64,000 nucleotides of DNA, taken from contig JAGFXR010000005.1 in the NCBI GenBank assembly GCA_017861365.1, forward strand, positions 1 to 64,000, read 5' to 3'. A program made the translations under genes and the position numbers. Origin of the DNA: Oscillospiraceae bacterium. Its GTDB lineage: Bacteria > Bacillota > Clostridia > Oscillospirales > Oscillospiraceae. The notes below the pieces were generated by a model. The model was given only the letters and a program-made list of their open reading frames with translations, was not told the origin of the DNA and did no database searches. Positions 1 to 64,000 of this stretch are shown piece after piece (within the stretch, counting starts at the first letter, position 1; each line of letters opens with the position of its first letter).

Positions 1-255
1 CTCGAATTCAGCGACGGAAGTATCCTCCACGGAGAAATCATCAGATTCAGGCTCGAATTCAGCGACGGAAGTATCCTCCACGGAGAAATCATCAGATTCC
101 GGTTCGATCTCAGAGGCGGAAGTATCGTCTACGGAGAAGTCATCAGATTCCGGTTCGATCTCAGAGGCGGAAGCATCGTCTACGGAGAAATCATCAGATT
201 CTGGTTCCATCTCAGCGACGGAAGTATCGTCTACGGAAAAATCATCAAATTCCGG
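1..255 (-). repeat. 51-bp tandem repeat encoding a 17-residue acidic repeat
   Basis: Five consecutive 51-bp units begin at 1, 52, 103, 154 and 205, and the array runs off the left edge. Each unit encodes 17 residues of the form EPESDDFSVEDTSVAEF. The two units nearest the edge are almost identical, while the inner ones carry substitutions (VED/VDD, TSVAEF/TSASEI/ASASEI/TSVAEM). The period is a multiple of three and the frame stays open, so the repeat is coding. Confidence 0.9.
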
Positions 256-669
256 TTCGGTTTCTGGAACAGAAGCCGCTTCTGCGGGGGACGGTTTGAC
301 ATCCTCTTCGGCGAAGGTGTAAAACGCATTCGCGCTGTACCCCTCATCGGAGAGATCGGCTTTGGTCCTAAGATCGGAGATGCGCTCCTCGTTATAAGTA
401 ATGACTTCCTTTGAAACTGTTATCTTTTCACACAAAACCGTGTACGGCCCCTCGGGAGCGTGAGACCGTTCCGCATAGTAGAGCCTTCCGATTTCCTGAT
501 ATGCCTTGCGAATAGATTCCTCCTCGGTGGCGATCTCCAGCTTCAGCCGGGTGATCTCGGCGATTTCCCTGGCTTTGGAAGCGCCGACGCCCGCCAATAC
601 ACGAGCCTTGGAAAAACCGCTTTGGGCGAGACTGGAAATAGTTTCGGTCAGTTGATCAAATGCCGACAT
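1..669 (-). CDS. Hypothetical protein with C-terminal acidic Ser-rich tandem repeats (partial)
   Basis: The frame starts at the ATG at 669, behind a good AGGAGG-type ribosome binding site, and is open for 223 codons to the window edge, so the C-terminus is missing. Residues 1-75 are charged and probably helical. They resemble the N-terminus of small clostridial zinc-ribbon proteins (a short motif ending in AYQEIGRLYY), which is a family impression rather than proof. The middle contains one cysteine and no zinc-ribbon pair. From about residue 138 the protein becomes a run of 17-residue units rich in Asp, Glu and Ser. There is no signal peptide or membrane segment, so it is probably cytoplasmic. 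It lies 118 bp downstream of sigF on the same strand, and whether it is cotranscribed is unclear. Function unknown. Confidence 0.75.
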   Translation of the reverse strand, partial: MSAFDQLTETISSLAQSGFSKARVLAGVGASKAREIAEITRLKLEIATEEESIRKAYQEIGRLYYAERSHAPEGPYTVLCEKITVSKEVITYNEERISDLRTKADLSDEGYSANAFYTFAEEDVKPSPAEAASVPETEPEFDDFSVDDTSVAEMEPESDDFSVDDASASEIEPESDDFSVDDTSASEIEPESDDFSVEDTSVAEFEPESDDFSVEDTSVAEFE

Positions 670-787
670 AGATAAACCTCCTGTTGTTGTGGCATGAGGT
701 TATCTTACCTTATTTCGCTTCAGCCCGCAAGTGGTTTGGTTGACAATTTACAAAATGTTATGATTGTCGGCCCTCTGGCGATGATGA

Positions 788-1504
788 TCAAGGGTCGTCA
801 TGAAGCTTTCGGCGCAGGGTATCGATGGCCCGTCTCTCAATGCGGGAAACCTGCACCTGTGACACGCCCAGTACCTTGGCCGTTTTCTCCTGAGTGAGAT
901 TTTTATAATAGCGCAGGAAGATGACCTGCTGCTCCCGCTCAGGCAGCGCGTCGATACTGCTCCGCAGCGCCAGCCGTTCCACCAGATGTTCCTCCATGCC
1001 TTCCGTGCCGACGACGCTTTCCAGGGTGAAGCCGTCGTCTCCGCTCTCCATCTGCAGGGAAGAGACGGGGCGGGTGGCGGTTTCCGCGGTGGCAATATCC
1101 TCCACGGTCAGATGGGTTTCCTCCGCCAGCTCCGAGAGGGTGGGTTCCCGCCCCAGAGCATGCTCCAGCCGATCCCGGGCCATGCGTATGACGGCACTGC
1201 GCTCCTTGATTCCCCGGCTGACCTTGACCGTTCCGTCATCCCGCAGGAACCGGCGGATTTCACCCGCGATTTTAGGAACCGCATAGGTGGAAAACTGGGT
1301 GCCGAAGTTGGTGTCGAATCCGCGCACCGCTTTGATAAAACCCACGCAGCCCAGCTGGTATAAGTCCTCCGGATCGACTCCGCGTCCATAATAGCGGCGC
1401 ACAACGCTCCAGATCAGGCCGCTGTTTTCCTCCAATACACGGGCGCAGGCCTCATTGTCGCCCTGCTTGGCAGCTTCCAGAAGCGCGGGGGCGGAAGCGT
1501 TCAC
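788..1504 (-). CDS. sigF: RNA polymerase sporulation sigma factor SigF
   Basis: A 238-residue sigma-70 family protein, the first forespore-specific sigma factor, which redirects RNA polymerase after asymmetric division. Region 2 is clear around residues 46-100 (DLYQLGCVGFIKAVRGFD, then a GTQFSTYAVPKIAGEIRRFL core). Region 4 occupies the C-terminus, with a typical helix-turn-helix (VSQVQVSRIERRAI). Its close relative SigG looks similar, but position directly behind spoIIAA and spoIIAB identifies SigF. The GTG start overlaps the spoIIAB stop by 4 bp (GTGA) and has GGGAGG 8-9 nt upstream, so translation is probably coupled. In known systems its activity is held by SpoIIAB until SpoIIAA releases it. 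Confidence 0.95.
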   Translation of the reverse strand: MNASAPALLEAAKQGDNEACARVLEENSGLIWSVVRRYYGRGVDPEDLYQLGCVGFIKAVRGFDTNFGTQFSTYAVPKIAGEIRRFLRDDGTVKVSRGIKERSAVIRMARDRLEHALGREPTLSELAEETHLTVEDIATAETATRPVSSLQMESGDDGFTLESVVGTEGMEEHLVERLALRSSIDALPEREQQVIFLRYYKNLTQEKTAKVLGVSQVQVSRIERRAIDTLRRKLHDDP

Positions 1505-1950
1505 CGGATACCGCCTCCCGCCCGGCGGGCAATCTTTTTTCTCATAATGACGGTTGTCCCTTTCCCCAACGTGGATTTGACCCGGAGCAGGTCGGTAAAG
1601 CTTTCCATGATGGTAAAGCCCATACCGGAGCGGTCATCTTTGCCTGTGGTGTACAGCGGGGTACGGGCCTGTTCAATATCGGCAATCCCAATGCCCCAGT
1701 CGCGTACAGTGATCACGATGCTGTTATCCTCCATCAGCTGCATGCGCATGCTGATTTTTCCCAGAGTATCGGGATAAGCGTGGACGATGGAATTGGTTAC
1801 CGCCTCGCTGACGGCGGTTTTCAGATCATTGAGTTCGTCCAGGGTTGGGTCCAGCTGAGCGGCAAAGCACGCGGCGCTGCTGCGGGCAAAGCCCTCGTTG
1901 GCAGACCGGGAGAGAAATTCAATCGTAGCCTGATTGACGGGTTTTACCAT
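1501..1950 (-). CDS. spoIIAB: Anti-sigma F factor SpoIIAB (serine kinase)
   Basis: A 149-residue GHKL-type ATPase and protein kinase that binds SigF and phosphorylates SpoIIAA. The N box is visible as EAVTNSIVHAY, the G1 box as DWGIGI, and the G2 region as GMGFTIMESF. Length matches the family (about 146). The frame is open further upstream, but I chose the ATG at 1950 because AAAGGCAGG lies at a proper distance and the protein then begins MVKPVNQATIEFLSRS, as the family does. It is sandwiched between spoIIAA and sigF, with a short gap after spoIIAA and a 4-bp overlap with sigF. Confidence 0.94.
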   Translation of the reverse strand: MVKPVNQATIEFLSRSANEGFARSSAACFAAQLDPTLDELNDLKTAVSEAVTNSIVHAYPDTLGKISMRMQLMEDNSIVITVRDWGIGIADIEQARTPLYTTGKDDRSGMGFTIMESFTDLLRVKSTLGKGTTVIMRKKIARRAGGGIR

Positions 1951-1966
1951 ATGTACCATCCTGCCT

Positions 1967-2272
1967 TTATTCAAATTTAATGAATCTGTCTACACCGGCG
2001 CACCTGAGAACCTTGGATGGCTGTGAGCTGACATGTTCGACGGCCAGGGTTCCGCCCAGCTCCAGCATACGGCGGTACGCCCGCAGCAGCAGGGCAATGC
2101 CGGAGCTGTCCATAAAGGTAACGCCCCCAAAATCCAGCGTCAGGGAGCGGGGGAGCACAATATCAATCTGACGGTCCAATGTTGACATCATTTCTTTCGC
2201 GCTGTGTTGATCGATTTCACCGGAAATCGCGGCGGACAGCACTCTGTTTTGCGCGATACAGGTAATGGGCAA
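1967..2272 (-). CDS. spoIIAA: Anti-sigma F factor antagonist SpoIIAA
   Basis: A STAS-domain protein of 101 residues that frees SigF by binding SpoIIAB when unphosphorylated. The phosphorylation-site motif is visible as FMDSSGIALLLRAYRRM. I placed the start at the TTG at 2272 because AAAGGAGG (2281-2288) lies 8 nt upstream. The frame stays open to 2362 but has no ribosome binding site there. The result is slightly shorter than the usual 115 or so residues, mainly at the N-terminus. First gene of the spoIIA operon. Confidence 0.9.
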   Translation of the reverse strand: MPITCIAQNRVLSAAISGEIDQHSAKEMMSTLDRQIDIVLPRSLTLDFGGVTFMDSSGIALLLRAYRRMLELGGTLAVEHVSSQPSKVLRCAGVDRFIKFE

Positions 2273-2511
2273 GTGCGATTCCTCCTTTATGAATGGGGTT
2301 GTCCCATAAATAAGTACGCTCAAGGCAGTTTGTTTTGGCTCATTTGAGGCGGAGTGGTACATGAGGCCAAAGTCTGATCGTTTCGGCAGATTTCATTATA
2401 CGGGACAGACAGTGCGGAAACGGTCATGTTTTGGGAGAAGAATGGAAAAAACAGTAAATTAACCGGAGCTGATATGCGGTTTTGTGAGAAGCAGGAGCGG
2501 AGCCTGCTGAC

Positions 2512-2539
2512 ATTATGAATTAAACAATAAAATTGTCAC
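2512..2539 (-). promoter_or_regulatory. Candidate promoter for the spoIIA operon
   Basis: Reading leftward, GTGACA (2539-2534) and CATAAT (2517-2512) lie 16 bp apart, one mismatch each from SigA consensus. A second perfect TATAAT lies closer to the operon at 2400-2395, but without a good -35. In B. subtilis this operon uses SigH; I could not find a convincing SigH motif by eye. Which element is used is undecided. The stretch 2289-2589 otherwise holds no gene. Confidence 0.3.
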
Positions 2540-2589
2540 CTTTTACAAAAAACCAAGGAAGGATTCAGGGAAAAACAACAAAAAAAGCC

Positions 2590-2619
2590 TTGACAAACGT
2601 CAAGACTTGTGTGTATAAT
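2590..2619 (+). promoter_or_regulatory. Consensus SigA promoter for rpoB-rpoC
   Basis: TTGACA at 2590-2595 and TATAAT at 2614-2619 are both perfect consensus, separated by 18 bp. The next gene downstream is rpoB, about 200 nt away. Confidence 0.85.
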
Positions 2620-2825
2620 AAAATGCTTTTATTTGCTCACCGGAAGACATACCGCTTTCCTTCATTAAAGGCAGTATATCACAAACCGACATGGAATGCA
2701 AGTGAATTTTTGATTGTTATCAACTGTGCCGTGTGTGCCGCACTTCCGGGATGCGGCGGACAGAGAACGATTGCATGGAAACTGAGAGCGCCCCCTAGAA
2801 ATATCCGAAAGGAATGGTCATTAGA
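2620..2825 (+). promoter_or_regulatory. rpoB 5' leader, structured, function unknown
   Basis: About 200 nt separate the promoter from the rpoB start. The leader contains a hairpin, GCCGCA (2737-2742) with TGCGGC (2752-2757), that is not followed by a T tract. No open frame with a ribosome binding site is convincing here. It may be a regulatory leader or simply a long untranslated region. Confidence 0.35.
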
Positions 2826-6539
<3,714 letters not shown>

Positions 6540-6561
6540 TTGAGGGAGGACGAAAAACTTT

Positions 6562-9500
6562 ATGAGTTACGCTGAATTTGACGCGATCCGCATCGCCATT
6601 GCCTCCCCGGAACAGATTCTGGAGTGGTCCCATGGCGAGGTGAAAAAGCCGGAAACCATCAATTACCGCACACTGAAACCGGAGCGGGACGGCCTGTTCT
6701 GTGAGAAAATCTTTGGGCCTACCAAGGATTGGGAATGTCACTGCGGCAAGTATAAAAAAATCCGCTTTAAGGGCAAAATTTGTGACCGCTGCGGTGTCGA
6801 AGTTACACGGGCCAAGGTGCGCCGTGAGCGCATGGGGCACATCGCTCTGGCCGCGCCGGTTTCACACATCTGGTATTTTAAGGGCATCCCGTCCCGCATG
6901 GGTCTGCTGCTGGATATTTCTCCCCGCATTTTGGAAAAAGTGCTGTATTTTGCCTCTTATATTGTCACGGATCCCGGCTTCTCCCCGCTTGCTAAGAACC
7001 AGATTCTCTCGGAAAAGGAATACCGCGAGATGCGGGAAAAATACGAGGATGATTTTCAGGCGGGCATGGGCGCGGAGGCTGTCAAGAAACTGCTTCAGGA
7101 CATTCATCTGGAACAACTTTCAGAGCAGCTGCGCACGGAGCTGAAGGACGCTTCCGGTCAGAAAAAGGCACGTATTGTCAAGCGCCTGGAGGTGGTGGAT
7201 GCGTTCCGCCTCTCAGGAAACAAACCGGAGTGGATGATCATCGATGTGCTGCCGGTCATTCCCCCCGAGCTGCGCCCCATGGTGCAGCTGGATGGCGGAC
7301 GCTTCGCGACCTCCGACTTAAACGACCTTTACCGCCGGGTGATCAACCGCAACAACCGTTTGAAGCGGCTCATTGATTTGAAGGCGCCCGATATCATCGT
7401 ACGCAACGAGAAGCGTATGCTGCAGGAGGCGGTTGATGCCCTCATTGACAACGGCAGAAGAGGGCGCGCCGTCACAGGAGCCAACAACCGAGCGCTCAAA
7501 TCCCTGTCCGATATGCTCAAGGGCAAACAAGGCCGGTTCCGCCAGAACCTGCTGGGCAAGCGCGTCGACTATTCCGGACGCTCCGTAATTGTGGTCGGGC
7601 CGGAGTTGAAGATTTATCAGTGCGGCCTGCCCAAAGAGATGGCGATTGAATTGTTCCGTCCCTTTGTCATGAAAAAGCTGGTGGAGGACGGTTACGCCAA
7701 TAATATTAAATCGGCTAAAAAGATGGTGGATAAGGGCAAGACGGAGGTCTGGGATGCGCTGGACTTTATCATTAAGGATCATCCCGTCATGCTCAACCGC
7801 GCGCCGACGCTGCACAGACTGGGCATTCAGGCATTTGAGCCTGTGCTGGTGGAGGGACGCGCCATCAAGCTGCATCCGCTGGTGTGTACCGCGTTTAACG
7901 CGGACTTCGACGGCGACCAGATGGCGGTTCACGTTCCCCTTTCCACCGAGGCTCAGACGGAAGCCCGCATTCTGATGCTGGCAGCCAACAACCTGCTGCG
8001 CCCCTCGGACGGCGGCCCTGTCACCGTCCCCACGCAGGACATGGTGCTTGGCGCTTATTACCTTACCTATGAGCGCGATCCCCAGCGGGTGGAAGAGCTG
8101 ACCTATGATTCCCCCGCCGCAGCCATGCAGGCCGCGCAGGAGGGTACCATTGACATGAATGACCGCATCTGGATTCCGGATGAGGCGAAAAAGCGCTATT
8201 ACCGCACTACCGCCGGTCTTTGTGCGCAGACCGCCGAGGGCGAACTGCCCTTAGAGGTCTATAACACCTACTCCACGGATGGAGAGGCGCAGCTTGCCTA
8301 CGATGACGGAATGCTTGACCTGCATGAGCCGATCATGGTGCGGCGTACCGCCGTCGTGAACGGGGAGCAATGTCATAAGCTGGTGCGTACCACGGTGGGT
8401 CGTTTGATCTTTAATGAGAATATTCCTCAGGATATCGGGTTTGTTGACCGAAGCGACGAAAACGGTGTGTTTGAGCCGGAAATCAACTTTATCTGCGGAA
8501 AGAAGCAGCTGTCCAAAATTATTGATAAATGTATTGCCGTCCACGGCTTTACCGTCTCGGCAGGCGTTCTGGATTCCGTCAAATCGCTGGGCTATAAATT
8601 CTCCACCCGGGGCGCACTCACGGTTTCTATTTCCGACATGACCGTGCCCGCAAAGAAGGGTGAGCTGATTGCTCGTACCGAACAGGAAGTCGTTAAGATT
8701 GAGCGGCAGTTCAAGCGCGGCTTCTTGACCAATGACGAGCGCTACCGTCTTGTGGTTCAGGCCTGGGAGCAGACCACAAAGGATGTGACCGAGGCACTGA
8801 TGGCCGGACTTGACCGCTATAACCCCATCTGGATGATGGCGGACTCAGGCGCCCGTGGCAGCACCGCTCAGATCCGTCAGCTGGCCGGTATGCGCGGACT
8901 GATGGCGGACACCTCCGGACGTACCATCGAGATTCCGGTTAAGGCAAACTTCCGTGAGGGCCTGTCTGTTCTGGAATACTTTATCTCCTCCCGCGGCGCC
9001 CGTAAGGGTTTGGCTGACACCGCTCTGCGTACCGCCGACTCCGGTTACCTGACCCGCCGTCTGGTGGATGTCGCTCAGGAGGTCATCATTCGGGAGCATG
9101 ACTGCGGAACCCATGACGGCATCCCAGTTTCCGAAATCTGTGAAAACGGACAGGTGATCGAAACCTTTGCCGAACGGCTGAAGGGGCGGTTCCTGGTGGA
9201 GGATCTCTATGATCCTCAGACCGATGAACTGCTGATTTCCGCAGACCGGATGCTGACAGGAGAGGATGCGGAGCTGCTGACCTCCCACGGCGTCTACGAG
9301 GTGTTGATCCGCTCCGTGTTGGCCTGCAAGGCGAGAAGCGGCGTCTGCTCCAAGTGCTACGGCGTCAATCTTGCCATTGGCGAGGTAGTGGGCGAGGGAG
9401 AAGCGGTGGGAATCATCGCGGCTCAATCCATCGGTGAGCCGGGTACCCAGCTCACCATGCGTACCTTCCACACCGGCGGCGTCGCCGGCGGAGACATCAC

Positions 9501-10347
9501 ACAGGGTCTTCCCCGCGTCGAGGAGCTGTTCGAGGCCCGCAAACCGAAGAAGATGGCTCAGCTGGCGGAGATCAGCGGCAGAGTGACGGTGGAGGATTCC
9601 AAAAAGTCCAATATTCTGAATGTTACCATCACGGCTGATGATGGGGAAGTGGTTTCCTATGCCATTCCGCAGAACGCGGGACTGCGCGTGAAAGACGGAG
9701 AGACGGTGAAAAAGGGGGTGGAGCTCACGGATGGAGCGCTGTCTCCCCACGATGTGCTTCGTGTACGCGGCGTTTCCGCTGTGCATGACTATCTCATCCG
9801 TGAGGTACAGAAGCCTTACCGTCAGCAGGGCGTTGACATCAACGACAAGCACATTGAGGTCATTGCCCGCCAGATGATGCGCAAGGTGCGCGTTGAGGAA
9901 GAAGGGGACTCGGAACTGCTCTCCGGTTCCACCGTTGATGTAATAGAGTATGAGGATGCCAGAGCGCGGATTGCCGCCCGCATTGCTGCGGGGGAGACCA
10001 ATGATGGTCTTGAGCTGCACCTGCCCACCTGTACGCGTCTGATGATGGGAATTACCAAGGCATCTCTGGCCACGGAATCCTTCCTCTCAGCCGCGTCCTT
10101 CCAGGAGACCACAAAAGTGCTGACCGAAGCCGCTATTAAGGGCAAGGAGGATCACCTGCTGGGTCTTAAGGAAAATGTCATCATCGGAAAGCTGATCCCT
10201 GCTGGCTCCGGTCTTGCAAAATACCGCAAGTATGACAAGATTGAAGATGGCGAACCGGTGGGGAGATTTGAGGCGGTTGCCGCGGTTGTCGCGGGAACCG
10301 AAACCGTTGCCGAAGATGAGCTCAGTGAAAACCCTGTCGGTTTTTAA
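6562..10347 (+). CDS. rpoC: DNA-directed RNA polymerase subunit beta'
   Basis: A 1261-residue subunit carrying the catalytic magnesium site NADFDGDQM at residues 446-454. The N-terminal zinc site uses C59, C61, C74 and C77. The second zinc site is visible further on (a Cys near HDCGTHDG plus [11 protein letters not shown]). Trigger-loop and bridge-helix segments ([20 protein letters not shown]) are intact. GGGAGG precedes the ATG. It is cotranscribed with rpoB and followed by a strong terminator at 10411. Confidence 0.98.
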
Positions 10348-10410
10348 GTGGTAACTGTAAGCTCTGATTGGGTCAGGTAAAGCTGCCGGATTTTAGAAAT
10401 CAATACGTTT

Positions 10411-10441
10411 GGGGGACGCCGCGAGGCGTCCTCCTTTTTTA
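10411..10441 (+). terminator. Rho-independent terminator of rpoBC
   Basis: A 10-bp stem pairs GGGGGACGCC with GGCGTCCTCC (one G-T pair) around a GCGA loop, followed by TTTTTT. It ends the rpoBC unit. Confidence 0.93.
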
Positions 10442-10628
10442 TGAGAGAGCCTGCGATAGCTGATGAGAATCTGACAGCAGCTTCCATGTTTGTAAAAGAC
10501 GGAAAGAATATAGAGGTGCGGTTGACTGTACGCCAGGCTGTGATATGATACTAAATAGTAAAAACACCAAAGCAACGCTTTATAGGTAATGGCGGGTGGA
10601 TTTGGAGTAAGCTGGAGGGGGAGCCAAC

Positions 10629-10985
10629 ATGACAATGGAACAGGTGCTGACTGTCGCGGGTGCGGACATCGGAGAAGTTTATGACCGATTTTGCGGTAAT
10701 GAGGCGGTATTAAAAAAGTACCTTTTGAGATTCTGCGAGGATGAGACTTATCGGCGGCTGGCGCTGCGGCTGAAAGAGCAGGACTGCGGGGCAATTGAAT
10801 TTGATGCTCATGCGCTGAAAGGGCTTTCAGCGACGTTGGGATTTCAGAAGCTCAGCGCAGCGTGCGGCGCGCTGACACTTGCGGCTCGAAACGGAGAGGT
10901 CAGTGGGTTGACTGTGCTTTTTGGACAGGTTGCCGAGGAATATGAGCACGTGGTTTCGGCCTTGCGACAGCTGGACGCGGACTGA
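10629..10985 (+). CDS. Hpt domain-containing phosphotransfer protein
   Basis: A 118-residue soluble protein with a histidine phosphotransfer motif, DAHALKGLSATLGF, in which H61 is the likely phosphorylated residue. Such proteins relay phosphate between receiver domains of hybrid kinases and response regulators. A GGAGGGGG-type ribosome binding site precedes the ATG. Only 33 bp separate it from the hybrid kinase gene downstream, whose receiver domain is an obvious partner, so the two probably form one operon and a phosphorelay (inference). The final output regulator is not evident nearby. Confidence 0.85.
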   Translation: MTMEQVLTVAGADIGEVYDRFCGNEAVLKKYLLRFCEDETYRRLALRLKEQDCGAIEFDAHALKGLSATLGFQKLSAACGALTLAARNGEVSGLTVLFGQVAEEYEHVVSALRQLDAD

Positions 10986-11018
10986 CGGGGATACGGTGCC
11001 GGGGAGAAAGGAGCACTT

Positions 11019-13637
11019 ATGAGGAGGCAGTTATTTGAACATAAGCCAAATCGGTTTAGCAGGCTTGTCAGTCACGGAGTTCCCGTTGTGGTTATTTTAC
11101 TTCTGATTTCCTACTGCTTCAGCATTTACTCGACGAACCTGAAATATGGGCAGATACAGTTCGGCGTGGAACAGTCAGTTGAATTTTTCAGGGAGATCAG
11201 TACGGTTCAATTTCTTATCATGCAAATGGAGCTGGATACGCAGAGGTGGTTTACTTGTAAAACTGACCATGCGGTAACACAGCAGGAGATAGAGGAAAAT
11301 TTCGGAGAACTGGATGATTCCATTGCAAAAATCAGTGCGGGAAGCGTGGGACAGGAGGATGCAATCGCAAGCTTAACATCAAGTTTAAATCAAATTAAAA
11401 AACTGCTCACGTCCTTTGCAGGGTTGTGTGAAAATAATACAAATGGGATGATGAATGTTCCGAACCAGGAAAAAGAACAGGTAGCGGACTTGTTTTTAAA
11501 GGCGCTTCAGGAAACCAGAACAATACAAATCAATTCGTCCTACCAGATTTCTGAGCACAGTGACAAAATTAAGCGGCTCAGTGAGCATACGCTGATATGG
11601 GCGGTGGTTCTGACAAGCCTTGTCTTCGTCACCACCGGGGCGCTTATGGTTCTGATCCGGATCAGCCAAAAAAAGTTGTATGCCCAGAGCAGATGGCTAA
11701 GTATGATTTCTGAGACTGTGGATGAAATGTTTATCATTGAGGATATGGACCGGAAATCCAGCGATTTTGTTTCAAAGGGCGCGGAGCGCATCCTTGGCAT
11801 TTCCTGCAGTGAGCTGATGGAGGAGAGCACGGCCTATACATGGCATCTTTCCATGGAGGATCGGGCCAAGCTTGCCTGGGAGCGGAGTACGGTCAGCGCG
11901 GGCGCACCCTTGGAGGTCAGAGTGGACTACACCTATCCCGTAACAGGGGCGAAGCGGCAGCTGTCTGTCGGTATGTATGTGGTGGAGGCGAAACGGGGAC
12001 GGAAAAAGAGAATTACCATGGTATCCGATATCACCCGGGACGCGGAGGTGCGGCGGAATCTAACCGAGGCGCTGGCGGCGGCACAAAAGGCCAATGAGGC
12101 GAAGCGGGATTTTCTCAGCCATATGAGCCATGAAATTCGAACGCCCATGAACGCGATTATCGGGATGACTGCCATTGCGTCCGCGTCGGTTCATAACCCG
12201 GCTCGCGTGGACGATTGCCTGAAAAAAATCTGCATCTCCTCAAAGCATTTGCTGATGCTGCTGAACAATATTCTTGACATGTCCAAAATCGAAAGCAATA
12301 AGCTGGTGCTCAACTGTGAGCCCTTTGATCTGATATTTTTCCTCAATACCTTTTCCTCGCTCAGCCGGGAGCAGTGCCTGGAAAAAGGCATTGCATTTGA
12401 TGAAAAACGATCCGGGTTTGAAGAAGACAGCTGGTATGTGGGAGATATGACCCGGGTGAACCAAATTTTACTAAATCTGATGTCAAACGCCACTAAATTT
12501 ACGGACGCCGGAGGGCAGGTCGCGTTTGAGGCAAGCCGCGTGGCGGAACACAGCGGAGTGGAGAAGGTCCGTTTTTCCGTGAGAGATACCGGAATCGGCA
12601 TGAGCGAGGCTGAATTGAGCCGGATGTTTCAGCCCTTTGAGCAGGCGGACAGCGCCATCAGCAGAAAATACGGCGGTACGGGTCTTGGGATGTCCATCAC
12701 CAAAAATTTAGTCTCCCTGATGGGAGGGTTCATTCAGGTAACCAGTCAACCAGGGGAGGGAACCTGCTGCGTGGTTGAGCTTCCCTTTGAAAAAGCGGAG
12801 CAGCGGGACAGGCCCCGCAAGGATCCAAAGAAGGGTTGGTTTCAACTGCTGGTGGTGGGGCAGAGCGGTGACACGCTGAGCCAAATGACTGGCGGTGAAG
12901 AAAAAATAAAAGTGGACTGGGCACAATCCGTGCACGAGGCAGTGCGGCTTGTCCGCAGCGCCGTCGCATCGGGAAAGCAGTACGACGCATGTTTGATTGA
13001 CTGCACCGTGCCCAAACGCGACGTGGCAGAGCTTGCCGGACAATTCGGTCAGGACAGCCCATACCGCATTCCGCTGATCCTCCTTTCAAACAACTGCGGC
13101 AGGGAGGCGGAAGTGCCAAAGGGAGAAACGTGCGTCAGCGCACAGCTTCTCAAACCGATTGCCATGGACACTCTGTGTAATCTCCTGATTGCGGTCACCG
13201 GAAAGACCGGTTTTTCGGCTCAGCGGCGGACGGGGCCTGAGTTTCTGAAAGGAAAGCGTCTGCTGGTGGCGGAGGATAACCCGCTGAATTTGGAAATTAC
13301 GCAGGAGCTGCTGCGCATGAACGGTCTGTTCGCCGAGGGGGCAAAGGATGGTGCGGAGGCGGTGGAGCGGTTCCTCCGGAGTGAAGCTGGTTACTATGAC
13401 GCCCTTTTAATGGATATTCAAATGCCCGGAATGGACGGTTACGCCGCAACCAGGGCAATTCGCGCATCAATTCATCCCGATGGAAAGACTGTACCCATCA
13501 TAGCGATTACCGCCAACGCGTTCAGTGACGATGTATCCGCCGCGCTGGCCGCCGGAATGAACGCCCATGTAAGCAAGCCGCTGAATGTGCCCGATCTGCT
13601 GGCTGTGCTGGAGGAGCTGACACAAAAGCCCGAATAG
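11019..13637 (+). CDS. Hybrid sensor histidine kinase with C-terminal receiver domains
   Basis: An 872-residue membrane kinase. Membrane segments at about 20-38 and 190-213 flank an extracellular helical sensor region of about 150 residues. A PAS-like segment (about 225-330) follows. The HisKA box SHEIRTPMNAIIGM holds the phospho-acceptor H371, and the ATPase domain shows NLMSNATKF, DTGIGMS and GGTGLGMS. The segment around 605-725 looks like a degenerate receiver: it lacks the N-terminal acidic pair but keeps CLIDCTVPK. A complete receiver follows with acidic residues VAEDNPLN and phospho-acceptor D799 in LLMDIQMPGMDG. The signal sensed is unknown. It is partnered with the Hpt protein immediately upstream and ends at a terminator. 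Confidence 0.93.
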   Translation: MRRQLFEHKPNRFSRLVSHGVPVVVILLLISYCFSIYSTNLKYGQIQFGVEQSVEFFREISTVQFLIMQMELDTQRWFTCKTDHAVTQQEIEENFGELDDSIAKISAGSVGQEDAIASLTSSLNQIKKLLTSFAGLCENNTNGMMNVPNQEKEQVADLFLKALQETRTIQINSSYQISEHSDKIKRLSEHTLIWAVVLTSLVFVTTGALMVLIRISQKKLYAQSRWLSMISETVDEMFIIEDMDRKSSDFVSKGAERILGISCSELMEESTAYTWHLSMEDRAKLAWERSTVSAGAPLEVRVDYTYPVTGAKRQLSVGMYVVEAKRGRKKRITMVSDITRDAEVRRNLTEALAAAQKANEAKRDFLSHMSHEIRTPMNAIIGMTAIASASVHNPARVDDCLKKICISSKHLLMLLNNILDMSKIESNKLVLNCEPFDLIFFLNTFSSLSREQCLEKGIAFDEKRSGFEEDSWYVGDMTRVNQILLNLMSNATKFTDAGGQVAFEASRVAEHSGVEKVRFSVRDTGIGMSEAELSRMFQPFEQADSAISRKYGGTGLGMSITKNLVSLMGGFIQVTSQPGEGTCCVVELPFEKAEQRDRPRKDPKKGWFQLLVVGQSGDTLSQMTGGEEKIKVDWAQSVHEAVRLVRSAVASGKQYDACLIDCTVPKRDVAELAGQFGQDSPYRIPLILLSNNCGREAEVPKGETCVSAQLLKPIAMDTLCNLLIAVTGKTGFSAQRRTGPEFLKGKRLLVAEDNPLNLEITQELLRMNGLFAEGAKDGAEAVERFLRSEAGYYDALLMDIQMPGMDGYAATRAIRASIHPDGKTVPIIAITANAFSDDVSAALAAGMNAHVSKPLNVPDLLAVLEELTQKPE

Positions 13638-13683
13638 CCGTGTGGTATTTCCACAAGGCCGGAACAGCTGGAAAAGCCGGTCG

Positions 13684-13723
13684 CACCCGACTCCACCGCA
13701 AAAGCGGCGAGTCGGGTGTTTTT
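13684..13723 (+). terminator. Rho-independent terminator after the hybrid kinase gene
   Basis: CACCCGACTC (13684-13693) pairs perfectly with GAGTCGGGTG (13709-13718), and CCGC/GCGG extends the stem inside around AAAA. TTTTT follows at 13719. Confidence 0.9.
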
Positions 13724-13753
13724 GATATACCGCCGGCGGCGCGGTATATCAAA
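13721..13753. repeat. Perfect 13-bp inverted repeat
   Basis: TTTGATATACCGC (13721-13733) and GCGGTATATCAAA (13741-13753) are exact reverse complements around a 7-bp GC-rich loop. It immediately follows the terminator and shares its T tract. It could act as a bidirectional terminator or be one copy of a dispersed palindromic repeat. I see no second copy in this window. Confidence 0.7.
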
Positions 13754-13872
13754 TTAGCAGTTATCCGCTGAAGCTGCTTCCGCAGCCCTGTTTTGTTGTG
13801 CACGCGTTTATTTACAAACCGTTCATCCTTTCTGCATCTATCTACCACAGGCGGGCGTTAAGCTGTGGCCAG

Positions 13873-13890
13873 ACAATCAAACTTGATTGT
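13873..13890. promoter_or_regulatory. Candidate operator palindrome upstream of the secreted protein gene
   Basis: ACAATCAA (13873-13880) and TTGATTGT (13883-13890) form an 8-bp perfect inverted repeat with a 2-bp spacer, 37 bp before the ATG. A TATAAA lies at 13900-13905. The size and symmetry suit a dimeric regulator, but no regulator can be assigned. Confidence 0.35.
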
Positions 13891-13926
13891 TGCTCGGAAT
13901 ATAAAACATCAAAAGGAGATATTATT

Positions 13927-14841
13927 ATGAAAAAGAATTTAAAGACAGCAGCAGCCGGACTCATGGCAGTAACAATATTGGCAGCCGGAGCCGGAGCGTC
14001 GGCATCCGCCGCCAGTGTGAGTGTGGCTGTCACCGGAAAGCAGACCACTCAGGCCTCACAGTGCACCTCCTCCACGCTGGAGAGCTTAAGCCTGACTGAG
14101 CTGGAGACTCTCGTCAACAGCCAGTCCAGCTCCGATACCAAGACACAGGCGCTGGAGCTCCTGGAAGACTATGAAACCAAAAATGACGCGATTGACACGG
14201 CGCAGGATAATCTGGTCACGGCGCTGGAGAAATACGGCATTACGGATTATCTGACCGACGGCAGCCTTGACACAGCGAAAATTCAGACAGCCATCAGCAG
14301 CCTGAAGGATACGACTGGCAATACGGCGCTGACCGCTCTGTTCAAAAAGTACAGCAGTGCCGTGGAAGCGGGTTCCGAGGCCAAGACCGCTTTCTTCCAG
14401 GCCGTTGAAAACGCAGGTTACAGTAATCAAACAGCGGCCTCTCAGGCGTCGCAGTCGGTTACCGTCAATCTTTCAAAGCTGTCTGTGACAGAGCTGGAAT
14501 CCCTGATTAACAGCCAGGCCAGCTCCGATACCAGGAAGCAGATTCTCAGCCTGCTGGCTGATTATAAGACCAAGGAAGCGGCTGTTACCACCGCCGAGAA
14601 GGCTCTCACGACCGCGCTGGAGAAGTACGGTGTCAAGGATTACGAAACCAACGGCGAACTTGACACGGCAAAGGTGAAGAGTGCCATCAGCGGACTGAAG
14701 GATCAGAGCGCGGCCAGCAATCTAACTGCCCTGCTCACCAGCTACAACAAGGCCGTGACCGCGAGAGATACCGCTAAAACCGCGCTCATCACCGCCATGG
14801 AAGCGGCAGGTTACAATAAAAAGACGGTAACAGCGGCCTGA
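13927..14841 (+). CDS. Secreted protein with two tandem helical repeats, function unknown
   Basis: A 304-residue protein with a clear signal peptide (KK at the start, hydrophobic core, probable cleavage after ASASA near residue 28). The mature part is two homologous units of about 115-120 residues. Each begins S-x-TELE-x-L-x-NSQ-x-SSDT, carries TALEKYG-x-x-DY near the middle, then an LDTAK motif, and ends with an ENAGY or EAAGY segment. Sequence is rich in Ala, Thr, Leu, Lys and Asp with no aromatic core, suggesting helical bundles. No cysteine pair, enzyme motif, anchor or LPXTG is visible. AAAAGGAG precedes the ATG at 13927; the frame is open further upstream but lacks a better start. It sits between two sensor-kinase units and has its own terminator. 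I do not recognise the family. Confidence 0.85.
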   Translation: MKKNLKTAAAGLMAVTILAAGAGASASAASVSVAVTGKQTTQASQCTSSTLESLSLTELETLVNSQSSSDTKTQALELLEDYETKNDAIDTAQDNLVTALEKYGITDYLTDGSLDTAKIQTAISSLKDTTGNTALTALFKKYSSAVEAGSEAKTAFFQAVENAGYSNQTAASQASQSVTVNLSKLSVTELESLINSQASSDTRKQILSLLADYKTKEAAVTTAEKALTTALEKYGVKDYETNGELDTAKVKSAISGLKDQSAASNLTALLTSYNKAVTARDTAKTALITAMEAAGYNKKTVTAA

Positions 14842-14923
14842 ACCGTCCCATCCCTGTTATACACCTGCCTTTCTCTGACCGAAGGGACTGAGCGGGATGC
14901 TGCTGGAACAAGTTTGAAAAGGC

Positions 14924-14968
14924 AAAAGATCATCCCGCGCGCTGTGAACGGCGGCGGGATGATCTTTT
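14924..14968 (+). terminator. Rho-independent terminator after the secreted protein gene
   Basis: AAAAGATCATCCCGC (14924-14938) pairs perfectly over 15 bp with GCGGGATGATCTTTT (14954-14968), followed by one more T. The remaining 180 bp before the response regulator hold no gene I can support. Confidence 0.88.
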
Positions 14969-15148
14969 TGCATCACCGCGCCAGGAAGCGGTCACAGAAA
15001 ATTCATAATTGTTTATGGATGAAACCCCAAAAAAGAATGGAACCTAAGCGAATAAATAATAAAAGGAGAGCAGTTCCTCAGGCATATCGCGATTGCACCG
15101 GCTGAGGACGGCAATCAACAACTGAAAGAATAGATGTGAGGTAATAAC

Positions 15149-15817
15149 ATGCTGAAAGTTTTAGTTGCGGATGACGACGAGCTCATAAGGGAGATGGTTG
15201 TGAAATATGGAAGAAACGAAGGCTTTGAAGTGACGGAGGCCTCTAATGGCGCGCAGGCCATAGAGCGCTGTGAGGAGTGTGATTTTGATGTGATTTTGTT
15301 GGACGTCATGATGCCAAAGCTGGATGGATTCTCGGCCTGCCGGGAAATCAGAAAAATCAGGGCTACGCCTATTATTATGCTGTCGGCTCTGGGTGAGGAA
15401 TACGAGAAGCTGCACGGTTTTGACCTTGGTATCAGCGACTATATTGTCAAACCGTTTTCCTTTAAAGAATTGATGATGCGCATTAAAGCGGTTTCCAGGC
15501 TGATGACGGGCAACAGGGACACCATCGTAATTGGGGAGCTCAAGATTGACCTGATCGGCTGGTCGGTGCAGATTGGAACAGAGTTTTTGCAGCTGTCGCC
15601 CAAGGAGGCCGCGCTTCTTTTTTATATGGCGAAAAACAGCGGTATCGCGCTGACCCGAGAGAAGCTGATCTGCAATATCTGGGGCTATGACTATGACGGC
15701 AATGAAAGAACCCTTGACTCACATATCAAAGGGCTTCGGAAAAATCTGAGAGAGTACGGATGGTGTATTACGACGATTAAAGGGGTTGGTTATCGTTTTG
15801 ACGAAGAATCCAATTAA
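15149..15817 (+). CDS. OmpR/PhoB-type response regulator
   Basis: A 222-residue two-domain DNA-binding regulator. The receiver has acidic residues VADDDE near the start, phospho-acceptor D52 in LLDVMMPKLDGF, and the conserved Lys in YIVKPFSF. The winged-helix domain (from about 125) has LTREKLICNIWGYDYDGNERTLDSHIKGLRKNL and a terminal GVGYRF. GAGGT precedes the ATG. Its 3' end overlaps the following histidine kinase, so the two form a pair. Targets are not known; the secreted protein gene just upstream is a positional candidate only. Confidence 0.95.
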   Translation: MLKVLVADDDELIREMVVKYGRNEGFEVTEASNGAQAIERCEECDFDVILLDVMMPKLDGFSACREIRKIRATPIIMLSALGEEYEKLHGFDLGISDYIVKPFSFKELMMRIKAVSRLMTGNRDTIVIGELKIDLIGWSVQIGTEFLQLSPKEAALLFYMAKNSGIALTREKLICNIWGYDYDGNERTLDSHIKGLRKNLREYGWCITTIKGVGYRFDEESN

Positions 15818-17408
15818 GCTGCGGTGGAAGCTGTTCTGCTACATGGGGTTGTTCGTAGCAGGGATGCTGGGGGCGCTGTGGCTGTATCAGATGTTTTTTA
15901 TGCAGGATATGTTCCAAATGATCCGGACGGATGATTTAAACCAGGTGGCAAAGCAGGTCAAAACCATTTCATATGACGACCAGGATGCTGAGGAACAGCT
16001 TAACGAGATTGCGTTTGAAAACAATGTCTGCATTGTGGCCTGTGACTCCTCTGGGGCGACCCGGTATTCCGCAGGGCACGGCCCAAACTGCCTCATTCAC
16101 GACCTGACTGATGCATCTTTGATAGAACTGGCGGCCAATACCGACTTTAACGGGCAGAAGCCTGTGGATATCACATCGGAAGTGCAGACGCTGTTGGCGA
16201 AGGAAGAAGCTTCGTCCGCCGACTCAAGCGATTCAGAACAAACAAAGTCGGCAGGTGAAAGTTCAACTGCCGTCAGAGTGGTTATGGCCATGGAGACGGA
16301 TGAGGGAGTGGTTTTTCTCGACAGCTCCGCCCTAGCGCCCAATGTAACGCTGGATAATCTCTACACGGAACTGCTGTACGCAGGCGGGATTTTCCTGGTG
16401 CTCACTTTTTTGCTCACAACGCTGATTTCAAAAGGAATTTCAAAGCCCATCAAGGAAATTAACGACAAAGCCCACGCGCTTTCCAGCGGTCATTTTGACG
16501 TAGAGTTTGACAGCCGGGGATATCTGGAGATTACGCAGCTGAGTGAAACTCTTAATTATATGGTGGGAGAGTTCAGGCAATTTGAAACCCTGCGCCAGAA
16601 CCTCATCGCGGATGTGTCTCACGATTTGCGAACACCCCTGACCGCTATTCTCAGCCGATGCGAGCTCACCCTTGATTTTCCGGAGGAGGACGCGCGCAAA
16701 AACATCGAGATGATTTACGAAGAGGCGCGGTGGATGTCTGATCTGGTCAACAATTTGCTGAAAATATCAAAGCTGCGGACCAATTTCAGCGATGTTGACA
16801 CCGTCCGGTTTAACCTCACCGATGAGATGGAGGGGATTCTGCGGCGGTTTGAGCGGTTTTATCAAAAAGACGGTTACCAGTTTGAGTTTTATTATGATAA
16901 GTCGGTGTTTGTGCGCGCAGATAAAGTCCGCATCTGCCAGGTCATCTATAACTTCATTCATAATGCCGTCAAGCATGCTGGAGCCGAGCGAAATGTGGTG
17001 GTCAGCCAGATCATATATGACGGGGAGGCGGTAATACGGGTCCACAGTTTTGGGGAGACCATTCCGCCGGAGCGTCTGCGGTACATCTGGGATCGGTTTT
17101 ACCAGGCGAACCAGAACCCGGAGGATGGGGAAAACGGGATGGGCCTGGGGCTTTCCATCGTGAAAAGCATTTTAGAGGTTCACCACGCCCGGTACGGAGT
17201 GGAAAACTGCGGCCATGACGGCTGCGTCTTCTGGTTTGCGCTCAATACCGACGGAGAGGCGGCGCAGGCGGAATCCGAACCGGGAGCGGGTGCGCGGCAT
17301 TTCAACAGGAAAAGCAAGTGCGGCGAGAAGGCGGGGGAAGGAGATAAGGGCAAAAAGGTGAAGCATAAACAATTAAAACTAAAAGAGGAAAAAACCATTG
17401 ACGAATAA
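15798..17408 (+). CDS. Sensor histidine kinase, partner of the preceding regulator
   Basis: A membrane kinase of about 536 residues. The start is uncertain: TTG at 15786 or 15798, both overlapping the regulator gene and following AAAGGGG; I chose 15798. One membrane segment near the N-terminus and a second around residue 192-212 enclose an extracellular sensor region of about 155 residues with a Ser/Glu-rich loop. HAMP follows, then HisKA with H275 in ADVSHDLRTPLTAIL, and an ATPase domain with NFIHNAVKHA and GMGLGLSIVKSI. The last 60 or so residues form an unusual Lys-rich tail with no domain match that I know. The promoter for the next operon overlaps its stop codon. Confidence 0.9.
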   Translation: MTKNPIKLRWKLFCYMGLFVAGMLGALWLYQMFFMQDMFQMIRTDDLNQVAKQVKTISYDDQDAEEQLNEIAFENNVCIVACDSSGATRYSAGHGPNCLIHDLTDASLIELAANTDFNGQKPVDITSEVQTLLAKEEASSADSSDSEQTKSAGESSTAVRVVMAMETDEGVVFLDSSALAPNVTLDNLYTELLYAGGIFLVLTFLLTTLISKGISKPIKEINDKAHALSSGHFDVEFDSRGYLEITQLSETLNYMVGEFRQFETLRQNLIADVSHDLRTPLTAILSRCELTLDFPEEDARKNIEMIYEEARWMSDLVNNLLKISKLRTNFSDVDTVRFNLTDEMEGILRRFERFYQKDGYQFEFYYDKSVFVRADKVRICQVIYNFIHNAVKHAGAERNVVVSQIIYDGEAVIRVHSFGETIPPERLRYIWDRFYQANQNPEDGENGMGLGLSIVKSILEVHHARYGVENCGHDGCVFWFALNTDGEAAQAESEPGAGARHFNRKSKCGEKAGEGDKGKKVKHKQLKLKEEKTIDE

Positions 17409-17426
17409 AGGATATTATGCTATAAT
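17398..17426 (+). promoter_or_regulatory. SigA promoter for the L7Ae-like/str operon
   Basis: TTGACG (17398-17403) and perfect TATAAT (17421-17426) have a 17-bp spacer. The -35 overlaps the last codons of the upstream kinase gene. The first gene downstream starts at 17467. Confidence 0.8.
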
Positions 17427-17466
17427 CCTTACTTGTGTCGATATGTCCTGAGAGGAGGTCGTTTTT

Positions 17467-17712
17467 ATGTTGGAACAACTGAAAAACGGAATCCACGTGG
17501 TAGGCGCGAAGCAGACAAAACGGGCGATTGCGGATCAAAAAGCAAGCCTTGTTCTTGTCGCTGGCGATGCCGACCCCAGAGTGACAGAACCGATTGAGGC
17601 ACTCTGCCGGGAAAAGCGTGTTCCCTTAGAAACGGTTCCCACTATGAAGGAACTGGGAAATGCCTGCGGAATCGCCGTGGGTGCCGCGGTGGCAGCGCTG
17701 CTGTTCAATTAG
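17467..17712 (+). CDS. L7Ae-family ribosomal/K-turn-binding protein (YbxF-like)
   Basis: An 81-residue protein of the L7Ae/L30e/S12e/Gadd45 family. The core LVLVAGDADPRVTEPIEALC, followed by VPLETVPTMKELGNACGI, matches the family's RNA-binding fold. Homologues sit directly before rpsL in many Firmicutes and bind kink-turn RNA. AGGAGG precedes the ATG. It is the first gene after the promoter, 73 bp before rpsL; that spacer includes an imperfect TAGTAG/CTACTA stem. Confidence 0.88.
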   Translation: MLEQLKNGIHVVGAKQTKRAIADQKASLVLVAGDADPRVTEPIEALCREKRVPLETVPTMKELGNACGIAVGAAVAALLFN

Positions 17713-17785
17713 GTTTTAGCAGAATATTTTTATAGTAGTTCTGTTAAAATATATATCTACTACTTTCTGTGAAAGGAGGAAAAAC

Positions 17786-18232
17786 ATGCCTACTTTTAAC
17801 CAACTTGTCCGCAAGGGCCGTGAGCAGGTGACCTACAAATCCACCTCCCCCGCCATGCAAAAGGGCCTGAACTCCCTGAAGAACAAGGAGACCGATCTGC
17901 CCTCTCCCCAGAAGCGCGGTGTGTGCACCGCTGTTCGTACCTCCACCCCGAAGAAGCCGAACTCCGCCCTGCGGAAGATCGCCCGTGTGCGTCTGACCAA
18001 CGGCTACGAAGTAACCGCTTATATTCCCGGCGTGGGCCACAACCTGCAGGAGCACTCCGTGGTGATGATTCGCGGCGGACGTGTCAAGGATCTCCCCGGT
18101 GTCCGTTACCACATCATCCGCGGTACGCTGGATACCCAGGGCGTGAACGGCCGTATGCAGTCCCGCTCCAAGTACGGCGCGAAGCGGCCTAAGGCCGGCA
18201 AAGGCGCCGCAGCTCCCGCAAAGAAGAAGTAA
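17786..18232 (+). CDS. rpsL: 30S ribosomal protein S12
   Basis: A 148-residue Firmicute-type S12 at the decoding centre. The two lysines whose mutation gives streptomycin resistance are wild type ([11 protein letters not shown] and GRVKDLPGV). The C-terminus ends in an Ala/Lys-rich extension that makes it a little longer than usual. AAAGGAGG precedes the ATG. An unusually long gap separates it from rpsG. Confidence 0.98.
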
Positions 18233-18468
18233 GCTTCTTCGCACTCACATTAACTTTGAATATTGCGCTCTTACGCAAGGCGCCCGCCTTGCCGCAGACG
18301 TTTATCTATAACGGGTAAATTTCTCGGCAGGCACTGGACAGGGGAACGCCCTGTTTTTCAGAAACGGTTAGGTACCCTGTCTGAACACGGAGAATTGCAG
18401 TCATGCTTTGCATGGCTTGCCCTTCGAGTACCTATGAAATCATTTTCAATATGAAGGAGGGAAGCGAA
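18233..18468 (+). promoter_or_regulatory. Structured rpsL-rpsG intercistronic region
   Basis: This 236-bp spacer has no credible gene. It shows GCAAGGC (18275-18281) with GCCTTGC (18286-18292), CATGC (18402-18406) with GCATG (18410-18414), and an outer GGTAC (18371-18375) with GTACC (18428-18432). CCTTC near 18420 can also pair with GAAGG of the rpsG ribosome binding site. In E. coli the equivalent spacer binds S7 and controls the str operon; a similar role here is inference. Confidence 0.45.
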
Positions 18469-18939
18469 GTGCCCAGAAGAGGAAACGTACCCAAGCGGGA
18501 GGTTTTGCCCGACCCGCTGTATAACTCCGTCTTAGTCACTAAGCTCATCAACAGCATCATGCTGGACGGCAAGAAGGGAATTGCCCAGAAGGTCGTTTAC
18601 GGTGCCTTTGATTTAATCAAAGCGAAAACCGATAAAGATCCTCTTGAGGTATTTACGACGGCGATGGAAAACATCATGCCGTCTCTGGAGGTCAAGGCCC
18701 GCCGCGTTGGCGGTGCCACCTATCAGGTGCCCATTGAGGTTCGTCCCGAGCGCCGCCAGACCCTTGGTCTGCGCTGGCTGACTAACTATTCCCGCAACCG
18801 CAGCGAAAAGACCATGCGTGAGCGTCTGGCCGGCGAGCTGATGGATGCATCCAACAGCACCGGTTCCGCGGTGAAGAAGCGCGAGGACACCCATAAGATG
18901 GCTGAGTCAAATAAGGCATTTGCTCACTATCGCTGGTAA
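18469..18939 (+). CDS. rpsG: 30S ribosomal protein S7
   Basis: A 156-residue protein that nucleates assembly of the 30S head. The GTG at 18469 is chosen because AAGGAGG (18454-18460) is correctly spaced and the protein then begins [16 protein letters not shown], as the family does; the frame is open 22 codons upstream without signals. Typical motifs [20 protein letters not shown] and [20 protein letters not shown] are present. Followed 18 bp later by fusA. Confidence 0.97.
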
Positions 18940-18957
18940 TAAGGAGACCGAACATTT

Positions 18958-21063
<2,106 letters not shown>

Positions 21064-21071
21064 TAAAAGGC

Positions 21072-21098
21072 TTGCTTTTTTACAGTGTATGCTATAAA
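21072..21098 (+). promoter_or_regulatory. Possible internal promoter for tuf
   Basis: TTGCTT (21072-21077) and TATAAA (21093-21098) lie 15 bp apart, with an extended -10 TG at 21090-21091. The spacer is short, so this is weak. The gap between fusA and tuf is AT-rich. Confidence 0.3.
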
Positions 21099-21161
21099 AT
21101 ACTTCTGCATAATTTGAAATGAAATAACTATTTTTTTAAATACTAAGGAGGACATCGCATC

Positions 21162-22364
21162 ATGGCTAAACAAAAGTTCGAGCGTACAAAACCCCACGTA
21201 AACATCGGCACCATTGGTCACGTTGACCATGGCAAGACCACACTGACCGCTGCGATCACCAAGTATCTGTCCCTGTCCGGCGGCGCTGAGTTCACTGACT
21301 ATGCCAACATCGACAAAGCGCCCGAGGAGCGTGAGCGCGGCATTACCATTAACACCGCTCACGTCGAGTATCAGACCGCTGCACGCCACTATGCCCATGT
21401 TGACTGTCCGGGCCACGCCGACTATATTAAGAACATGATCACGGGCGCAGCTCAGATGGACGGCGCGATTCTGGTCATCGCCTCCACCGACGGACCCATG
21501 GCTCAGACCAAGGAGCATATCCTGCTGGCTCGCCAGGTGGGCGTTCCCGCCATTGTTGTGTTCATGAACAAGGTTGACCAGGTGGACGACGAGGAGCTGC
21601 TGGAGCTGGTTGAGATGGAGATCCGTGAGACTCTGACTCACTATGAATTCCCCGGCGACGATATCCCTGTGATCAAGGGTTCCGCTCTGAATGCTCTCCA
21701 GGCTTCCAACGACCCCAGCGATCCCGCCTATACCTGCATCAAGGAGCTGATGGACGCTGTTGACAGCTACATCCCCACCCCTGAGCGCAAGGCGGATCTG
21801 CCCTTCCTGATGCCCGTTGAGGACGTGTTCACCATTACCGGACGCGGCACCGTTGCTACCGGCCGTGTGGAGCGCGGACAGATCAATATGGGCGACAAGG
21901 TTCAGATCGTCGGCCTGCAGGAGGAGCCCAAGGAGACCACCATCACCGGCATCGAAATGTTCCGCAAGCTGCTGGATTACGCTGAGGCCGGCGATAACAT
22001 CGGCGCTCTGCTCCGCGGCGTTGACAAGAAGGACGTTGAGCGCGGCCAGGTTCTTTGTAAGCCCGGCTCCATTCATCCCCACACCAAGTTCAAGGGTCAG
22101 GTTTATGTCCTGTCCAAGGATGAGGGCGGCCGTCACACTCCTTTCTTCAATAACTATCGTCCTCAGTTCTATTTCCGCACCACCGACGTGACCGGCGTCA
22201 TCTCTCTGCCCGAAGGCGTTGAGATGTGCATGCCTGGCGATAACGTCAACATGGACGTTGAGCTGATCACTCCGATCGCAATTGAGAAGGGACTTCGCTT
22301 CGCTATCCGCGAAGGCGGCCGTACTGTCGGCTCCGGCGTTGTCATTGATATCAATAACGATTAA
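21162..22364 (+). CDS. tuf: Translation elongation factor Tu
   Basis: A 400-residue GTPase that delivers aminoacyl-tRNA. [10 protein letters not shown], the switch [20 protein letters not shown] and NKVD are all present, as are the beta-barrel domains. AAGGAGG precedes the ATG. Last gene of the str operon, followed by a strong terminator. This window shows only one tuf copy. Confidence 0.98.
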
Positions 22365-22372
22365 GATGAATT

Positions 22373-22407
22373 AAAAAGACGGAACCCATCAGGGTTCCGT
22401 CTTTTTT
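22373..22407 (+). terminator. Rho-independent terminator of the str operon
   Basis: AAAAAGACGGAACCC pairs with GGGTTCCGTCTTTTT around an ATCA loop (22388-22391) and ends in TTTTTT. Confidence 0.95.
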
Positions 22408-22528
22408 CTTGCTAATTTGGCAAAAACGGTGGTATAATAAGCTTGGTTCAAAAAATACGGTTTTTATTGTGATATTTGCCTCCTTTTGATACAAAATGAT
22501 GTTGATTAATCAATGATTGAACCATTAT

Positions 22529-22556
22529 TTGTAACCTGTTGAATTCAGGGTATATT
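22529..22556 (+). promoter_or_regulatory. Candidate promoter for mscS
   Basis: TTGTAA (22529-22534) and TATATT (22551-22556) have a 16-bp spacer. Another candidate, an extended -10 TGGTATAAT at 22430-22438, lies just after the tuf terminator without a good -35. The rest of the 324-bp gap shows no gene. Confidence 0.35.
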
Positions 22557-22688
22557 CTTCCGCTTGAATCGCAGGATGTGATGCACGAGGCTACGCGTTC
22601 CAATAGATTGAACTTGCTGTAAGCCCTTTTGCAGCGTCATTTTTAATGGTTAGACAGATGTAATCTTTCTTTCGTTGGAGGGACACAC

Positions 22689-23519
22689 TTGGATTTTTCT
22701 GCGTTTTCTGATTTTTTGAGTATTGACTTCGGAAGCTTAACCGTGGGCGAGGTGCTGCGTGCGGTGATCCTCGCGGTTGTTTGCCTGATTGTGACCTTTA
22801 TTTTACTGAGAGTCACGGATCACGCGTTCCGGAAAATTGAGTTCCAGCAGAGCCTTCACGGGTTTATCCGGGCGATTGTCAAGAGCCTTCTTCTGCTGAT
22901 CTCGGTGATGGTCGTTGCAAGTTCACTGGGTATTGAGGTCACTTCGCTGCTGGCCGTCCTTTCTGTGGCCGGCTTGGCGGTGTCTCTGGCGATTCAAAAT
23001 ATGCTTTCCAATGTGGCCGGAGGGCTGCAAATTCTCTCCGCAAAGCCCTATCATGTGGGGGAGTTCATTGAGGCCGGGGGCATTTCCGGTACAGTCACGG
23101 AGATTGGTGTCATTTATACAAAAGTGAGGACTGTGGATAATAAGCTGATCTATATTCCAAACAGTGATATCGCGGACACAAAGGTCATTAATTATTCCAG
23201 CCAAGAGAACAGGCGTGTGGATCTCGAGCTTTCCGTGTCCTATGACGCGCCTATTACGCAGGTGAAGCAAGCTCTTCAAAGCGTCGTCGCGCAGCATCCT
23301 AAAGTATTACCTTCTCCGGAACCCATGGTTCGGGTGAATGCTTATCAGGACAGTGCCGTCCAGTATGTGGTTCAGGTTTGGTGTGCCAATGCTGATTATC
23401 TGTCGGTGAAGTATGATCTGCTGGAGCAGATTAAACCGGCGCTTGACGCGGCGGACATTGAGATGACCTATAATCACCTGAATGTTCATTTGATCGGCAC
23501 GCAGGCAGATGCGGAATAA
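22689..23519 (+). CDS. mscS: Small-conductance mechanosensitive channel (MscS family)
   Basis: A 276-residue membrane channel that opens under membrane tension to release osmolytes. Three hydrophobic segments lie in the first 110 residues. The third, pore-lining helix reads GLAVSLAIQNMLSNVAGGLQIL-like over about 97-118, typical of MscS. The beta domain with YIPNSDI follows, and the C-terminal cytoplasmic vestibule is complete. Start is TTG with GGAGGG 6 nt upstream. It stands alone and converges on the DUF4830-like gene. Confidence 0.92.
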   Translation: MDFSAFSDFLSIDFGSLTVGEVLRAVILAVVCLIVTFILLRVTDHAFRKIEFQQSLHGFIRAIVKSLLLLISVMVVASSLGIEVTSLLAVLSVAGLAVSLAIQNMLSNVAGGLQILSAKPYHVGEFIEAGGISGTVTEIGVIYTKVRTVDNKLIYIPNSDIADTKVINYSSQENRRVDLELSVSYDAPITQVKQALQSVVAQHPKVLPSPEPMVRVNAYQDSAVQYVVQVWCANADYLSVKYDLLEQIKPALDAADIEMTYNHLNVHLIGTQADAE

Positions 23520-23566
23520 GCGGGAACAGGCATTCCAAGGAACTTCCGCATTTGCTCAGTCCCAGG

Positions 23567-24037
23567 TCAGGAGGGCATGGCAAGGCCATGGACGAAACCG
23601 TTTTGCGTTGCCGAGAGGACTTCTCCGCCAATGACGTTGTTTTTGTAGATGAGCAGAGATATCTGAACGCCGGTCTCGCCGGTCGGATAATTTGTAATTT
23701 CATAGGTATACCGCATGACCTTCTTTCCGCAGTACTGGGACAGGTCAAAGCCCTGGTCGCTCTGCAGCTTCAAGTAGGTCGTGTAGCTGTCGTCAAACTG
23801 TTCGGGAATCAAAAGCTCTTCCGACGCCAGAGGCTGTTCATTGACTGTCCAGCCGTAGCTCTGCAGGTAAGCGATTCTGTCATCATTGGTTTTTACATCT
23901 TTGCCATCGGCCGCGGACGCAGACACATCGCCGCCCAGCAGCAGGCTTCCGGCGATGAGTGCGGCGCCGCAGAGCACCACCGCGGCGGTGACTGCTATGA
24001 GTCGGCTTTTTTGAATTCGTGCGGTAATGATAAACAC
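23567..24037 (-). CDS. DUF4830-like membrane-anchored protein
   Basis: A 156-residue protein with an N-terminal membrane segment or uncleaved signal (about residues 11-35), then an extracytoplasmic domain. The pattern RIAYLQSYGW, IPEQFDDSYTTYLKLQSDQGFDL, GKKVMRYTYEITNYP and a late NNVIGGEV matches my memory of DUF4830, found in clostridial genomes with no known function. Start is GTG with AAGGGAG about 9 nt upstream. It is a single-gene unit, convergent with mscS and divergent from the pseudouridine synthase. Confidence 0.75.
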   Translation of the reverse strand: MFIITARIQKSRLIAVTAAVVLCGAALIAGSLLLGGDVSASAADGKDVKTNDDRIAYLQSYGWTVNEQPLASEELLIPEQFDDSYTTYLKLQSDQGFDLSQYCGKKVMRYTYEITNYPTGETGVQISLLIYKNNVIGGEVLSATQNGFVHGLAMPS

Positions 24038-24381
24038 AGCGCAACGCTCCCTTCATGTGATCTACTCATTGCTATGTCGGCATCGGCGAAAGTATGATAC
24101 TCTCTGTGAAGGAACCGCTGATTAAATTACTGTGGATGGAGCTTCAGGAGGCTGGTTTGCTGGGTTATGACAAAATGCGAAGGTCATACTTTGCGTATGA
24201 ACCGGTATGTTTTCTGTCAATAGCGGAAAATCTACCTTCGTGAGAACCTCGGCGGAGCTTATCAGCAAATCTGTGTTGATTCATTTGCGCGATAAAGAAG
24301 CCTTGGGCAGGAAATTTGTGAAACGGCCGCTTTTCGGGGAACAGGCGGAAAGGGAAGAACAAGAACGAGAGGCGGGCGGAA
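24038..24381. other. Intergenic region between divergent genes
   Basis: This 344-bp gap holds no gene with a credible start. It contains an imperfect palindrome, GGTCATAC (24182-24189) against GTATGAACC (24195-24203), that could be a regulator site. I found no strong promoter for either flanking gene. Confidence 0.4.
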
Positions 24382-25116
24382 ATGGAGCGGGCGGATAAAA
24401 TTCTGGCGAATACGGGGCGATGGTCGCGCAAGGAAGTAAAGGAGCTGATCAGACAGGGACGGGTTACGGCGGACGGAAGTCTGCTGCGAAGATCGGAGGA
24501 CAAGCTGGCGGAAACCGTCGTGCTGGCGGTGGACGGGGAGCGGGTGACCCACAGCGCAAAGACCTACCTGATGATGAACAAACCGGCGGGTATTCTCTCC
24601 TCCACTGAGGATCGTCAAAAAACAGTCATTGACCTGCTGCCCGAGCATCTTCGGGAAATTGGCCTGTTCCCTGTGGGACGGCTCGACAAGGATACCGAGG
24701 GGTTGCTCCTGCTGACCGATGACGGACAGCTGGCGCACAGAATGCTTTCACCGAAGAAGCATGTGGATAAGAGATATTTTGTTCGTGTGAACGGTGAATT
24801 GAACGAAGCGGACGCGCAGGCGTTTGAGAACGGGCTGATTCTGGGGGATGGCCTTCACTGTATGCCTGCCGGGTTGGCTTTGACCGAGCGGAGCAATGAG
24901 GGCTTTGTGACCCTGCGGGAAGGGAAGTACCATCAGGTGAAGCGTATGCTGGCCGCCCGGGGTAAGCCCGTTATCTATCTAAAACGTCTCTCTATGGGGA
25001 ATTTGGAGCTGGATGAGCGCCTGAATACGGGCGAATGGAGGGCGCTAACCGGGGAGGAATTGACGATTCTTTCAAGCTTGGGCATTTTCAACAAAAAAGA
25101 AGTGATTCCCTATTGA
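24382..25116 (+). CDS. RsuA/RluB-family rRNA pseudouridine synthase
   Basis: A 244-residue enzyme that isomerises a specific rRNA uridine. The N-terminal S4 RNA-binding domain spans about residues 1-48 (ADKILANTGRWSRKEVKELI). The catalytic domain shows PVGRLDKDTEGLLLLTDDG, with the essential Asp in GRLDKDT, and later YHQVKRMLAARG. RsuA (16S), RluB and RluF (23S) share these features, so the target is not settled. The ATG follows a purine-rich GAGAGGCGGGCGG. Confidence 0.92.
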   Translation: MERADKILANTGRWSRKEVKELIRQGRVTADGSLLRRSEDKLAETVVLAVDGERVTHSAKTYLMMNKPAGILSSTEDRQKTVIDLLPEHLREIGLFPVGRLDKDTEGLLLLTDDGQLAHRMLSPKKHVDKRYFVRVNGELNEADAQAFENGLILGDGLHCMPAGLALTERSNEGFVTLREGKYHQVKRMLAARGKPVIYLKRLSMGNLELDERLNTGEWRALTGEELTILSSLGIFNKKEVIPY

Positions 25117-25191
25117 AATAAAGCAAAAAACAATTTATAATATGTTACAAATCGTAATCAGAGGAAGAAAGAAGAGAGGGGCTGCCGAAAG

Positions 25192-26280
25192 ATGTCCAGT
25201 AGGATTTTCCAGAGTACAGTGTTACAAATCAGAGAGGTTGCAGACCGGTCGGTAGGTGTTATCGACGCGGAGGGTACCGTGATTGCTTGCAATGACTTAA
25301 CCCTGATGGGGGAAAAATGGCCGGACATTGTCACGCGGCTGACATCTTCCGATGGAAATGTCCTGCGGCATGACGGAAAGACCTTTAAGACACTGGCAGC
25401 CCGCATGGGTCAATTTGATTATGCCGTTTTTGCGATCGGTGAGGATGAGACGGCTGTTCTGACCTGCGGTATGGCGGTTGTGTCCCTGGCGGCGGCAAAG
25501 AATTATTATGAAGAGAAGCATGATAAGATTACCTTTGTCAAAAATATTATTTCCGATAATATTTTGCAGGGCGATATTTTCGTCAGAGCAAAGGAGCTTC
25601 ATTTTGTCTCTGAGTCCCCTCGTGCGGTACTGCTGATCCGTCAAACCAAAACCGCGGATATTGCCGCGCTGGAGATGATTCAGGCACTGTTCCCGGATCG
25701 TCAGAATGATTATGTCCTCTCGGTCAGCGAAAGCGATGTGGTTTTGGTCAAGCAGGTGGAAGTGGGCACCGAGGCGGCGGATCTCTATAAAATTGCCCGT
25801 CAGATTGAGCAGAAGCTGTCACAGTCCGATATCAGTGTCGTCATCGGCATTGGCACTGTGGTGAACCATGTGCGCGATCTGGCGCGGGCCTACAAGGATG
25901 CTCAGATTGCCATTGAAGTCGGCAAGGTCTTTGATACGGAAAAGACCATCATTAATTATGAAAATCTGGGTATCGGACGGCTGATTTATCAGCTTCCCAC
26001 GACGCTTTGTGAAATGTTTCTTCAGGAAGTTTTCAAGAAAAATCCCATTGACGCGCTGGATGCCGAAACACTGTTCACCATCAATAAGTTTTTTGAAAAC
26101 AGCCTGAACGTTTCGGAAACGGCGCGAAAGCTCTTTGTCCACCGGAACACCCTGGTTTACCGTCTGGAAAAAATCAAGAAGCTGACGGGGCTTGATCTGC
26201 GTGAATTTGACAACGCAATTACCTTTAAAGTTGCGCTGATGGTGAAAAAATATCTTGTTTCAAGAGGCATTGAACTGTAA
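25192..26280 (+). CDS. CdaR/PucR-type helix-turn-helix regulator
   Basis: A 362-residue protein. The first 110 or so residues resemble a sensor fold (VIDAEGTVIACNDLTLMG). A GGDEF-like middle domain of the CdaR type follows (about 130-260, with VVIGIGTVVNHVRDLARAYKDAQIAIEVG). The C-terminal PucR helix-turn-helix is clear: NVSETARKLFVHRNTLVYRLEKIKKLTG. CdaR-type proteins respond to sugar acids or related compounds in known cases; here neither ligand nor target is evident. It lies 104 bp before ftsE on the same strand with a hairpin between them. Confidence 0.88.
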   Translation: MSSRIFQSTVLQIREVADRSVGVIDAEGTVIACNDLTLMGEKWPDIVTRLTSSDGNVLRHDGKTFKTLAARMGQFDYAVFAIGEDETAVLTCGMAVVSLAAAKNYYEEKHDKITFVKNIISDNILQGDIFVRAKELHFVSESPRAVLLIRQTKTADIAALEMIQALFPDRQNDYVLSVSESDVVLVKQVEVGTEAADLYKIARQIEQKLSQSDISVVIGIGTVVNHVRDLARAYKDAQIAIEVGKVFDTEKTIINYENLGIGRLIYQLPTTLCEMFLQEVFKKNPIDALDAETLFTINKFFENSLNVSETARKLFVHRNTLVYRLEKIKKLTGLDLREFDNAITFKVALMVKKYLVSRGIEL

Positions 26281-26287
26281 TGTGAAA

Positions 26288-26320
26288 GGTGTTAAGGGCG
26301 TGACCGGCGTCTTTAACACC
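26288..26320 (+). repeat. Hairpin between the CdaR-like gene and ftsE
   Basis: GGTGTTAA (26288-26295) pairs with TTAACACC (26313-26320), with further GC pairing inside. No T tract follows, so it is an imperfect terminator, an attenuator or an operator. Confidence 0.5.
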
Positions 26321-26384
26321 ATCACGCGTTCTTATGGAACATTGCAAGCAGGGTTAAATCTCGATTCTGACAGAGAGGTATGCT

Positions 26385-27074
26385 ATGATTCGGCTCATAG
26401 ATGTATATAAGGAATATGAAAACGGGACAAAGGCTTTAAAAGGGATTACAACCAGAATTGATGACGGAGAATTTGTCTTTTTGGTGGGGGCTTCCGGTTC
26501 CGGGAAATCCACGATGATTCGGTTGATCACCGGGGAGGTGGCGCCGACTCACGGAAGGCTTATGGTCAACGGATATAATTTAAACAGCATTCGTCAAAAG
26601 CAGATTCCGTTCATGAGACGTACGCTGGGCGTAATTTTTCAGGATTTTCGGCTGATCGAAAAAAAGACCGCGGCTGAAAATTTGATTTTTGCGATGCAGG
26701 CGGTGGATGCGCCGCCCCGGGATATCCGCAAGCGTGTGCCCTATGTGCTTGACCTTGTGGGCCTGTCGGGAAAGGAACAGTGCCTGCCGTCGCAGATGTC
26801 GGGCGGTGAGCAGCAAAGGGTGGCCATTGCCCGTGCGCTGGTCAATAACCCGCGCATGATCATCGCGGATGAGCCTACGGGGAATTTAGATCCGGAGCGC
26901 TCTCTGGAAATTATGCTGCTGCTGGAGCGAATCAACGCGCTGGGCACGACGATTCTGGTGGTGACACATGAAAAAGAGCTGGTGGATCGGTTCTCTAAAC
27001 GGGTCATCGCAATCGACAAGGGGCAGCTTATCAACGATGAAACAGGCGGGTATTATAAAAATGAAACGGTTTAA
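26385..27074 (+). CDS. ftsE: Cell division ATP-binding protein FtsE
   Basis: A 229-residue ABC ATPase that works with FtsX to gate peptidoglycan hydrolases. Walker A is GASGSGKST (35-43), the signature is MSGGEQQRVAIARAL, and Walker B is MIIADEPTGNLDP, followed by the switch His in VVTHEK. AGAGAGG precedes the ATG. Its end overlaps ftsX by 14 bp. Confidence 0.96.
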   Translation: MIRLIDVYKEYENGTKALKGITTRIDDGEFVFLVGASGSGKSTMIRLITGEVAPTHGRLMVNGYNLNSIRQKQIPFMRRTLGVIFQDFRLIEKKTAAENLIFAMQAVDAPPRDIRKRVPYVLDLVGLSGKEQCLPSQMSGGEQQRVAIARALVNNPRMIIADEPTGNLDPERSLEIMLLLERINALGTTILVVTHEKELVDRFSKRVIAIDKGQLINDETGGYYKNETV

Positions 27075-27951
27075 CGGTGGCTATTTGATTACGGAGGGCT
27101 TAACCGCAATAGTTTCCCATGGGCTCATGTCCTTTGTGGCTATTTGCATTATCGTAGCTTGTCTGATTATTATGGGCAGCTTCAGCTTGGTCGCGGTGAA
27201 TATTAATTATAACCTGGGCCTTCTTGAGGATAAAAATGAATTTTTGGCATACATAGACGAATCTCTGGATGACGACGTGGCTCGCGGACTTCAAAGCGAT
27301 ATTGAGGCGGTTGACAATGTCCGTTCGGTTACCTTTATCTCCCGCACGGAAGCAAAAGAGTCTTACATAGCGGACAAAGAGGACAGCGCACTCTATGAGG
27401 ATCTGCCGGACACCGTGTTCCGAAACCGGTTCAGTGTTCAGGTGGACGATATTGAGCAGATGGAAACTACAATTGATCAGGTTGAACAGGTGAGCGGCAT
27501 CGTCAAGGTTTCGGCGGATTTGGAGGTTGCCCAGGGATTTGTGGTGGCCAGAAACGTCCTGTCTGGCATTTCGCTTATTATGGTTGTGGTACTCTCCATT
27601 GTCTCGGTGTTTATTGTCTATAACACCATACGTCTGGCGACCTTCCACCGGCGCGAGGAAATTGCCATCATGAAAATGTGCGGCGCGACCAACGGCTTTG
27701 TCTGCTGGCCCTTTGTCATAGAGGGGCTTGTCATTGGCCTTGCGGGAGGGCTTATTGCGTTTGCTTTGCAATGGGCCATCTATGAGCTGATCGGAAAAGC
27801 GGCGGAAAGCCCGGCGGCGAGCTTTCAATTTTTGTCTTTAGTTCCTTTTGGGACTATGGCATGGAGCGTGCTAGGCGTTTTCTGTTTGGCTGGCTTCAGC
27901 ATCGGTGTGGGCGGGTCACTTCTCTCCATTCGGAAATTTTTAAACGTGTAG
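27061..27951 (+). CDS. ftsX: Cell division permease-like protein FtsX
   Basis: A 296-residue membrane protein with one N-terminal membrane helix (about 20-45), an extracellular domain of about 120 residues, and three C-terminal helices, as in the family. The cytoplasmic motif EIAIMKMCGATNGF is typical. The ATG at 27061 lies inside the end of ftsE; the frame is open further upstream but begins inside ftsE. In known systems the extracellular loop contacts a coiled-coil hydrolase, and such a gene follows directly. Confidence 0.95.
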   Translation: MKRFNGGYLITEGLTAIVSHGLMSFVAICIIVACLIIMGSFSLVAVNINYNLGLLEDKNEFLAYIDESLDDDVARGLQSDIEAVDNVRSVTFISRTEAKESYIADKEDSALYEDLPDTVFRNRFSVQVDDIEQMETTIDQVEQVSGIVKVSADLEVAQGFVVARNVLSGISLIMVVVLSIVSVFIVYNTIRLATFHRREEIAIMKMCGATNGFVCWPFVIEGLVIGLAGGLIAFALQWAIYELIGKAAESPAASFQFLSLVPFGTMAWSVLGVFCLAGFSIGVGGSLLSIRKFLNV

Positions 27952-27998
27952 CTGGATTGTTTTGGCTGGAATAAATGAAGCGGTATGAGGGATTCTAT

Positions 27999-29291
27999 AT
28001 GAACAAAAAGAAGCCGACGGGTTATTGGGACAAGCGGCGTATTGTGATGGCGGTGCTGGCGGTTGTCATGGCGCTGCTGATCCTTTTGCCCATGATCACC
28101 ATGATTCTTCCCAGCGCGAATGCGGCAACTGTAACCCAGTCACAGATTAACGCGCTAAAGGAAAAGTCTGATTCATTGGAATCGCAGAAAAGCGGCATTG
28201 AAAGCCAGTTGAGCGCACTTGAAGGAAAGCAGGATGACCTGCTGGATGAAAAGGTGCTGGTGGAACAGCAGATTACCGTGCTGCAGGAACAGATTTCAAC
28301 CACCCAAAGCCTGATTGACCAGTACCAGTCGGAGATTGACGATCTGAATGACCAGATTTCCGAGAAACAGACGGAGTTGGAGGAAGCACAGAAGCAGGAG
28401 GAGGAGCGGTACGATCTCTTCTGCCAGAGGGTTCGTTCTATGGAAGAGGACGGAACCAGTTCCTTCTGGGCGGTGATTTTCAATTCAAAGGATTTTACCG
28501 ATTTGTTGGATCGGATCAACTTTATCAACGAGGTCACCGAGTATGACAATGCAGTAATTGAAGCGCTGGAAGACGCACAGCAGCAGGTGGAGGACGCGAA
28601 AACCCAGCTGGAGGATTCGAAGACTCAGCAGGAGTCGGCGCAGGCGGAGCAGCAGACGACGCAGGCGCAGCTGAAGAGTCAGAAATCGGAGCTCGATACT
28701 CAAAACGAAAAAATTGAATCCCTTATCACAGAACTGGACGCATCCAAGGAGCAATACCAGTCGCAGCTGGAGAATCTGGAAGATCAGACGGATGCCATTG
28801 ATCAGGAAATTCAGCAGAAGCAGGCAGCTCTGGAAGCGCAGCTGGCGAACGAGCAGTATCAGTATGACACCGGCACGGGGTATCTGTGGCCGCTCCCGGG
28901 ACACTACTATATCTCGTCAAAATTCGGAGCCAGGGCTGCCCCGCTTGCCGGGGCAACCACATACCACAACGGCGTTGATATACCGGCGCCGTCCGGAACC
29001 TCGATTCAGGCGGCGCGAGGCGGCGTGGTGGTGACCTCGGACTATAACAGCTCTTACGGAAATTATGTGGTGATCAGCCACGGCAACGGAGATTCCACGC
29101 TATATGCACATATGAGCAAGCGGGCGGTGAGTGAAGGCGACACCGTGACTCAGGGTCAAGTGATCGGATATGTGGGGACCACCGGTTCTTCCACCGGAAA
29201 CCATCTGCATTTCGAAATACGTATCGGGGGAACCCGCGTCAATCCCCTGAGCTATTATCCATCCCTCAGCTTTACCATAGCGTCAAGTTAA
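27999..29291 (+). CDS. Coiled-coil M23 family peptidoglycan peptidase (FtsEX partner)
   Basis: A 430-residue protein with an N-terminal signal or anchor segment (about 15-38). Long Gln/Glu-rich coiled coils follow at about 45-140 and 185-290, then a C-terminal LytM/M23 domain. The metal site looks intact: H323 and D327 in HNGVD, and H402 and H404 in HLHFE, with YAHMS between. It should therefore be an active endopeptidase, unlike E. coli EnvC, whose LytM domain is degenerate. The ATG at 27999 is preferred over an in-frame ATG at 27975 because GAGGG precedes it. Position after ftsEX suggests a PcsB/CwlO-like effector of FtsEX. Confidence 0.9.
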   Translation: MNKKKPTGYWDKRRIVMAVLAVVMALLILLPMITMILPSANAATVTQSQINALKEKSDSLESQKSGIESQLSALEGKQDDLLDEKVLVEQQITVLQEQISTTQSLIDQYQSEIDDLNDQISEKQTELEEAQKQEEERYDLFCQRVRSMEEDGTSSFWAVIFNSKDFTDLLDRINFINEVTEYDNAVIEALEDAQQQVEDAKTQLEDSKTQQESAQAEQQTTQAQLKSQKSELDTQNEKIESLITELDASKEQYQSQLENLEDQTDAIDQEIQQKQAALEAQLANEQYQYDTGTGYLWPLPGHYYISSKFGARAAPLAGATTYHNGVDIPAPSGTSIQAARGGVVVTSDYNSSYGNYVVISHGNGDSTLYAHMSKRAVSEGDTVTQGQVIGYVGTTGSSTGNHLHFEIRIGGTRVNPLSYYPSLSFTIASS

Positions 29292-29296
29292 GCGAA

Positions 29297-29319
29297 ACCC
29301 CCCGCCGACGGCGGGGGGT
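29297..29319 (+). terminator. Strong GC hairpin, partial terminator
   Basis: ACCCCCCGCC and GGCGGGGGGT form a perfect 10-bp stem with a GAC loop. Only a weak ACTTTC follows, so read-through into the protease gene is likely. It may reduce downstream expression or protect the mRNA end. Confidence 0.55.
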
Positions 29320-29345
29320 ACTTTCATCATAAAGGATTGACTACT

Positions 29346-30509
29346 ATGAAAAACGGGCGGTTTACACGGATTCACATGCTTCTGGCCGTAATACTTTCAG
29401 TAATTCTCACATTGGGAGCCGTTGCCGGAACGGCGTGGCTGGTCATTGGAAGAGACGGGCTCTCTCTTGTGGAAGGCTATCTGCTTATCAAAAAGGACTT
29501 TGTCGGCCCCTATGAGATGGACGACGTGGTCAATGAGGGGCTTTCCGGCATGGTGAGCGGGCTGGGAGATCAGTGGTCCTATTATCTGGATCAAGAGGCT
29601 TACACCGCCCAGATGGAGCGCAGGAACAATTCCTATGTGGGTATCGGCATCACCGTCACCTATGAAAATGAGGCGGGCCTGGTGATCGTCGGGGTTACCT
29701 CTGGAAGCGCGGGGGAAGCGGCGGGCCTGACAGCCGGGGATATCATTGTTTCCGTGGACGGGCAGTCCGTGGCGGGAGACAGCCGCTATGACGGCGCGGG
29801 GCTGATTGCCGGAGACGTCGGCACCGAGGTTGCCCTGGAGGTAATGAACGCGGCTGGCGAGACGCGCACGGTTGTGGTGACCCGCGCGGAGATCAAGACC
29901 GATCCCGTCAAGTATCAGATGCTGGATGGCAGCATCGGCTTGGTGACGATTTTAAATTTTTATTCGGGCAGCGCGGACGCCATGATGAGCGCGGTGGATA
30001 CCCTTGTCAGCGAAGGTGCGGTGGGGCTGATTTTCGATCTGAGAAATGATCCCGGCGGTTATCTGGACGAGCTGCAGTCCATGCTGGATTACCTGCTGCC
30101 CGAGGGTACTCTTTTTATCAGCGAGGATATGAATGGGAACCGTACGGAGGCCGTTTCCGACGCAAGCTGTGTTGATTTGCCGATGGTTGCCGTGGTCAAC
30201 GAGAATTCCTACAGCGCGGCGGAATTTTTTGCCGCGCAGCTCAGAGAGACGCTGGAGGTTCCTCTTGTGGGTGAGCAGACCTCGGGCAAGGGCTACTCAC
30301 AGAATACCTTTCCGCTGTTAAACGGCGGCGCGCTGGGCATTTCCACCAAGCTGTACTTTACCGGAGGAGGAGTGTCTCTGATCGGCAAGGGGCTGACGCC
30401 AGACGTGGCGGTTTCGCTGGATGACGAGGACTATACGGCCTACGTGGAGGGAACGCTCTCCGTGGAGCAGGATGCCCAGCTGCAGGCTGCTATTTCCAAG
30501 CTTCAGTAG
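29346..30509 (+). CDS. S41 family carboxyl-terminal processing protease
   Basis: A 387-residue exported serine protease. An N-terminal membrane segment spans about residues 10-32. A PDZ domain (GLTAGDIIVSVDGQSV) lies around 100-185. The S41 catalytic domain contains SYSAAEFFAAQL, with the probable catalytic Ser, and TSGKGYSQ with the catalytic Lys. AAGGA precedes the ATG at 29346; a TTG 9 bp upstream is a less likely start. Neighbouring ftsEX and the M23 peptidase suggest a role in processing wall hydrolases (inference). Confidence 0.92.
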   Translation: MKNGRFTRIHMLLAVILSVILTLGAVAGTAWLVIGRDGLSLVEGYLLIKKDFVGPYEMDDVVNEGLSGMVSGLGDQWSYYLDQEAYTAQMERRNNSYVGIGITVTYENEAGLVIVGVTSGSAGEAAGLTAGDIIVSVDGQSVAGDSRYDGAGLIAGDVGTEVALEVMNAAGETRTVVVTRAEIKTDPVKYQMLDGSIGLVTILNFYSGSADAMMSAVDTLVSEGAVGLIFDLRNDPGGYLDELQSMLDYLLPEGTLFISEDMNGNRTEAVSDASCVDLPMVAVVNENSYSAAEFFAAQLRETLEVPLVGEQTSGKGYSQNTFPLLNGGALGISTKLYFTGGGVSLIGKGLTPDVAVSLDDEDYTAYVEGTLSVEQDAQLQAAISKLQ

Positions 30510-30563
30510 GAATAGAATGGTTTGAATTGTCATATCTTCACAAAAAGATATCCGATATTCTGC

Positions 30564-30592
30564 TTGACAGCGCGGCAAAAACTAAATATAAT
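30564..30592 (+). promoter_or_regulatory. Consensus SigA promoter for greA-lysS
   Basis: Perfect TTGACA (30564-30569) and perfect TATAAT (30587-30592) with a 17-bp spacer. The leader before greA is about 120 nt. Confidence 0.88.
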
Positions 30593-30716
30593 ACGAAAAT
30601 ATATAATTGATGAAGTCTGTCTTTCTTTCATTTTTCATGATGATAAGAGAGAATAAACAATTTTTCGATTGGGATTTCCGCGAAACCTTATTTGATACGT
30701 GAAAGGAAGAAATCAA

Positions 30717-31190
30717 ATGGCCAAAGAATATAAATTGAGCGCGGAACGCTTTGAAGAGCTGAAAAATGAGTTGAACTATCTGAAAACCGTGAGAGAAAAA
30801 GAAGTAGCCGACCTCATTAAAGAGGCTCGCTCCTTTGGCGATCTTTCTGAAAACAGCGAATATGATGAGGCAAAAAACGAGCAGGGCAAACTCTATTCCC
30901 GCATCGCCGAAATTGAAACCATTCTGGCAAATTGTATTGTGATTGAGGAAAGCAACGATGATGTGAATACCGTCCGCCTTGGCAGCAAAATCACCGTAGA
31001 GGACGTGGAATTCGGTGATCAGGAGTCCTATCAGGTGGTAGGCTCTCAGGAGGCGGATCCTATGAACGGGCGCATTTCCGAGGAGTCACCCTTTGGCAAG
31101 GCGCTGCTGGGCAAAGCGGTGGATGAGATTGTCGTCGTTGAGGCGCCGGCAGGCACCATCTCGTATAAAATTCTGAAGATTCAAAAATAA
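30717..31190 (+). CDS. greA: Transcription elongation factor GreA
   Basis: A 157-residue factor that rescues backtracked RNA polymerase by stimulating transcript cleavage. The N-terminal coiled coil carries the acidic tip (ARSFGDLSENSEYDEAKNEQ). The C-terminal FKBP-like domain follows, with SPFGKALLGKAVDEIVVV. GAAAGGA precedes the ATG at 30717. Followed closely by lysS, a common clostridial pairing. Confidence 0.96.
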   Translation: MAKEYKLSAERFEELKNELNYLKTVREKEVADLIKEARSFGDLSENSEYDEAKNEQGKLYSRIAEIETILANCIVIEESNDDVNTVRLGSKITVEDVEFGDQESYQVVGSQEADPMNGRISEESPFGKALLGKAVDEIVVVEAPAGTISYKILKIQK

Positions 31191-31213
31191 TGACCCCTGA
31201 AGGAGCTTCAACT

Positions 31214-32710
31214 ATGCTTGACGATCAAACTAATTCCCAGCCGGAGCAAACTATTTCCGAATTGCTGCAAATTCGCAGAGACAAGCTCAAGGAGCTGCAG
31301 CAGGCTGGTTCAGACCCATTTCAGTTGACTCAATATCACGTGACCCACCACGCCATGGAAATCCGAGACGGCTTCGATGCCCTGGAGGGGCAGCCGGTGG
31401 CGGTGGCTGGCCGCTTGATGTCCAAGCGTGGGATGGGCAAAGCGATCTTTGCCGATCTGCAGGACGGCAGCGGGCGCATTCAGCTTTATGTCCGCATTGA
31501 CGAGGTGGGCGAGGAGGCGCTGGCGCGGTTCAAGAAATATGATATCGGAGATATTATCGGTGTCGACGGGGTGGCTTTCCGCACCCAGCGGGGGGAAATC
31601 TCGGTTAAGGCAAGCTCCGTGACGTTGCTGTCAAAATCTCTTCTGCCTTTCCCGGAAAAATTTCACGGCCTGACTGATCTGGAAACCCGTTACCGCCAGC
31701 GTTACGTAGATCTGATTGTCAATCCGGAGGTGCGCAGCGCGTTTCAGGTGCGCTCGCGTTTCATCAAGCATGTCCGTGATTTCCTGGATGCCAGGGGCTA
31801 CATGGAAGTAGAGACGCCGGTTTTGAATACCATTTCTGGCGGCGCGACGGCTCGCCCCTTTATTACTCACCACAACACACTGGACATCAGCATGTATCTG
31901 CGTATTGCCACGGAGCTGCATTTAAAGCGGCTGATTGTGGGAGGCTTTGAGCGGGTCTATGAGATCGGGCGGATTTTCCGCAACGAGGGTATGGACACGA
32001 AGCATAATCCTGAGTTTACCACTGTGGAGCTGTATCAGGCGTTTGCGGATTTTAACGATATGATGGATTTGTTCGAGGAGCTGCTGTCCTCAGCGGCAAA
32101 ACTGATCTTGGGTACCTATCAGGTGGAATGGCAGGGCGAGATTATTGATCTCACGCCCGGCTGGGCAAGACTGCCGATGCACGAGGCAGTCAGGCAGCAC
32201 CTGAACGTGGACTTTATGGCAATTGACAATGACGCGGACGCTGTTGCCGCGGCTCGTGCCGCCGGAGTGAACATGGATGGAGTGGAGCCCACTTGGGGAC
32301 ATGCCCTCTATGAGTGCTTTGACCAGAAGGTGGAGAGCAGGCTCATTCAGCCTACCTTTATTACCATGCACCCGGTAGAGGTTTCGCCCCTTGCCAAGCG
32401 TTCCCCCGCGGACGGCAGGCTGACGGAGCGGTTTGAGCTTTTTATCTGCCGCAGTGAGATGGGCAATGCCTTCTCCGAGTTGAACGACCCAATTGACCAG
32501 CGTGCCCGGTTCCAGAAGCAGGTTGAGCTGCGTGACGCCGGCGATGAAGAGGCGGGCATGATGGATGAGGATTTCCTGACGGCGCTGGAATACGGCCTGC
32601 CTCCCACGGGCGGGCTTGGAATCGGCATCGACCGGGCCGTGATGCTGCTGACCAACAGCAGCTCCATCCGGGACGTAATCCTGTTTCCCACAATGCGCCC
32701 CTTGGATTAA
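31214..32710 (+). CDS. lysS: Lysyl-tRNA synthetase (class II)
   Basis: A 498-residue class II synthetase that charges tRNA-Lys. An N-terminal OB-fold anticodon-binding domain (AVAGRLMSKRGMGKAIFADLQDG) is followed by class II motifs: motif 2 (RIFRNEGMDTKHNPEFTTVE) and motif 3 (GLGIGIDRAVMLLTN). The ATG at 31214 has GAAGGAG 8 nt upstream; an in-frame ATG at 31190 overlapping the greA stop lacks one. Terminator follows. Confidence 0.97.
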   Translation: MLDDQTNSQPEQTISELLQIRRDKLKELQQAGSDPFQLTQYHVTHHAMEIRDGFDALEGQPVAVAGRLMSKRGMGKAIFADLQDGSGRIQLYVRIDEVGEEALARFKKYDIGDIIGVDGVAFRTQRGEISVKASSVTLLSKSLLPFPEKFHGLTDLETRYRQRYVDLIVNPEVRSAFQVRSRFIKHVRDFLDARGYMEVETPVLNTISGGATARPFITHHNTLDISMYLRIATELHLKRLIVGGFERVYEIGRIFRNEGMDTKHNPEFTTVELYQAFADFNDMMDLFEELLSSAAKLILGTYQVEWQGEIIDLTPGWARLPMHEAVRQHLNVDFMAIDNDADAVAAARAAGVNMDGVEPTWGHALYECFDQKVESRLIQPTFITMHPVEVSPLAKRSPADGRLTERFELFICRSEMGNAFSELNDPIDQRARFQKQVELRDAGDEEAGMMDEDFLTALEYGLPPTGGLGIGIDRAVMLLTNSSSIRDVILFPTMRPLD

Positions 32711-32714
32711 TGAG

Positions 32715-32752
32715 AAAGCATACCGACGGAGCTTCCGGCGGTATGCTTTTGT
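32715..32752 (+). terminator. Rho-independent terminator after lysS
   Basis: AAAGCATACCG (32715-32725) pairs over 11 bp with CGGTATGCTTT (32739-32749), followed by T-rich sequence. Confidence 0.88.
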
Positions 32753-32880
32753 GTGTGCAAATGCTTGTTCCCGCGACGAAAAAGCCGCGGTAGGAAAGCG
32801 AGCGCGGAGATAAGGGGAGTGTGTATGAAACATGATTCATTATTACCGGGCTTGCCTGTCCCGGCATGCGGGGGCAGGCG

Positions 32881-33639
32881 ATGAGTGAACGGATTACAAG
32901 CCGGAAAAACCCGTTGGTGGCGCATCTGCGCAGATTAACGTCGGAGCGGGCCTATCGCAGGGAGCAGGGTGTTTTTTTCTGCGAGGGGGGCAAAATGCTG
33001 GAAGAGGCTCTGCGCTGGGACTGGATTCCCGATGTGGTCGTGCATACGGAGGAATGCCCGCTGCCCAGACTGCCGGAGGCGACGCGACTTGTCGAGGTGC
33101 CGGAAGAGCTTTTGCAGTATGTTGCCGCCACCGAGGCGCCGCAGAAGCTGGTATTTACCTGCGCAATGAGGTCACTCACGCCGCCGGAGCGGCCGGAACA
33201 GGGTGTTTACCTAGTGCTGGACGGCTTGCAGGATCCGGGAAATGTGGGAACCATCTGGAGAAGCGCGGACGCCTTCGATGCGAAGGGGATTTTTTTGCTG
33301 AACGGCTGTGCCGATGTTTACAGCCCGAAGGTGGTGCGAGCGACCATGGGCGCGGTCTTTCGCCTCCCGGTGTGGGAGACCTCCTTACAGGCCCTGTGCG
33401 GGCGTTTGGCGGCGGTGGGGATTCCTCTCTATGCCACGGCTCTGAGGGATGACACCGTGGATGTGCGGCAGCTGACAGGGAACGCAATGGCGGTGGTGAT
33501 CGGCAGCGAGGGCAGGGGAGTTTCAGAGCAAGCGCTTTTATTCAGTGAAAAAACCATTAAAATTCCCATGAGCGCCCGATGCGAGTCGCTCAACGCGGCG
33601 GTAGCGGCGTCGCTGGTGCTGTGGGAGCTGTATCGATAA
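32881..33639 (+). CDS. TrmH/SpoU-family RNA 2'-O-methyltransferase
   Basis: A 252-residue SPOUT methyltransferase. The substrate-binding N-terminal domain begins ITSRKNPLVAHLRRL. The knotted catalytic domain shows LDGLQDPGNVGTIWRSADAF, IGSEGRGVS and the terminal SLNAAVAASLVLWEL. These are the three SpoU motifs. Probably targets 23S rRNA, but the exact nucleotide cannot be told. I took the ATG at 32881 by family alignment; an upstream ATG at 32866 is possible. Confidence 0.9.
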   Translation: MSERITSRKNPLVAHLRRLTSERAYRREQGVFFCEGGKMLEEALRWDWIPDVVVHTEECPLPRLPEATRLVEVPEELLQYVAATEAPQKLVFTCAMRSLTPPERPEQGVYLVLDGLQDPGNVGTIWRSADAFDAKGIFLLNGCADVYSPKVVRATMGAVFRLPVWETSLQALCGRLAAVGIPLYATALRDDTVDVRQLTGNAMAVVIGSEGRGVSEQALLFSEKTIKIPMSARCESLNAAVAASLVLWELYR

Positions 33640-33660
33640 TATGCCGATGGAGGGGTTGCG

Positions 33661-34929
33661 GTGGCGCCTTTAAAATATTGGCTTTGGTTTACACAGAGGC
33701 ATTATGGTTCCAGAGCGGATCAGTTCCGTCTGCTGGAGTATTTCGGCACGCCTGAAGCGGCCTACTTTGCCGACGATCAGGAATACGAGCTGGCGGAGGG
33801 ACTGTCCCGGCAGACCCGGATGTCCTTGCGGGATAAGTCGATGGAACGGGCGGAGCGGATTTTGGAAGACTGTGACCGTCTGGGGTTGCGGATGCTGACG
33901 TTTCAGGATGCCGAGTATCCGGATCGTCTGAAGCATATTTATGATCCGCCGGTGCTGCTGTACATGAAGGGAAAGGCCTTTGCGTTTGATGAAGAAGTGG
34001 CTGTCGGCGTTGTGGGTACGCGGAAACCCTCTCCCTACGGCATTCGGATGGCGGGCAAGCTGGGCCTGGAGCTGGCCAGGGGAGGCGCACTGGTGGTTTC
34101 TGGAATTGCACAGGGTGTGGACGGCGCTGCGCTGCAGGGGGCTCTGCGGGGCGGCGGACAGGTGGTGTCGGTGCTGGCTGGCGGGATCGACGTGGTGTAT
34201 CCTGCGGAGCATGCCGGCCTTTACGCCGATGTCGCGGCGATGGGCGCGCTGATTTCCGAGTATCCGCCCGGGACAGAGCACCGGGGAAATCATTTTCCTG
34301 TGCGCAACCGCATCATCAGCGGTCTGACGCTGGGTGTTGTGGCGGTGGAGGGGGCGGTGAGAAGCGGAACCATGATTACCGCCCGCCTGGCTCTGGAACA
34401 GGACCGCGATGTATTTGCGGTTCCGGGACCTGTGGACGCTCCCATGAGCGTGGGTACCAACCATTTGATTAAAATGGGAGCCGCTCGACTGGTGGAGAGC
34501 GGACAGGATATCCTGGAGGAGTATGCGGCGCGTTTTCCCCACAAGCTTCGGTTGGACAAGCCGCTCTCCGCACGGGAGGAGGCAGCGCGTCTGGAAGGGC
34601 TGTCAGCATCCCTTTCCGGCGGGCGCGGCATGGAGACCGAGGTGGAAAAATGCGGGAAAGAACAGACCGATTCCCAAAAAGTGATTGACAATTGCGAGAG
34701 CATAGAATATATTGACTGGAAAGACGGTCAAAAAGAATTGACTGACGATCAGCGGGACATTTTACTGGTATTGGGCAAGGGTATGCACACGGTCGACGAG
34801 CTGGTCGAGCTGACTCAGATTCCCGCGCGGAGGGTGCTGTCGGCCATGACGCTGCTGCAGCTGAGCGGCTATGTGACAGAACAGCCCGGGAAACGGTTTC
34901 AAACCCGCGTGATCATAATGATGGAATGA
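33661..34929 (+). CDS. dprA: DNA processing protein DprA
   Basis: A 422-residue protein that loads RecA on incoming single-stranded DNA during transformation. The Rossmann-like core is clear: VGTRKPSPYGIRMA, GIAQGVDGAA, LAGGIDVVYPAEH, EYPPGTEHRGNHFPVRNRIISGL and EGAVRSGTMITARLA. A C-terminal winged helix (about 355-420) is present, separated from the core by a poorly conserved linker. Start is GTG with GGAGGGG 5 nt upstream. Followed 13 bp later by topA, a very common order. Confidence 0.96.
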   Translation: MAPLKYWLWFTQRHYGSRADQFRLLEYFGTPEAAYFADDQEYELAEGLSRQTRMSLRDKSMERAERILEDCDRLGLRMLTFQDAEYPDRLKHIYDPPVLLYMKGKAFAFDEEVAVGVVGTRKPSPYGIRMAGKLGLELARGGALVVSGIAQGVDGAALQGALRGGGQVVSVLAGGIDVVYPAEHAGLYADVAAMGALISEYPPGTEHRGNHFPVRNRIISGLTLGVVAVEGAVRSGTMITARLALEQDRDVFAVPGPVDAPMSVGTNHLIKMGAARLVESGQDILEEYAARFPHKLRLDKPLSAREEAARLEGLSASLSGGRGMETEVEKCGKEQTDSQKVIDNCESIEYIDWKDGQKELTDDQRDILLVLGKGMHTVDELVELTQIPARRVLSAMTLLQLSGYVTEQPGKRFQTRVIIMME

Positions 34930-34942
34930 CCGGAGGACAAGT

Positions 34943-37363
34943 ATGCCAAAAACAAATCTTGTAATCGTGGAATCACCTGCCAAAGCATCCACGATCAGCA
35001 AATATTTAGGGCCTGGCTACCAGGTCAAGGCCTCCATGGGGCATGTGCGCGATCTGCCGAAAAGTAAGGTCGGCGTCGATCTGGATACCTTTACGCCTGA
35101 CTACCAGCCGATTAAGGGTAAGGAAGAGATCATTGACGACTTGACCCGCGCGGCGAAAAAGAGCGATAAGGTGTTTCTCGCCACCGACCCTGACCGTGAG
35201 GGCGAGGCGATTTCCTGGCATCTGAAGGAAATGCTGGAACTGCCGGACGACAAGGTTTACCGTGTAACCTTCAATGAGATCACCAAAAAGGTGGTGACCG
35301 AGAGCATCGCGTCCCCGCGCACCATTGATCAAAATTTGGTGGATGCCCAGCAGGCCAGACGCATTCTGGACCGCATCGTGGGCTATCAGCTCTCGCCGCT
35401 GCTCTGGAAAAAAATCCGCCGGGGGCTCTCCGCCGGGCGGGTACAGTCGGTGGCCACCCGGCTGGTGGCGGAGCGGGAGGAGGAAATCCGCTCTTTTATC
35501 CCCCAGGAGTATTGGTCCATCGACGTGGAGCTGGAGCGTATCGCGCCCAATCTGGGACACTTTACCGCGTTGTTCCATGGCAGGGATAAAAAGCAGGAGC
35601 TCCATTCCCGGGAAGAAGTGGACGCTGTTATGGAGGCTGTCCTCGATCAGCCCTTCCAGGTGAAAAGCGTTAAGCGCCAGGACAGGAGCCGTAATCCTGC
35701 GCCGCCGTTTATTACCTCCACGCTGCAGCAGGAGGCCTCCCGCAAGCTCAATATGACCCCGCGCCGCGCCATGTCCATTGCGCAGCAGCTCTATGAGGGA
35801 GTAGATATTGAGGGCGAGGGTACGGTGGGTCTGATTACCTACATGCGTACCGATTCGCTGCGCATCTCCGAAGAGGCGCAGGCCGCCGCTAAGACACTGA
35901 TTGTCAGCCGCTACGGGAAGGATTATTATCCGGAGAAAACCCGGATTTACAAGACCAAAAGCAACGCGCAGGATGCCCACGAGGCAATCCGCCCCTCTGA
36001 TGTCAATTTGACACCGGAGCAGGTGAAGAAAAGCTTGACGTCGGAGCAGTACCGGCTGTATAAGCTGATTTGGAGCCGCTTTTTGTCCTCCCAAATGGCA
36101 TCCGCTGTTTATGACAGCGTGTCCATCGATGTGGAGTCCGCTGGCTATCTGTTTCGCGCCAACCACTCCAGCGTCAAGTTTTCCGGCTTTACCGCCGTTT
36201 ACGAGGAGGGGCGGGACGACGATGGGGAGCCGCCCCAGTCCCCGCTGCCGGACCTGAAGGAAGGGGAGTCAGTTACCCGCAGGGAGATCAAGGAGGCACA
36301 GCATTTCACTCAGCCCTCCGCCCGGTATACCGAGGCAACCCTGATTCGGGCCTTGGAGGAAAAAGGCATCGGACGCCCGTCTACCTATGCCCCGACGATT
36401 TCCACCATTATGGATCGCGAATACGTGGTCAAGGAGGGGAAATATCTCCGTACTACCCCGCTGGGCGAGGTGGTAACCACTCTGATGAAGGATAAATTCT
36501 CGCAGATTGTGGATACCGCCTTTACTGCCACGATGGAGGAAGAACTGGATCATATTGAAGAGGGCGAGGAGAACTGGAAGAGGGTTCTCGCCCGCTTTTA
36601 CGAGGGCTTCCATGCCACGCTGGAAAAGGCGGAGAGCGATCTGGACGGCGAGCGCATTAAGATACCGGATGAGGTGTCCGATGAAATTTGCGACCTCTGC
36701 GGACGCAATCTGGTGATTAAGTCGGGACGGTTCGGCCGGTTTCTGGCGTGTCCCGGTTACCCGGATTGTACCTTTACCAAGCCTCTGGTGATTGAGATGC
36801 CGGGTAAATGCCCCAAATGCGGGGGACGTATTTTGAAAAAAACCTCCCGGAATGGATATACCTATTACGGCTGTGAATTCAACGGAGAGAAAAACGGCGA
36901 AAAGGCCTGCGGTTTTATGACTTGGGATGTTCCGGTAAAGGAAACCTGTCCCGAGTGCGGACAGACGCTGTTTAAAAAGGCGGGACGCGGTTCCAAGAAG
37001 CCGTTTTGCATCAATGAGGCATGTGGAAACTTCACGCCGGAGGAGAAGCGCGGCGGCTTTAAGAAAAAAGAAGCTGGGGCAACTCAGGCCGAAGCGGCTG
37101 AGGGGCAGAGCACCCAGCCGGAAGGAAAAACCTCCAAAGCGGCGAAACCGGCGAAGACCGGGGCCAAACAGCCCGCTGCTGCCAAAACCGCTGTAAAGAA
37201 GGCGGCAACGAAAGCAGATGTGAAACAGACCTCAGCCAAAAAAACCACGGCGAAGAAGCCTGCCGCAAAGAAGGCTGGAACCAAAGCGTCTGCAGCAAAG
37301 AAGCCCGCGGCGAAGAAGCCTGCCGCAAAGAAAAAAGCTTCGGCAGGCAACGGGGAAGCGTAA
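34943..37363 (+). CDS. topA: DNA topoisomerase I with basic C-terminal tail
   Basis: An 806-residue type IA enzyme that relaxes negative supercoils. The TOPRIM domain opens the protein (VIVESPAKASTISKYLG, and ATDPDREGEAISWHLKE). The active-site Tyr is Y300 in YMRTDSLRIS. Three C-terminal zinc-ribbon modules follow (CDLCG...CPGYPDC; CPKCGGR...YYGCE; CPECGQ...CINEAC). The last 80 or so residues are almost only Ala, Lys, Pro and Thr with repeated KKPAAKK, resembling a histone H1-like tail. GGAGG precedes the ATG. The tail probably aids DNA binding (inference). Confidence 0.96.
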   Translation: MPKTNLVIVESPAKASTISKYLGPGYQVKASMGHVRDLPKSKVGVDLDTFTPDYQPIKGKEEIIDDLTRAAKKSDKVFLATDPDREGEAISWHLKEMLELPDDKVYRVTFNEITKKVVTESIASPRTIDQNLVDAQQARRILDRIVGYQLSPLLWKKIRRGLSAGRVQSVATRLVAEREEEIRSFIPQEYWSIDVELERIAPNLGHFTALFHGRDKKQELHSREEVDAVMEAVLDQPFQVKSVKRQDRSRNPAPPFITSTLQQEASRKLNMTPRRAMSIAQQLYEGVDIEGEGTVGLITYMRTDSLRISEEAQAAAKTLIVSRYGKDYYPEKTRIYKTKSNAQDAHEAIRPSDVNLTPEQVKKSLTSEQYRLYKLIWSRFLSSQMASAVYDSVSIDVESAGYLFRANHSSVKFSGFTAVYEEGRDDDGEPPQSPLPDLKEGESVTRREIKEAQHFTQPSARYTEATLIRALEEKGIGRPSTYAPTISTIMDREYVVKEGKYLRTTPLGEVVTTLMKDKFSQIVDTAFTATMEEELDHIEEGEENWKRVLARFYEGFHATLEKAESDLDGERIKIPDEVSDEICDLCGRNLVIKSGRFGRFLACPGYPDCTFTKPLVIEMPGKCPKCGGRILKKTSRNGYTYYGCEFNGEKNGEKACGFMTWDVPVKETCPECGQTLFKKAGRGSKKPFCINEACGNFTPEEKRGGFKKKEAGATQAEAAEGQSTQPEGKTSKAAKPAKTGAKQPAAAKTAVKKAATKADVKQTSAKKTTAKKPAAKKAGTKASAAKKPAAKKPAAKKKASAGNGEA

Positions 37364-37439
37364 CGCGGGCGGCCCCCGCCTAGCCTATGGCCGGAGTACG
37401 GCGAAAGAAGCATGATATAGGAGATCAATCAGGAGAACT

Positions 37440-38750
37440 ATGGAGACGGTAATTGTAATTGGCGCGGGTCTGGCAGGGTGTGAGGCGGCGTGGCAGCTGG
37501 CCAGCCGTGGAATCCGCGTACGGCTGCTTGAAATGAAGCCGGAAAAAAGAACGCCCGCGCACCACTCGGAATACTTTGGAGAGCTGGTATGCTCCAATTC
37601 CCTGCGCTCGGATCAATTGGAAAACGCGGTGGGACTGCTCAAGGAAGAAATGAGACGGCTCGGCTCCCTGATTCTGAGCTGTGCCGACGCAAACAGAGTG
37701 GAAGCCGGAGGGGCGCTGGCGGTGGATCGTCATGGCTTTGCGGCGGCGGTCACGCGGCAGATCAGAACACATGCGAATATCACAGTCGAGGCGGGCGAGG
37801 TCACCAGCATTCCGCCGGAGGGGCAGGTTATTTTTGCCACGGGGCCTCTGACCTCCGATGCACTGGCAGAACAAATACGGGCGCTTTTCCCAAACAGCGG
37901 TTATTTGAATTTCTATGACGCGGCGGCGCCCATTGTGACGGCTGAGAGCGTGGATATGCAGTCAGCTTATATGGCCTCCCGGTACGGCAAGGGGACGGCG
38001 GATTATATCAACTGCCCCATGACGGAGGAGGAGTATCTGGCCTTTTGGCGCGCTCTGTGCGACGCGCAGGAGGCGGAGGTTCACGGCTTTGAGGACAGCA
38101 CCGTGTTCGAGGGCTGTATGCCCGTGGAGGTCATGGCACGCAGAGGGGTTCAGACCTTGTGCTATGGTCCGCTGAAGCCCAAAGGGCTGCCCGATCCCAA
38201 GACAGGCAGAGAGCCTTATGCGGTGGTGCAGCTGCGCCGGGATAACGCTGAGGGGACGCTGTATAATCTGGTGGGATTCCAGACTCACCTCAAATTTCCG
38301 GAGCAGAAGCGGGTGTTCTCCATGATCCCCGCGCTCAGGTACGCGGACTACGTGCGGTACGGCGTGATGCACCGCAATACCTACCTGGATTCCCCGCGGC
38401 TGCTGGACCGCTATTACCGGGTGAAGGGGCAGGAGAGGCTGATGTTTGCGGGGCAGATCACCGGAGTGGAGGGGTATGTGGAGTCCGCCGCCTCCGGTAT
38501 GCTCTGCGGGCTGGAGCTTGCCCGGAGGCTGGAGGGGAAGCAGCCATTTGATTTTTCCCGGGAAACTGCTATTGGAGCGTTAGCGCTTTATGTCAGCAAT
38601 GAGAGCGTCACCGAGTTTCAGCCCATGAATGTAAACTTTGGAATTATCCCGCCGCTGGATTACCGGGTGAAGGGCAAGCGCAATAAAAACGCGGAATTGA
38701 GCAGACGGGCCTTGGCGGAGCTGGAACAGCAGAAGATGCACAGTGTCTGA
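37440..38750 (+). CDS. trmFO: tRNA (m5U54) methyltransferase TrmFO, folate/FAD-dependent
   Basis: A 436-residue flavoprotein that makes 5-methyluridine at tRNA position 54 using methylene-tetrahydrofolate. The N-terminal FAD-binding motif is VIGAGLAGCEAAWQLASRG. The conserved CSNSLRSDQLENAVGLLKEE, NCPMTEEEY and the C-terminal GQITGVEGYVESAASG are all present. AGGAG precedes the ATG. Typical position after topA in Firmicutes. Confidence 0.96.
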   Translation: METVIVIGAGLAGCEAAWQLASRGIRVRLLEMKPEKRTPAHHSEYFGELVCSNSLRSDQLENAVGLLKEEMRRLGSLILSCADANRVEAGGALAVDRHGFAAAVTRQIRTHANITVEAGEVTSIPPEGQVIFATGPLTSDALAEQIRALFPNSGYLNFYDAAAPIVTAESVDMQSAYMASRYGKGTADYINCPMTEEEYLAFWRALCDAQEAEVHGFEDSTVFEGCMPVEVMARRGVQTLCYGPLKPKGLPDPKTGREPYAVVQLRRDNAEGTLYNLVGFQTHLKFPEQKRVFSMIPALRYADYVRYGVMHRNTYLDSPRLLDRYYRVKGQERLMFAGQITGVEGYVESAASGMLCGLELARRLEGKQPFDFSRETAIGALALYVSNESVTEFQPMNVNFGIIPPLDYRVKGKRNKNAELSRRALAELEQQKMHSV

Positions 38751-38776
38751 CGGCAATGAGAGAGGAGAACGGCACG

Positions 38777-39805
38777 ATGAAAATAATCGTTGACGCGATG
38801 GGGGGCGACAATGCACCCGAAGCGCCGGTTCAGGGTGCGCTGAGCGCGGTCAAGGAGTTCGGATTGGAGGTTATGCTGGTCGGACGGGGAGATGAGCTGT
38901 TAAAAGAGCTGCAAAAAAACGGATATCCTGAGCCTCCGAAGGGCGTTGAAATTGTTCACGCCGAACAGGTGGTGACCATGGAGGATAATCCCGCCACAGC
39001 CTTCAAGGAAAAAAAGTCCTCCTCCCTCACCATTGGGCTGAATCTGGTGAGAGACGGGCTGGGCGATGCCTATGTCTCGGCGGGGAGCACGGGAGCGTTG
39101 CTTTCTGCCGCCACACTGCTGACAAAGAGAATCAAAGGCATCCGCCGTGCTGCGCTGGCGCCGGTCGTACCCACGGGCAACGGAGGCGCGGTGCTTATCG
39201 ACTGCGGTGCCACGGCGGAGTGTACCGCTGAGTACCTGCTGCAATTTGCCTACATGGGCTCCTACTATGCTGAGCGGGTGATGGGACGCCCCCAGCCGAG
39301 AGTGGGATTACTAAATATTGGAACGGAGCCGACAAAGGGAACCAACCTGCAACGCGAAACTTGGGTACTGCTCAAAAAGGCTTCCGACGAGGAGCGAATC
39401 AACTTTGTGGGCAATGTGGAGGCAAGAGAAGCCGTGGAAGGCGCCGTGGATGTCATTGTCTGCGACGGCTACGCAGGAAATATTTTTTTAAAAACCCTGG
39501 AAGGCGCCGGGATTTTTTTGATGCAGGAGATAAAAAAGGCATTTTTTAAAAACCTCACCACAAAAATTGGGGCCGCACTTTTGCAGGACGGACTGCGGGA
39601 TATCAAAAAACTGGTGGACGCGGGTGAGGTGGGCGGAACTGCTCTGATCGGTATTTCCCGCCCGGTCATCAAGGCTCACGGGTCATCGGATGCCTATGCC
39701 ATGAAAAATGCGATCAGGCAGGCCGCAAGCTTTGCAAAATCGGGTATTATTGAGGATATTACCGAAAATATCGGCTATATGAAGCTGAACGCTGAGGATG
39801 ACTGA
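38777..39805 (+). CDS. plsX: Phosphate acyltransferase PlsX
   Basis: A 342-residue enzyme that converts acyl-ACP to acyl-phosphate for phospholipid synthesis. It begins MKIIVDAMGGDNAPEAP and contains AGSTGALLSAATLL and LLNIGTEPTKGT, all family hallmarks. The ATG at 38777 with GAGAGGAG upstream is preferred over the ATG at 38756. Its functional partner acpP follows, but with its own promoter. Confidence 0.95.
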   Translation: MKIIVDAMGGDNAPEAPVQGALSAVKEFGLEVMLVGRGDELLKELQKNGYPEPPKGVEIVHAEQVVTMEDNPATAFKEKKSSSLTIGLNLVRDGLGDAYVSAGSTGALLSAATLLTKRIKGIRRAALAPVVPTGNGGAVLIDCGATAECTAEYLLQFAYMGSYYAERVMGRPQPRVGLLNIGTEPTKGTNLQRETWVLLKKASDEERINFVGNVEAREAVEGAVDVIVCDGYAGNIFLKTLEGAGIFLMQEIKKAFFKNLTTKIGAALLQDGLRDIKKLVDAGEVGGTALIGISRPVIKAHGSSDAYAMKNAIRQAASFAKSGIIEDITENIGYMKLNAEDD

Positions 39806-39939
39806 CCGTCTTATGTAAGGCCGGATACCAGCCATGCTGTCCGCGGCTTTTCCTCCTTCTGTGACCGTACACAGGCCGGGCTGAACCGGTGGGTTCTTGG
39901 GAATGGGACATGAAGCTATAAAAATTTCATAAATATCTC

Positions 39940-39968
39940 TTGACAGCGGAAATAAATCCACCTATTAT
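39940..39968 (+). promoter_or_regulatory. SigA promoter for acpP
   Basis: Perfect TTGACA (39940-39945) and TATTAT (39963-39968) with a 17-bp spacer, 40 bp before the acpP start. Confidence 0.82.
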
Positions 39969-40007
39969 GAGAATGCAAAATTCGGATATCAAGAGGGAGC
40001 GATTAGT

Positions 40008-40244
40008 ATGATCTTTGAAAAATTGCGTGCATTAATTGCGGAGCAATTTGGCGTTGAAGAATCTGATATTACCGCCGAAACTTCCTTTGAGGAGGATTTG
40101 GGTGCTGATTCTATCGATATTGTTGAACTTTCCATGGCTTTGGAGGAAGAGTTTGGCGTTGCGGAAATGGAGGAGGAGGATCTTGCGTCCATCTCTACCG
40201 TAGATGATTTGGTCAGATATCTCCAGGAGCGGACGGGGGATTGA
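40008..40244 (+). CDS. acpP: Acyl carrier protein
   Basis: A 78-residue acidic carrier of growing acyl chains. The phosphopantetheine attachment site is S35 in [20 protein letters not shown] precedes the ATG. Flanked by plsX and rnc, with its own promoter and terminator. Confidence 0.97.
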
Positions 40245-40255
40245 CCGGAAGCGAC

Positions 40256-40290
40256 GGAAAGCCCCGCCCTGGCGGGGTTTTCCGTTTTAC
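40256..40290 (+). terminator. Rho-independent terminator after acpP
   Basis: GGAAAGCCCCGCC (40256-40268) pairs with GGCGGGGTTTTCC (40271-40283), one G-T pair, followed by a T-rich stretch. The stem reaches within 35 bp of rnc. Confidence 0.85.
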
Positions 40291-40317
40291 TTTTTTATTT
40301 GGAGCGGAACTTAAGGT

Positions 40318-40989
40318 ATGAAAGCATTGCAGGATCGGCTGGACTATGAATTTAAAAATCCGGCGCTTTTGGAAAATGCGCTGACACACAGCTCTTACGC
40401 CAATGAGCACCGTGGTGGCATGAACAGCAACGAGCGGCTGGAGTTTTTAGGGGATTCGGTGCTGGGAATGGTGGTGGCGGATCATCTGTATCGCCAAAAT
40501 CCCGATATGCCGGAGGGGGAGCTGACCCGTACCCGCGCCGTTCTGGTCTGTGAGGCCAGTCTGCACCAGGTGGCGCTTCGGTTAAAGCTGGGCGAATACT
40601 TGAAGCTGGGCAAGGGTGAGGCGGCCGGCGGCGGAAGGGAACGCCCTTCGATTTTGGCGGATGCCACGGAGGCCGTTTTTGCGGCGATTTTTCTGGACGG
40701 AGGAATGACGCAGGCCAGGCGCACCATCCGAAAGCTGCTGCTCACCCAGGAGGAAGCTCAGCAGCCGGTCAACCGCGATTATAAGACCATTTTGCAGGAG
40801 CTTGTGCAGCGGGAGAGCGGGCAGAAGCTGACCTATCGGCTGATCAGCGCCACCGGACCGGACCATGACAAAACTTTTTCCGTGGATGTGGAACTGAACG
40901 GAGCCGTTGTGGGCAGCGGCAGCGGCAGGAGCAAGAAGGAAGCCGAGCAGACCGCAGCTCAGGCGGCCATCCATACGCTCACCAATTAA
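40318..40989 (+). CDS. rnc: Ribonuclease III
   Basis: A 223-residue double-strand-specific RNase for rRNA and mRNA processing. The signature ERLEFLGDSVLG at residues 39-50 carries the catalytic acidic residues, with the second acidic cluster in DATEAVFAAIFLDGG. A double-stranded RNA-binding domain ends the protein (YKTILQELVQ to AAQAAIHTL). Purine-rich sequence precedes the ATG. Upstream of smc, as in many Firmicutes. Confidence 0.96.
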   Translation: MKALQDRLDYEFKNPALLENALTHSSYANEHRGGMNSNERLEFLGDSVLGMVVADHLYRQNPDMPEGELTRTRAVLVCEASLHQVALRLKLGEYLKLGKGEAAGGGRERPSILADATEAVFAAIFLDGGMTQARRTIRKLLLTQEEAQQPVNRDYKTILQELVQRESGQKLTYRLISATGPDHDKTFSVDVELNGAVVGSGSGRSKKEAEQTAAQAAIHTLTN

Positions 40990-41064
40990 ACACCATGAGG
41001 CAGGGCCGGTTCAGAGGAGCTTGTCCTGCTTTTTGCTGAATTTCACCGGATTTCACCCAATGAA

Positions 41065-41093
41065 TTGCATAACAGAAAAAATATTGATATAAT
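41065..41093 (+). promoter_or_regulatory. SigA promoter for smc-ftsY
   Basis: TTGCAT (41065-41070) and perfect TATAAT (41088-41093), 17-bp spacer, with an extended -10 TG at 41085-41086. Confidence 0.75.
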
Positions 41094-41176
41094 AATCGAC
41101 AAAGCATTTGATTCGCGGCGAAAAAGCCGCACCGGAGACATAGCGTCAAGACTCAACCTGCAAAGAGGTGATTTTG

Positions 41177-44100
41177 TTGTACTTAAAGGCGTTGGAGATC
41201 CAAGGCTTTAAATCGTTTCCGGATAAAACGGTTCTCTCCTTCGGAGAGGACATCACAGCCATTGTGGGGCCGAATGGTTCCGGTAAGTCGAATCTTTCCG
41301 ACGCTATTCGCTGGGTGATGGGAGAGCAGTCCACCCGGGTGCTCCGGGGGGCGAAGATGGAGGACGTTATTTTTGACGGCACCGAAAAACGCAAGGGTCT
41401 TGGATTTGCCGAGGTGTCTCTGGTGCTGGATAATTCCGACAAGCTTTTCGATATGGAGGAGAATGAGGTGATGGTCACCCGGCGGTATTACCGTTCGGGT
41501 GAGAGCGAATACTATATTAACCGTCGCTCGGTTCGCCTCAAGGACGTAAACGAGCTGTTTATGGACACCGGCCTTGGCCGGGAGGGATATTCCATCATCG
41601 GACAGGGTAAAATCGACGAGATCCTCTCGGTTAAGAGCGAGGACCGCCGCGAGGTCTTTGAGGAGGCGGCGGGCATTTCACGTTTCCGCCACCGCAAGGA
41701 GGAGGCGGAGCGCAAGCTGTCGCGGACGGAGGAGAACCTCCTGCGGATCAACGATAAAATTGATGAGCTGGAGCTTCAGGTGGAGCCGCTACGGATTCAG
41801 TCCGAAAAGGCAAAGCGGTTTTTGATCCTGCGGGATGAGCTGCGTATTCTGGAGATTTCCATCTGGCTGGATCAGCTGGAAAAGCTTTGGTCCGGCGCTG
41901 TGAAAACCAATGTGGATTTTGAGGCGGCCAACCGGCAGAGGGACGAGCTACGCGGCGCGGTCAACGAGCTTTACGCGGCGGCGGAAGCCTATGGCGGGCA
42001 GATGCGGGAAAAAGATATCGAAATGGAACAGGGCCGACAGCGTCTCGGAGTGCGGGAGGCAGAGGCCGGCGAGGTGGAGAGCGCCATCGCGGTTCTCAGG
42101 AACGATATCAAAAATAACGCGGAAAATACGGCCCGTGTTCAGCAGGAGCTGGAGGCTCAGGAGGGCAGAGCCGGTGGCATCAACGATCAGATCAACCAGC
42201 GCAGAAAGCGGTTGGAAGAGGTTGACGGGCTGCTGGAGGCCACTTGCGGCGAGCTGAAGGAACAGCGTGCGGATTCCGAGGCACTGAACCGGACGGCAGG
42301 CACTTTGGAAAATGAACTGGAGCAGCTGCGCCGGAAGGAGGCCATGGAGAACACCTCGGCTTCCGAGGCGCGGGCGCTGCTCTCCGCTTTGGCCGCTGCC
42401 GCTCAGGAGCTGTTTGACCGGGAGGAGGCTCTGGGTCAGGAGCTGATTGCCCGGGAGGAGAAGAGAAAAGAAGCGGAGACGGACAGGGAAACCCTCCGTG
42501 CCGAGCACAGCAAAGCCCGTGAAGAGCGGGACAGCCTCACCAATATCATCAGCGGCTACGAGCTGCGTCAGAGTTCCCGCCGGAAAAAGCTGGAGGATAC
42601 GCAGGCCAATGTCCACAGACTGCAAATGGAGGAGAACAACCTCAACTCCCGCATTCATATGCTCTCTGAGATGGAGAAGTTGTATGAGGGCTACTCCAAG
42701 GCGGTCAAGTTGGTGATGAACGAAAAGGGACGAGGAAATCTACAGGGGATTCACGGTCCCGTGGCAGGTCTGTTGCATGTGCCCGATCAATATACTGTTG
42801 CCATTGAAATCGCCCTGGGCGGCGCGATGCAGCATGTTGTGGTGGAGCGTGAGGAGGACGGCAAGGCCGCCATTCAATATCTCAAGCACCGCGACGGCGG
42901 ACGGGCGACATTCCTGCCCCTGAGCACCATCAAGCCTATGGACTTGAAGGAGAGGGGGCTCGATGAGCAATACGGCTTTATCGGCATCGCCAGCGGGCTG
43001 GTAGACTATGAGCCCGCCTACGATGCGGTATTCCGCAATTTGCTGGGACGTATCGTGATTGCGGAGGATATGGACTGTGCCATCCGCATCGCGAGAACCT
43101 TCGGTCACCGGTTCCGCATTGTGACGCTGGACGGGCAGGTGCTCAATGCGGGCGGCTCCATGACCGGCGGTTCGGTGAGCCGAAGCGCGGGCATTTTGAG
43201 CAGAGCCAATGAACTGGAGCGGCTGGGCGAGCAGAAGGCGGAGCTCGGTACCGGTCTAAAAAATGCGTTGTCGCTGCTGGAAGACGCGCGCAGAGAGCTT
43301 TCCGCAGCGGCTTATGAGCTGGAGACGGCACAGGGCCAGCGGCGCGAGCTGGAGGATGCCATTTTAAAGCTGGAGGGACGTCTGGAAAATGCGGATGCCT
43401 TCTTGGCCGACCTGGCGGAGCGGCATGGAACCCAGCGGCAGGAGCTGCAGCAGGTGAAAGCACGTTCGGAGCAAATCGCGGCGGATACAGAGGCTGCCCG
43501 GATGCGTATCAGCGAGCTGGAGGGCGCGGCGGCCGCCCTGCGTGCCGAGGCCGAGGGAAAGAGCCGGGGGCAGACGGATCTCAAAAGCAGGCTGGAACGT
43601 TTGCAGAGCGAAACGGCGGCTCTGGCCGCCAAAACCGCGGCACTGGAAGCGGAGCGGGATGCCACTGCCATGGCGCTCAACGAGCTGGAGGCCCTATGCC
43701 GGGATATTACCGGAGACCGGCAGGCGCGGCTGGAGCTGATTGCCGAGTATGAGGGGAAAAATCAGGCGATCAGCGCCGAGATTCTGGTAAGGGAACAGCA
43801 GCTGGCAGTCATCCGGGCGGAAAATCAAAGTCAGAATGAGCTGATCCGCCGCCTGACCGAGGAAAAGCAGCAGCTTGAGGGAAAGCGCAACCGGGCGGAC
43901 AAGGACAGCCGGGAGAAAAATGAGTCCCTGCTCTCCATGGAGCGGGAGATTTCGTTTCTGGAGCAGAAACGTTCCGCCAACGCCATTGAGGAAAAGAATA
44001 TTTTAGACCGCCTTTGGGAGAGCTATGAGCTGTCCCATGAGGCGGCCAAGGCGCAGGCGATGGAGCTGGAGAGCGTCCCGAAGGCGGCACGGCGTATATC

Positions 44101-44752
44101 GGAGCTCAAGCGGGATATTTCGGCGCTGGGGAATATCAATCTCGACGCAATCGAGGAGTTCCAGCGGGTGAACGAGCGGTATACCTATCTCACCGACCAG
44201 CGCGACGATGTCCAGAAGGCGCAGCTTGAGCTGGAACGCATTATCCGGGACATTACAGCCGAGATGACGGAAATATTCCGCACTCAGTTTACCATCATTA
44301 ACGAAGAATTCGGAAAAACCTTTGTAGAGCTTTTCAGCGGAGGAACGGCAACGCTGGAGCTGGAGGATGAGCAGGATATTTTAAACTGCGGCATCGAAAT
44401 CAAGGTGCAGCCTCCGGGCAAGGCACTGAAGATCATTACGCTGCTCTCTGGCGGAGAAAAGGCATTTGTCGCCATTGCCCTTTATTTTGCCATTCTCAAG
44501 GTTCGCCCCACACCCTTCTGCGTGATGGATGAGATTGAGGCGGCTCTGGACGATGTAAATGTGACCCGTTTTGCCCAGTATATGCGCCGTATGTCCGATA
44601 AAACGCAGTTTATTGTCATCACCCACCGGCGGGGCACCATGGAAGAAGCTGACGTCCTCTATGGCGTTACCATGCAGGAGCGCGGTATCAGCCGAATTCT
44701 CACCATCAATCTCAATGAGGTAGAGAGGGAGCTGAAATTAAAGGCAACGTAA
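41177..44752 (+). CDS. smc: Chromosome segregation protein SMC
   Basis: A 1191-residue condensin ATPase. Walker A is GPNGSGKSNLSD near residue 32. Long coiled coils (about 170-500 and 680-1020) flank a hinge domain (about 515-670, including GGSMTGGS at its end). The C-terminal head carries the signature LLSGGEKAFVAIALYFAI and Walker B in FCVMDEIEAALDD. I chose the TTG at 41177 because it gives the family start MYLKALEIQGFKSF and GAGG lies 8 nt upstream; GTG at 41168 and TTG at 41174 are alternatives. Followed by ftsY. Confidence 0.96.
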   Translation: MYLKALEIQGFKSFPDKTVLSFGEDITAIVGPNGSGKSNLSDAIRWVMGEQSTRVLRGAKMEDVIFDGTEKRKGLGFAEVSLVLDNSDKLFDMEENEVMVTRRYYRSGESEYYINRRSVRLKDVNELFMDTGLGREGYSIIGQGKIDEILSVKSEDRREVFEEAAGISRFRHRKEEAERKLSRTEENLLRINDKIDELELQVEPLRIQSEKAKRFLILRDELRILEISIWLDQLEKLWSGAVKTNVDFEAANRQRDELRGAVNELYAAAEAYGGQMREKDIEMEQGRQRLGVREAEAGEVESAIAVLRNDIKNNAENTARVQQELEAQEGRAGGINDQINQRRKRLEEVDGLLEATCGELKEQRADSEALNRTAGTLENELEQLRRKEAMENTSASEARALLSALAAAAQELFDREEALGQELIAREEKRKEAETDRETLRAEHSKAREERDSLTNIISGYELRQSSRRKKLEDTQANVHRLQMEENNLNSRIHMLSEMEKLYEGYSKAVKLVMNEKGRGNLQGIHGPVAGLLHVPDQYTVAIEIALGGAMQHVVVEREEDGKAAIQYLKHRDGGRATFLPLSTIKPMDLKERGLDEQYGFIGIASGLVDYEPAYDAVFRNLLGRIVIAEDMDCAIRIARTFGHRFRIVTLDGQVLNAGGSMTGGSVSRSAGILSRANELERLGEQKAELGTGLKNALSLLEDARRELSAAAYELETAQGQRRELEDAILKLEGRLENADAFLADLAERHGTQRQELQQVKARSEQIAADTEAARMRISELEGAAAALRAEAEGKSRGQTDLKSRLERLQSETAALAAKTAALEAERDATAMALNELEALCRDITGDRQARLELIAEYEGKNQAISAEILVREQQLAVIRAENQSQNELIRRLTEEKQQLEGKRNRADKDSREKNESLLSMEREISFLEQKRSANAIEEKNILDRLWESYELSHEAAKAQAMELESVPKAARRISELKRDISALGNINLDAIEEFQRVNERYTYLTDQRDDVQKAQLELERIIRDITAEMTEIFRTQFTIINEEFGKTFVELFSGGTATLELEDEQDILNCGIEIKVQPPGKALKIITLLSGGEKAFVAIALYFAILKVRPTPFCVMDEIEAALDDVNVTRFAQYMRRMSDKTQFIVITHRRGTMEEADVLYGVTMQERGISRILTINLNEVERELKLKAT

Positions 44753-44848
44753 AACCGCACGGTCAACGCAAAGTCCGCGCAACCCTGGGCGGGGCGCGGG
44801 TAAAAGCAATCTGAGCACCAAGAGCAAGGGTTAAGAAGGAGCGGAAAC

Positions 44849-45718
44849 ATGGGATTTTTTGATAAACTGAAAAATATCAGTATTTTTTCGGGATTGACCA
44901 AGCTGGATGACGATTTTTACGATGAACTGGAGGAAAAGCTCATTCTTGCGGACATGAGTGTGGATACCGCGCTGAAGGCGGTGGAAACGCTGCGCAAGCG
45001 CATTAAGGAGGAAAAAATTAAGGATGTGGAGGAGGGGAAACGCTGCCTGCGGAGCATCATCACCAAGATGCTGGATGTGGGCGACACCGCCATTAATCTC
45101 TCCACAAAGCCTTCCATTCTATTATTCATTGGCGTGAACGGCGTGGGTAAGACCACTACCATCGGAAAATTGGGCGCGTTTCTAAAAAAGAGGGGAAAGC
45201 GGGTGCTTCTGGCCGCGGGAGATACCTTCCGCGCCGCCGCCGCCGAACAGCTTTCCATCTGGGCGGAGCGGAGCGGGCTGGACATTGTCCGCCAGGACGA
45301 AGGGTCCGATCCGGCCGCCGTCGTTTATGACGCCATGAACGCCGCCAGAGCCAGAGGCGCGGATGTGGTGCTGGTGGACACTGCCGGGCGGCTTCATAAC
45401 AAGCAGAACCTGATGAACGAGCTCAATAAAATCAGCCGGGTGATCGACCGGGAATTTCCCGGCGGAGCCAGGGAAACTCTTTTGGTGATGGATGCGACTA
45501 CCGGGCAGAACGGCCTGATTCAGGCCAAGCAGTTTGGCGAGTCCGCCGGAATCACAGGGATCGTCCTGACCAAACTGGACGGAACCGCAAAGGGAGGCGT
45601 TGTGGTGTCCATTGCGGATTCTCTTCAGATTCCGGTTAAATTTGTAGGGCTGGGCGAAGGGACTGACGATTTGCAGCCCTTTGACGGCGCTTCGTTTGCG
45701 GAGGCTTTGATTCAATGA
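44849..45718 (+). CDS. ftsY: Signal recognition particle receptor FtsY
   Basis: A 289-residue SRP GTPase that docks the signal recognition particle at the membrane. It has the N and G domains only: GVNGVGKTTTIGKLG near residue 95, GDTFRAAAAEQL, DTAGRLHN and TKLDGTAKGG. No acidic A domain is present, as in many Gram-positive proteins. AAGGAG precedes the ATG. Its stop overlaps the next small gene by 4 bp. Confidence 0.96.
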   Translation: MGFFDKLKNISIFSGLTKLDDDFYDELEEKLILADMSVDTALKAVETLRKRIKEEKIKDVEEGKRCLRSIITKMLDVGDTAINLSTKPSILLFIGVNGVGKTTTIGKLGAFLKKRGKRVLLAAGDTFRAAAAEQLSIWAERSGLDIVRQDEGSDPAAVVYDAMNAARARGADVVLVDTAGRLHNKQNLMNELNKISRVIDREFPGGARETLLVMDATTGQNGLIQAKQFGESAGITGIVLTKLDGTAKGGVVVSIADSLQIPVKFVGLGEGTDDLQPFDGASFAEALIQ

Positions 45719-45918
45719 TTAATTTTGCAACTGTGATGGGTTTTGTGTTCAGCTTTATAGGTATATACTATCTCATGCGCCCGGAGAAGATACTGAAAAA
45801 ACGCTATGAGAGAATGGGCGAGGAGATCCCTCAAAAAGCGCTTCTCCGTACCCGTATTATCGGCGGGATCTGCACGGTCGGTGGGCTGATCATCGCACTG
45901 ACCACATATTTTCAGTGA
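45715..45918 (+). CDS. Small two-helix membrane protein, unknown
   Basis: A 67-residue protein with hydrophobic segments at about 4-20 and 46-65, separated by a basic stretch (RPEKILKKRYERMGEEIP). The ATG overlaps the ftsY stop (ATGA), so translation is probably coupled. Codon use resembles its neighbours, and the frame fills the gap to rph almost exactly. I do not recognise the family; the coupling suggests a membrane-associated role, which is inference. Confidence 0.75.
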   Translation: MINFATVMGFVFSFIGIYYLMRPEKILKKRYERMGEEIPQKALLRTRIIGGICTVGGLIIALTTYFQ

Positions 45919-45940
45919 AATAGAAAAGCGAGGCATCAGA

Positions 45941-46663
45941 ATGGAACGAATTGACGGACGCACGGAACATCAGATGAGGCAGGTGGAATTGATTCCTCAT
46001 ATCAATCAGTTCGCGGAGGGGAGCGTTCTGATCAAGTGCGGCGGAACCCATGTGCTGTGCACCGCCTCCGTGGAGGAGCGAGTACCGCCCCATGTACCCT
46101 TTGGAGAGGGCTGGGTGACCGCGGAATATTCCATGCTTCCCCGTGCCAACCGGGAGCGCAGCCGCCGGGATGTCTCCAAGCTCAAGCTCTCTCCGAGAAG
46201 CGCGGAAATCCAGCGTCTGATCGGTCGTGCGCTCCGCTCTGCAACCGACCTGAAGCTGCTGGGGGCGCGGCAGATTATCGTTGACTGTGACGTACTCCAG
46301 GGAGATGGAGGAACCCGTACCGCCTCTGTGACCGGAGGCTTTGTGGCCTTGGCTCTCGCCTGCCGCAGGCTGCTGCATGAGGGAGCTATCTCCAAGATGC
46401 CGCTGAAAACCTATGTAGCGGGGGTTTCGGCTGGAATCGTCCATGACACCGCGCTGCTTGACCTCTGTTATGAGGAGGATTCCTCCGCTATGGTGGATCT
46501 GAACTGTGTCATGACCGCCAGGGGTGAACTGATTGAGCTGCAGGCGACGGGAGAGGAGCGGCCCTTTACCCTCTGGGAGCATCAGCGGCTGCTGGAGCTC
46601 TGCCAAAAGGGAATCGGAGAGCTTCACGAGCTTCAAAAAAAGGTAATCGGAGAATTGGTATGA
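45941..46663 (+). CDS. rph: Ribonuclease PH
   Basis: A 240-residue phosphorolytic 3' exoribonuclease that trims tRNA ends. It begins MERIDGRTEHQMRQVELIPH and has GEGWVTAEYSMLPRAN, RSAEIQRLIGRALR and DCDVLQGDGGTRTASVTGGF, all family motifs. Overlaps the next gene by 4 bp (ATGA). First of a compact RNA and nucleotide metabolism cluster. Confidence 0.96.
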   Translation: MERIDGRTEHQMRQVELIPHINQFAEGSVLIKCGGTHVLCTASVEERVPPHVPFGEGWVTAEYSMLPRANRERSRRDVSKLKLSPRSAEIQRLIGRALRSATDLKLLGARQIIVDCDVLQGDGGTRTASVTGGFVALALACRRLLHEGAISKMPLKTYVAGVSAGIVHDTALLDLCYEEDSSAMVDLNCVMTARGELIELQATGEERPFTLWEHQRLLELCQKGIGELHELQKKVIGELV

Positions 46664-47262
46664 TCAAATTAGTGCTGGCCAGCAAGAATGAGAAAAAGCT
46701 TGTGGAATTGAGAAACATTCTCACCCGGCTCGGCGTCGAAGTGATTGGAGAATCCGAGGCGGGGGTTGATGTTCTGGTGGAGGAGACGGGGGCGACCTTT
46801 GAGGAAAATGCCGCGTTGAAGGCCAGGGCCGTTATGGAGGCGAGCGGGCTGCCCGCCATCGCCGATGATTCCGGGCTGATGGTGGACGCCCTTGCCGGAG
46901 CGCCGGGGGTATATTCCGCCCGTTACGGCGGGGAAGCGCTGGACGATACCGGGCGCTACCGGCTTCTGCTGGAAACGATGCGCGGACAAACGGATCGCCG
47001 ATGCAAATTTGTTTCGGCAATCTGCTGTGCGTTTCCCAACGGAGATGTGATCACGGCACGGGGAGAGTGCGCCGGAACGCTGGCGTACGCGCCCCGAGGG
47101 GAGGGCGGCTTCGGCTATGACCCGATTTTTTTTGTGCCTGGGCTCAAAAAGACCTTTTCCGAGCTCACGCCGGAGGAGAAAGATCAAATTTCCCATCGAG
47201 GCAATGCGTTGCGGGAAATGAAACTGAAATTGGAGAGTTATCTGGATGGAATTGACAAGTAA
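46660..47262 (+). CDS. rdgB: XTP/dITP diphosphatase (RdgB/HAM1 family)
   Basis: A 200-residue house-cleaning pyrophosphatase that removes deaminated purine nucleotides. ASKNEKKLVELRNIL opens the protein. ADDSGLMVDALAGAPGVYSARY and GEGGFGYDPIFFVPG are diagnostic, and SHRGNAL lies near the end. Translationally coupled to rph, and its end overlaps yhbY by 17 bp. Confidence 0.95.
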   Translation: MIKLVLASKNEKKLVELRNILTRLGVEVIGESEAGVDVLVEETGATFEENAALKARAVMEASGLPAIADDSGLMVDALAGAPGVYSARYGGEALDDTGRYRLLLETMRGQTDRRCKFVSAICCAFPNGDVITARGECAGTLAYAPRGEGGFGYDPIFFVPGLKKTFSELTPEEKDQISHRGNALREMKLKLESYLDGIDK

Positions 47263-47575
47263 GCAGCGTGCTCAGCTCAGGAAGCTGGCAAACGTACTGG
47301 AGCCCATCGTCCATATCGGAAAGGACGGCATGGGGGAAAATCTCATCAGACAGGCAAACGACGCCCTGGAGGCGCGGGAGCTGATTAAGTGCAAGGTTTT
47401 GGACAACGCGATGCTCTCCGCCAAGGAGGGCGCGCTGGCGCTGGCCAAGGAAACCCGTTCAGAGGTGGTTCAGGTCATCGGCACCAAATTTGTGCTCTAC
47501 CGCGCCAGCCATAATCCAAATAAGAAGGATAAAATTGTGCTGAATCGTACCGTCCGGGGCAGTAAAACCTCCTGA
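47246..47575 (+). CDS. yhbY: YhbY/CRS1-YhbY (CRM) RNA-binding protein
   Basis: A 109-residue CRM-domain protein linked to ribosome assembly. The GxxG loop appears in HIGKDGMGENLI, and the pattern LTSKQRAQLRKLANVLEPIVHIG is typical. The ATG lies inside the end of rdgB. The C-terminus is basic. Confidence 0.92.
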   Translation: MELTSKQRAQLRKLANVLEPIVHIGKDGMGENLIRQANDALEARELIKCKVLDNAMLSAKEGALALAKETRSEVVQVIGTKFVLYRASHNPNKKDKIVLNRTVRGSKTS

Positions 47576-47598
47576 AAACGGCGGAAAGGATGAACGCG

Positions 47599-48792
47599 AT
47601 GAAAATCGGAATCTATGGCGGAACCTTCGACCCTCCGCATATGGGGCATATGAACTCTGCGGCGGCCGCGATGGATCTCCTGGAGCTTGACCAGCTGTTT
47701 TTGATTCCGGCAGGCATTCCGCCCCATAAAGAGCTCCCCGCCGAAACCGCGTCAGCGGAGGACCGCTATGCCATGACCGCGCTGATGGCGGACGGCATGG
47801 GTGTGAAAAAGCGGGCTCAGGTACTGGATCTGGAGATTTGCCGCGCCGGGGAAAAGAGCTACACCGTTGAAACGCTGGAGCAACTGCGCAAACAATTTCC
47901 CAACGATGAGCTTTGGCTGCTGATGGGCAGCGATATGCTCCTGACCATTCTGGACTGGCATCAGGCGGAGCGCATTTTTGAACTGGCGAGCATTGGGGCG
48001 TTCGCCAGAGCTTATGATGATAATCTGGAGCTGCTGCGTCGCCACGCTGCCGCGCTGGAACAGGGCTACGGAGCCGCGGTCCGCCTGCTTTCGGTGGAGG
48101 AAATCACCGATATTTCCTCCACTGAGATTCGGAATGCGCTTCTCAGGGGAACAGGCGAGGAGTTTCTCTGGACTCCGGTGTACGGATATATTTTGCAGCA
48201 TAGGCTTTATGGAACCCGTGCCGAGCTTTCCAACCTCTCGGATGGTGAGCTTCGCGCGGTGACCCAGTCTATGGTGAAGGCCAAGCGTATCCCCCATATT
48301 AAGGGAACGGAGCTGGAGGCGGTGCGTCTGGCGAAGCGGTGGAAGGAAAACGAGGCAGATGCCCGCCGCGCCGCCATATTGCATGACTGCACAAAATATT
48401 TCTCCCTGGAAGAACAGTTGAAAATATGCGAACAATATGATATTCTACTAGATAACCTTGAAAAAGTGTCGGAAAAGCTGCTCCACTCAAAGACGGCGGC
48501 CGCTCTGGCCCGGCATGTGTTCGGCGCAGATAAAGAAGTAGAGCAGGCTATTTTTTATCATACCACCGGCCGGGCGGCGATGAGCGAGCTGGAAAAAATC
48601 ATTTATATTGCGGATTACATGGAGCCCACCCGGGATTTTGACGGTGTGGATACGCTCCGCGCTTTGGCGTATGAAAATTTGGACAGGGCAATTCTCCTGG
48701 GACTGGAAATGTCAGTGACGGATATCCAGTCCCGCGGCAATATTGTGCATCCCAATACTCTGGAGGCCATTGACTACTACCGGTCGGTCTGA
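47599..48792 (+). CDS. nadD: NadD-YqeK fusion: nicotinate-nucleotide adenylyltransferase plus HD hydrolase
   Basis: A 397-residue two-domain protein. Residues 1-200 are NadD, which makes deamido-NAD: GGTFDPPHMGH near the start and ISSTEIRNALL at the end. Residues 205-397 are a YqeK-type HD domain (HDCTKYFS, ARHVFGADKEVEQAIFYHT, IYIADYMEP), which in homologues hydrolyses Ap4A. In B. subtilis these are two adjacent genes. I see no stop or frameshift between the domains. The ATG at 47599 has AAAGGA 8 nt upstream; an ATG at 47590 overlaps that site. Confidence 0.94.
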   Translation: MKIGIYGGTFDPPHMGHMNSAAAAMDLLELDQLFLIPAGIPPHKELPAETASAEDRYAMTALMADGMGVKKRAQVLDLEICRAGEKSYTVETLEQLRKQFPNDELWLLMGSDMLLTILDWHQAERIFELASIGAFARAYDDNLELLRRHAAALEQGYGAAVRLLSVEEITDISSTEIRNALLRGTGEEFLWTPVYGYILQHRLYGTRAELSNLSDGELRAVTQSMVKAKRIPHIKGTELEAVRLAKRWKENEADARRAAILHDCTKYFSLEEQLKICEQYDILLDNLEKVSEKLLHSKTAAALARHVFGADKEVEQAIFYHTTGRAAMSELEKIIYIADYMEPTRDFDGVDTLRALAYENLDRAILLGLEMSVTDIQSRGNIVHPNTLEAIDYYRSV

Positions 48793-48831
48793 CGGATTGC
48801 GGAACCCCGTTCAGTTGAAAGGAAGAACATA

Positions 48832-50253
48832 GTGAAAAAAGATAAAACCCGAAAAGTTGCTCTCGGCGGAAAACAAAAAAAGGACAAGCTTCCGTTGACC
48901 CGGGGCGACAAAATTCTGCGCGGGGTGATCATTGCGCTGTCTGTGATTCTGGCACTGATACTGGTGTTTATTGCCGTATATACGAATATAGGGGAGAAGC
49001 CGTCGGTTTCTGGCGTAGCAACAAGCACACTGGTAGATTCTACAGACACGGAAGACGAAGAAACCACCGGCACCGCGCCTAAGGTCAGCGGAGACCGGAA
49101 AGAGGACTTCTATACGTTCCTCATCGTGGGACATGACCAGGTCAGCAATAACACCGACACCATCATGCTGGCGGCCTACGACGTGAAAAACCAGAAGATC
49201 AGCGTCCTGAGCATTCCCCGTGATACTATGGTCAATGTCAGTTGGGATGTCAAAAAAATCAACTCGGTCTACAATGTCGGCGGGATCGATATGCTCAAGG
49301 AGGAGGTCTCCTCTTTAATTGGGTTTGAGCCGGACTTTACCATTGACATTGATTTGGAGGCCTTCAGCAAACTGGTTGACGCCATCGGAGGAGTGGATTT
49401 TGAGATTCCATTTGATATGTATTATGACGATCCCACTCAGGATCTGCACATCCATTTTTCAGAGGGAATGACTCATCTCGACGGGGAGGACGCAATGAAG
49501 GTGGTTCGTTTCCGCAAGAATAACGACGGAACCCACTCCGACGGAGACATTGGACGCATTAAGTTGCAGCAAAATTTTATGACCGCCCTTCTGAAGCAAT
49601 GCCTGAATATCGGAAATGTGACAAAGATCAGTGAGTTTGCAACTATCTTCAACGAGGACGTCACCACGGAGCTGACCGTGAATAATATCATTTATTTCGG
49701 GAAGGCCGTCATCAGCGGCGGCCTGAGTACGTCGGATGTTAGTTTTTATACGTTGCCCTATACAACTGGAAACTTTTGGAGCCGAACTTATGGCCAATAC
49801 CAGAGCTATGTATTTCCTATCGCGGATGATATGATTGAACTGGTGAATTCCGATTTTAACCCCTATGAAGAAGAGGTTCAGCTGAAAAATTTAGATATTC
49901 TAAGTATTAATTCCAGCGGAAAGCTGGTGTCCAGCACAGGAGTTTTGGCAGACTCAAAGGCCAACAACTATACCACCAGTTCGTCCAAGACGACGACAAC
50001 TTCCACCCAAACAGAGGAATCCTCGGAAGAGGAGGTCACTGGAAAGACGGATACCTCCAGCGAGACGGATACGTCCAGTGAGACAGAAGCTTCAGACAAG
50101 ACAGAAACCTCCTCCTCAAGCAAGACGGAAACAGCCACGTCCGCAACCGAGACAGCAACAACCACAGCGGCTACAGACGCCTCAGAAACGACTGCCGCCA
50201 CCGGCGCGTCTTCCACGGAAACTGCCACATTGGATGACGATGCGGCGGCGTAA
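48832..50253 (+). CDS. LytR-CpsA-Psr (LCP) family wall-polymer transferase
   Basis: A 473-residue membrane protein. A short basic cytoplasmic start leads to one membrane segment (about 31-55), then the LCP domain (about 90-275) with DTIMLAAYD, LSIPRDTMV and GGVDFEIPF. LCP enzymes attach polymers such as teichoic acids to peptidoglycan. The last 100 or so residues are a low-complexity Thr/Ser/Glu/Ala tail, likely outside the cell. Start is GTG with GAAAGGA upstream. It sits between nadD/yqeK and rsfS, a common clostridial order. Confidence 0.93.
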   Translation: MKKDKTRKVALGGKQKKDKLPLTRGDKILRGVIIALSVILALILVFIAVYTNIGEKPSVSGVATSTLVDSTDTEDEETTGTAPKVSGDRKEDFYTFLIVGHDQVSNNTDTIMLAAYDVKNQKISVLSIPRDTMVNVSWDVKKINSVYNVGGIDMLKEEVSSLIGFEPDFTIDIDLEAFSKLVDAIGGVDFEIPFDMYYDDPTQDLHIHFSEGMTHLDGEDAMKVVRFRKNNDGTHSDGDIGRIKLQQNFMTALLKQCLNIGNVTKISEFATIFNEDVTTELTVNNIIYFGKAVISGGLSTSDVSFYTLPYTTGNFWSRTYGQYQSYVFPIADDMIELVNSDFNPYEEEVQLKNLDILSINSSGKLVSSTGVLADSKANNYTTSSSKTTTTSTQTEESSEEEVTGKTDTSSETDTSSETEASDKTETSSSSKTETATSATETATTTAATDASETTAATGASSTETATLDDDAAA

Positions 50254-50354
50254 CCGGATCACAGCAAAAGAAGTTATGCAGGGTTTCGCCGCGCATGAAA
50301 ACGGGTCGCGGCGGATATGCTTACATCAAAGAAACAGCATGAAAGGGGAATACT

Positions 50355-50711
50355 ATGACGCCAAAGGAACTGGCATTGGCTCTCGCGAAAGCACTGGACG
50401 ATAAAAAGGGGCGGGACATCAAGGTGCTGGAGGTGAAAGACCTCTCCACAATAGCCGATTATTTTGTCATCTGCACCGCTTCCTCCACCACACAGATTAA
50501 GGCTCTGTCTGACTTCTGTGAAAAAACCATGAAGGATCACGGCGAGGAACCTCATCACATTGAGGGACACCGGGGCGGCATCTGGGTGCTGCTGGACTTT
50601 TCCAGCGTGATTGTGCATGTGTTCATGGAGGAGGCACGGCAGTTTTATGATCTGGAGCGGCTTTGGGCAGACGCCGCGCCGGTTGATTTAAGCGGCATTT
50701 TGACGGCCTGA
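50355..50711 (+). CDS. rsfS: Ribosome silencing factor RsfS
   Basis: A 118-residue protein that binds L14 and blocks subunit joining in starvation. ADYFVICTASSTTQIKALSD and WVLLDFSSVIVHVFMEEARQFYDLERLW are characteristic. GAAAGGGG precedes the ATG. Confidence 0.95.
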   Translation: MTPKELALALAKALDDKKGRDIKVLEVKDLSTIADYFVICTASSTTQIKALSDFCEKTMKDHGEEPHHIEGHRGGIWVLLDFSSVIVHVFMEEARQFYDLERLWADAAPVDLSGILTA

Positions 50712-50733
50712 TTCGGTTGGATAGCTGACACTG

Positions 50734-50761
50734 ACAGGGACATGACACGTCATGTCCCTGT
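50734..50761. repeat. Perfect 13-bp palindrome upstream of leuS
   Basis: ACAGGGACATGAC (50734-50746) and GTCATGTCCCTGT (50749-50761) are exact reverse complements with a 2-bp centre. No T tract follows, so it is not a standard terminator. It lies 29 bp before the leuS GTG and could be an operator, an mRNA hairpin or a dispersed repeat. Confidence 0.7.
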
Positions 50762-50790
50762 TGAGATATGATTGATACTATGAGGAAAGC

Positions 50791-53229
50791 GTGAGAGAGT
50801 TGAAGTACGAGTTTTCTGAAATCGAAAAAAAATGGCAGGCAAAATGGCTGGAGGTCAAGCCATTTGCCGCATCCAATCAAAGTGACAAGCCAAAATTTTA
50901 CGGTCTGATTGAATTTCCGTATCCTTCCGGCGAAGGGCTCCATGTGGGGCATCCCAGACCCTTCACCGCGATGGACATCATCTGCCGTAAGCGCCGGATG
51001 CAGGGCTATAACGTGCTGTTCCCCATTGGCTATGATGCCTTCGGCCTGCCCACGGAGAACTACGCCATTAAGAATCATATCCATCCCAAAATCGTCACCC
51101 ACCGCAATATCGCTCGCTTCCGCAGCCAGCTCCAGATGCTTGGCTATTCCTTTGACTGGGATCGGGAGATCGACACCACCGCTCCTGATTACTATAAGTG
51201 GACTCAGTGGATTTTCTTGCAGCTTTATCAAAAGGGTCTGGCATATAAGGCCACCATGCCGGTGAATTGGTGTACCTCCTGCAAGTGCGTGCTGGCAAAC
51301 GAGGAGGCGGTCAATGGCGTATGCGAACGCTGCGGCGCGCCTGTGGTGCGGAAGGAAAAAAGCCAGTGGATGCTGAAGATCACAGAATATGCCCAGCGGC
51401 TGATTGACGATCTGGACGACGTGGATTATATCGAGCGGGTTAAAATCCAGCAGCGCAACTGGATCGGCAGGAGCACGGGAGCTGAGGTGAACTTTGACAC
51501 CACAGCGGGCGACAAGCTGCGGATTTATACTACCCGTCCCGACACCCTGTTTGGTGCCACCTACATGGTCATGTCGCCCGAGCATGAGTATCTGAGGCGA
51601 TGGGCGGACAAGCTGGACAATTGGGATGAGGTTGCCGCCTATATGGATGCCGCCGCCCGCAAATCCGATTTCGAACGCTCTGAGCTGAACAAGGAAAAGA
51701 CCGGCGTGGAGCTGAAGGGTGTTCGTGCCGTTAATCCGGTCAATCAGAAGGAAATTCCGATTTTTATTTCCGACTATGTTCTGGCTTCTTACGGAACTGG
51801 CGCCATTATGGCGGTGCCTGCTCACGATACCCGTGACTGGGAGTTTGCGACGAAATTCCGGCTGCCAATCATTGAGGTGGTCAAGGGCGGAGCAAAGAGC
51901 GTTCAGGAGGAGGCCTTCACTGACTGCGAGACGGGAGTGATGACCAATTCCGAATTTCTGAACGGACTGAGCGTTGAGGACGCGAAAAGTGCCATCGTGA
52001 AGTACATGGAAGAACAGGGACTGGGAGAGAGCAAGGTCAACTACAAGCTCCGGGACTGGGTTTTTTCACGTCAGCGCTACTGGGGTGAGCCGATCCCCAT
52101 GGTGTTCTGCGATACCTGTGGATGGGTGCCAGTACCGGAAGAGCAGCTGCCTGTTTTGCTGCCCGACGTGGAGAGCTATGAGCCCACGGACACCGGGGAG
52201 TCCCCCCTCTCCAAGATGACTGACTGGGTGGCAACCACCTGCCCCCACTGCGGCGGCCACGCCAGGCGGGAGACCGACACCATGCCCCAGTGGGCTGGCT
52301 CCAGCTGGTATTTTCTGCGGTACATGGATCCGGACAATGGTGAGGCGCTGGCATCCAAGGAGGCACTGGCATACTGGTCGCCTGTGGATTGGTATAACGG
52401 CGGTATGGAGCATACCACACTTCACCTGCTGTACAGCAGGTTCTGGCATAAATTTCTCTACGACATCGGCGTGGTGCCCACCAAGGAGCCTTATCACAAG
52501 CGCACCAGCCACGGCATGATTCTGGGCGAGGGCGGCGAAAAAATGTCCAAGTCCAGAGGCAATGTGGTCAATCCCAATGATATTGTGGAGCAGTACGGCG
52601 CGGATACTATGCGCCTGCATATTATGTTCATCGGAGACTTTGAAAAGGCGGTTTCCTGGTCAAACGAGGCGGTGAAGGGCAGTAAGCGGTTTTTAGACCG
52701 CGTGTGGAATCTGGGCGAGAGCTGTGCCGATTCTCTGGAGCAGACGCCCGCAAACGAGGCCGGTATCCACAAGACCATCAAAAAGGTAACCGCCGATATC
52801 GAAGAGCTGAAATTTAACACGGCAATCGCCGCCATGATGGGCCTGGTCAATGATTTTTACGCCAATGGCTGCACCAAGGGAGATATGAAGCCCCTGCTGC
52901 TGCTGCTTTCTCCCTTTGCGCCGCACATTGCCGAGGAGCTGTGGGAGCTGTTGGGCTTTGCCGCCTCCGAGGGAGCGATGGCGTGCCGGCAGGGCTGGCC
53001 CGTCTACGACGAGGGCAAGACGGTGGAACAGGAGGTTACGCTGGCGGTTCAGGTGGGCGGTAAGCTCAAAGCCACCGTCACCGTCCCTATGGACAGCGAA
53101 CAGGATACGGTGGTTGCCGCGGCCATGACGGATGCCAAGGTGGCGAAGCTTTCCGAGGGAATGGAGCTTGTAAAGATCATTCTGGTTAAAAACAAGCTTG
53201 TGAACCTGATTTTTAAACCGAAAGCCTGA
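50791..53229 (+). CDS. leuS: Leucyl-tRNA synthetase
   Basis: An 812-residue class I synthetase. The HIGH motif is HVGH in [14 protein letters not shown] near residue 50, and KMSKS is present near residue 584. The editing domain (about 220-400) and zinc-type Cys clusters ([21 protein letters not shown]) are in place. Start is GTG following GAGGAAAG. Ends the rph-to-leuS cluster; a T-box leader is not visible upstream. Confidence 0.97.
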
Positions 53230-53297
53230 GCCTTGCGGTTGCGCCAAGTGCCCTGAGAAATATTTGCTCGGAGGGACTTTCGGACGAAAACTCCATC

Positions 53298-53326
53298 TTG
53301 ACAAACGGTTAAAAATTGCATATAAT
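53298..53326 (+). promoter_or_regulatory. Consensus SigA promoter for rpsU
   Basis: Perfect TTGACA (53298-53303) and perfect TATAAT (53321-53326) with a 17-bp spacer. The leader to rpsU is about 70 nt. Confidence 0.88.
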
Positions 53327-53400
53327 GATAGCGATAAAGCCATAGTATCGTGGCCCTTAGTGACGGGTTTCCCCGCCACATTGGAGGGAGGGGAAATATA

Positions 53401-53583
53401 ATGTCGGAAGTGCATGTGCGCGAAAATGAATCCTTGGACAGTGCATTGAAGCGGTTTAAACGCAGCTGTGCTAAATCTGGTGTGCTGGCTGAGGTGCGCA
53501 AGCGTGAGTATTATGACAGCCCGAGCGTAAAGCGCCGTAAGAAGTCTGAGGCAGCCCGCAAGAACAAGAAGAAATTTAACTGA
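53401..53583 (+). CDS. rpsU: 30S ribosomal protein S21
   Basis: A 60-residue basic protein. It begins [20 protein letters not shown] and ends in a Lys/Arg-rich tail, as the family does. GGAGGGAGGGG precedes the ATG at 53401. Own promoter and terminator, so a single-gene unit. Confidence 0.96.
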
Positions 53584-53590
53584 TAAAGCT

Positions 53591-53621
53591 AAGCCCCTGC
53601 GCGCTGCGCGGGGGCTTTTCT
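53591..53621. terminator. Rho-independent terminator after rpsU
   Basis: AAGCCCCTGCGC (53591-53602) pairs with GCGCGGGGGCTT (53606-53617), one G-T pair, followed by TTTT-rich sequence. It lies between convergent genes and may serve both. Confidence 0.88.
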
Positions 53622-53648
53622 TGTATGGTAATATTATAGCCTCAGAGA

Positions 53649-54413
53649 TTACTCCAGCAGTTCCGTTAATAAATCGTCCACTTCGGCGTAAACTAAAAGA
53701 ATATCGGTAATGCCTGCCTGGTGTGCGATCTGAATTTTTTTTCGAATACTGCTGGCGTCGTCGAATAAAACGAAATGAGCTCCGGAATCGCGATTCATAT
53801 ATGTAAAATAGTGGGCGCAGAGTTCACTGGAAAAGTAGATGGATGGCCCGCGCCGGGCAATCCGGTTTTTCAGCTCCTCCTGAGTCAGGGTGGTTCCTGT
53901 CCCGCCGGGTGCGGGAAGATAGAAGTCCTCCGCCATCCGCTCCACCGTCATAGCCACCCGCTTTTCTCCGTACTGCTCCATCACTTCCTTCAGCCGCTGG
54001 CGCAGGGAGCCGCCGGAAATGGCGGAGGAAACGATCACTTTGGCATGGTTGGACGAGGAAGCGTACGCTTCGGTGACAAACAGGGGCAGGTTTCGTCTTG
54101 CCAGCCCCTCGCCAAGAGCCGAGATGAGTTTTCCCAGCAGTACCGAGAAGCTGCCCTCAAAGTCGCAGATGACACCTTCAAAGCTTCTGATGGAGCATTC
54201 CCGCACTACTTCCTGAAGAAAGGGGTTTAGGTCGCCGCGGGTGTCGAATTGCTGGTCTGATATGACCATATATCCGCCCCGCAGCGATACCGGGATGCTG
54301 GCGCGGAGCAGATGGGGACCGGGGCCAATGCGGTAGGCCATATGAGCCAAACGCAGGTTATAGGGCTGTGCCAGATGGATCTGGTCAGGAGTAACAGTGA
54401 GAATCAGCGGCAT
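53649..54413 (-). CDS. Hypothetical protein, probably a degenerate GH18-like TIM barrel
   Basis: A 254-residue protein, soluble by sequence and without a signal peptide. It has a segment FEGVICDFEG where GH18 enzymes carry the DxxDxDxE catalytic strand, but only part of that motif is kept and the catalytic Glu is uncertain. The C-terminus, FDDASSIRKKIQIAHQAGI followed by a DILLVYAEVDDLL strand, strongly recalls the final strands of GH18 proteins such as spore-coat YaaH. I therefore suggest a GH18-related fold with possibly no chitinase activity. The ATG at 54413 follows a G-rich site; the frame is open upstream to 54467. Single gene, convergent with rpsU and divergent from yqeG. Confidence 0.6.
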   Translation of the reverse strand: MPLILTVTPDQIHLAQPYNLRLAHMAYRIGPGPHLLRASIPVSLRGGYMVISDQQFDTRGDLNPFLQEVVRECSIRSFEGVICDFEGSFSVLLGKLISALGEGLARRNLPLFVTEAYASSSNHAKVIVSSAISGGSLRQRLKEVMEQYGEKRVAMTVERMAEDFYLPAPGGTGTTLTQEELKNRIARRGPSIYFSSELCAHYFTYMNRDSGAHFVLFDDASSIRKKIQIAHQAGITDILLVYAEVDDLLTELLE

Positions 54414-54514
54414 AGTGGAACCCCCTTGTCCGAATAAGGCATTGATGGTATACTCAATCATGACCATGATATGTTCTTCAGAATAAAAAGAGACCCGTTA
54501 GACGAGGTGATTTT

Positions 54515-55018
54515 TTGGCTTTTTCCATAATACCGGATGAAGTTTGCGATTCGATTTTTAATATTGATCTCCATAAGCTCAAACGGGAGGGCATTACGCT
54601 GCTTCTGGCTGATTTGGATAACACGCTGATTCCATATTCGGAGTCGGAGTGGAATGAGTCGCTGATGGATTGGGAGAAACAGCTGAGAGAAAACGGAATC
54701 TCTCTGTTTGTTCTGTCTAACAGCAGGAAGAGTGAGCGGGTTCCGGGGTTTTGCAGGACGGCGGGAATTCCCTACCTCAGCCACGCGGGCAAGCCTCGCA
54801 GGGTGGGTTTTTGGAAGGCTATGGAACAGATGGGCGCCGGGCCGTCCCAAACCATCATGGTGGGGGATCAGCTGTTCACCGATTGCCTCGGCGCAAAAAA
54901 TGCGGGAATTCCCGTGATTCTCGTCAAGCCGATTCGGTTTGGAAATCCACTCCGCGCCATTCGCTACGCGGTGGAGCTGCCCTTTCGGGGCATTGGGAGA
55001 AGGAGGAGAAGAACATGA
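54515..55018 (+). CDS. yqeG: YqeG family HAD-type phosphatase
   Basis: A 167-residue HAD IIIA phosphatase. Motif I is LLADLDNTLIPY, motif II is the Ser/Asn region FVLSNSRKSERV, and motif IV lies in MVGDQLFTDCLGAKNAGI. B. subtilis YqeG is of the same kind; substrate unknown. Start is TTG with GAGGTG 6 nt upstream. Overlaps nfo by 4 bp. Confidence 0.92.
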   Translation: MAFSIIPDEVCDSIFNIDLHKLKREGITLLLADLDNTLIPYSESEWNESLMDWEKQLRENGISLFVLSNSRKSERVPGFCRTAGIPYLSHAGKPRRVGFWKAMEQMGAGPSQTIMVGDQLFTDCLGAKNAGIPVILVKPIRFGNPLRAIRYAVELPFRGIGRRRRRT

Positions 55019-55899
55019 GCGCAAGGTTTGGACCGGCTGGAAATTCGGAGTATTATACGGAACATGTGAGTAAAGCTACGGTGAATGCGCCTGAGTGGCT
55101 GGCTGAGATCGGGCTGGACTGCTATGAATACCAGTGCGGCAAGGGGGTCAACGTGGGGGCGGAGACGGCCCGGAACATTGGAAATAAGGCGAAAGAATTC
55201 GGCATTTCCCTCTCCCTGCACGCGCCGTATTTTATCAATCTGGCAAATCCGGATGAGGAGAGCCGGAAGAAAACCATCGGCTACATCATCACCTCTTGTC
55301 AGGCAGCGGAGTGGATGGGTGCGGGGCGGGTAATCATCCACACGGGGGCGCTGATGAAGCGCTCACGGCGGGAGGCGCTGGATATCGCGCGGGAGACGCT
55401 GCTTGCCGTGATCGCCGCCTGCGACGAGGCGGGATACGGACATATGAACCTTTGCCCCGAGACCATGGGGAAAATCAATCAGCTGGGAGATCTGGACGAG
55501 GTGCTAGAGCTCTGCGGGCTGGATGAGCGGCTGATTCCCTGCGTGGACTTCGGGCATCTGTATGCCAGAACTCTGGGCGAGCTGTCCGGGGATGCGGCCT
55601 GTGAAGCACTCCTGAACACCATGGAGCGCGCGCTGGGGGAGGAGCGGGCGAGCCGCTTCCACAGCCACTTTTCCAAAATTGAATTCACCCAAAACGGAGG
55701 GGAAAAACGGCACCTGACCTTTGGGCAGGACACGTTTGGACCTGATTGGACGCCGCTGGCCCGGGCTGTGGCCCAGAGGGGCTGGAGCCCCACCTTCATC
55801 TGTGAGTCAGCTGGGACACAGTCGGAGGACGCACTGGAAATGAAACGGATTTATCAAGGCTTTCTCAAAGAAGAACAGGGGAGAGGGGCGATGTTATGA
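55015..55899 (+). CDS. nfo: Deoxyribonuclease IV (AP endonuclease family 2)
   Basis: A 294-residue zinc TIM-barrel enzyme of base-excision repair. Expected metal ligands are seen in order: LHAPYF, IIHTGA, CPETMGK, CVDFGH, FHSHFSKIEF and ICESAG. The ATG overlaps the yqeG stop (ATGA); the frame stays open upstream inside yqeG. Its own stop overlaps the next ATG by 4 bp, so the three genes are probably coupled. Confidence 0.94.
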   Translation: MSARFGPAGNSEYYTEHVSKATVNAPEWLAEIGLDCYEYQCGKGVNVGAETARNIGNKAKEFGISLSLHAPYFINLANPDEESRKKTIGYIITSCQAAEWMGAGRVIIHTGALMKRSRREALDIARETLLAVIAACDEAGYGHMNLCPETMGKINQLGDLDEVLELCGLDERLIPCVDFGHLYARTLGELSGDAACEALLNTMERALGEERASRFHSHFSKIEFTQNGGEKRHLTFGQDTFGPDWTPLARAVAQRGWSPTFICESAGTQSEDALEMKRIYQGFLKEEQGRGAML

Positions 55900-56963
55900 A
55901 TCATTTTGGACAGATCGCGGCAAAACTGGAGGAGTATCAGCTTGACGCGATGCTGATCACCAGCCATCCGGGGGAACTGTACGCGGTGGGTTTCCAAGGA
56001 GAGGGAACCGCCCTGATCACGCCGGACGAAACATATTATTTCACCGATTCACGGTACATGGAGGCGGCGGGCAAGCAGATTGAGCGTGCCTCCATTGCGA
56101 TGGTGGGAGGCGTACGGTCTCATGGCTCGCTGACGAGGGAAGCTATAGAACGCCTGGGCATCCGGCGGCTTGGCTTTGAGGACGGAGACATGACCGTGGC
56201 GGCCTATGAAAAATGGAAAGGGCAGCTTCCAGGCTGCGAGCTGATTCCGGCGGGACGCCTGCTGGGCGGCCTGCGGGCCTCCAAGGATGAGGATGAACTC
56301 CGGTGTATGCGGCAGGCTCAGCGGATTACCGATCTGGCGTTTGCTGAAATCCTGAATTTTATCAAGCCAGGAGTGACCGAGCGGGAGGTAGCGGCGCGGC
56401 TGGTGTATGAGCAGCTCCGGCTGGGCGCGGAAAAGATGTCCTTTGACCCCATTGTAGTAACCGGGGCCAACGGCAGCCTGCCTCATGGCCATCCTGGAGA
56501 CACGGTGATTTCCCAAGGATGCTTTGTTACCATGGATTTTGGGTGCGTGTGGGGAAATTACTGCTCCGACATGACCAGAACGGTGGCAGTGGGACAGCCC
56601 ACAGACGAGATGCGGGTTGTTTATGACACGGTTTTAAAAGCGCAGCTGGCAGGGATCGCCTTTGCCAGGGCGGGAGTGACAGGCCGGAGCATTGACGCTG
56701 CGGCCAGGGGGGTAATCGAGGAGGCTGGATACGGAGCATATTTCGGCCACAGCTTCGGGCACAGTCTGGGCATTGAGATTCATGAATCCCCCAACGCCTC
56801 CTCTGCCAATGAAGAAGCGATGCCTGTGGGTGCGGTGATTTCCGCCGAACCGGGGATTTATATTCCGGAGCGCTTCGGGGTGCGCATTGAGGATGTCATT
56901 GTTTTGAGGCAGGGCGGCTGTGAGGACATCACCAACGCTCCAAAACAATTGCTGATTCTATAA
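55896..56963 (+). CDS. M24 family Xaa-Pro aminopeptidase
   Basis: A 355-residue metallopeptidase. The creatinase-like N-terminal domain spans about 1-125. The pita-bread catalytic domain shows the metal ligands: Asp in TMDFGCVWGNYCSDMTR, His in FGHSFGHSLGIEIHE, Glu in SAEPGIYIP and Glu in GVRIEDVIVL. Cuts N-terminal residues before proline in the family. Encoded just before efp, an order common in Firmicutes. Confidence 0.94.
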   Translation: MNHFGQIAAKLEEYQLDAMLITSHPGELYAVGFQGEGTALITPDETYYFTDSRYMEAAGKQIERASIAMVGGVRSHGSLTREAIERLGIRRLGFEDGDMTVAAYEKWKGQLPGCELIPAGRLLGGLRASKDEDELRCMRQAQRITDLAFAEILNFIKPGVTEREVAARLVYEQLRLGAEKMSFDPIVVTGANGSLPHGHPGDTVISQGCFVTMDFGCVWGNYCSDMTRTVAVGQPTDEMRVVYDTVLKAQLAGIAFARAGVTGRSIDAAARGVIEEAGYGAYFGHSFGHSLGIEIHESPNASSANEEAMPVGAVISAEPGIYIPERFGVRIEDVIVLRQGGCEDITNAPKQLLIL

Positions 56964-56980
56964 AACCCCCATAATTATCC

Positions 56981-57009
56981 TTGCATTAGGAATGAGAATC
57001 AGGTATAAT
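56981..57009 (+). promoter_or_regulatory. SigA promoter for efp
   Basis: TTGCAT (56981-56986) and perfect TATAAT (57004-57009) with a 17-bp spacer. The leader to efp is about 140 nt. Confidence 0.75.
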
Positions 57010-57153
57010 AATCATATCGTGACTATTTGCAGGAGTTGTGTTGTGCCGGGCAGGCACAGCCGGAGCAGTGTGCGTTCGGCCCGCCGCGATGCAGGCGGGC
57101 GGCATCCGTTCTGTTTCACCGCATAGAGAAACTTTTTTTGGAGGAAGATACCA

Positions 57154-57717
57154 ATGATTACTGCCAGTGAATTTCGGAACGGCGTTACCTTTGAGATGGA
57201 TAGTCAGGTAATGCAGGTGATCGAATTCCAGCACGTCAAACCCGGAAAAGGTGCGGCGTTCGTGCGCACCAAGATGAAAAACGTGATGACCGGCGCCGTG
57301 ACCGAGACTTCATTTAACCCCACCGCCAAGTTTGAGAGCGCTTTTGTTGAGCGCAAGGATATGGAATACAGTTACAACGACGGGGATCTCTATTATTTTA
57401 TGGATCCCGAGACCTTTGAGCTGGTACCCATTGACGGTCATGTATTAGGAGACAGCTTCCGCTTTGTGACCGAGAATATGGTCTGCAAAATTCAGAGCTA
57501 TAAGAACAAGGTGTTTGGTGTTGAGCCGCCCAACTTTGTGGAACTGGTGATTCAGGAGACCGACCCCGGCTTCAAGGGTGATACGGCCACCAACGTTACC
57601 AAGCCCGCGATTCTGGAAACCGGAGCGGAAATCAAGGTGCCGCTGTTCATTAACCCCGGTGATAAAATCAAGATTGATACCCGCACCGGCGAGTATTTGG
57701 AGCGTTCCAAGGGTTAA
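57154..57717 (+). CDS. efp: Elongation factor P
   Basis: A 187-residue factor that relieves ribosome stalling at polyproline. The KOW-like N-terminal domain carries the tip loop [13 protein letters not shown], with the Lys that is modified in some bacteria. The two OB domains follow, with [22 protein letters not shown] precedes the ATG. Followed 55 bp later by the zinc-ribbon protein. Confidence 0.97.
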
Positions 57718-57772
57718 TTTAGATGGATTTCGGGTATCATTTCCTTAAAATTCATCAGAGGAGGACTGTCAA

Positions 57773-58228
57773 ATGACAATTTCCGAAAAGGTTGCTTATA
57801 TCAAAGGTATGTATGATGGGATGGCCTTGAACACCGAGACATCCAAAGAGGCAAAGCTGATTGGCGCAATCATTGACGTGCTGGAGGAAGTAGGACTCTC
57901 CATCGAGGATCTGGAGGATACCACCGAGGTACTCAGCGAGGGCTTGGACGCCATTTCTGAGGATCTGGAGGATGTGGAAGATATTCTCTATGATGACGAA
58001 GACGAAGAGGATGACTGTTGCGGGCACGATCATGGCCACGAAGATGAGGATGAAGATTTCTTTGAAATCAGCTGTCCCAACTGCAATGAAGAGCTTGTAA
58101 TTGACGAGGACATTCTGAAGGCGGGCGAGATTCAGTGTCCCGGCTGCGGCCAAAAGTTTACACTGAACTTTTCCGACGAATGCGGCTGCGGTGAATGCGG
58201 CTGCGATCATGATCACGACGAGGAATAA
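57773..58228 (+). CDS. Acidic His/Cys-rich zinc-ribbon protein (CD1247-like)
   Basis: A 151-residue cytoplasmic protein. Residues 1-75 form a conserved helical domain (MTISEKVAYIKGMYDGM) seen downstream of efp in clostridia under the CD1247 name. The middle is an Asp/Glu run with CCGHDHGHEDED. A zinc ribbon follows with CPNC and CPGC. The end is another metal-binding-looking segment, CGCGECGCDHDHDEE. AGAGGAGG precedes the ATG. It shares the efp unit and is followed by a strong terminator. Function unknown; a metal-binding or translation-linked role is inference. Confidence 0.85.
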   Translation: MTISEKVAYIKGMYDGMALNTETSKEAKLIGAIIDVLEEVGLSIEDLEDTTEVLSEGLDAISEDLEDVEDILYDDEDEEDDCCGHDHGHEDEDEDFFEISCPNCNEELVIDEDILKAGEIQCPGCGQKFTLNFSDECGCGECGCDHDHDEE

Positions 58229-58233
58229 TAGTT

Positions 58234-58275
58234 AAATCAATGGCCGCCGTTCCCGGCGGCCATTGATTTTTTTTT
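58234..58275 (+). terminator. Rho-independent terminator after the efp unit
   Basis: A perfect 16-bp stem pairs AAATCAATGGCCGCCG with CGGCGGCCATTGATTT around a TTCC loop, followed by a run of T. It may also serve the minus-strand SLOG gene. Confidence 0.95.
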
Positions 58276-58302
58276 ATATCTATATGAACGGCTGGGCTGG
58301 AG

Positions 58303-58809
58303 TCAAATGTCCAGAGTGACAAGCCGCAGGCCTTGCTTCAAAGCGTAGGAGAGCGTGTACATCGTTCCGCCCAGCGTACCGCCGAACACGGAAATAATGC
58401 GGGAGGAGCGGTCAACCATATAACGGTTTCTCCGATGCATGCAGGCGGAGTCGTAATGCTGCTGTACCATGGTTTCAAGGTCACATTGAGCAATGAGGTT
58501 ATAATAGCGGCTGCGCTCCGATTCCCGCCAATTTGCCGCCTGCTCCTCACAGGGGATGGCCGCTTCCACGGTGACCTCGGGGTGACGGGCCCGGAGGGCC
58601 AGTGCCGATTCACAAAAATAAAGATCGGTGCCCAGCGCCATTCCACAGATAAAATGGAGGTAGCCGTCTGCGTAAGCCTGCTCCAGAGTCTCATAAATTT
58701 GTGCCTTTAAAAGAATACATCGGGGATCAGACTCATCATTGCCCCAAGGTAATTTATTGGGCCGATGACCGGTAAAGCAGCAGGTTCTCTGTCTGTCCGT
58801 AGAAATCAC
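58303..58809 (-). CDS. SLOG family protein (DUF1273/YpsA-like)
   Basis: A 168-residue Rossmann-like protein. CCFTGHRPNKLPW starts the core, HFICGMALGTDLYFCESAL follows, and SRIISVFGGTLGGTMYTLSYA ends it. These are the nucleotide-binding elements of the SLOG superfamily, which sense or process nucleotide-like ligands. The start is uncertain: I used GTG at 58809, very close to GGGAG, and ATT two codons on is possible. The frame is open to 59118, but the promoter at 58835-58863 excludes those starts. Single gene, divergent from ribU. Confidence 0.85.
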   Translation of the reverse strand: MISTDRQRTCCFTGHRPNKLPWGNDESDPRCILLKAQIYETLEQAYADGYLHFICGMALGTDLYFCESALALRARHPEVTVEAAIPCEEQAANWRESERSRYYNLIAQCDLETMVQQHYDSACMHRRNRYMVDRSSRIISVFGGTLGGTMYTLSYALKQGLRLVTLDI

Positions 58810-58834
58810 ACTCCCTGAATTTGTTAATATCAAT

Positions 58835-58863
58835 ATTATAATAGTTTTTGTGTCTTGCGTCAA
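58835..58863 (-). promoter_or_regulatory. SigA promoter for the SLOG gene
   Basis: Reading leftward, TTGACG (58863-58858) and perfect TATAAT (58840-58835) with a 17-bp spacer. It leaves a very short leader of about 20 nt. Confidence 0.8.
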
Positions 58864-58897
58864 TTCGAAAATAGAACTAATGTGCGAAAAAATATAG

Positions 58898-58925
58898 TTG
58901 CATTTTTCAGATAATATGCTATAAT
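58898..58925 (+). promoter_or_regulatory. SigA promoter for the riboswitch and ribU
   Basis: TTGCAT (58898-58903) and perfect TATAAT (58920-58925), 16-bp spacer, about 20 bp before the FMN riboswitch. It is back to back with the leftward SLOG promoter. Confidence 0.8.
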
Positions 58926-58948
58926 AAGTCCAACAACTGAATCTAATG

Positions 58949-59072
58949 TCTTCAGGGCAGGGTGAAATTCCCGATCGGCGGTAAAGTCCGCGAGCGATGT
59001 GAGTCGCAGACCCGGTGTAACTCCGGGACCGACAGTAACACGTATTTACGTGGAGTCTGGATGAAAGAAGAT
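58949..59072 (+). promoter_or_regulatory. FMN riboswitch (RFN element)
   Basis: The conserved RFN blocks are present in order: TCTTCAGGGCAGGGTGAAAT at the start, CGGCGGTAAAGTCCGCGAGC next, GCAGACCCGGTG then CCGGGACCGACAGT, and GTCTGGATGAAAGAAGA closing the P1 helix. It controls the riboflavin transporter ribU in response to FMN. Confidence 0.97.
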
Positions 59073-59089
59073 GTGTTGAAATCACGCAG

Positions 59090-59149
59090 TCTCCTTGATT
59101 TTTACACCTGAACGACATGATGCGTTTCGGTGTACTAAAATAAAGGGGA
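59090..59149 (+). promoter_or_regulatory. Riboswitch expression platform: sequestering stem over the ribU ribosome binding site
   Basis: TCTCCTTGATTTT (59090-59102) can pair with AAAATAAAGGGGA (59137-59149), which includes the ribU ribosome binding site, with one mismatch and one G-T pair. The loop holds a second hairpin, 59104-59133. No T tract is present, so translation rather than termination seems controlled. AAATCA (59079-59084) with TGATTT (59096-59101) is a possible competing stem. Confidence 0.6.
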
Positions 59150-59156
59150 ATTTTTT

Positions 59157-59849
59157 ATGCCAAATCCGGAATTTGTTCAAAGTGAAAAGAAAAGCGCGTT
59201 TAGCACGAGGCACGTTGTGATACTCGGCGTGTTTTGTGCCATGGCCATTGTTGTGATGCTGCTGTCTAAGGTGATGCCTCCGGTTTCGGGTTTCCTTCAG
59301 TTTGATTTTAAGGATGTGGTCATCGCCGTTGGCGGATTTCTGTTTGGTCCTATTTCCGCCGTTTGCATCAGCGTGGTGGTTTCTTTAATCGAGATGCTGA
59401 TGCCCAGTTCTTCCGGACCGGTGGGTATGCTGATGAATGTTTTGGCTACCTGCACCTTTGTTTGTCCAGCCGCTTTTCTTTATCAGCGCAGGCATACCTT
59501 TAAAAGTGCCGTTGTGGGAATCGTTTTCGGCTGTATTCTGATGACCGGTACCATGCTGCTCTGGAATTTTTTGATTACGCCGCTGTATTTGGGGGTTGAG
59601 CGCAGCGCTGTGGTTGCGATGATTATCCCAATTCTGCTGCCATTCAATCTGCTGAAAGCCGGAATGAACGCAGCGCTGACCATCCTGCTCTATAAGCCTG
59701 TGGTCACTGCACTTCGTAAGGCGCGTCTGGTCGCTGAGCAGAGATACGACGGTGAAGCCGCAGGCGTCAATTGGGGCGCGATTATGATCTCCGCTGCTTT
59801 GCTTGCCACCTTTATCCTGCTGGGGTTGGTCATGGCGGGAAAGCTGTAA
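59157..59849 (+). CDS. ribU: Riboflavin ECF transporter S component RibU
   Basis: A 230-residue membrane protein with about six hydrophobic segments, the substrate-binding unit of an energy-coupling-factor transporter. DFKDVVIAVGGFLFGPISAV is typical of RibU. The FMN riboswitch directly upstream supports riboflavin as substrate. The ECF ATPase and T components are not in this window. AAAGGGG precedes the ATG. Confidence 0.94.
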   Translation: MPNPEFVQSEKKSAFSTRHVVILGVFCAMAIVVMLLSKVMPPVSGFLQFDFKDVVIAVGGFLFGPISAVCISVVVSLIEMLMPSSSGPVGMLMNVLATCTFVCPAAFLYQRRHTFKSAVVGIVFGCILMTGTMLLWNFLITPLYLGVERSAVVAMIIPILLPFNLLKAGMNAALTILLYKPVVTALRKARLVAEQRYDGEAAGVNWGAIMISAALLATFILLGLVMAGKL

Positions 59850-59908
59850 TCGTACATTCCATTCCTGATTTCGGTGACTCTTACTTAGAAAACGGATGAA
59901 TTGAAATG

Positions 59909-59950
59909 CATGTCTGGTACACCGGTGGTGCCAGACATGTAATTTTTTCA
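59909..59950 (+). terminator. Rho-independent terminator after ribU
   Basis: CATGTCTGG (59909-59917) pairs with CCAGACATG (59931-59939), with a further CACC/GGTG stem inside, followed by TAATTTTTTC. Confidence 0.88.
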
Positions 59951-59955
59951 AAAAT

Positions 59956-59969
59956 AGAACATACGTTTG
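59956..59969. promoter_or_regulatory. LexA/DinR box over the dinB promoter
   Basis: AGAACATACGTTTG matches the Gram-positive SOS box CGAACNNNNGTTCG at most positions and overlaps the -35 of the dinB promoter. A LexA repressor bound here would block transcription until DNA damage. Confidence 0.7.
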
Positions 59970-59995
59970 ACACGGCGGATGAGGTGTGCTACAAT
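59967..59995 (+). promoter_or_regulatory. SigA promoter for dinB
   Basis: Perfect TTGACA (59967-59972) and TACAAT (59990-59995) with a 17-bp spacer, just 22 bp before the start codon. The LexA-like box overlaps it. Confidence 0.82.
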
Positions 59996-60017
59996 TTCCT
60001 CAGGAGAGTGATGGGTT

Positions 60018-61244
60018 GTGGAACGGGTGATCCTGCATTGCGATTTGAACAGCTTTTTTGCCTCAGTGGAGCTTCTGGATTATCCGGAGCTTCGGGAGAG
60101 GCCGGTTGCGGTATGCGGAGATCCAAAGAACCGCCATGGCATCATATTGGCAAAAAACGAACCGGCTAAGGCGTTTGGGGTAAAAACCGCCGAGACCATC
60201 TGGCAGGCCCAGCGTAAGTGTCCGGGACTGATTCTCCTGCCGCCCAGCAGAGGAAAGTATCAGCAGTACTCGAAGCAGGTCAATGAAATTTACCAACGGT
60301 ACACGGATTTGGTCGAACCCTTTGGAATCGACGAGAGCTGGCTGGATGTCAGCGGCAGCCTCCACCTGTTCGGAGGGAATGAGGAACAGCTGGCGCATGA
60401 AATTCGGCGGATTATCCGCGAAGAAGTGGGGCTGACGGTAAGCATTGGCGTGTCCTTTAATAAAATTTTCGCAAAACTAGGCAGCGACATGAAAAAGCCA
60501 GATGCAACAACGGTGATCAACCGGGAGCAGTATCGGAACATTGTCTGGCCACTGCCTGTTACCGATTTGCTGTTCGCAGGGCGGGCCTCAGCCAGACTGC
60601 TTTCCCAATATGGAGTGTTTACCATCGGTCAGCTTGCCGCCTTTGGGAAGTCTCAGCTTGAATTGATCCTGGGAAAGCAGGGGGGACAGCTTTGGCGATA
60701 CGCCAACGGTCTCGATATCAGTCCGGTTGCTCCTGCGGGAACCTACGTGCCCCCTAAATCGGTGGGCAATGGATTGACCTTTCCCCGTAATCTGATGGGA
60801 GCAGAAGAGATCAGAATTGGAATTTCCAGCCTGGCGGATAGTGTTGCGGCCCGGCTCCGGAAGCATGGAATGAAATGCGCGACGGTGCAGGTGTCTATCC
60901 GGGATCCAAACTTCAAGGATATCTGCCGCCAGAAGCGGCTGAGCGCACCAACCTTTGTTTCAAGGGAGCTTGTCATTGCCGCGATGGAGTTGCTGGAATC
61001 ATGCTGGAATATGGGAGAGCCGATACGCGCTCTGACTATTACCGCTCAAAGTCTGATTCCGGAGGACGAAGCGGCGGAGCAGCTCGACCTGTTTGGAGAG
61101 CCGCCCGCCCACCACGACAGACAGGAGAGGCTGGAGCGGACGATAGACCAGATTCGAAAAAAGTATGGAAAAAATTCTATCCAGTCCGCGCGGGTGGCGG
61201 GCGGGATTCCGGATGCCATGCCCGCGCAGGCGGCAGAGAAATAA
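60018..61244 (+). CDS. dinB: DNA polymerase IV (Y-family)
   Basis: A 408-residue translesion polymerase. The palm motif HCDLNSFFASVELL holds the first catalytic Asp, and GIDESWLDVSGS the second acidic pair. SIGVSFNKIFAKLGSDMKKP and the C-terminal little-finger domain are complete. No obvious beta-clamp motif other than QLDLFG near the end, which fits one. Start is GTG after a purine-rich stretch. Regulation by LexA is suggested by the box upstream. Confidence 0.95.
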   Translation: MERVILHCDLNSFFASVELLDYPELRERPVAVCGDPKNRHGIILAKNEPAKAFGVKTAETIWQAQRKCPGLILLPPSRGKYQQYSKQVNEIYQRYTDLVEPFGIDESWLDVSGSLHLFGGNEEQLAHEIRRIIREEVGLTVSIGVSFNKIFAKLGSDMKKPDATTVINREQYRNIVWPLPVTDLLFAGRASARLLSQYGVFTIGQLAAFGKSQLELILGKQGGQLWRYANGLDISPVAPAGTYVPPKSVGNGLTFPRNLMGAEEIRIGISSLADSVAARLRKHGMKCATVQVSIRDPNFKDICRQKRLSAPTFVSRELVIAAMELLESCWNMGEPIRALTITAQSLIPEDEAAEQLDLFGEPPAHHDRQERLERTIDQIRKKYGKNSIQSARVAGGIPDAMPAQAAEK

Positions 61245-61283
61245 ACATCGTCCTTTCCCGCAGCCGGGAAGGGACGATGTTTT
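61243..61283. terminator. Bidirectional terminator between dinB and clpE
   Basis: AAACATCGTCCTTTCCCG (61243-61260) pairs over 18 bp with CGGGAAGGGACGATGTTT (61265-61282), one G-T pair, loop CAGC. T follows on the plus side and A-rich sequence starts the stem, so it can terminate both converging genes. Confidence 0.9.
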
Positions 61284-61297
61284 AAGTGTTAGTTTAA

Positions 61298-63652
61298 TTA
61301 CATGGTGAACAGCTCAATTTTCTCGCCGTCGGAAGTGACGGTCACCTGAGAAATCGGGGTGCTGTAGTGCTCGATAATACTGGACGCAATGGGGTTTTCC
61401 AGTTCAGTCTGAATGAGGCGGCGAAGATTGCGCGCGCCGTAAGCGATGGAAAAGGATTTCTTGACCAGATAGTCCGGCACATCGTCACCATACATGAGCG
61501 TGATGCCTTTATCCTGCATGGCGGTTTTAAGCTCACCCAGCATGATGCCCGCAATGGCTTTAAAACTGTCCTCGCTGAGCTGATTGAAATAGATAATCTC
61601 ATCCACGCGGTTGATAAATTCAGGGCGTAGGAATTGATTGAGCGCCTTGGTGGCCCGTTCCTTTCCTTGCTCATTGGCAGTTCTGGCAAAGCCAACCGTG
61701 CCGGATTTTGTATCGCTGCCGGCGTTGGAGGTCATCACAATGACGGTATTCTCGAAATTTACCACTTTTCCATGAGCATCGGTAATGCGGCCGTCATCCA
61801 GAATTTGAAGCAGGATGTTCAGTACATCGGGATGAGCCTTTTCAATCTCATCAAACAAGATGACGGAGTACGGCTTACGGCGAATTTTTTCCGTCAGCTG
61901 CCCGGCCTCGTCATACCCCACATAACCTGGAGGCGAGCCGATAATGCGCGAGACGGAATGTTTTTCCATAAACTCCGACATATCCAGCCGGATCAGTGAT
62001 TCGGGTGTATTAAACAGATCGGCCGCCAGCTGCTTTACCAGTTCTGTTTTTCCCACTCCGGTGGAGCCTACAAAAATGAAGGAAACGGGTTTGTGCTTTG
62101 GTGAAATTCCCACCCGGTTCCGGCGGATGGCGGCAGATACCGCGGCAACCGCGTCGTCCTGGCCGATAATATGCTGCTTCAGGCGCTCTTCCAGCTTGGC
62201 GAGCCGCTCAAATTCTTGCTCCTGAATCTGGCTGGCCGGAATTTTGGTCCACAGCTCGATGACGCGGGCCAGATTTTCAATTTTGAGGTCGGGAGTACTG
62301 GTTGCCTCCAGCTTTACCCGCTCCTGCTGCAATTGAAGGGAATGGCTCTTTAATTCAGCGAGACGCTGATAGGATTTTTCCATATCGACGCCAACCACTT
62401 CACCGCCCTGGGTATTTGAGTTTGAAGTAGCGGCCAGAATCATCTCTTCCTCTCTGGCGTAGTCGGCCAGTTCCTTCTCAACCTCATTTAAGCGGATCAG
62501 CTGCTTATTGTGGAGATTGACGTCGGAGCAGGCCTCATCAATCAGATCGATGGCTTTGTCAGGGAGATAACGGTCTGTAATATACCGCTCGGACATCGTA
62601 ACGGCGAGACGGGCAATGTCAGGAGAGATCTTCACCCGGTGATAGTCTTCGTAATAGGAGGCGATGCCCTGAATGATCTTGACGGCGTCCTCAATGGAGG
62701 GCTCTTCCACAATGATAGGCTGGAAGCGGCGCTCCAACGCGGAATCCTTTTCAATATATTTCCGATACTCAGTCAGGGTTGTGGCACCGATAACCTGCAA
62801 CTCCCCACGGGACAGCGCGGGCTTGAGAATGTTGGCGGCATTCATACTCCCCTCGGCGTCCCCGGCGCCGACGATGTTGTGCACCTCGTCAATCACCAGA
62901 ATAATATTACCCAGCTTGCGGATCTCATTAATCAGGCCCTTCATACGGCTCTCGAACTGACCGCGGAACTGGGTGCCTGCCACCAGAGAGGTCAGATCCA
63001 ACAGGTAAACTTCCTTATCCAGTAGCTTGTAGGGAACCTCCTGCCGGTAAATTTTCTGCGCCAGGCCCTCGGCAATGGCGGTTTTGCCAACGCCGGGCTC
63101 ACCGATTAGGCAGGGGTTGTTCTTCTGCCGCCGATTTAAAATCTGAATGGTGCGGGCGATTTCCTCTTCACGGCCAATGACAGCGTCCAGCTTGCCCTCA
63201 GCTGCCTTGTTGGTGAGGGAAATGCAGTAATCCTCTAAAAATTTGTGTTTCTGTTGACGGGGTTCGGTCTTTGGACCCACGTTTTTCTCCTCGCGGGCAG
63301 GACGGTCACCAGCGGGAGAGCCCTCTCCGGAGCCGCCGCCGAACAGCTTGTTGAGAAAAGGGAAGGTGGCGGTGCGTCCCTCATTGTCCTCGGGAGGAAG
63401 ATCCTCTCCCGCGGTTACCAGTGCCTCATTTTCCTCCGTATTGTTAAAGGCGGACATCATCTCGTTGGTGAGACCATCCAAATCCTCGTCGCTGATACCC
63501 ATTTTCTCCATCAGATCATCAACCGGTTTGATACCAAGCTCCTTAGCGCATTTTAAGCAGAGGCCTTCGTTTCTGGAGACACCGTTTTCGATTTTTGTAA
63601 TAAACACGACCGCAACATTTTTGCGGCACTTAGAGCACATGGTTGGTTGCAT
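61298..63652 (-). CDS. clpE: ClpE-type ATP-dependent protease ATPase with N-terminal zinc finger
   Basis: A 784-residue AAA+ unfoldase. Instead of a Clp N domain it starts with a zinc-finger module: C6 and C9 (CSKC), and C32 and C35 (CLKC). An acidic, Gly-rich linker follows. The first AAA domain has GEPGVGKT near 184-191 and [16 protein letters not shown]-like coiled segment ([17 protein letters not shown]) lies in the middle, and the second AAA domain has GSTGVGKTE near 529 and [10 protein letters not shown]. This layout fits ClpE. AAAGGAG precedes the ATG at 63652; the frame is open to 63718 without signals. It should work with ClpP; clpP is not in view. Confidence 0.9.
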
Positions 63653-63746
63653 AGTTCCATTCTCCTTTACCGGGAAATCGCAGGGATGTGGAAACGGTGG
63701 CTGAAAGCGTGAGATCATTGCCGTTTTTCATACGGGCAAAATGATC

Positions 63747-63769
63747 ATAAAACCGCGCGCAGGTTTTAT
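63747..63769 (-). promoter_or_regulatory. Leader hairpin upstream of clpE
   Basis: ATAAAACC (63747-63754) and GGTTTTAT (63762-63769) form an 8-bp perfect inverted repeat with a 7-bp GC-rich loop, inside the leader of about 190 nt between promoter and start. It may be an RNA hairpin or a repressor site. Confidence 0.45.
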
Positions 63770-63852
63770 AAAGTTTCAAGTCGCCGCTTCGTAATCTAAT
63801 GCACTTTGCTGTGACTTTTTGTTCTATTTGAATGATAAGATGATTGATAATG

Positions 63853-63881
63853 AGTATAGCACGAAATTGTTAAGGTGTCAT
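63853..63881 (-). promoter_or_regulatory. Candidate promoter for clpE
   Basis: Reading leftward, ATGACA (63881-63876) and TATACT (63858-63853) with a 17-bp spacer, plus an extended -10 TG. I found no CtsR heptad repeat or CIRCE element near it. The -10 is one base, and the -35 one base, from consensus. Confidence 0.6.
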
Positions 63882-64000
63882 GAACAATTTTAAATTTCTT
63901 AAACTAAAATCTAACTAAGATGTTTGGGTTGGAAGGGAAAAAGAGGATGCGAGAGAGAGCGGGTCAACGGTCATAAGCAGATGGAGAAGCGGCGCGTTCT
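63882..64000. other. Right edge, no gene seen
   Basis: The last 119 bp are AT-rich then purine-rich and show no open frame with a start and ribosome binding site. Confidence 0.5.

Follow-up and report, generated by a model that had tools for sequence, protein, structure and literature searches.

An exported helical-repeat protein encoded between kinase genes in an Oscillospiraceae bacterium may belong to a sigI-associated family

What does a secreted protein of no known family do when its gene stands between two sets of kinase genes? In a gut-type Oscillospiraceae bacterium (assembly GCA_017861365.1, contig JAGFXR010000005.1; the whole stretch of 64,000 nucleotides analyzed is called the window), such a gene lies between a hybrid kinase gene and a two-component pair, and a sequence-only reading had suggested that its product may be a regulated target, a ligand-binding protein or a surface protein. 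Here, we compared the gene with its paralogue and distant relatives, and found that its kinase neighbors are most likely incidental and that the protein may belong to a family encoded elsewhere beside sigI.

A gene bounded by terminators

The open reading frame, which encodes 304 aa, is a genuine gene, with AAAAGGAG just upstream of its ATG; the earliest start listed for the frame is an in-frame GTG at 13798. The gene and its boundaries are as follows:

13683..13719, forward strand: terminator after the hybrid kinase gene, separating it from the secreted gene (fold of 13680-13730)
13927..14841, forward strand: coding sequence of the secreted helical-repeat protein (304-aa ORF with a paralogue in the host genome)
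13927..14013, forward strand: signal peptide, about residues 1-29 (inspection and hydropathy)
14922..14971, forward strand: intrinsic terminator 3' of the secreted gene (fold of 14912-14975)

The claim that the protein is exported agreed with both inspection and hydropathy: a lysine-rich start is followed by a hydrophobic core and by A-S-A-S-A-A, and the maximum hydropathy over 19 residues was 1.67 in the N terminus versus 0.52 elsewhere in the protein. Neither a lipobox Cys, nor LPXTG, nor a C-terminal or second hydrophobic stretch was seen in the translation, and no wall anchor appeared there or in Pfam and NCBIfam, as had been stated before. The mature part is rich in Ala, Thr, Ser, and Leu, with no proline, no tryptophan, and a single cysteine, and has a computed pI of 4.8.

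Region 14912-14975 folded at -36.1 kcal/mol (z -6.84, none of 200 shuffles as good), which bears out the earlier view that the gene has its own terminator, and region 13680-13730 folded at -27.7 kcal/mol (z -6.30, again 0/200). Both stem-loops carry T-tails. Set between these two strong terminators, the gene probably forms a transcription unit of its own. A generic promoter scan returned 12 sigma-70-like sites, compared to 6.2 expected, none of them directly 5' of the secreted gene.

Four half-repeats in A-B-A-B order

The protein had been described as two homologous helical units. This stood, as the tandem units of about 115 residues (14071-14442 and 14458-14838) are 54% identical and were modeled as helical, but the description needs correction in that each unit consists of two half-repeats of about 52 residues, which can be aligned gap-free across 52 columns. 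The whole protein is therefore built as A-B-A-B (boundaries from the half-repeat alignment and tree):

14083..14241, forward strand: half-repeat 1A
14260..14436, forward strand: half-repeat 1B
14476..14634, forward strand: half-repeat 2A
14653..14826, forward strand: half-repeat 2B

The likeness between halves was clearest for 2A and 2B (score 60, z 5.7, 0/500 shuffles), followed by 1A and 1B (score 44, z 3.6, 1/500), and was weaker for 1B and 2A (z 2.3, 19/500); the A and B halves of the paralogue also formed a weak pair (z 3.5, 3/500). A tree built from 11 half-units placed the A halves in one group (support 99/97) and the B halves in another (86/92), while most other inner branches were poorly supported. 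This separate grouping indicates that A and B were joined before the paralogues split. We infer from this tree that A and B would have joined first, that the paralogues then split, and that the window copy doubled its A-B pair last.

A single unit, modeled alone with AlphaFold2 from a single sequence, reached a pLDDT of 91.4 and a pTM of 0.81, with helices in the order short-long-short-long and the two long helices capped by the two short ones. The full 304-aa model, likewise from a single sequence, scored lower (pLDDT 77.6, pTM 0.42) and placed helices at residues 56-64, 69-102, 116-125, 129-163, 187-195, 201-233, 247-255, and 260-293.

No close match among known families or folds

The absence of a known family was confirmed by profile comparisons, in which the window protein stayed below the curated cut-off of every Pfam and NCBIfam model. 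The nearest Pfam model, DUF1722 (PF08349), scored 22.4 bits against a gathering cut-off of 22.5 (residues 194-238, E 1.5e-4); the match covers one 45-residue stretch only, half-repeat 2A and its tail, and there was none in the paralogue at E <= 1. The best E-values were 0.002 in PHROGs and 3e-4 in PADLOC (JetD). Since the sequence is helical and compositionally biased, we read these scattered weak matches in Pfam, NCBIfam, PHROGs, and PADLOC as chance. FIVAR, GA, and protein-A-type surface modules gave no match at E <= 1 in Pfam or NCBIfam, and sequence searches of the PDB returned at best a weak match to a protein-A fusion (E 0.28) and, in the other search, 0.33. The literature search found no named family of such secreted repeat proteins. 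The best reading is that the window protein belongs to an undescribed helical family.

In structure searches with one unit as the query, the best Foldseek match in the PDB had an E of 0.30 (none <= 0.001), and the best VIA match was a BAR domain (Z 8.7, rmsd 4.0, 104 aligned); the top VIA rows were BAR domains, the vinculin tail, and efflux-pump hairpins, which, as the tool itself warns, may reflect a common arrangement only. For the full model, the best values were a Foldseek E of 0.56 and a Z of 8.2, with no PDB match at E <= 0.001, and the viral structure library held no match at <= 0.001. The helical wall-hydrolase regulators RipA/SteB and EnvC were matched with probabilities of 0.97, 0.75, and 0.75, yet with E-values of 0.32 to 1.4, and their possible structural kinship is a lead only.

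The periplasmic helical proteins CpxP, Spy, and ZraP resemble the window protein in being small, exported, helical, and tied to envelope signaling. ZraP (3lay) was in the match list of the full model (Z 6.0, rmsd 2.9, 76 aligned), among unrelated helical rows, and a Z near 6.0 is common for helical models. LTxxQ is the motif of CpxP/Spy proteins; it is absent from the 304-aa translation, and the hosts here are, in contrast, of Gram-positive type.

A paralogue with a common upstream block

Within the 26 contigs of the host genome, which is 74% complete, we found one paralogue, with 45% identity (E 9.2e-27). It has 194 aa, a signal peptide by eye, a T/Q-rich linker, and a single A-B unit. Its gene (L011:9554-10138) lies just 3' of a serine recombinase gene that looks full-length (L011:7686-9143, by eye), and the neighborhood includes, also by eye, genes for S-layer-homology, MacA/MacB-like, LysM, and C39-like proteins. 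The two genes have an upstream block in common:

13807..13878, forward strand: block common to the window gene and the paralogue, about 72 bp, found by alignment (paralogue counterpart L002:1191-1262)

The block carries a 30-bp pattern at 13811-13840, and CCAGACAATC stands at its end. Its alignment scored 17, compared to a shuffle mean of 9.8 (sd 1.3, maximum 16; 0/2000), and the runner-up within the window scored 15. Allowing up to 3 mismatches, the 30-bp pattern occurred at two places in the host assembly, both at the paralogue pair, and the reversed-pattern control at none. The block may be a common control element or a remnant of the duplication. No convincing match to it was found upstream of the Hpt, response-regulator, and L7Ae genes, where the best of 12 comparisons scored 13 (3/300 shuffles, on one strand only).

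Distant relatives adjoin sigI

Relatives were sought with profiles of only 55 to 56 positions, from sequences rich in A, T, L, and K. In the host and 59 relatives (60 genomes, none listed as of the same genus), only the host was found, plus a weak match in G054 (E 0.006) that we dropped as chance. Profile A2, from the host units only, matched the host and G104 among 394 genomes of the order, the latter twice within a single ORF (E 8.4e-8 and 2.2e-5); G104 is an Intestinibacillus massiliensis MAG of the family Butyricicoccaceae. Profile A3, from the half-units and G104, returned the same two in the order and, among 391 genomes of the class, the host, G639 (2.6e-6), and G586 (4.5e-5). With profile A4, G104 alone was found in 87 genomes of its family, and G639 and G984 (1.7e-8) in 150 genomes of the family of G639. 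Profile A5 returned the host, G639, and four weak matches from the same 391 class genomes. Searching a genome-contig collection with the G104 protein matched only its own contig, and no relative was found in genome contigs (profile A2), viral contigs, plasmids, or phages. We accepted three relatives from the profile searches, G104, G639, and G984, and the relatives cover few loci, in three genera besides the host.

Several candidates were set aside. The G586 ORF (8.3e-6 with A5) resembles a sugar-binding protein, and those of G671, G700, and G434 (E 4e-4 to 6e-3, A5) are large or unrelated; the surrounding DNA available for the weak matches examined contained no sigI. As an ORF that looks unrelated, such as that of G586, can reach 8.3e-6, single E-values near 1e-5 prove little. 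Designed alphaRep chains matched profile A5 down to 9e-11 and were rejected because that E is a sum over designed repeats; no stretch passed alone, the best covering 14 to 22 positions.

In all three accepted relatives, which were found without regard to sigI, the secreted gene directly adjoins a sigI gene: on the same strand after gaps of about 126 bp in G104 and about 45 bp in G984, and divergently in G639. The neighboring SigI-family proteins matched TIGR02895 at 8.9e-37 (G104), 4e-52 (G639), and 5.1e-47 (G984), all under its equivalog cut-off. The gene beyond sigI carries an RsgI_M domain in G104 and G639; that of G984 is cut by the contig end, has no Pfam match, and is RsgI-like by eye only. 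SigI and RsgI are described, in passages of PMC10575876 and PMC7478892, as an envelope or polysaccharide signaling pair, and part of PMC7478892 assigns sigma-I of B. subtilis a function in cell-envelope stress.

Of 80 genomes around G639 searched for sigI, 25 had a match, giving 29 loci. The helical protein was present at three of these loci (G639, G997, and G1023, of one genus and all divergent), and most sigI loci of the sample thus lack the family. As the G997 and G1023 loci were chosen by sigI, they are not counted for adjacency. With profile A6, from the host half-units only, the G1023, G639, and G997 proteins nevertheless ranked first to third of 522 ORFs (1.6e-7, 8.7e-5, and 4.9e-4; next ORF 0.79), and hhalign of the host half-units against the units of the relatives gave 97.2% and an E of 3.7e-11. 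The proteins of all five genomes have the half-repeat pattern of the window protein, L..LL..Y..A..A...A..AL..AL...G, in one or three copies where the host proteins have paired A-B units, and their units carry an insertion of about 16 to 19 residues. A signal peptide is apparent by eye, except that the G984 N terminus is cut by the contig end. The kinship of the window protein with these sigI-linked proteins is supported by profile evidence.

The host also has a sigI-like gene, whose product scores below the curated NCBIfam cut-off, and an RsgI_M gene (C26:127585). Neither the window gene nor the paralogue is on the contig that carries this pair, or adjoins sigI, and no helical-repeat gene was found beside the pair. 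As a candidate promoter, we used the pattern CCCC-N16-24-CGWA, which combines the CGWA -10 motif given in part of PMC10575876 with a CCCC seen upstream in the regions examined. It was absent 5' of the window gene, the paralogue, and the host sigI. Two of the 10 upstream regions scanned had it, those of the G104 secreted gene and G639 sigI, although it also arose in 7.4% of shuffled versions of the G104 region. In G639 and two congeners, the helical gene is preceded by CCCC-N20-AGAA, near but not identical to the pattern by eye.

The flanking kinases

The flanks consist, as first described, of a hybrid kinase and an OmpR-type regulator with a histidine kinase (all from Pfam):

10629-10985: Hpt
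11019-13637: hybrid kinase
15149-15817: OmpR-type regulator
15786-17408: histidine kinase

Together with the Hpt gene, these and the secreted gene form a cassette (10348-17466) inserted between rpoC and L7Ae-rpsL-rpsG-fusA-tuf. The end of rpoC lies within about 1.5 kb 5' of rpsL in 15 of the 24 relatives with rpsL, two of the other nine have unrelated genes further upstream by eye, and in none of the 24 was the window kinase present in the 1.5 kb or less examined. Using tblastn (E <= 1e-3) with the window kinase, regulator, and hybrid kinase as queries, we found no match around the paralogue (20 kb), G104 (13-20 kb), G639 (17 kb), or G984, G997, and G1023 (1.9-3.7 kb each). No two-component genes were thus detected in the stretches searched around the homologues, the very finding that had been named as refuting the first reading, and the kinase neighbors of the window gene are most likely incidental. 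That the upstream block was not clearly found 5' of the Hpt, response-regulator, and L7Ae genes also speaks against a tie to the kinases. The gene might nonetheless be a target of the neighboring regulator in this one species.

Weighing the explanations

The reading that we prefer, with a probability of roughly 0.45, is that the gene product is an exported, soluble, all-helical A-B-A-B protein of an undescribed sigI-associated family with a putative role at the envelope. Each A-B pair of its four half-repeats of about 52 residues would fold as a compact unit of two long helices and two short caps. The other accepted members lie directly beside sigI, with rsgI beyond; proteins of the family would be made upon sensing of an envelope signal and would function beyond the membrane, at the cell wall or surface, as binding or adaptor proteins. 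Ancestrally, the family may have been an output or partner of SigI/RsgI; in the host lineage it would have left the sigI locus and become two paralogues at separate places that share an upstream block, and the window copy would have doubled its A-B unit.

Lying between kinase units, the gene could encode a target of the flanking two-component system or of the hybrid kinase, or a ligand for either, and the upstream block begins with TTTACA-N5-TTCAT, which in our own reading resembles an 11-bp-spaced direct repeat of interest beside an OmpR-type regulator. Such a role seems improbable to us, considering that neither kinase nor regulator was matched around the paralogue or relatives, that terminators set the gene apart from the hybrid kinase and the regulator, that the block is not convincingly repeated 5' of the regulator, Hpt, and L7Ae genes, and that none of the 24 rpsL regions, of about 1.5 kb or less, contained the window kinase. 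We also regard it as unlikely that the protein belongs to the surface or matrix, as an adhesin-like or S-layer-associated component without a part in regulation: the product is exported, repeat-built, rich in Thr, Ser, and Ala, and free of proline in its mature part, and genes for S-layer-homology, LysM, and C39-like proteins neighbor the paralogue (by eye), but the product has no anchor or known wall-binding domain, and the sigI association of the relatives suggests a regulated envelope role.

The kinship itself could be a chance likeness of helix-rich, A/T-rich sequences, as the short profiles and the E of 8.3e-6 reached by the probably unrelated G586 ORF would allow. This is rather doubtful, given that host-only profiles put three sigI-neighbor proteins first among 522 ORFs and matched two places of one G104 ORF, and that all accepted relatives look secreted and adjoin sigI, while no sigI was present in the DNA available around the weak matches examined. 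A bolder idea than an exported envelope binding or adaptor protein is a secreted accessory regulator that would bind and tune an envelope sensor, be it RsgI or a kinase, as CpxP does CpxA, of which it is described as an accessory protein in part of PMC4160245. Small exported helical proteins beside sigI-rsgI in 3/3 accepted relatives fit this analogy, whereas the missing LTxxQ and the location of both host genes away from sigI-rsgI do not, and we consider it very unlikely. The furthest extension is a long shot: in Clostridia, the family would partner SigI/RsgI from outside the cytoplasm, corresponding in kind to CpxP but in Gram-positives, and in the window species it would have escaped the sigI locus, doubled its unit, and acquired a control element private to the two genes.

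On the preferred reading, a secreted family encoded beside sigI-rsgI would be a concrete, testable partner or output of that pair. A secreted protein between kinases would thereby be placed in a family, which points the way for experiments and offers an initial, testable clue to function, and the window case cautions against inferring function from kinase neighbors.

The secreted gene-sigI-rsgI set of G104 (L032:6001-12644) is convergent with tuf and fusA, and rpsL-fusA-tuf likewise stands a few kb away from the window gene, a likeness that may be coincidence. The G639 (L027:8436-9119, reverse strand) and G984 (L031:24-740) proteins have proline-rich linkers and a terminal short amphipathic helix that is absent from the window protein. 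Outside the membrane, the host RsgI (L023:2187-3506) extends into a long repetitive tail rich in Q and S.
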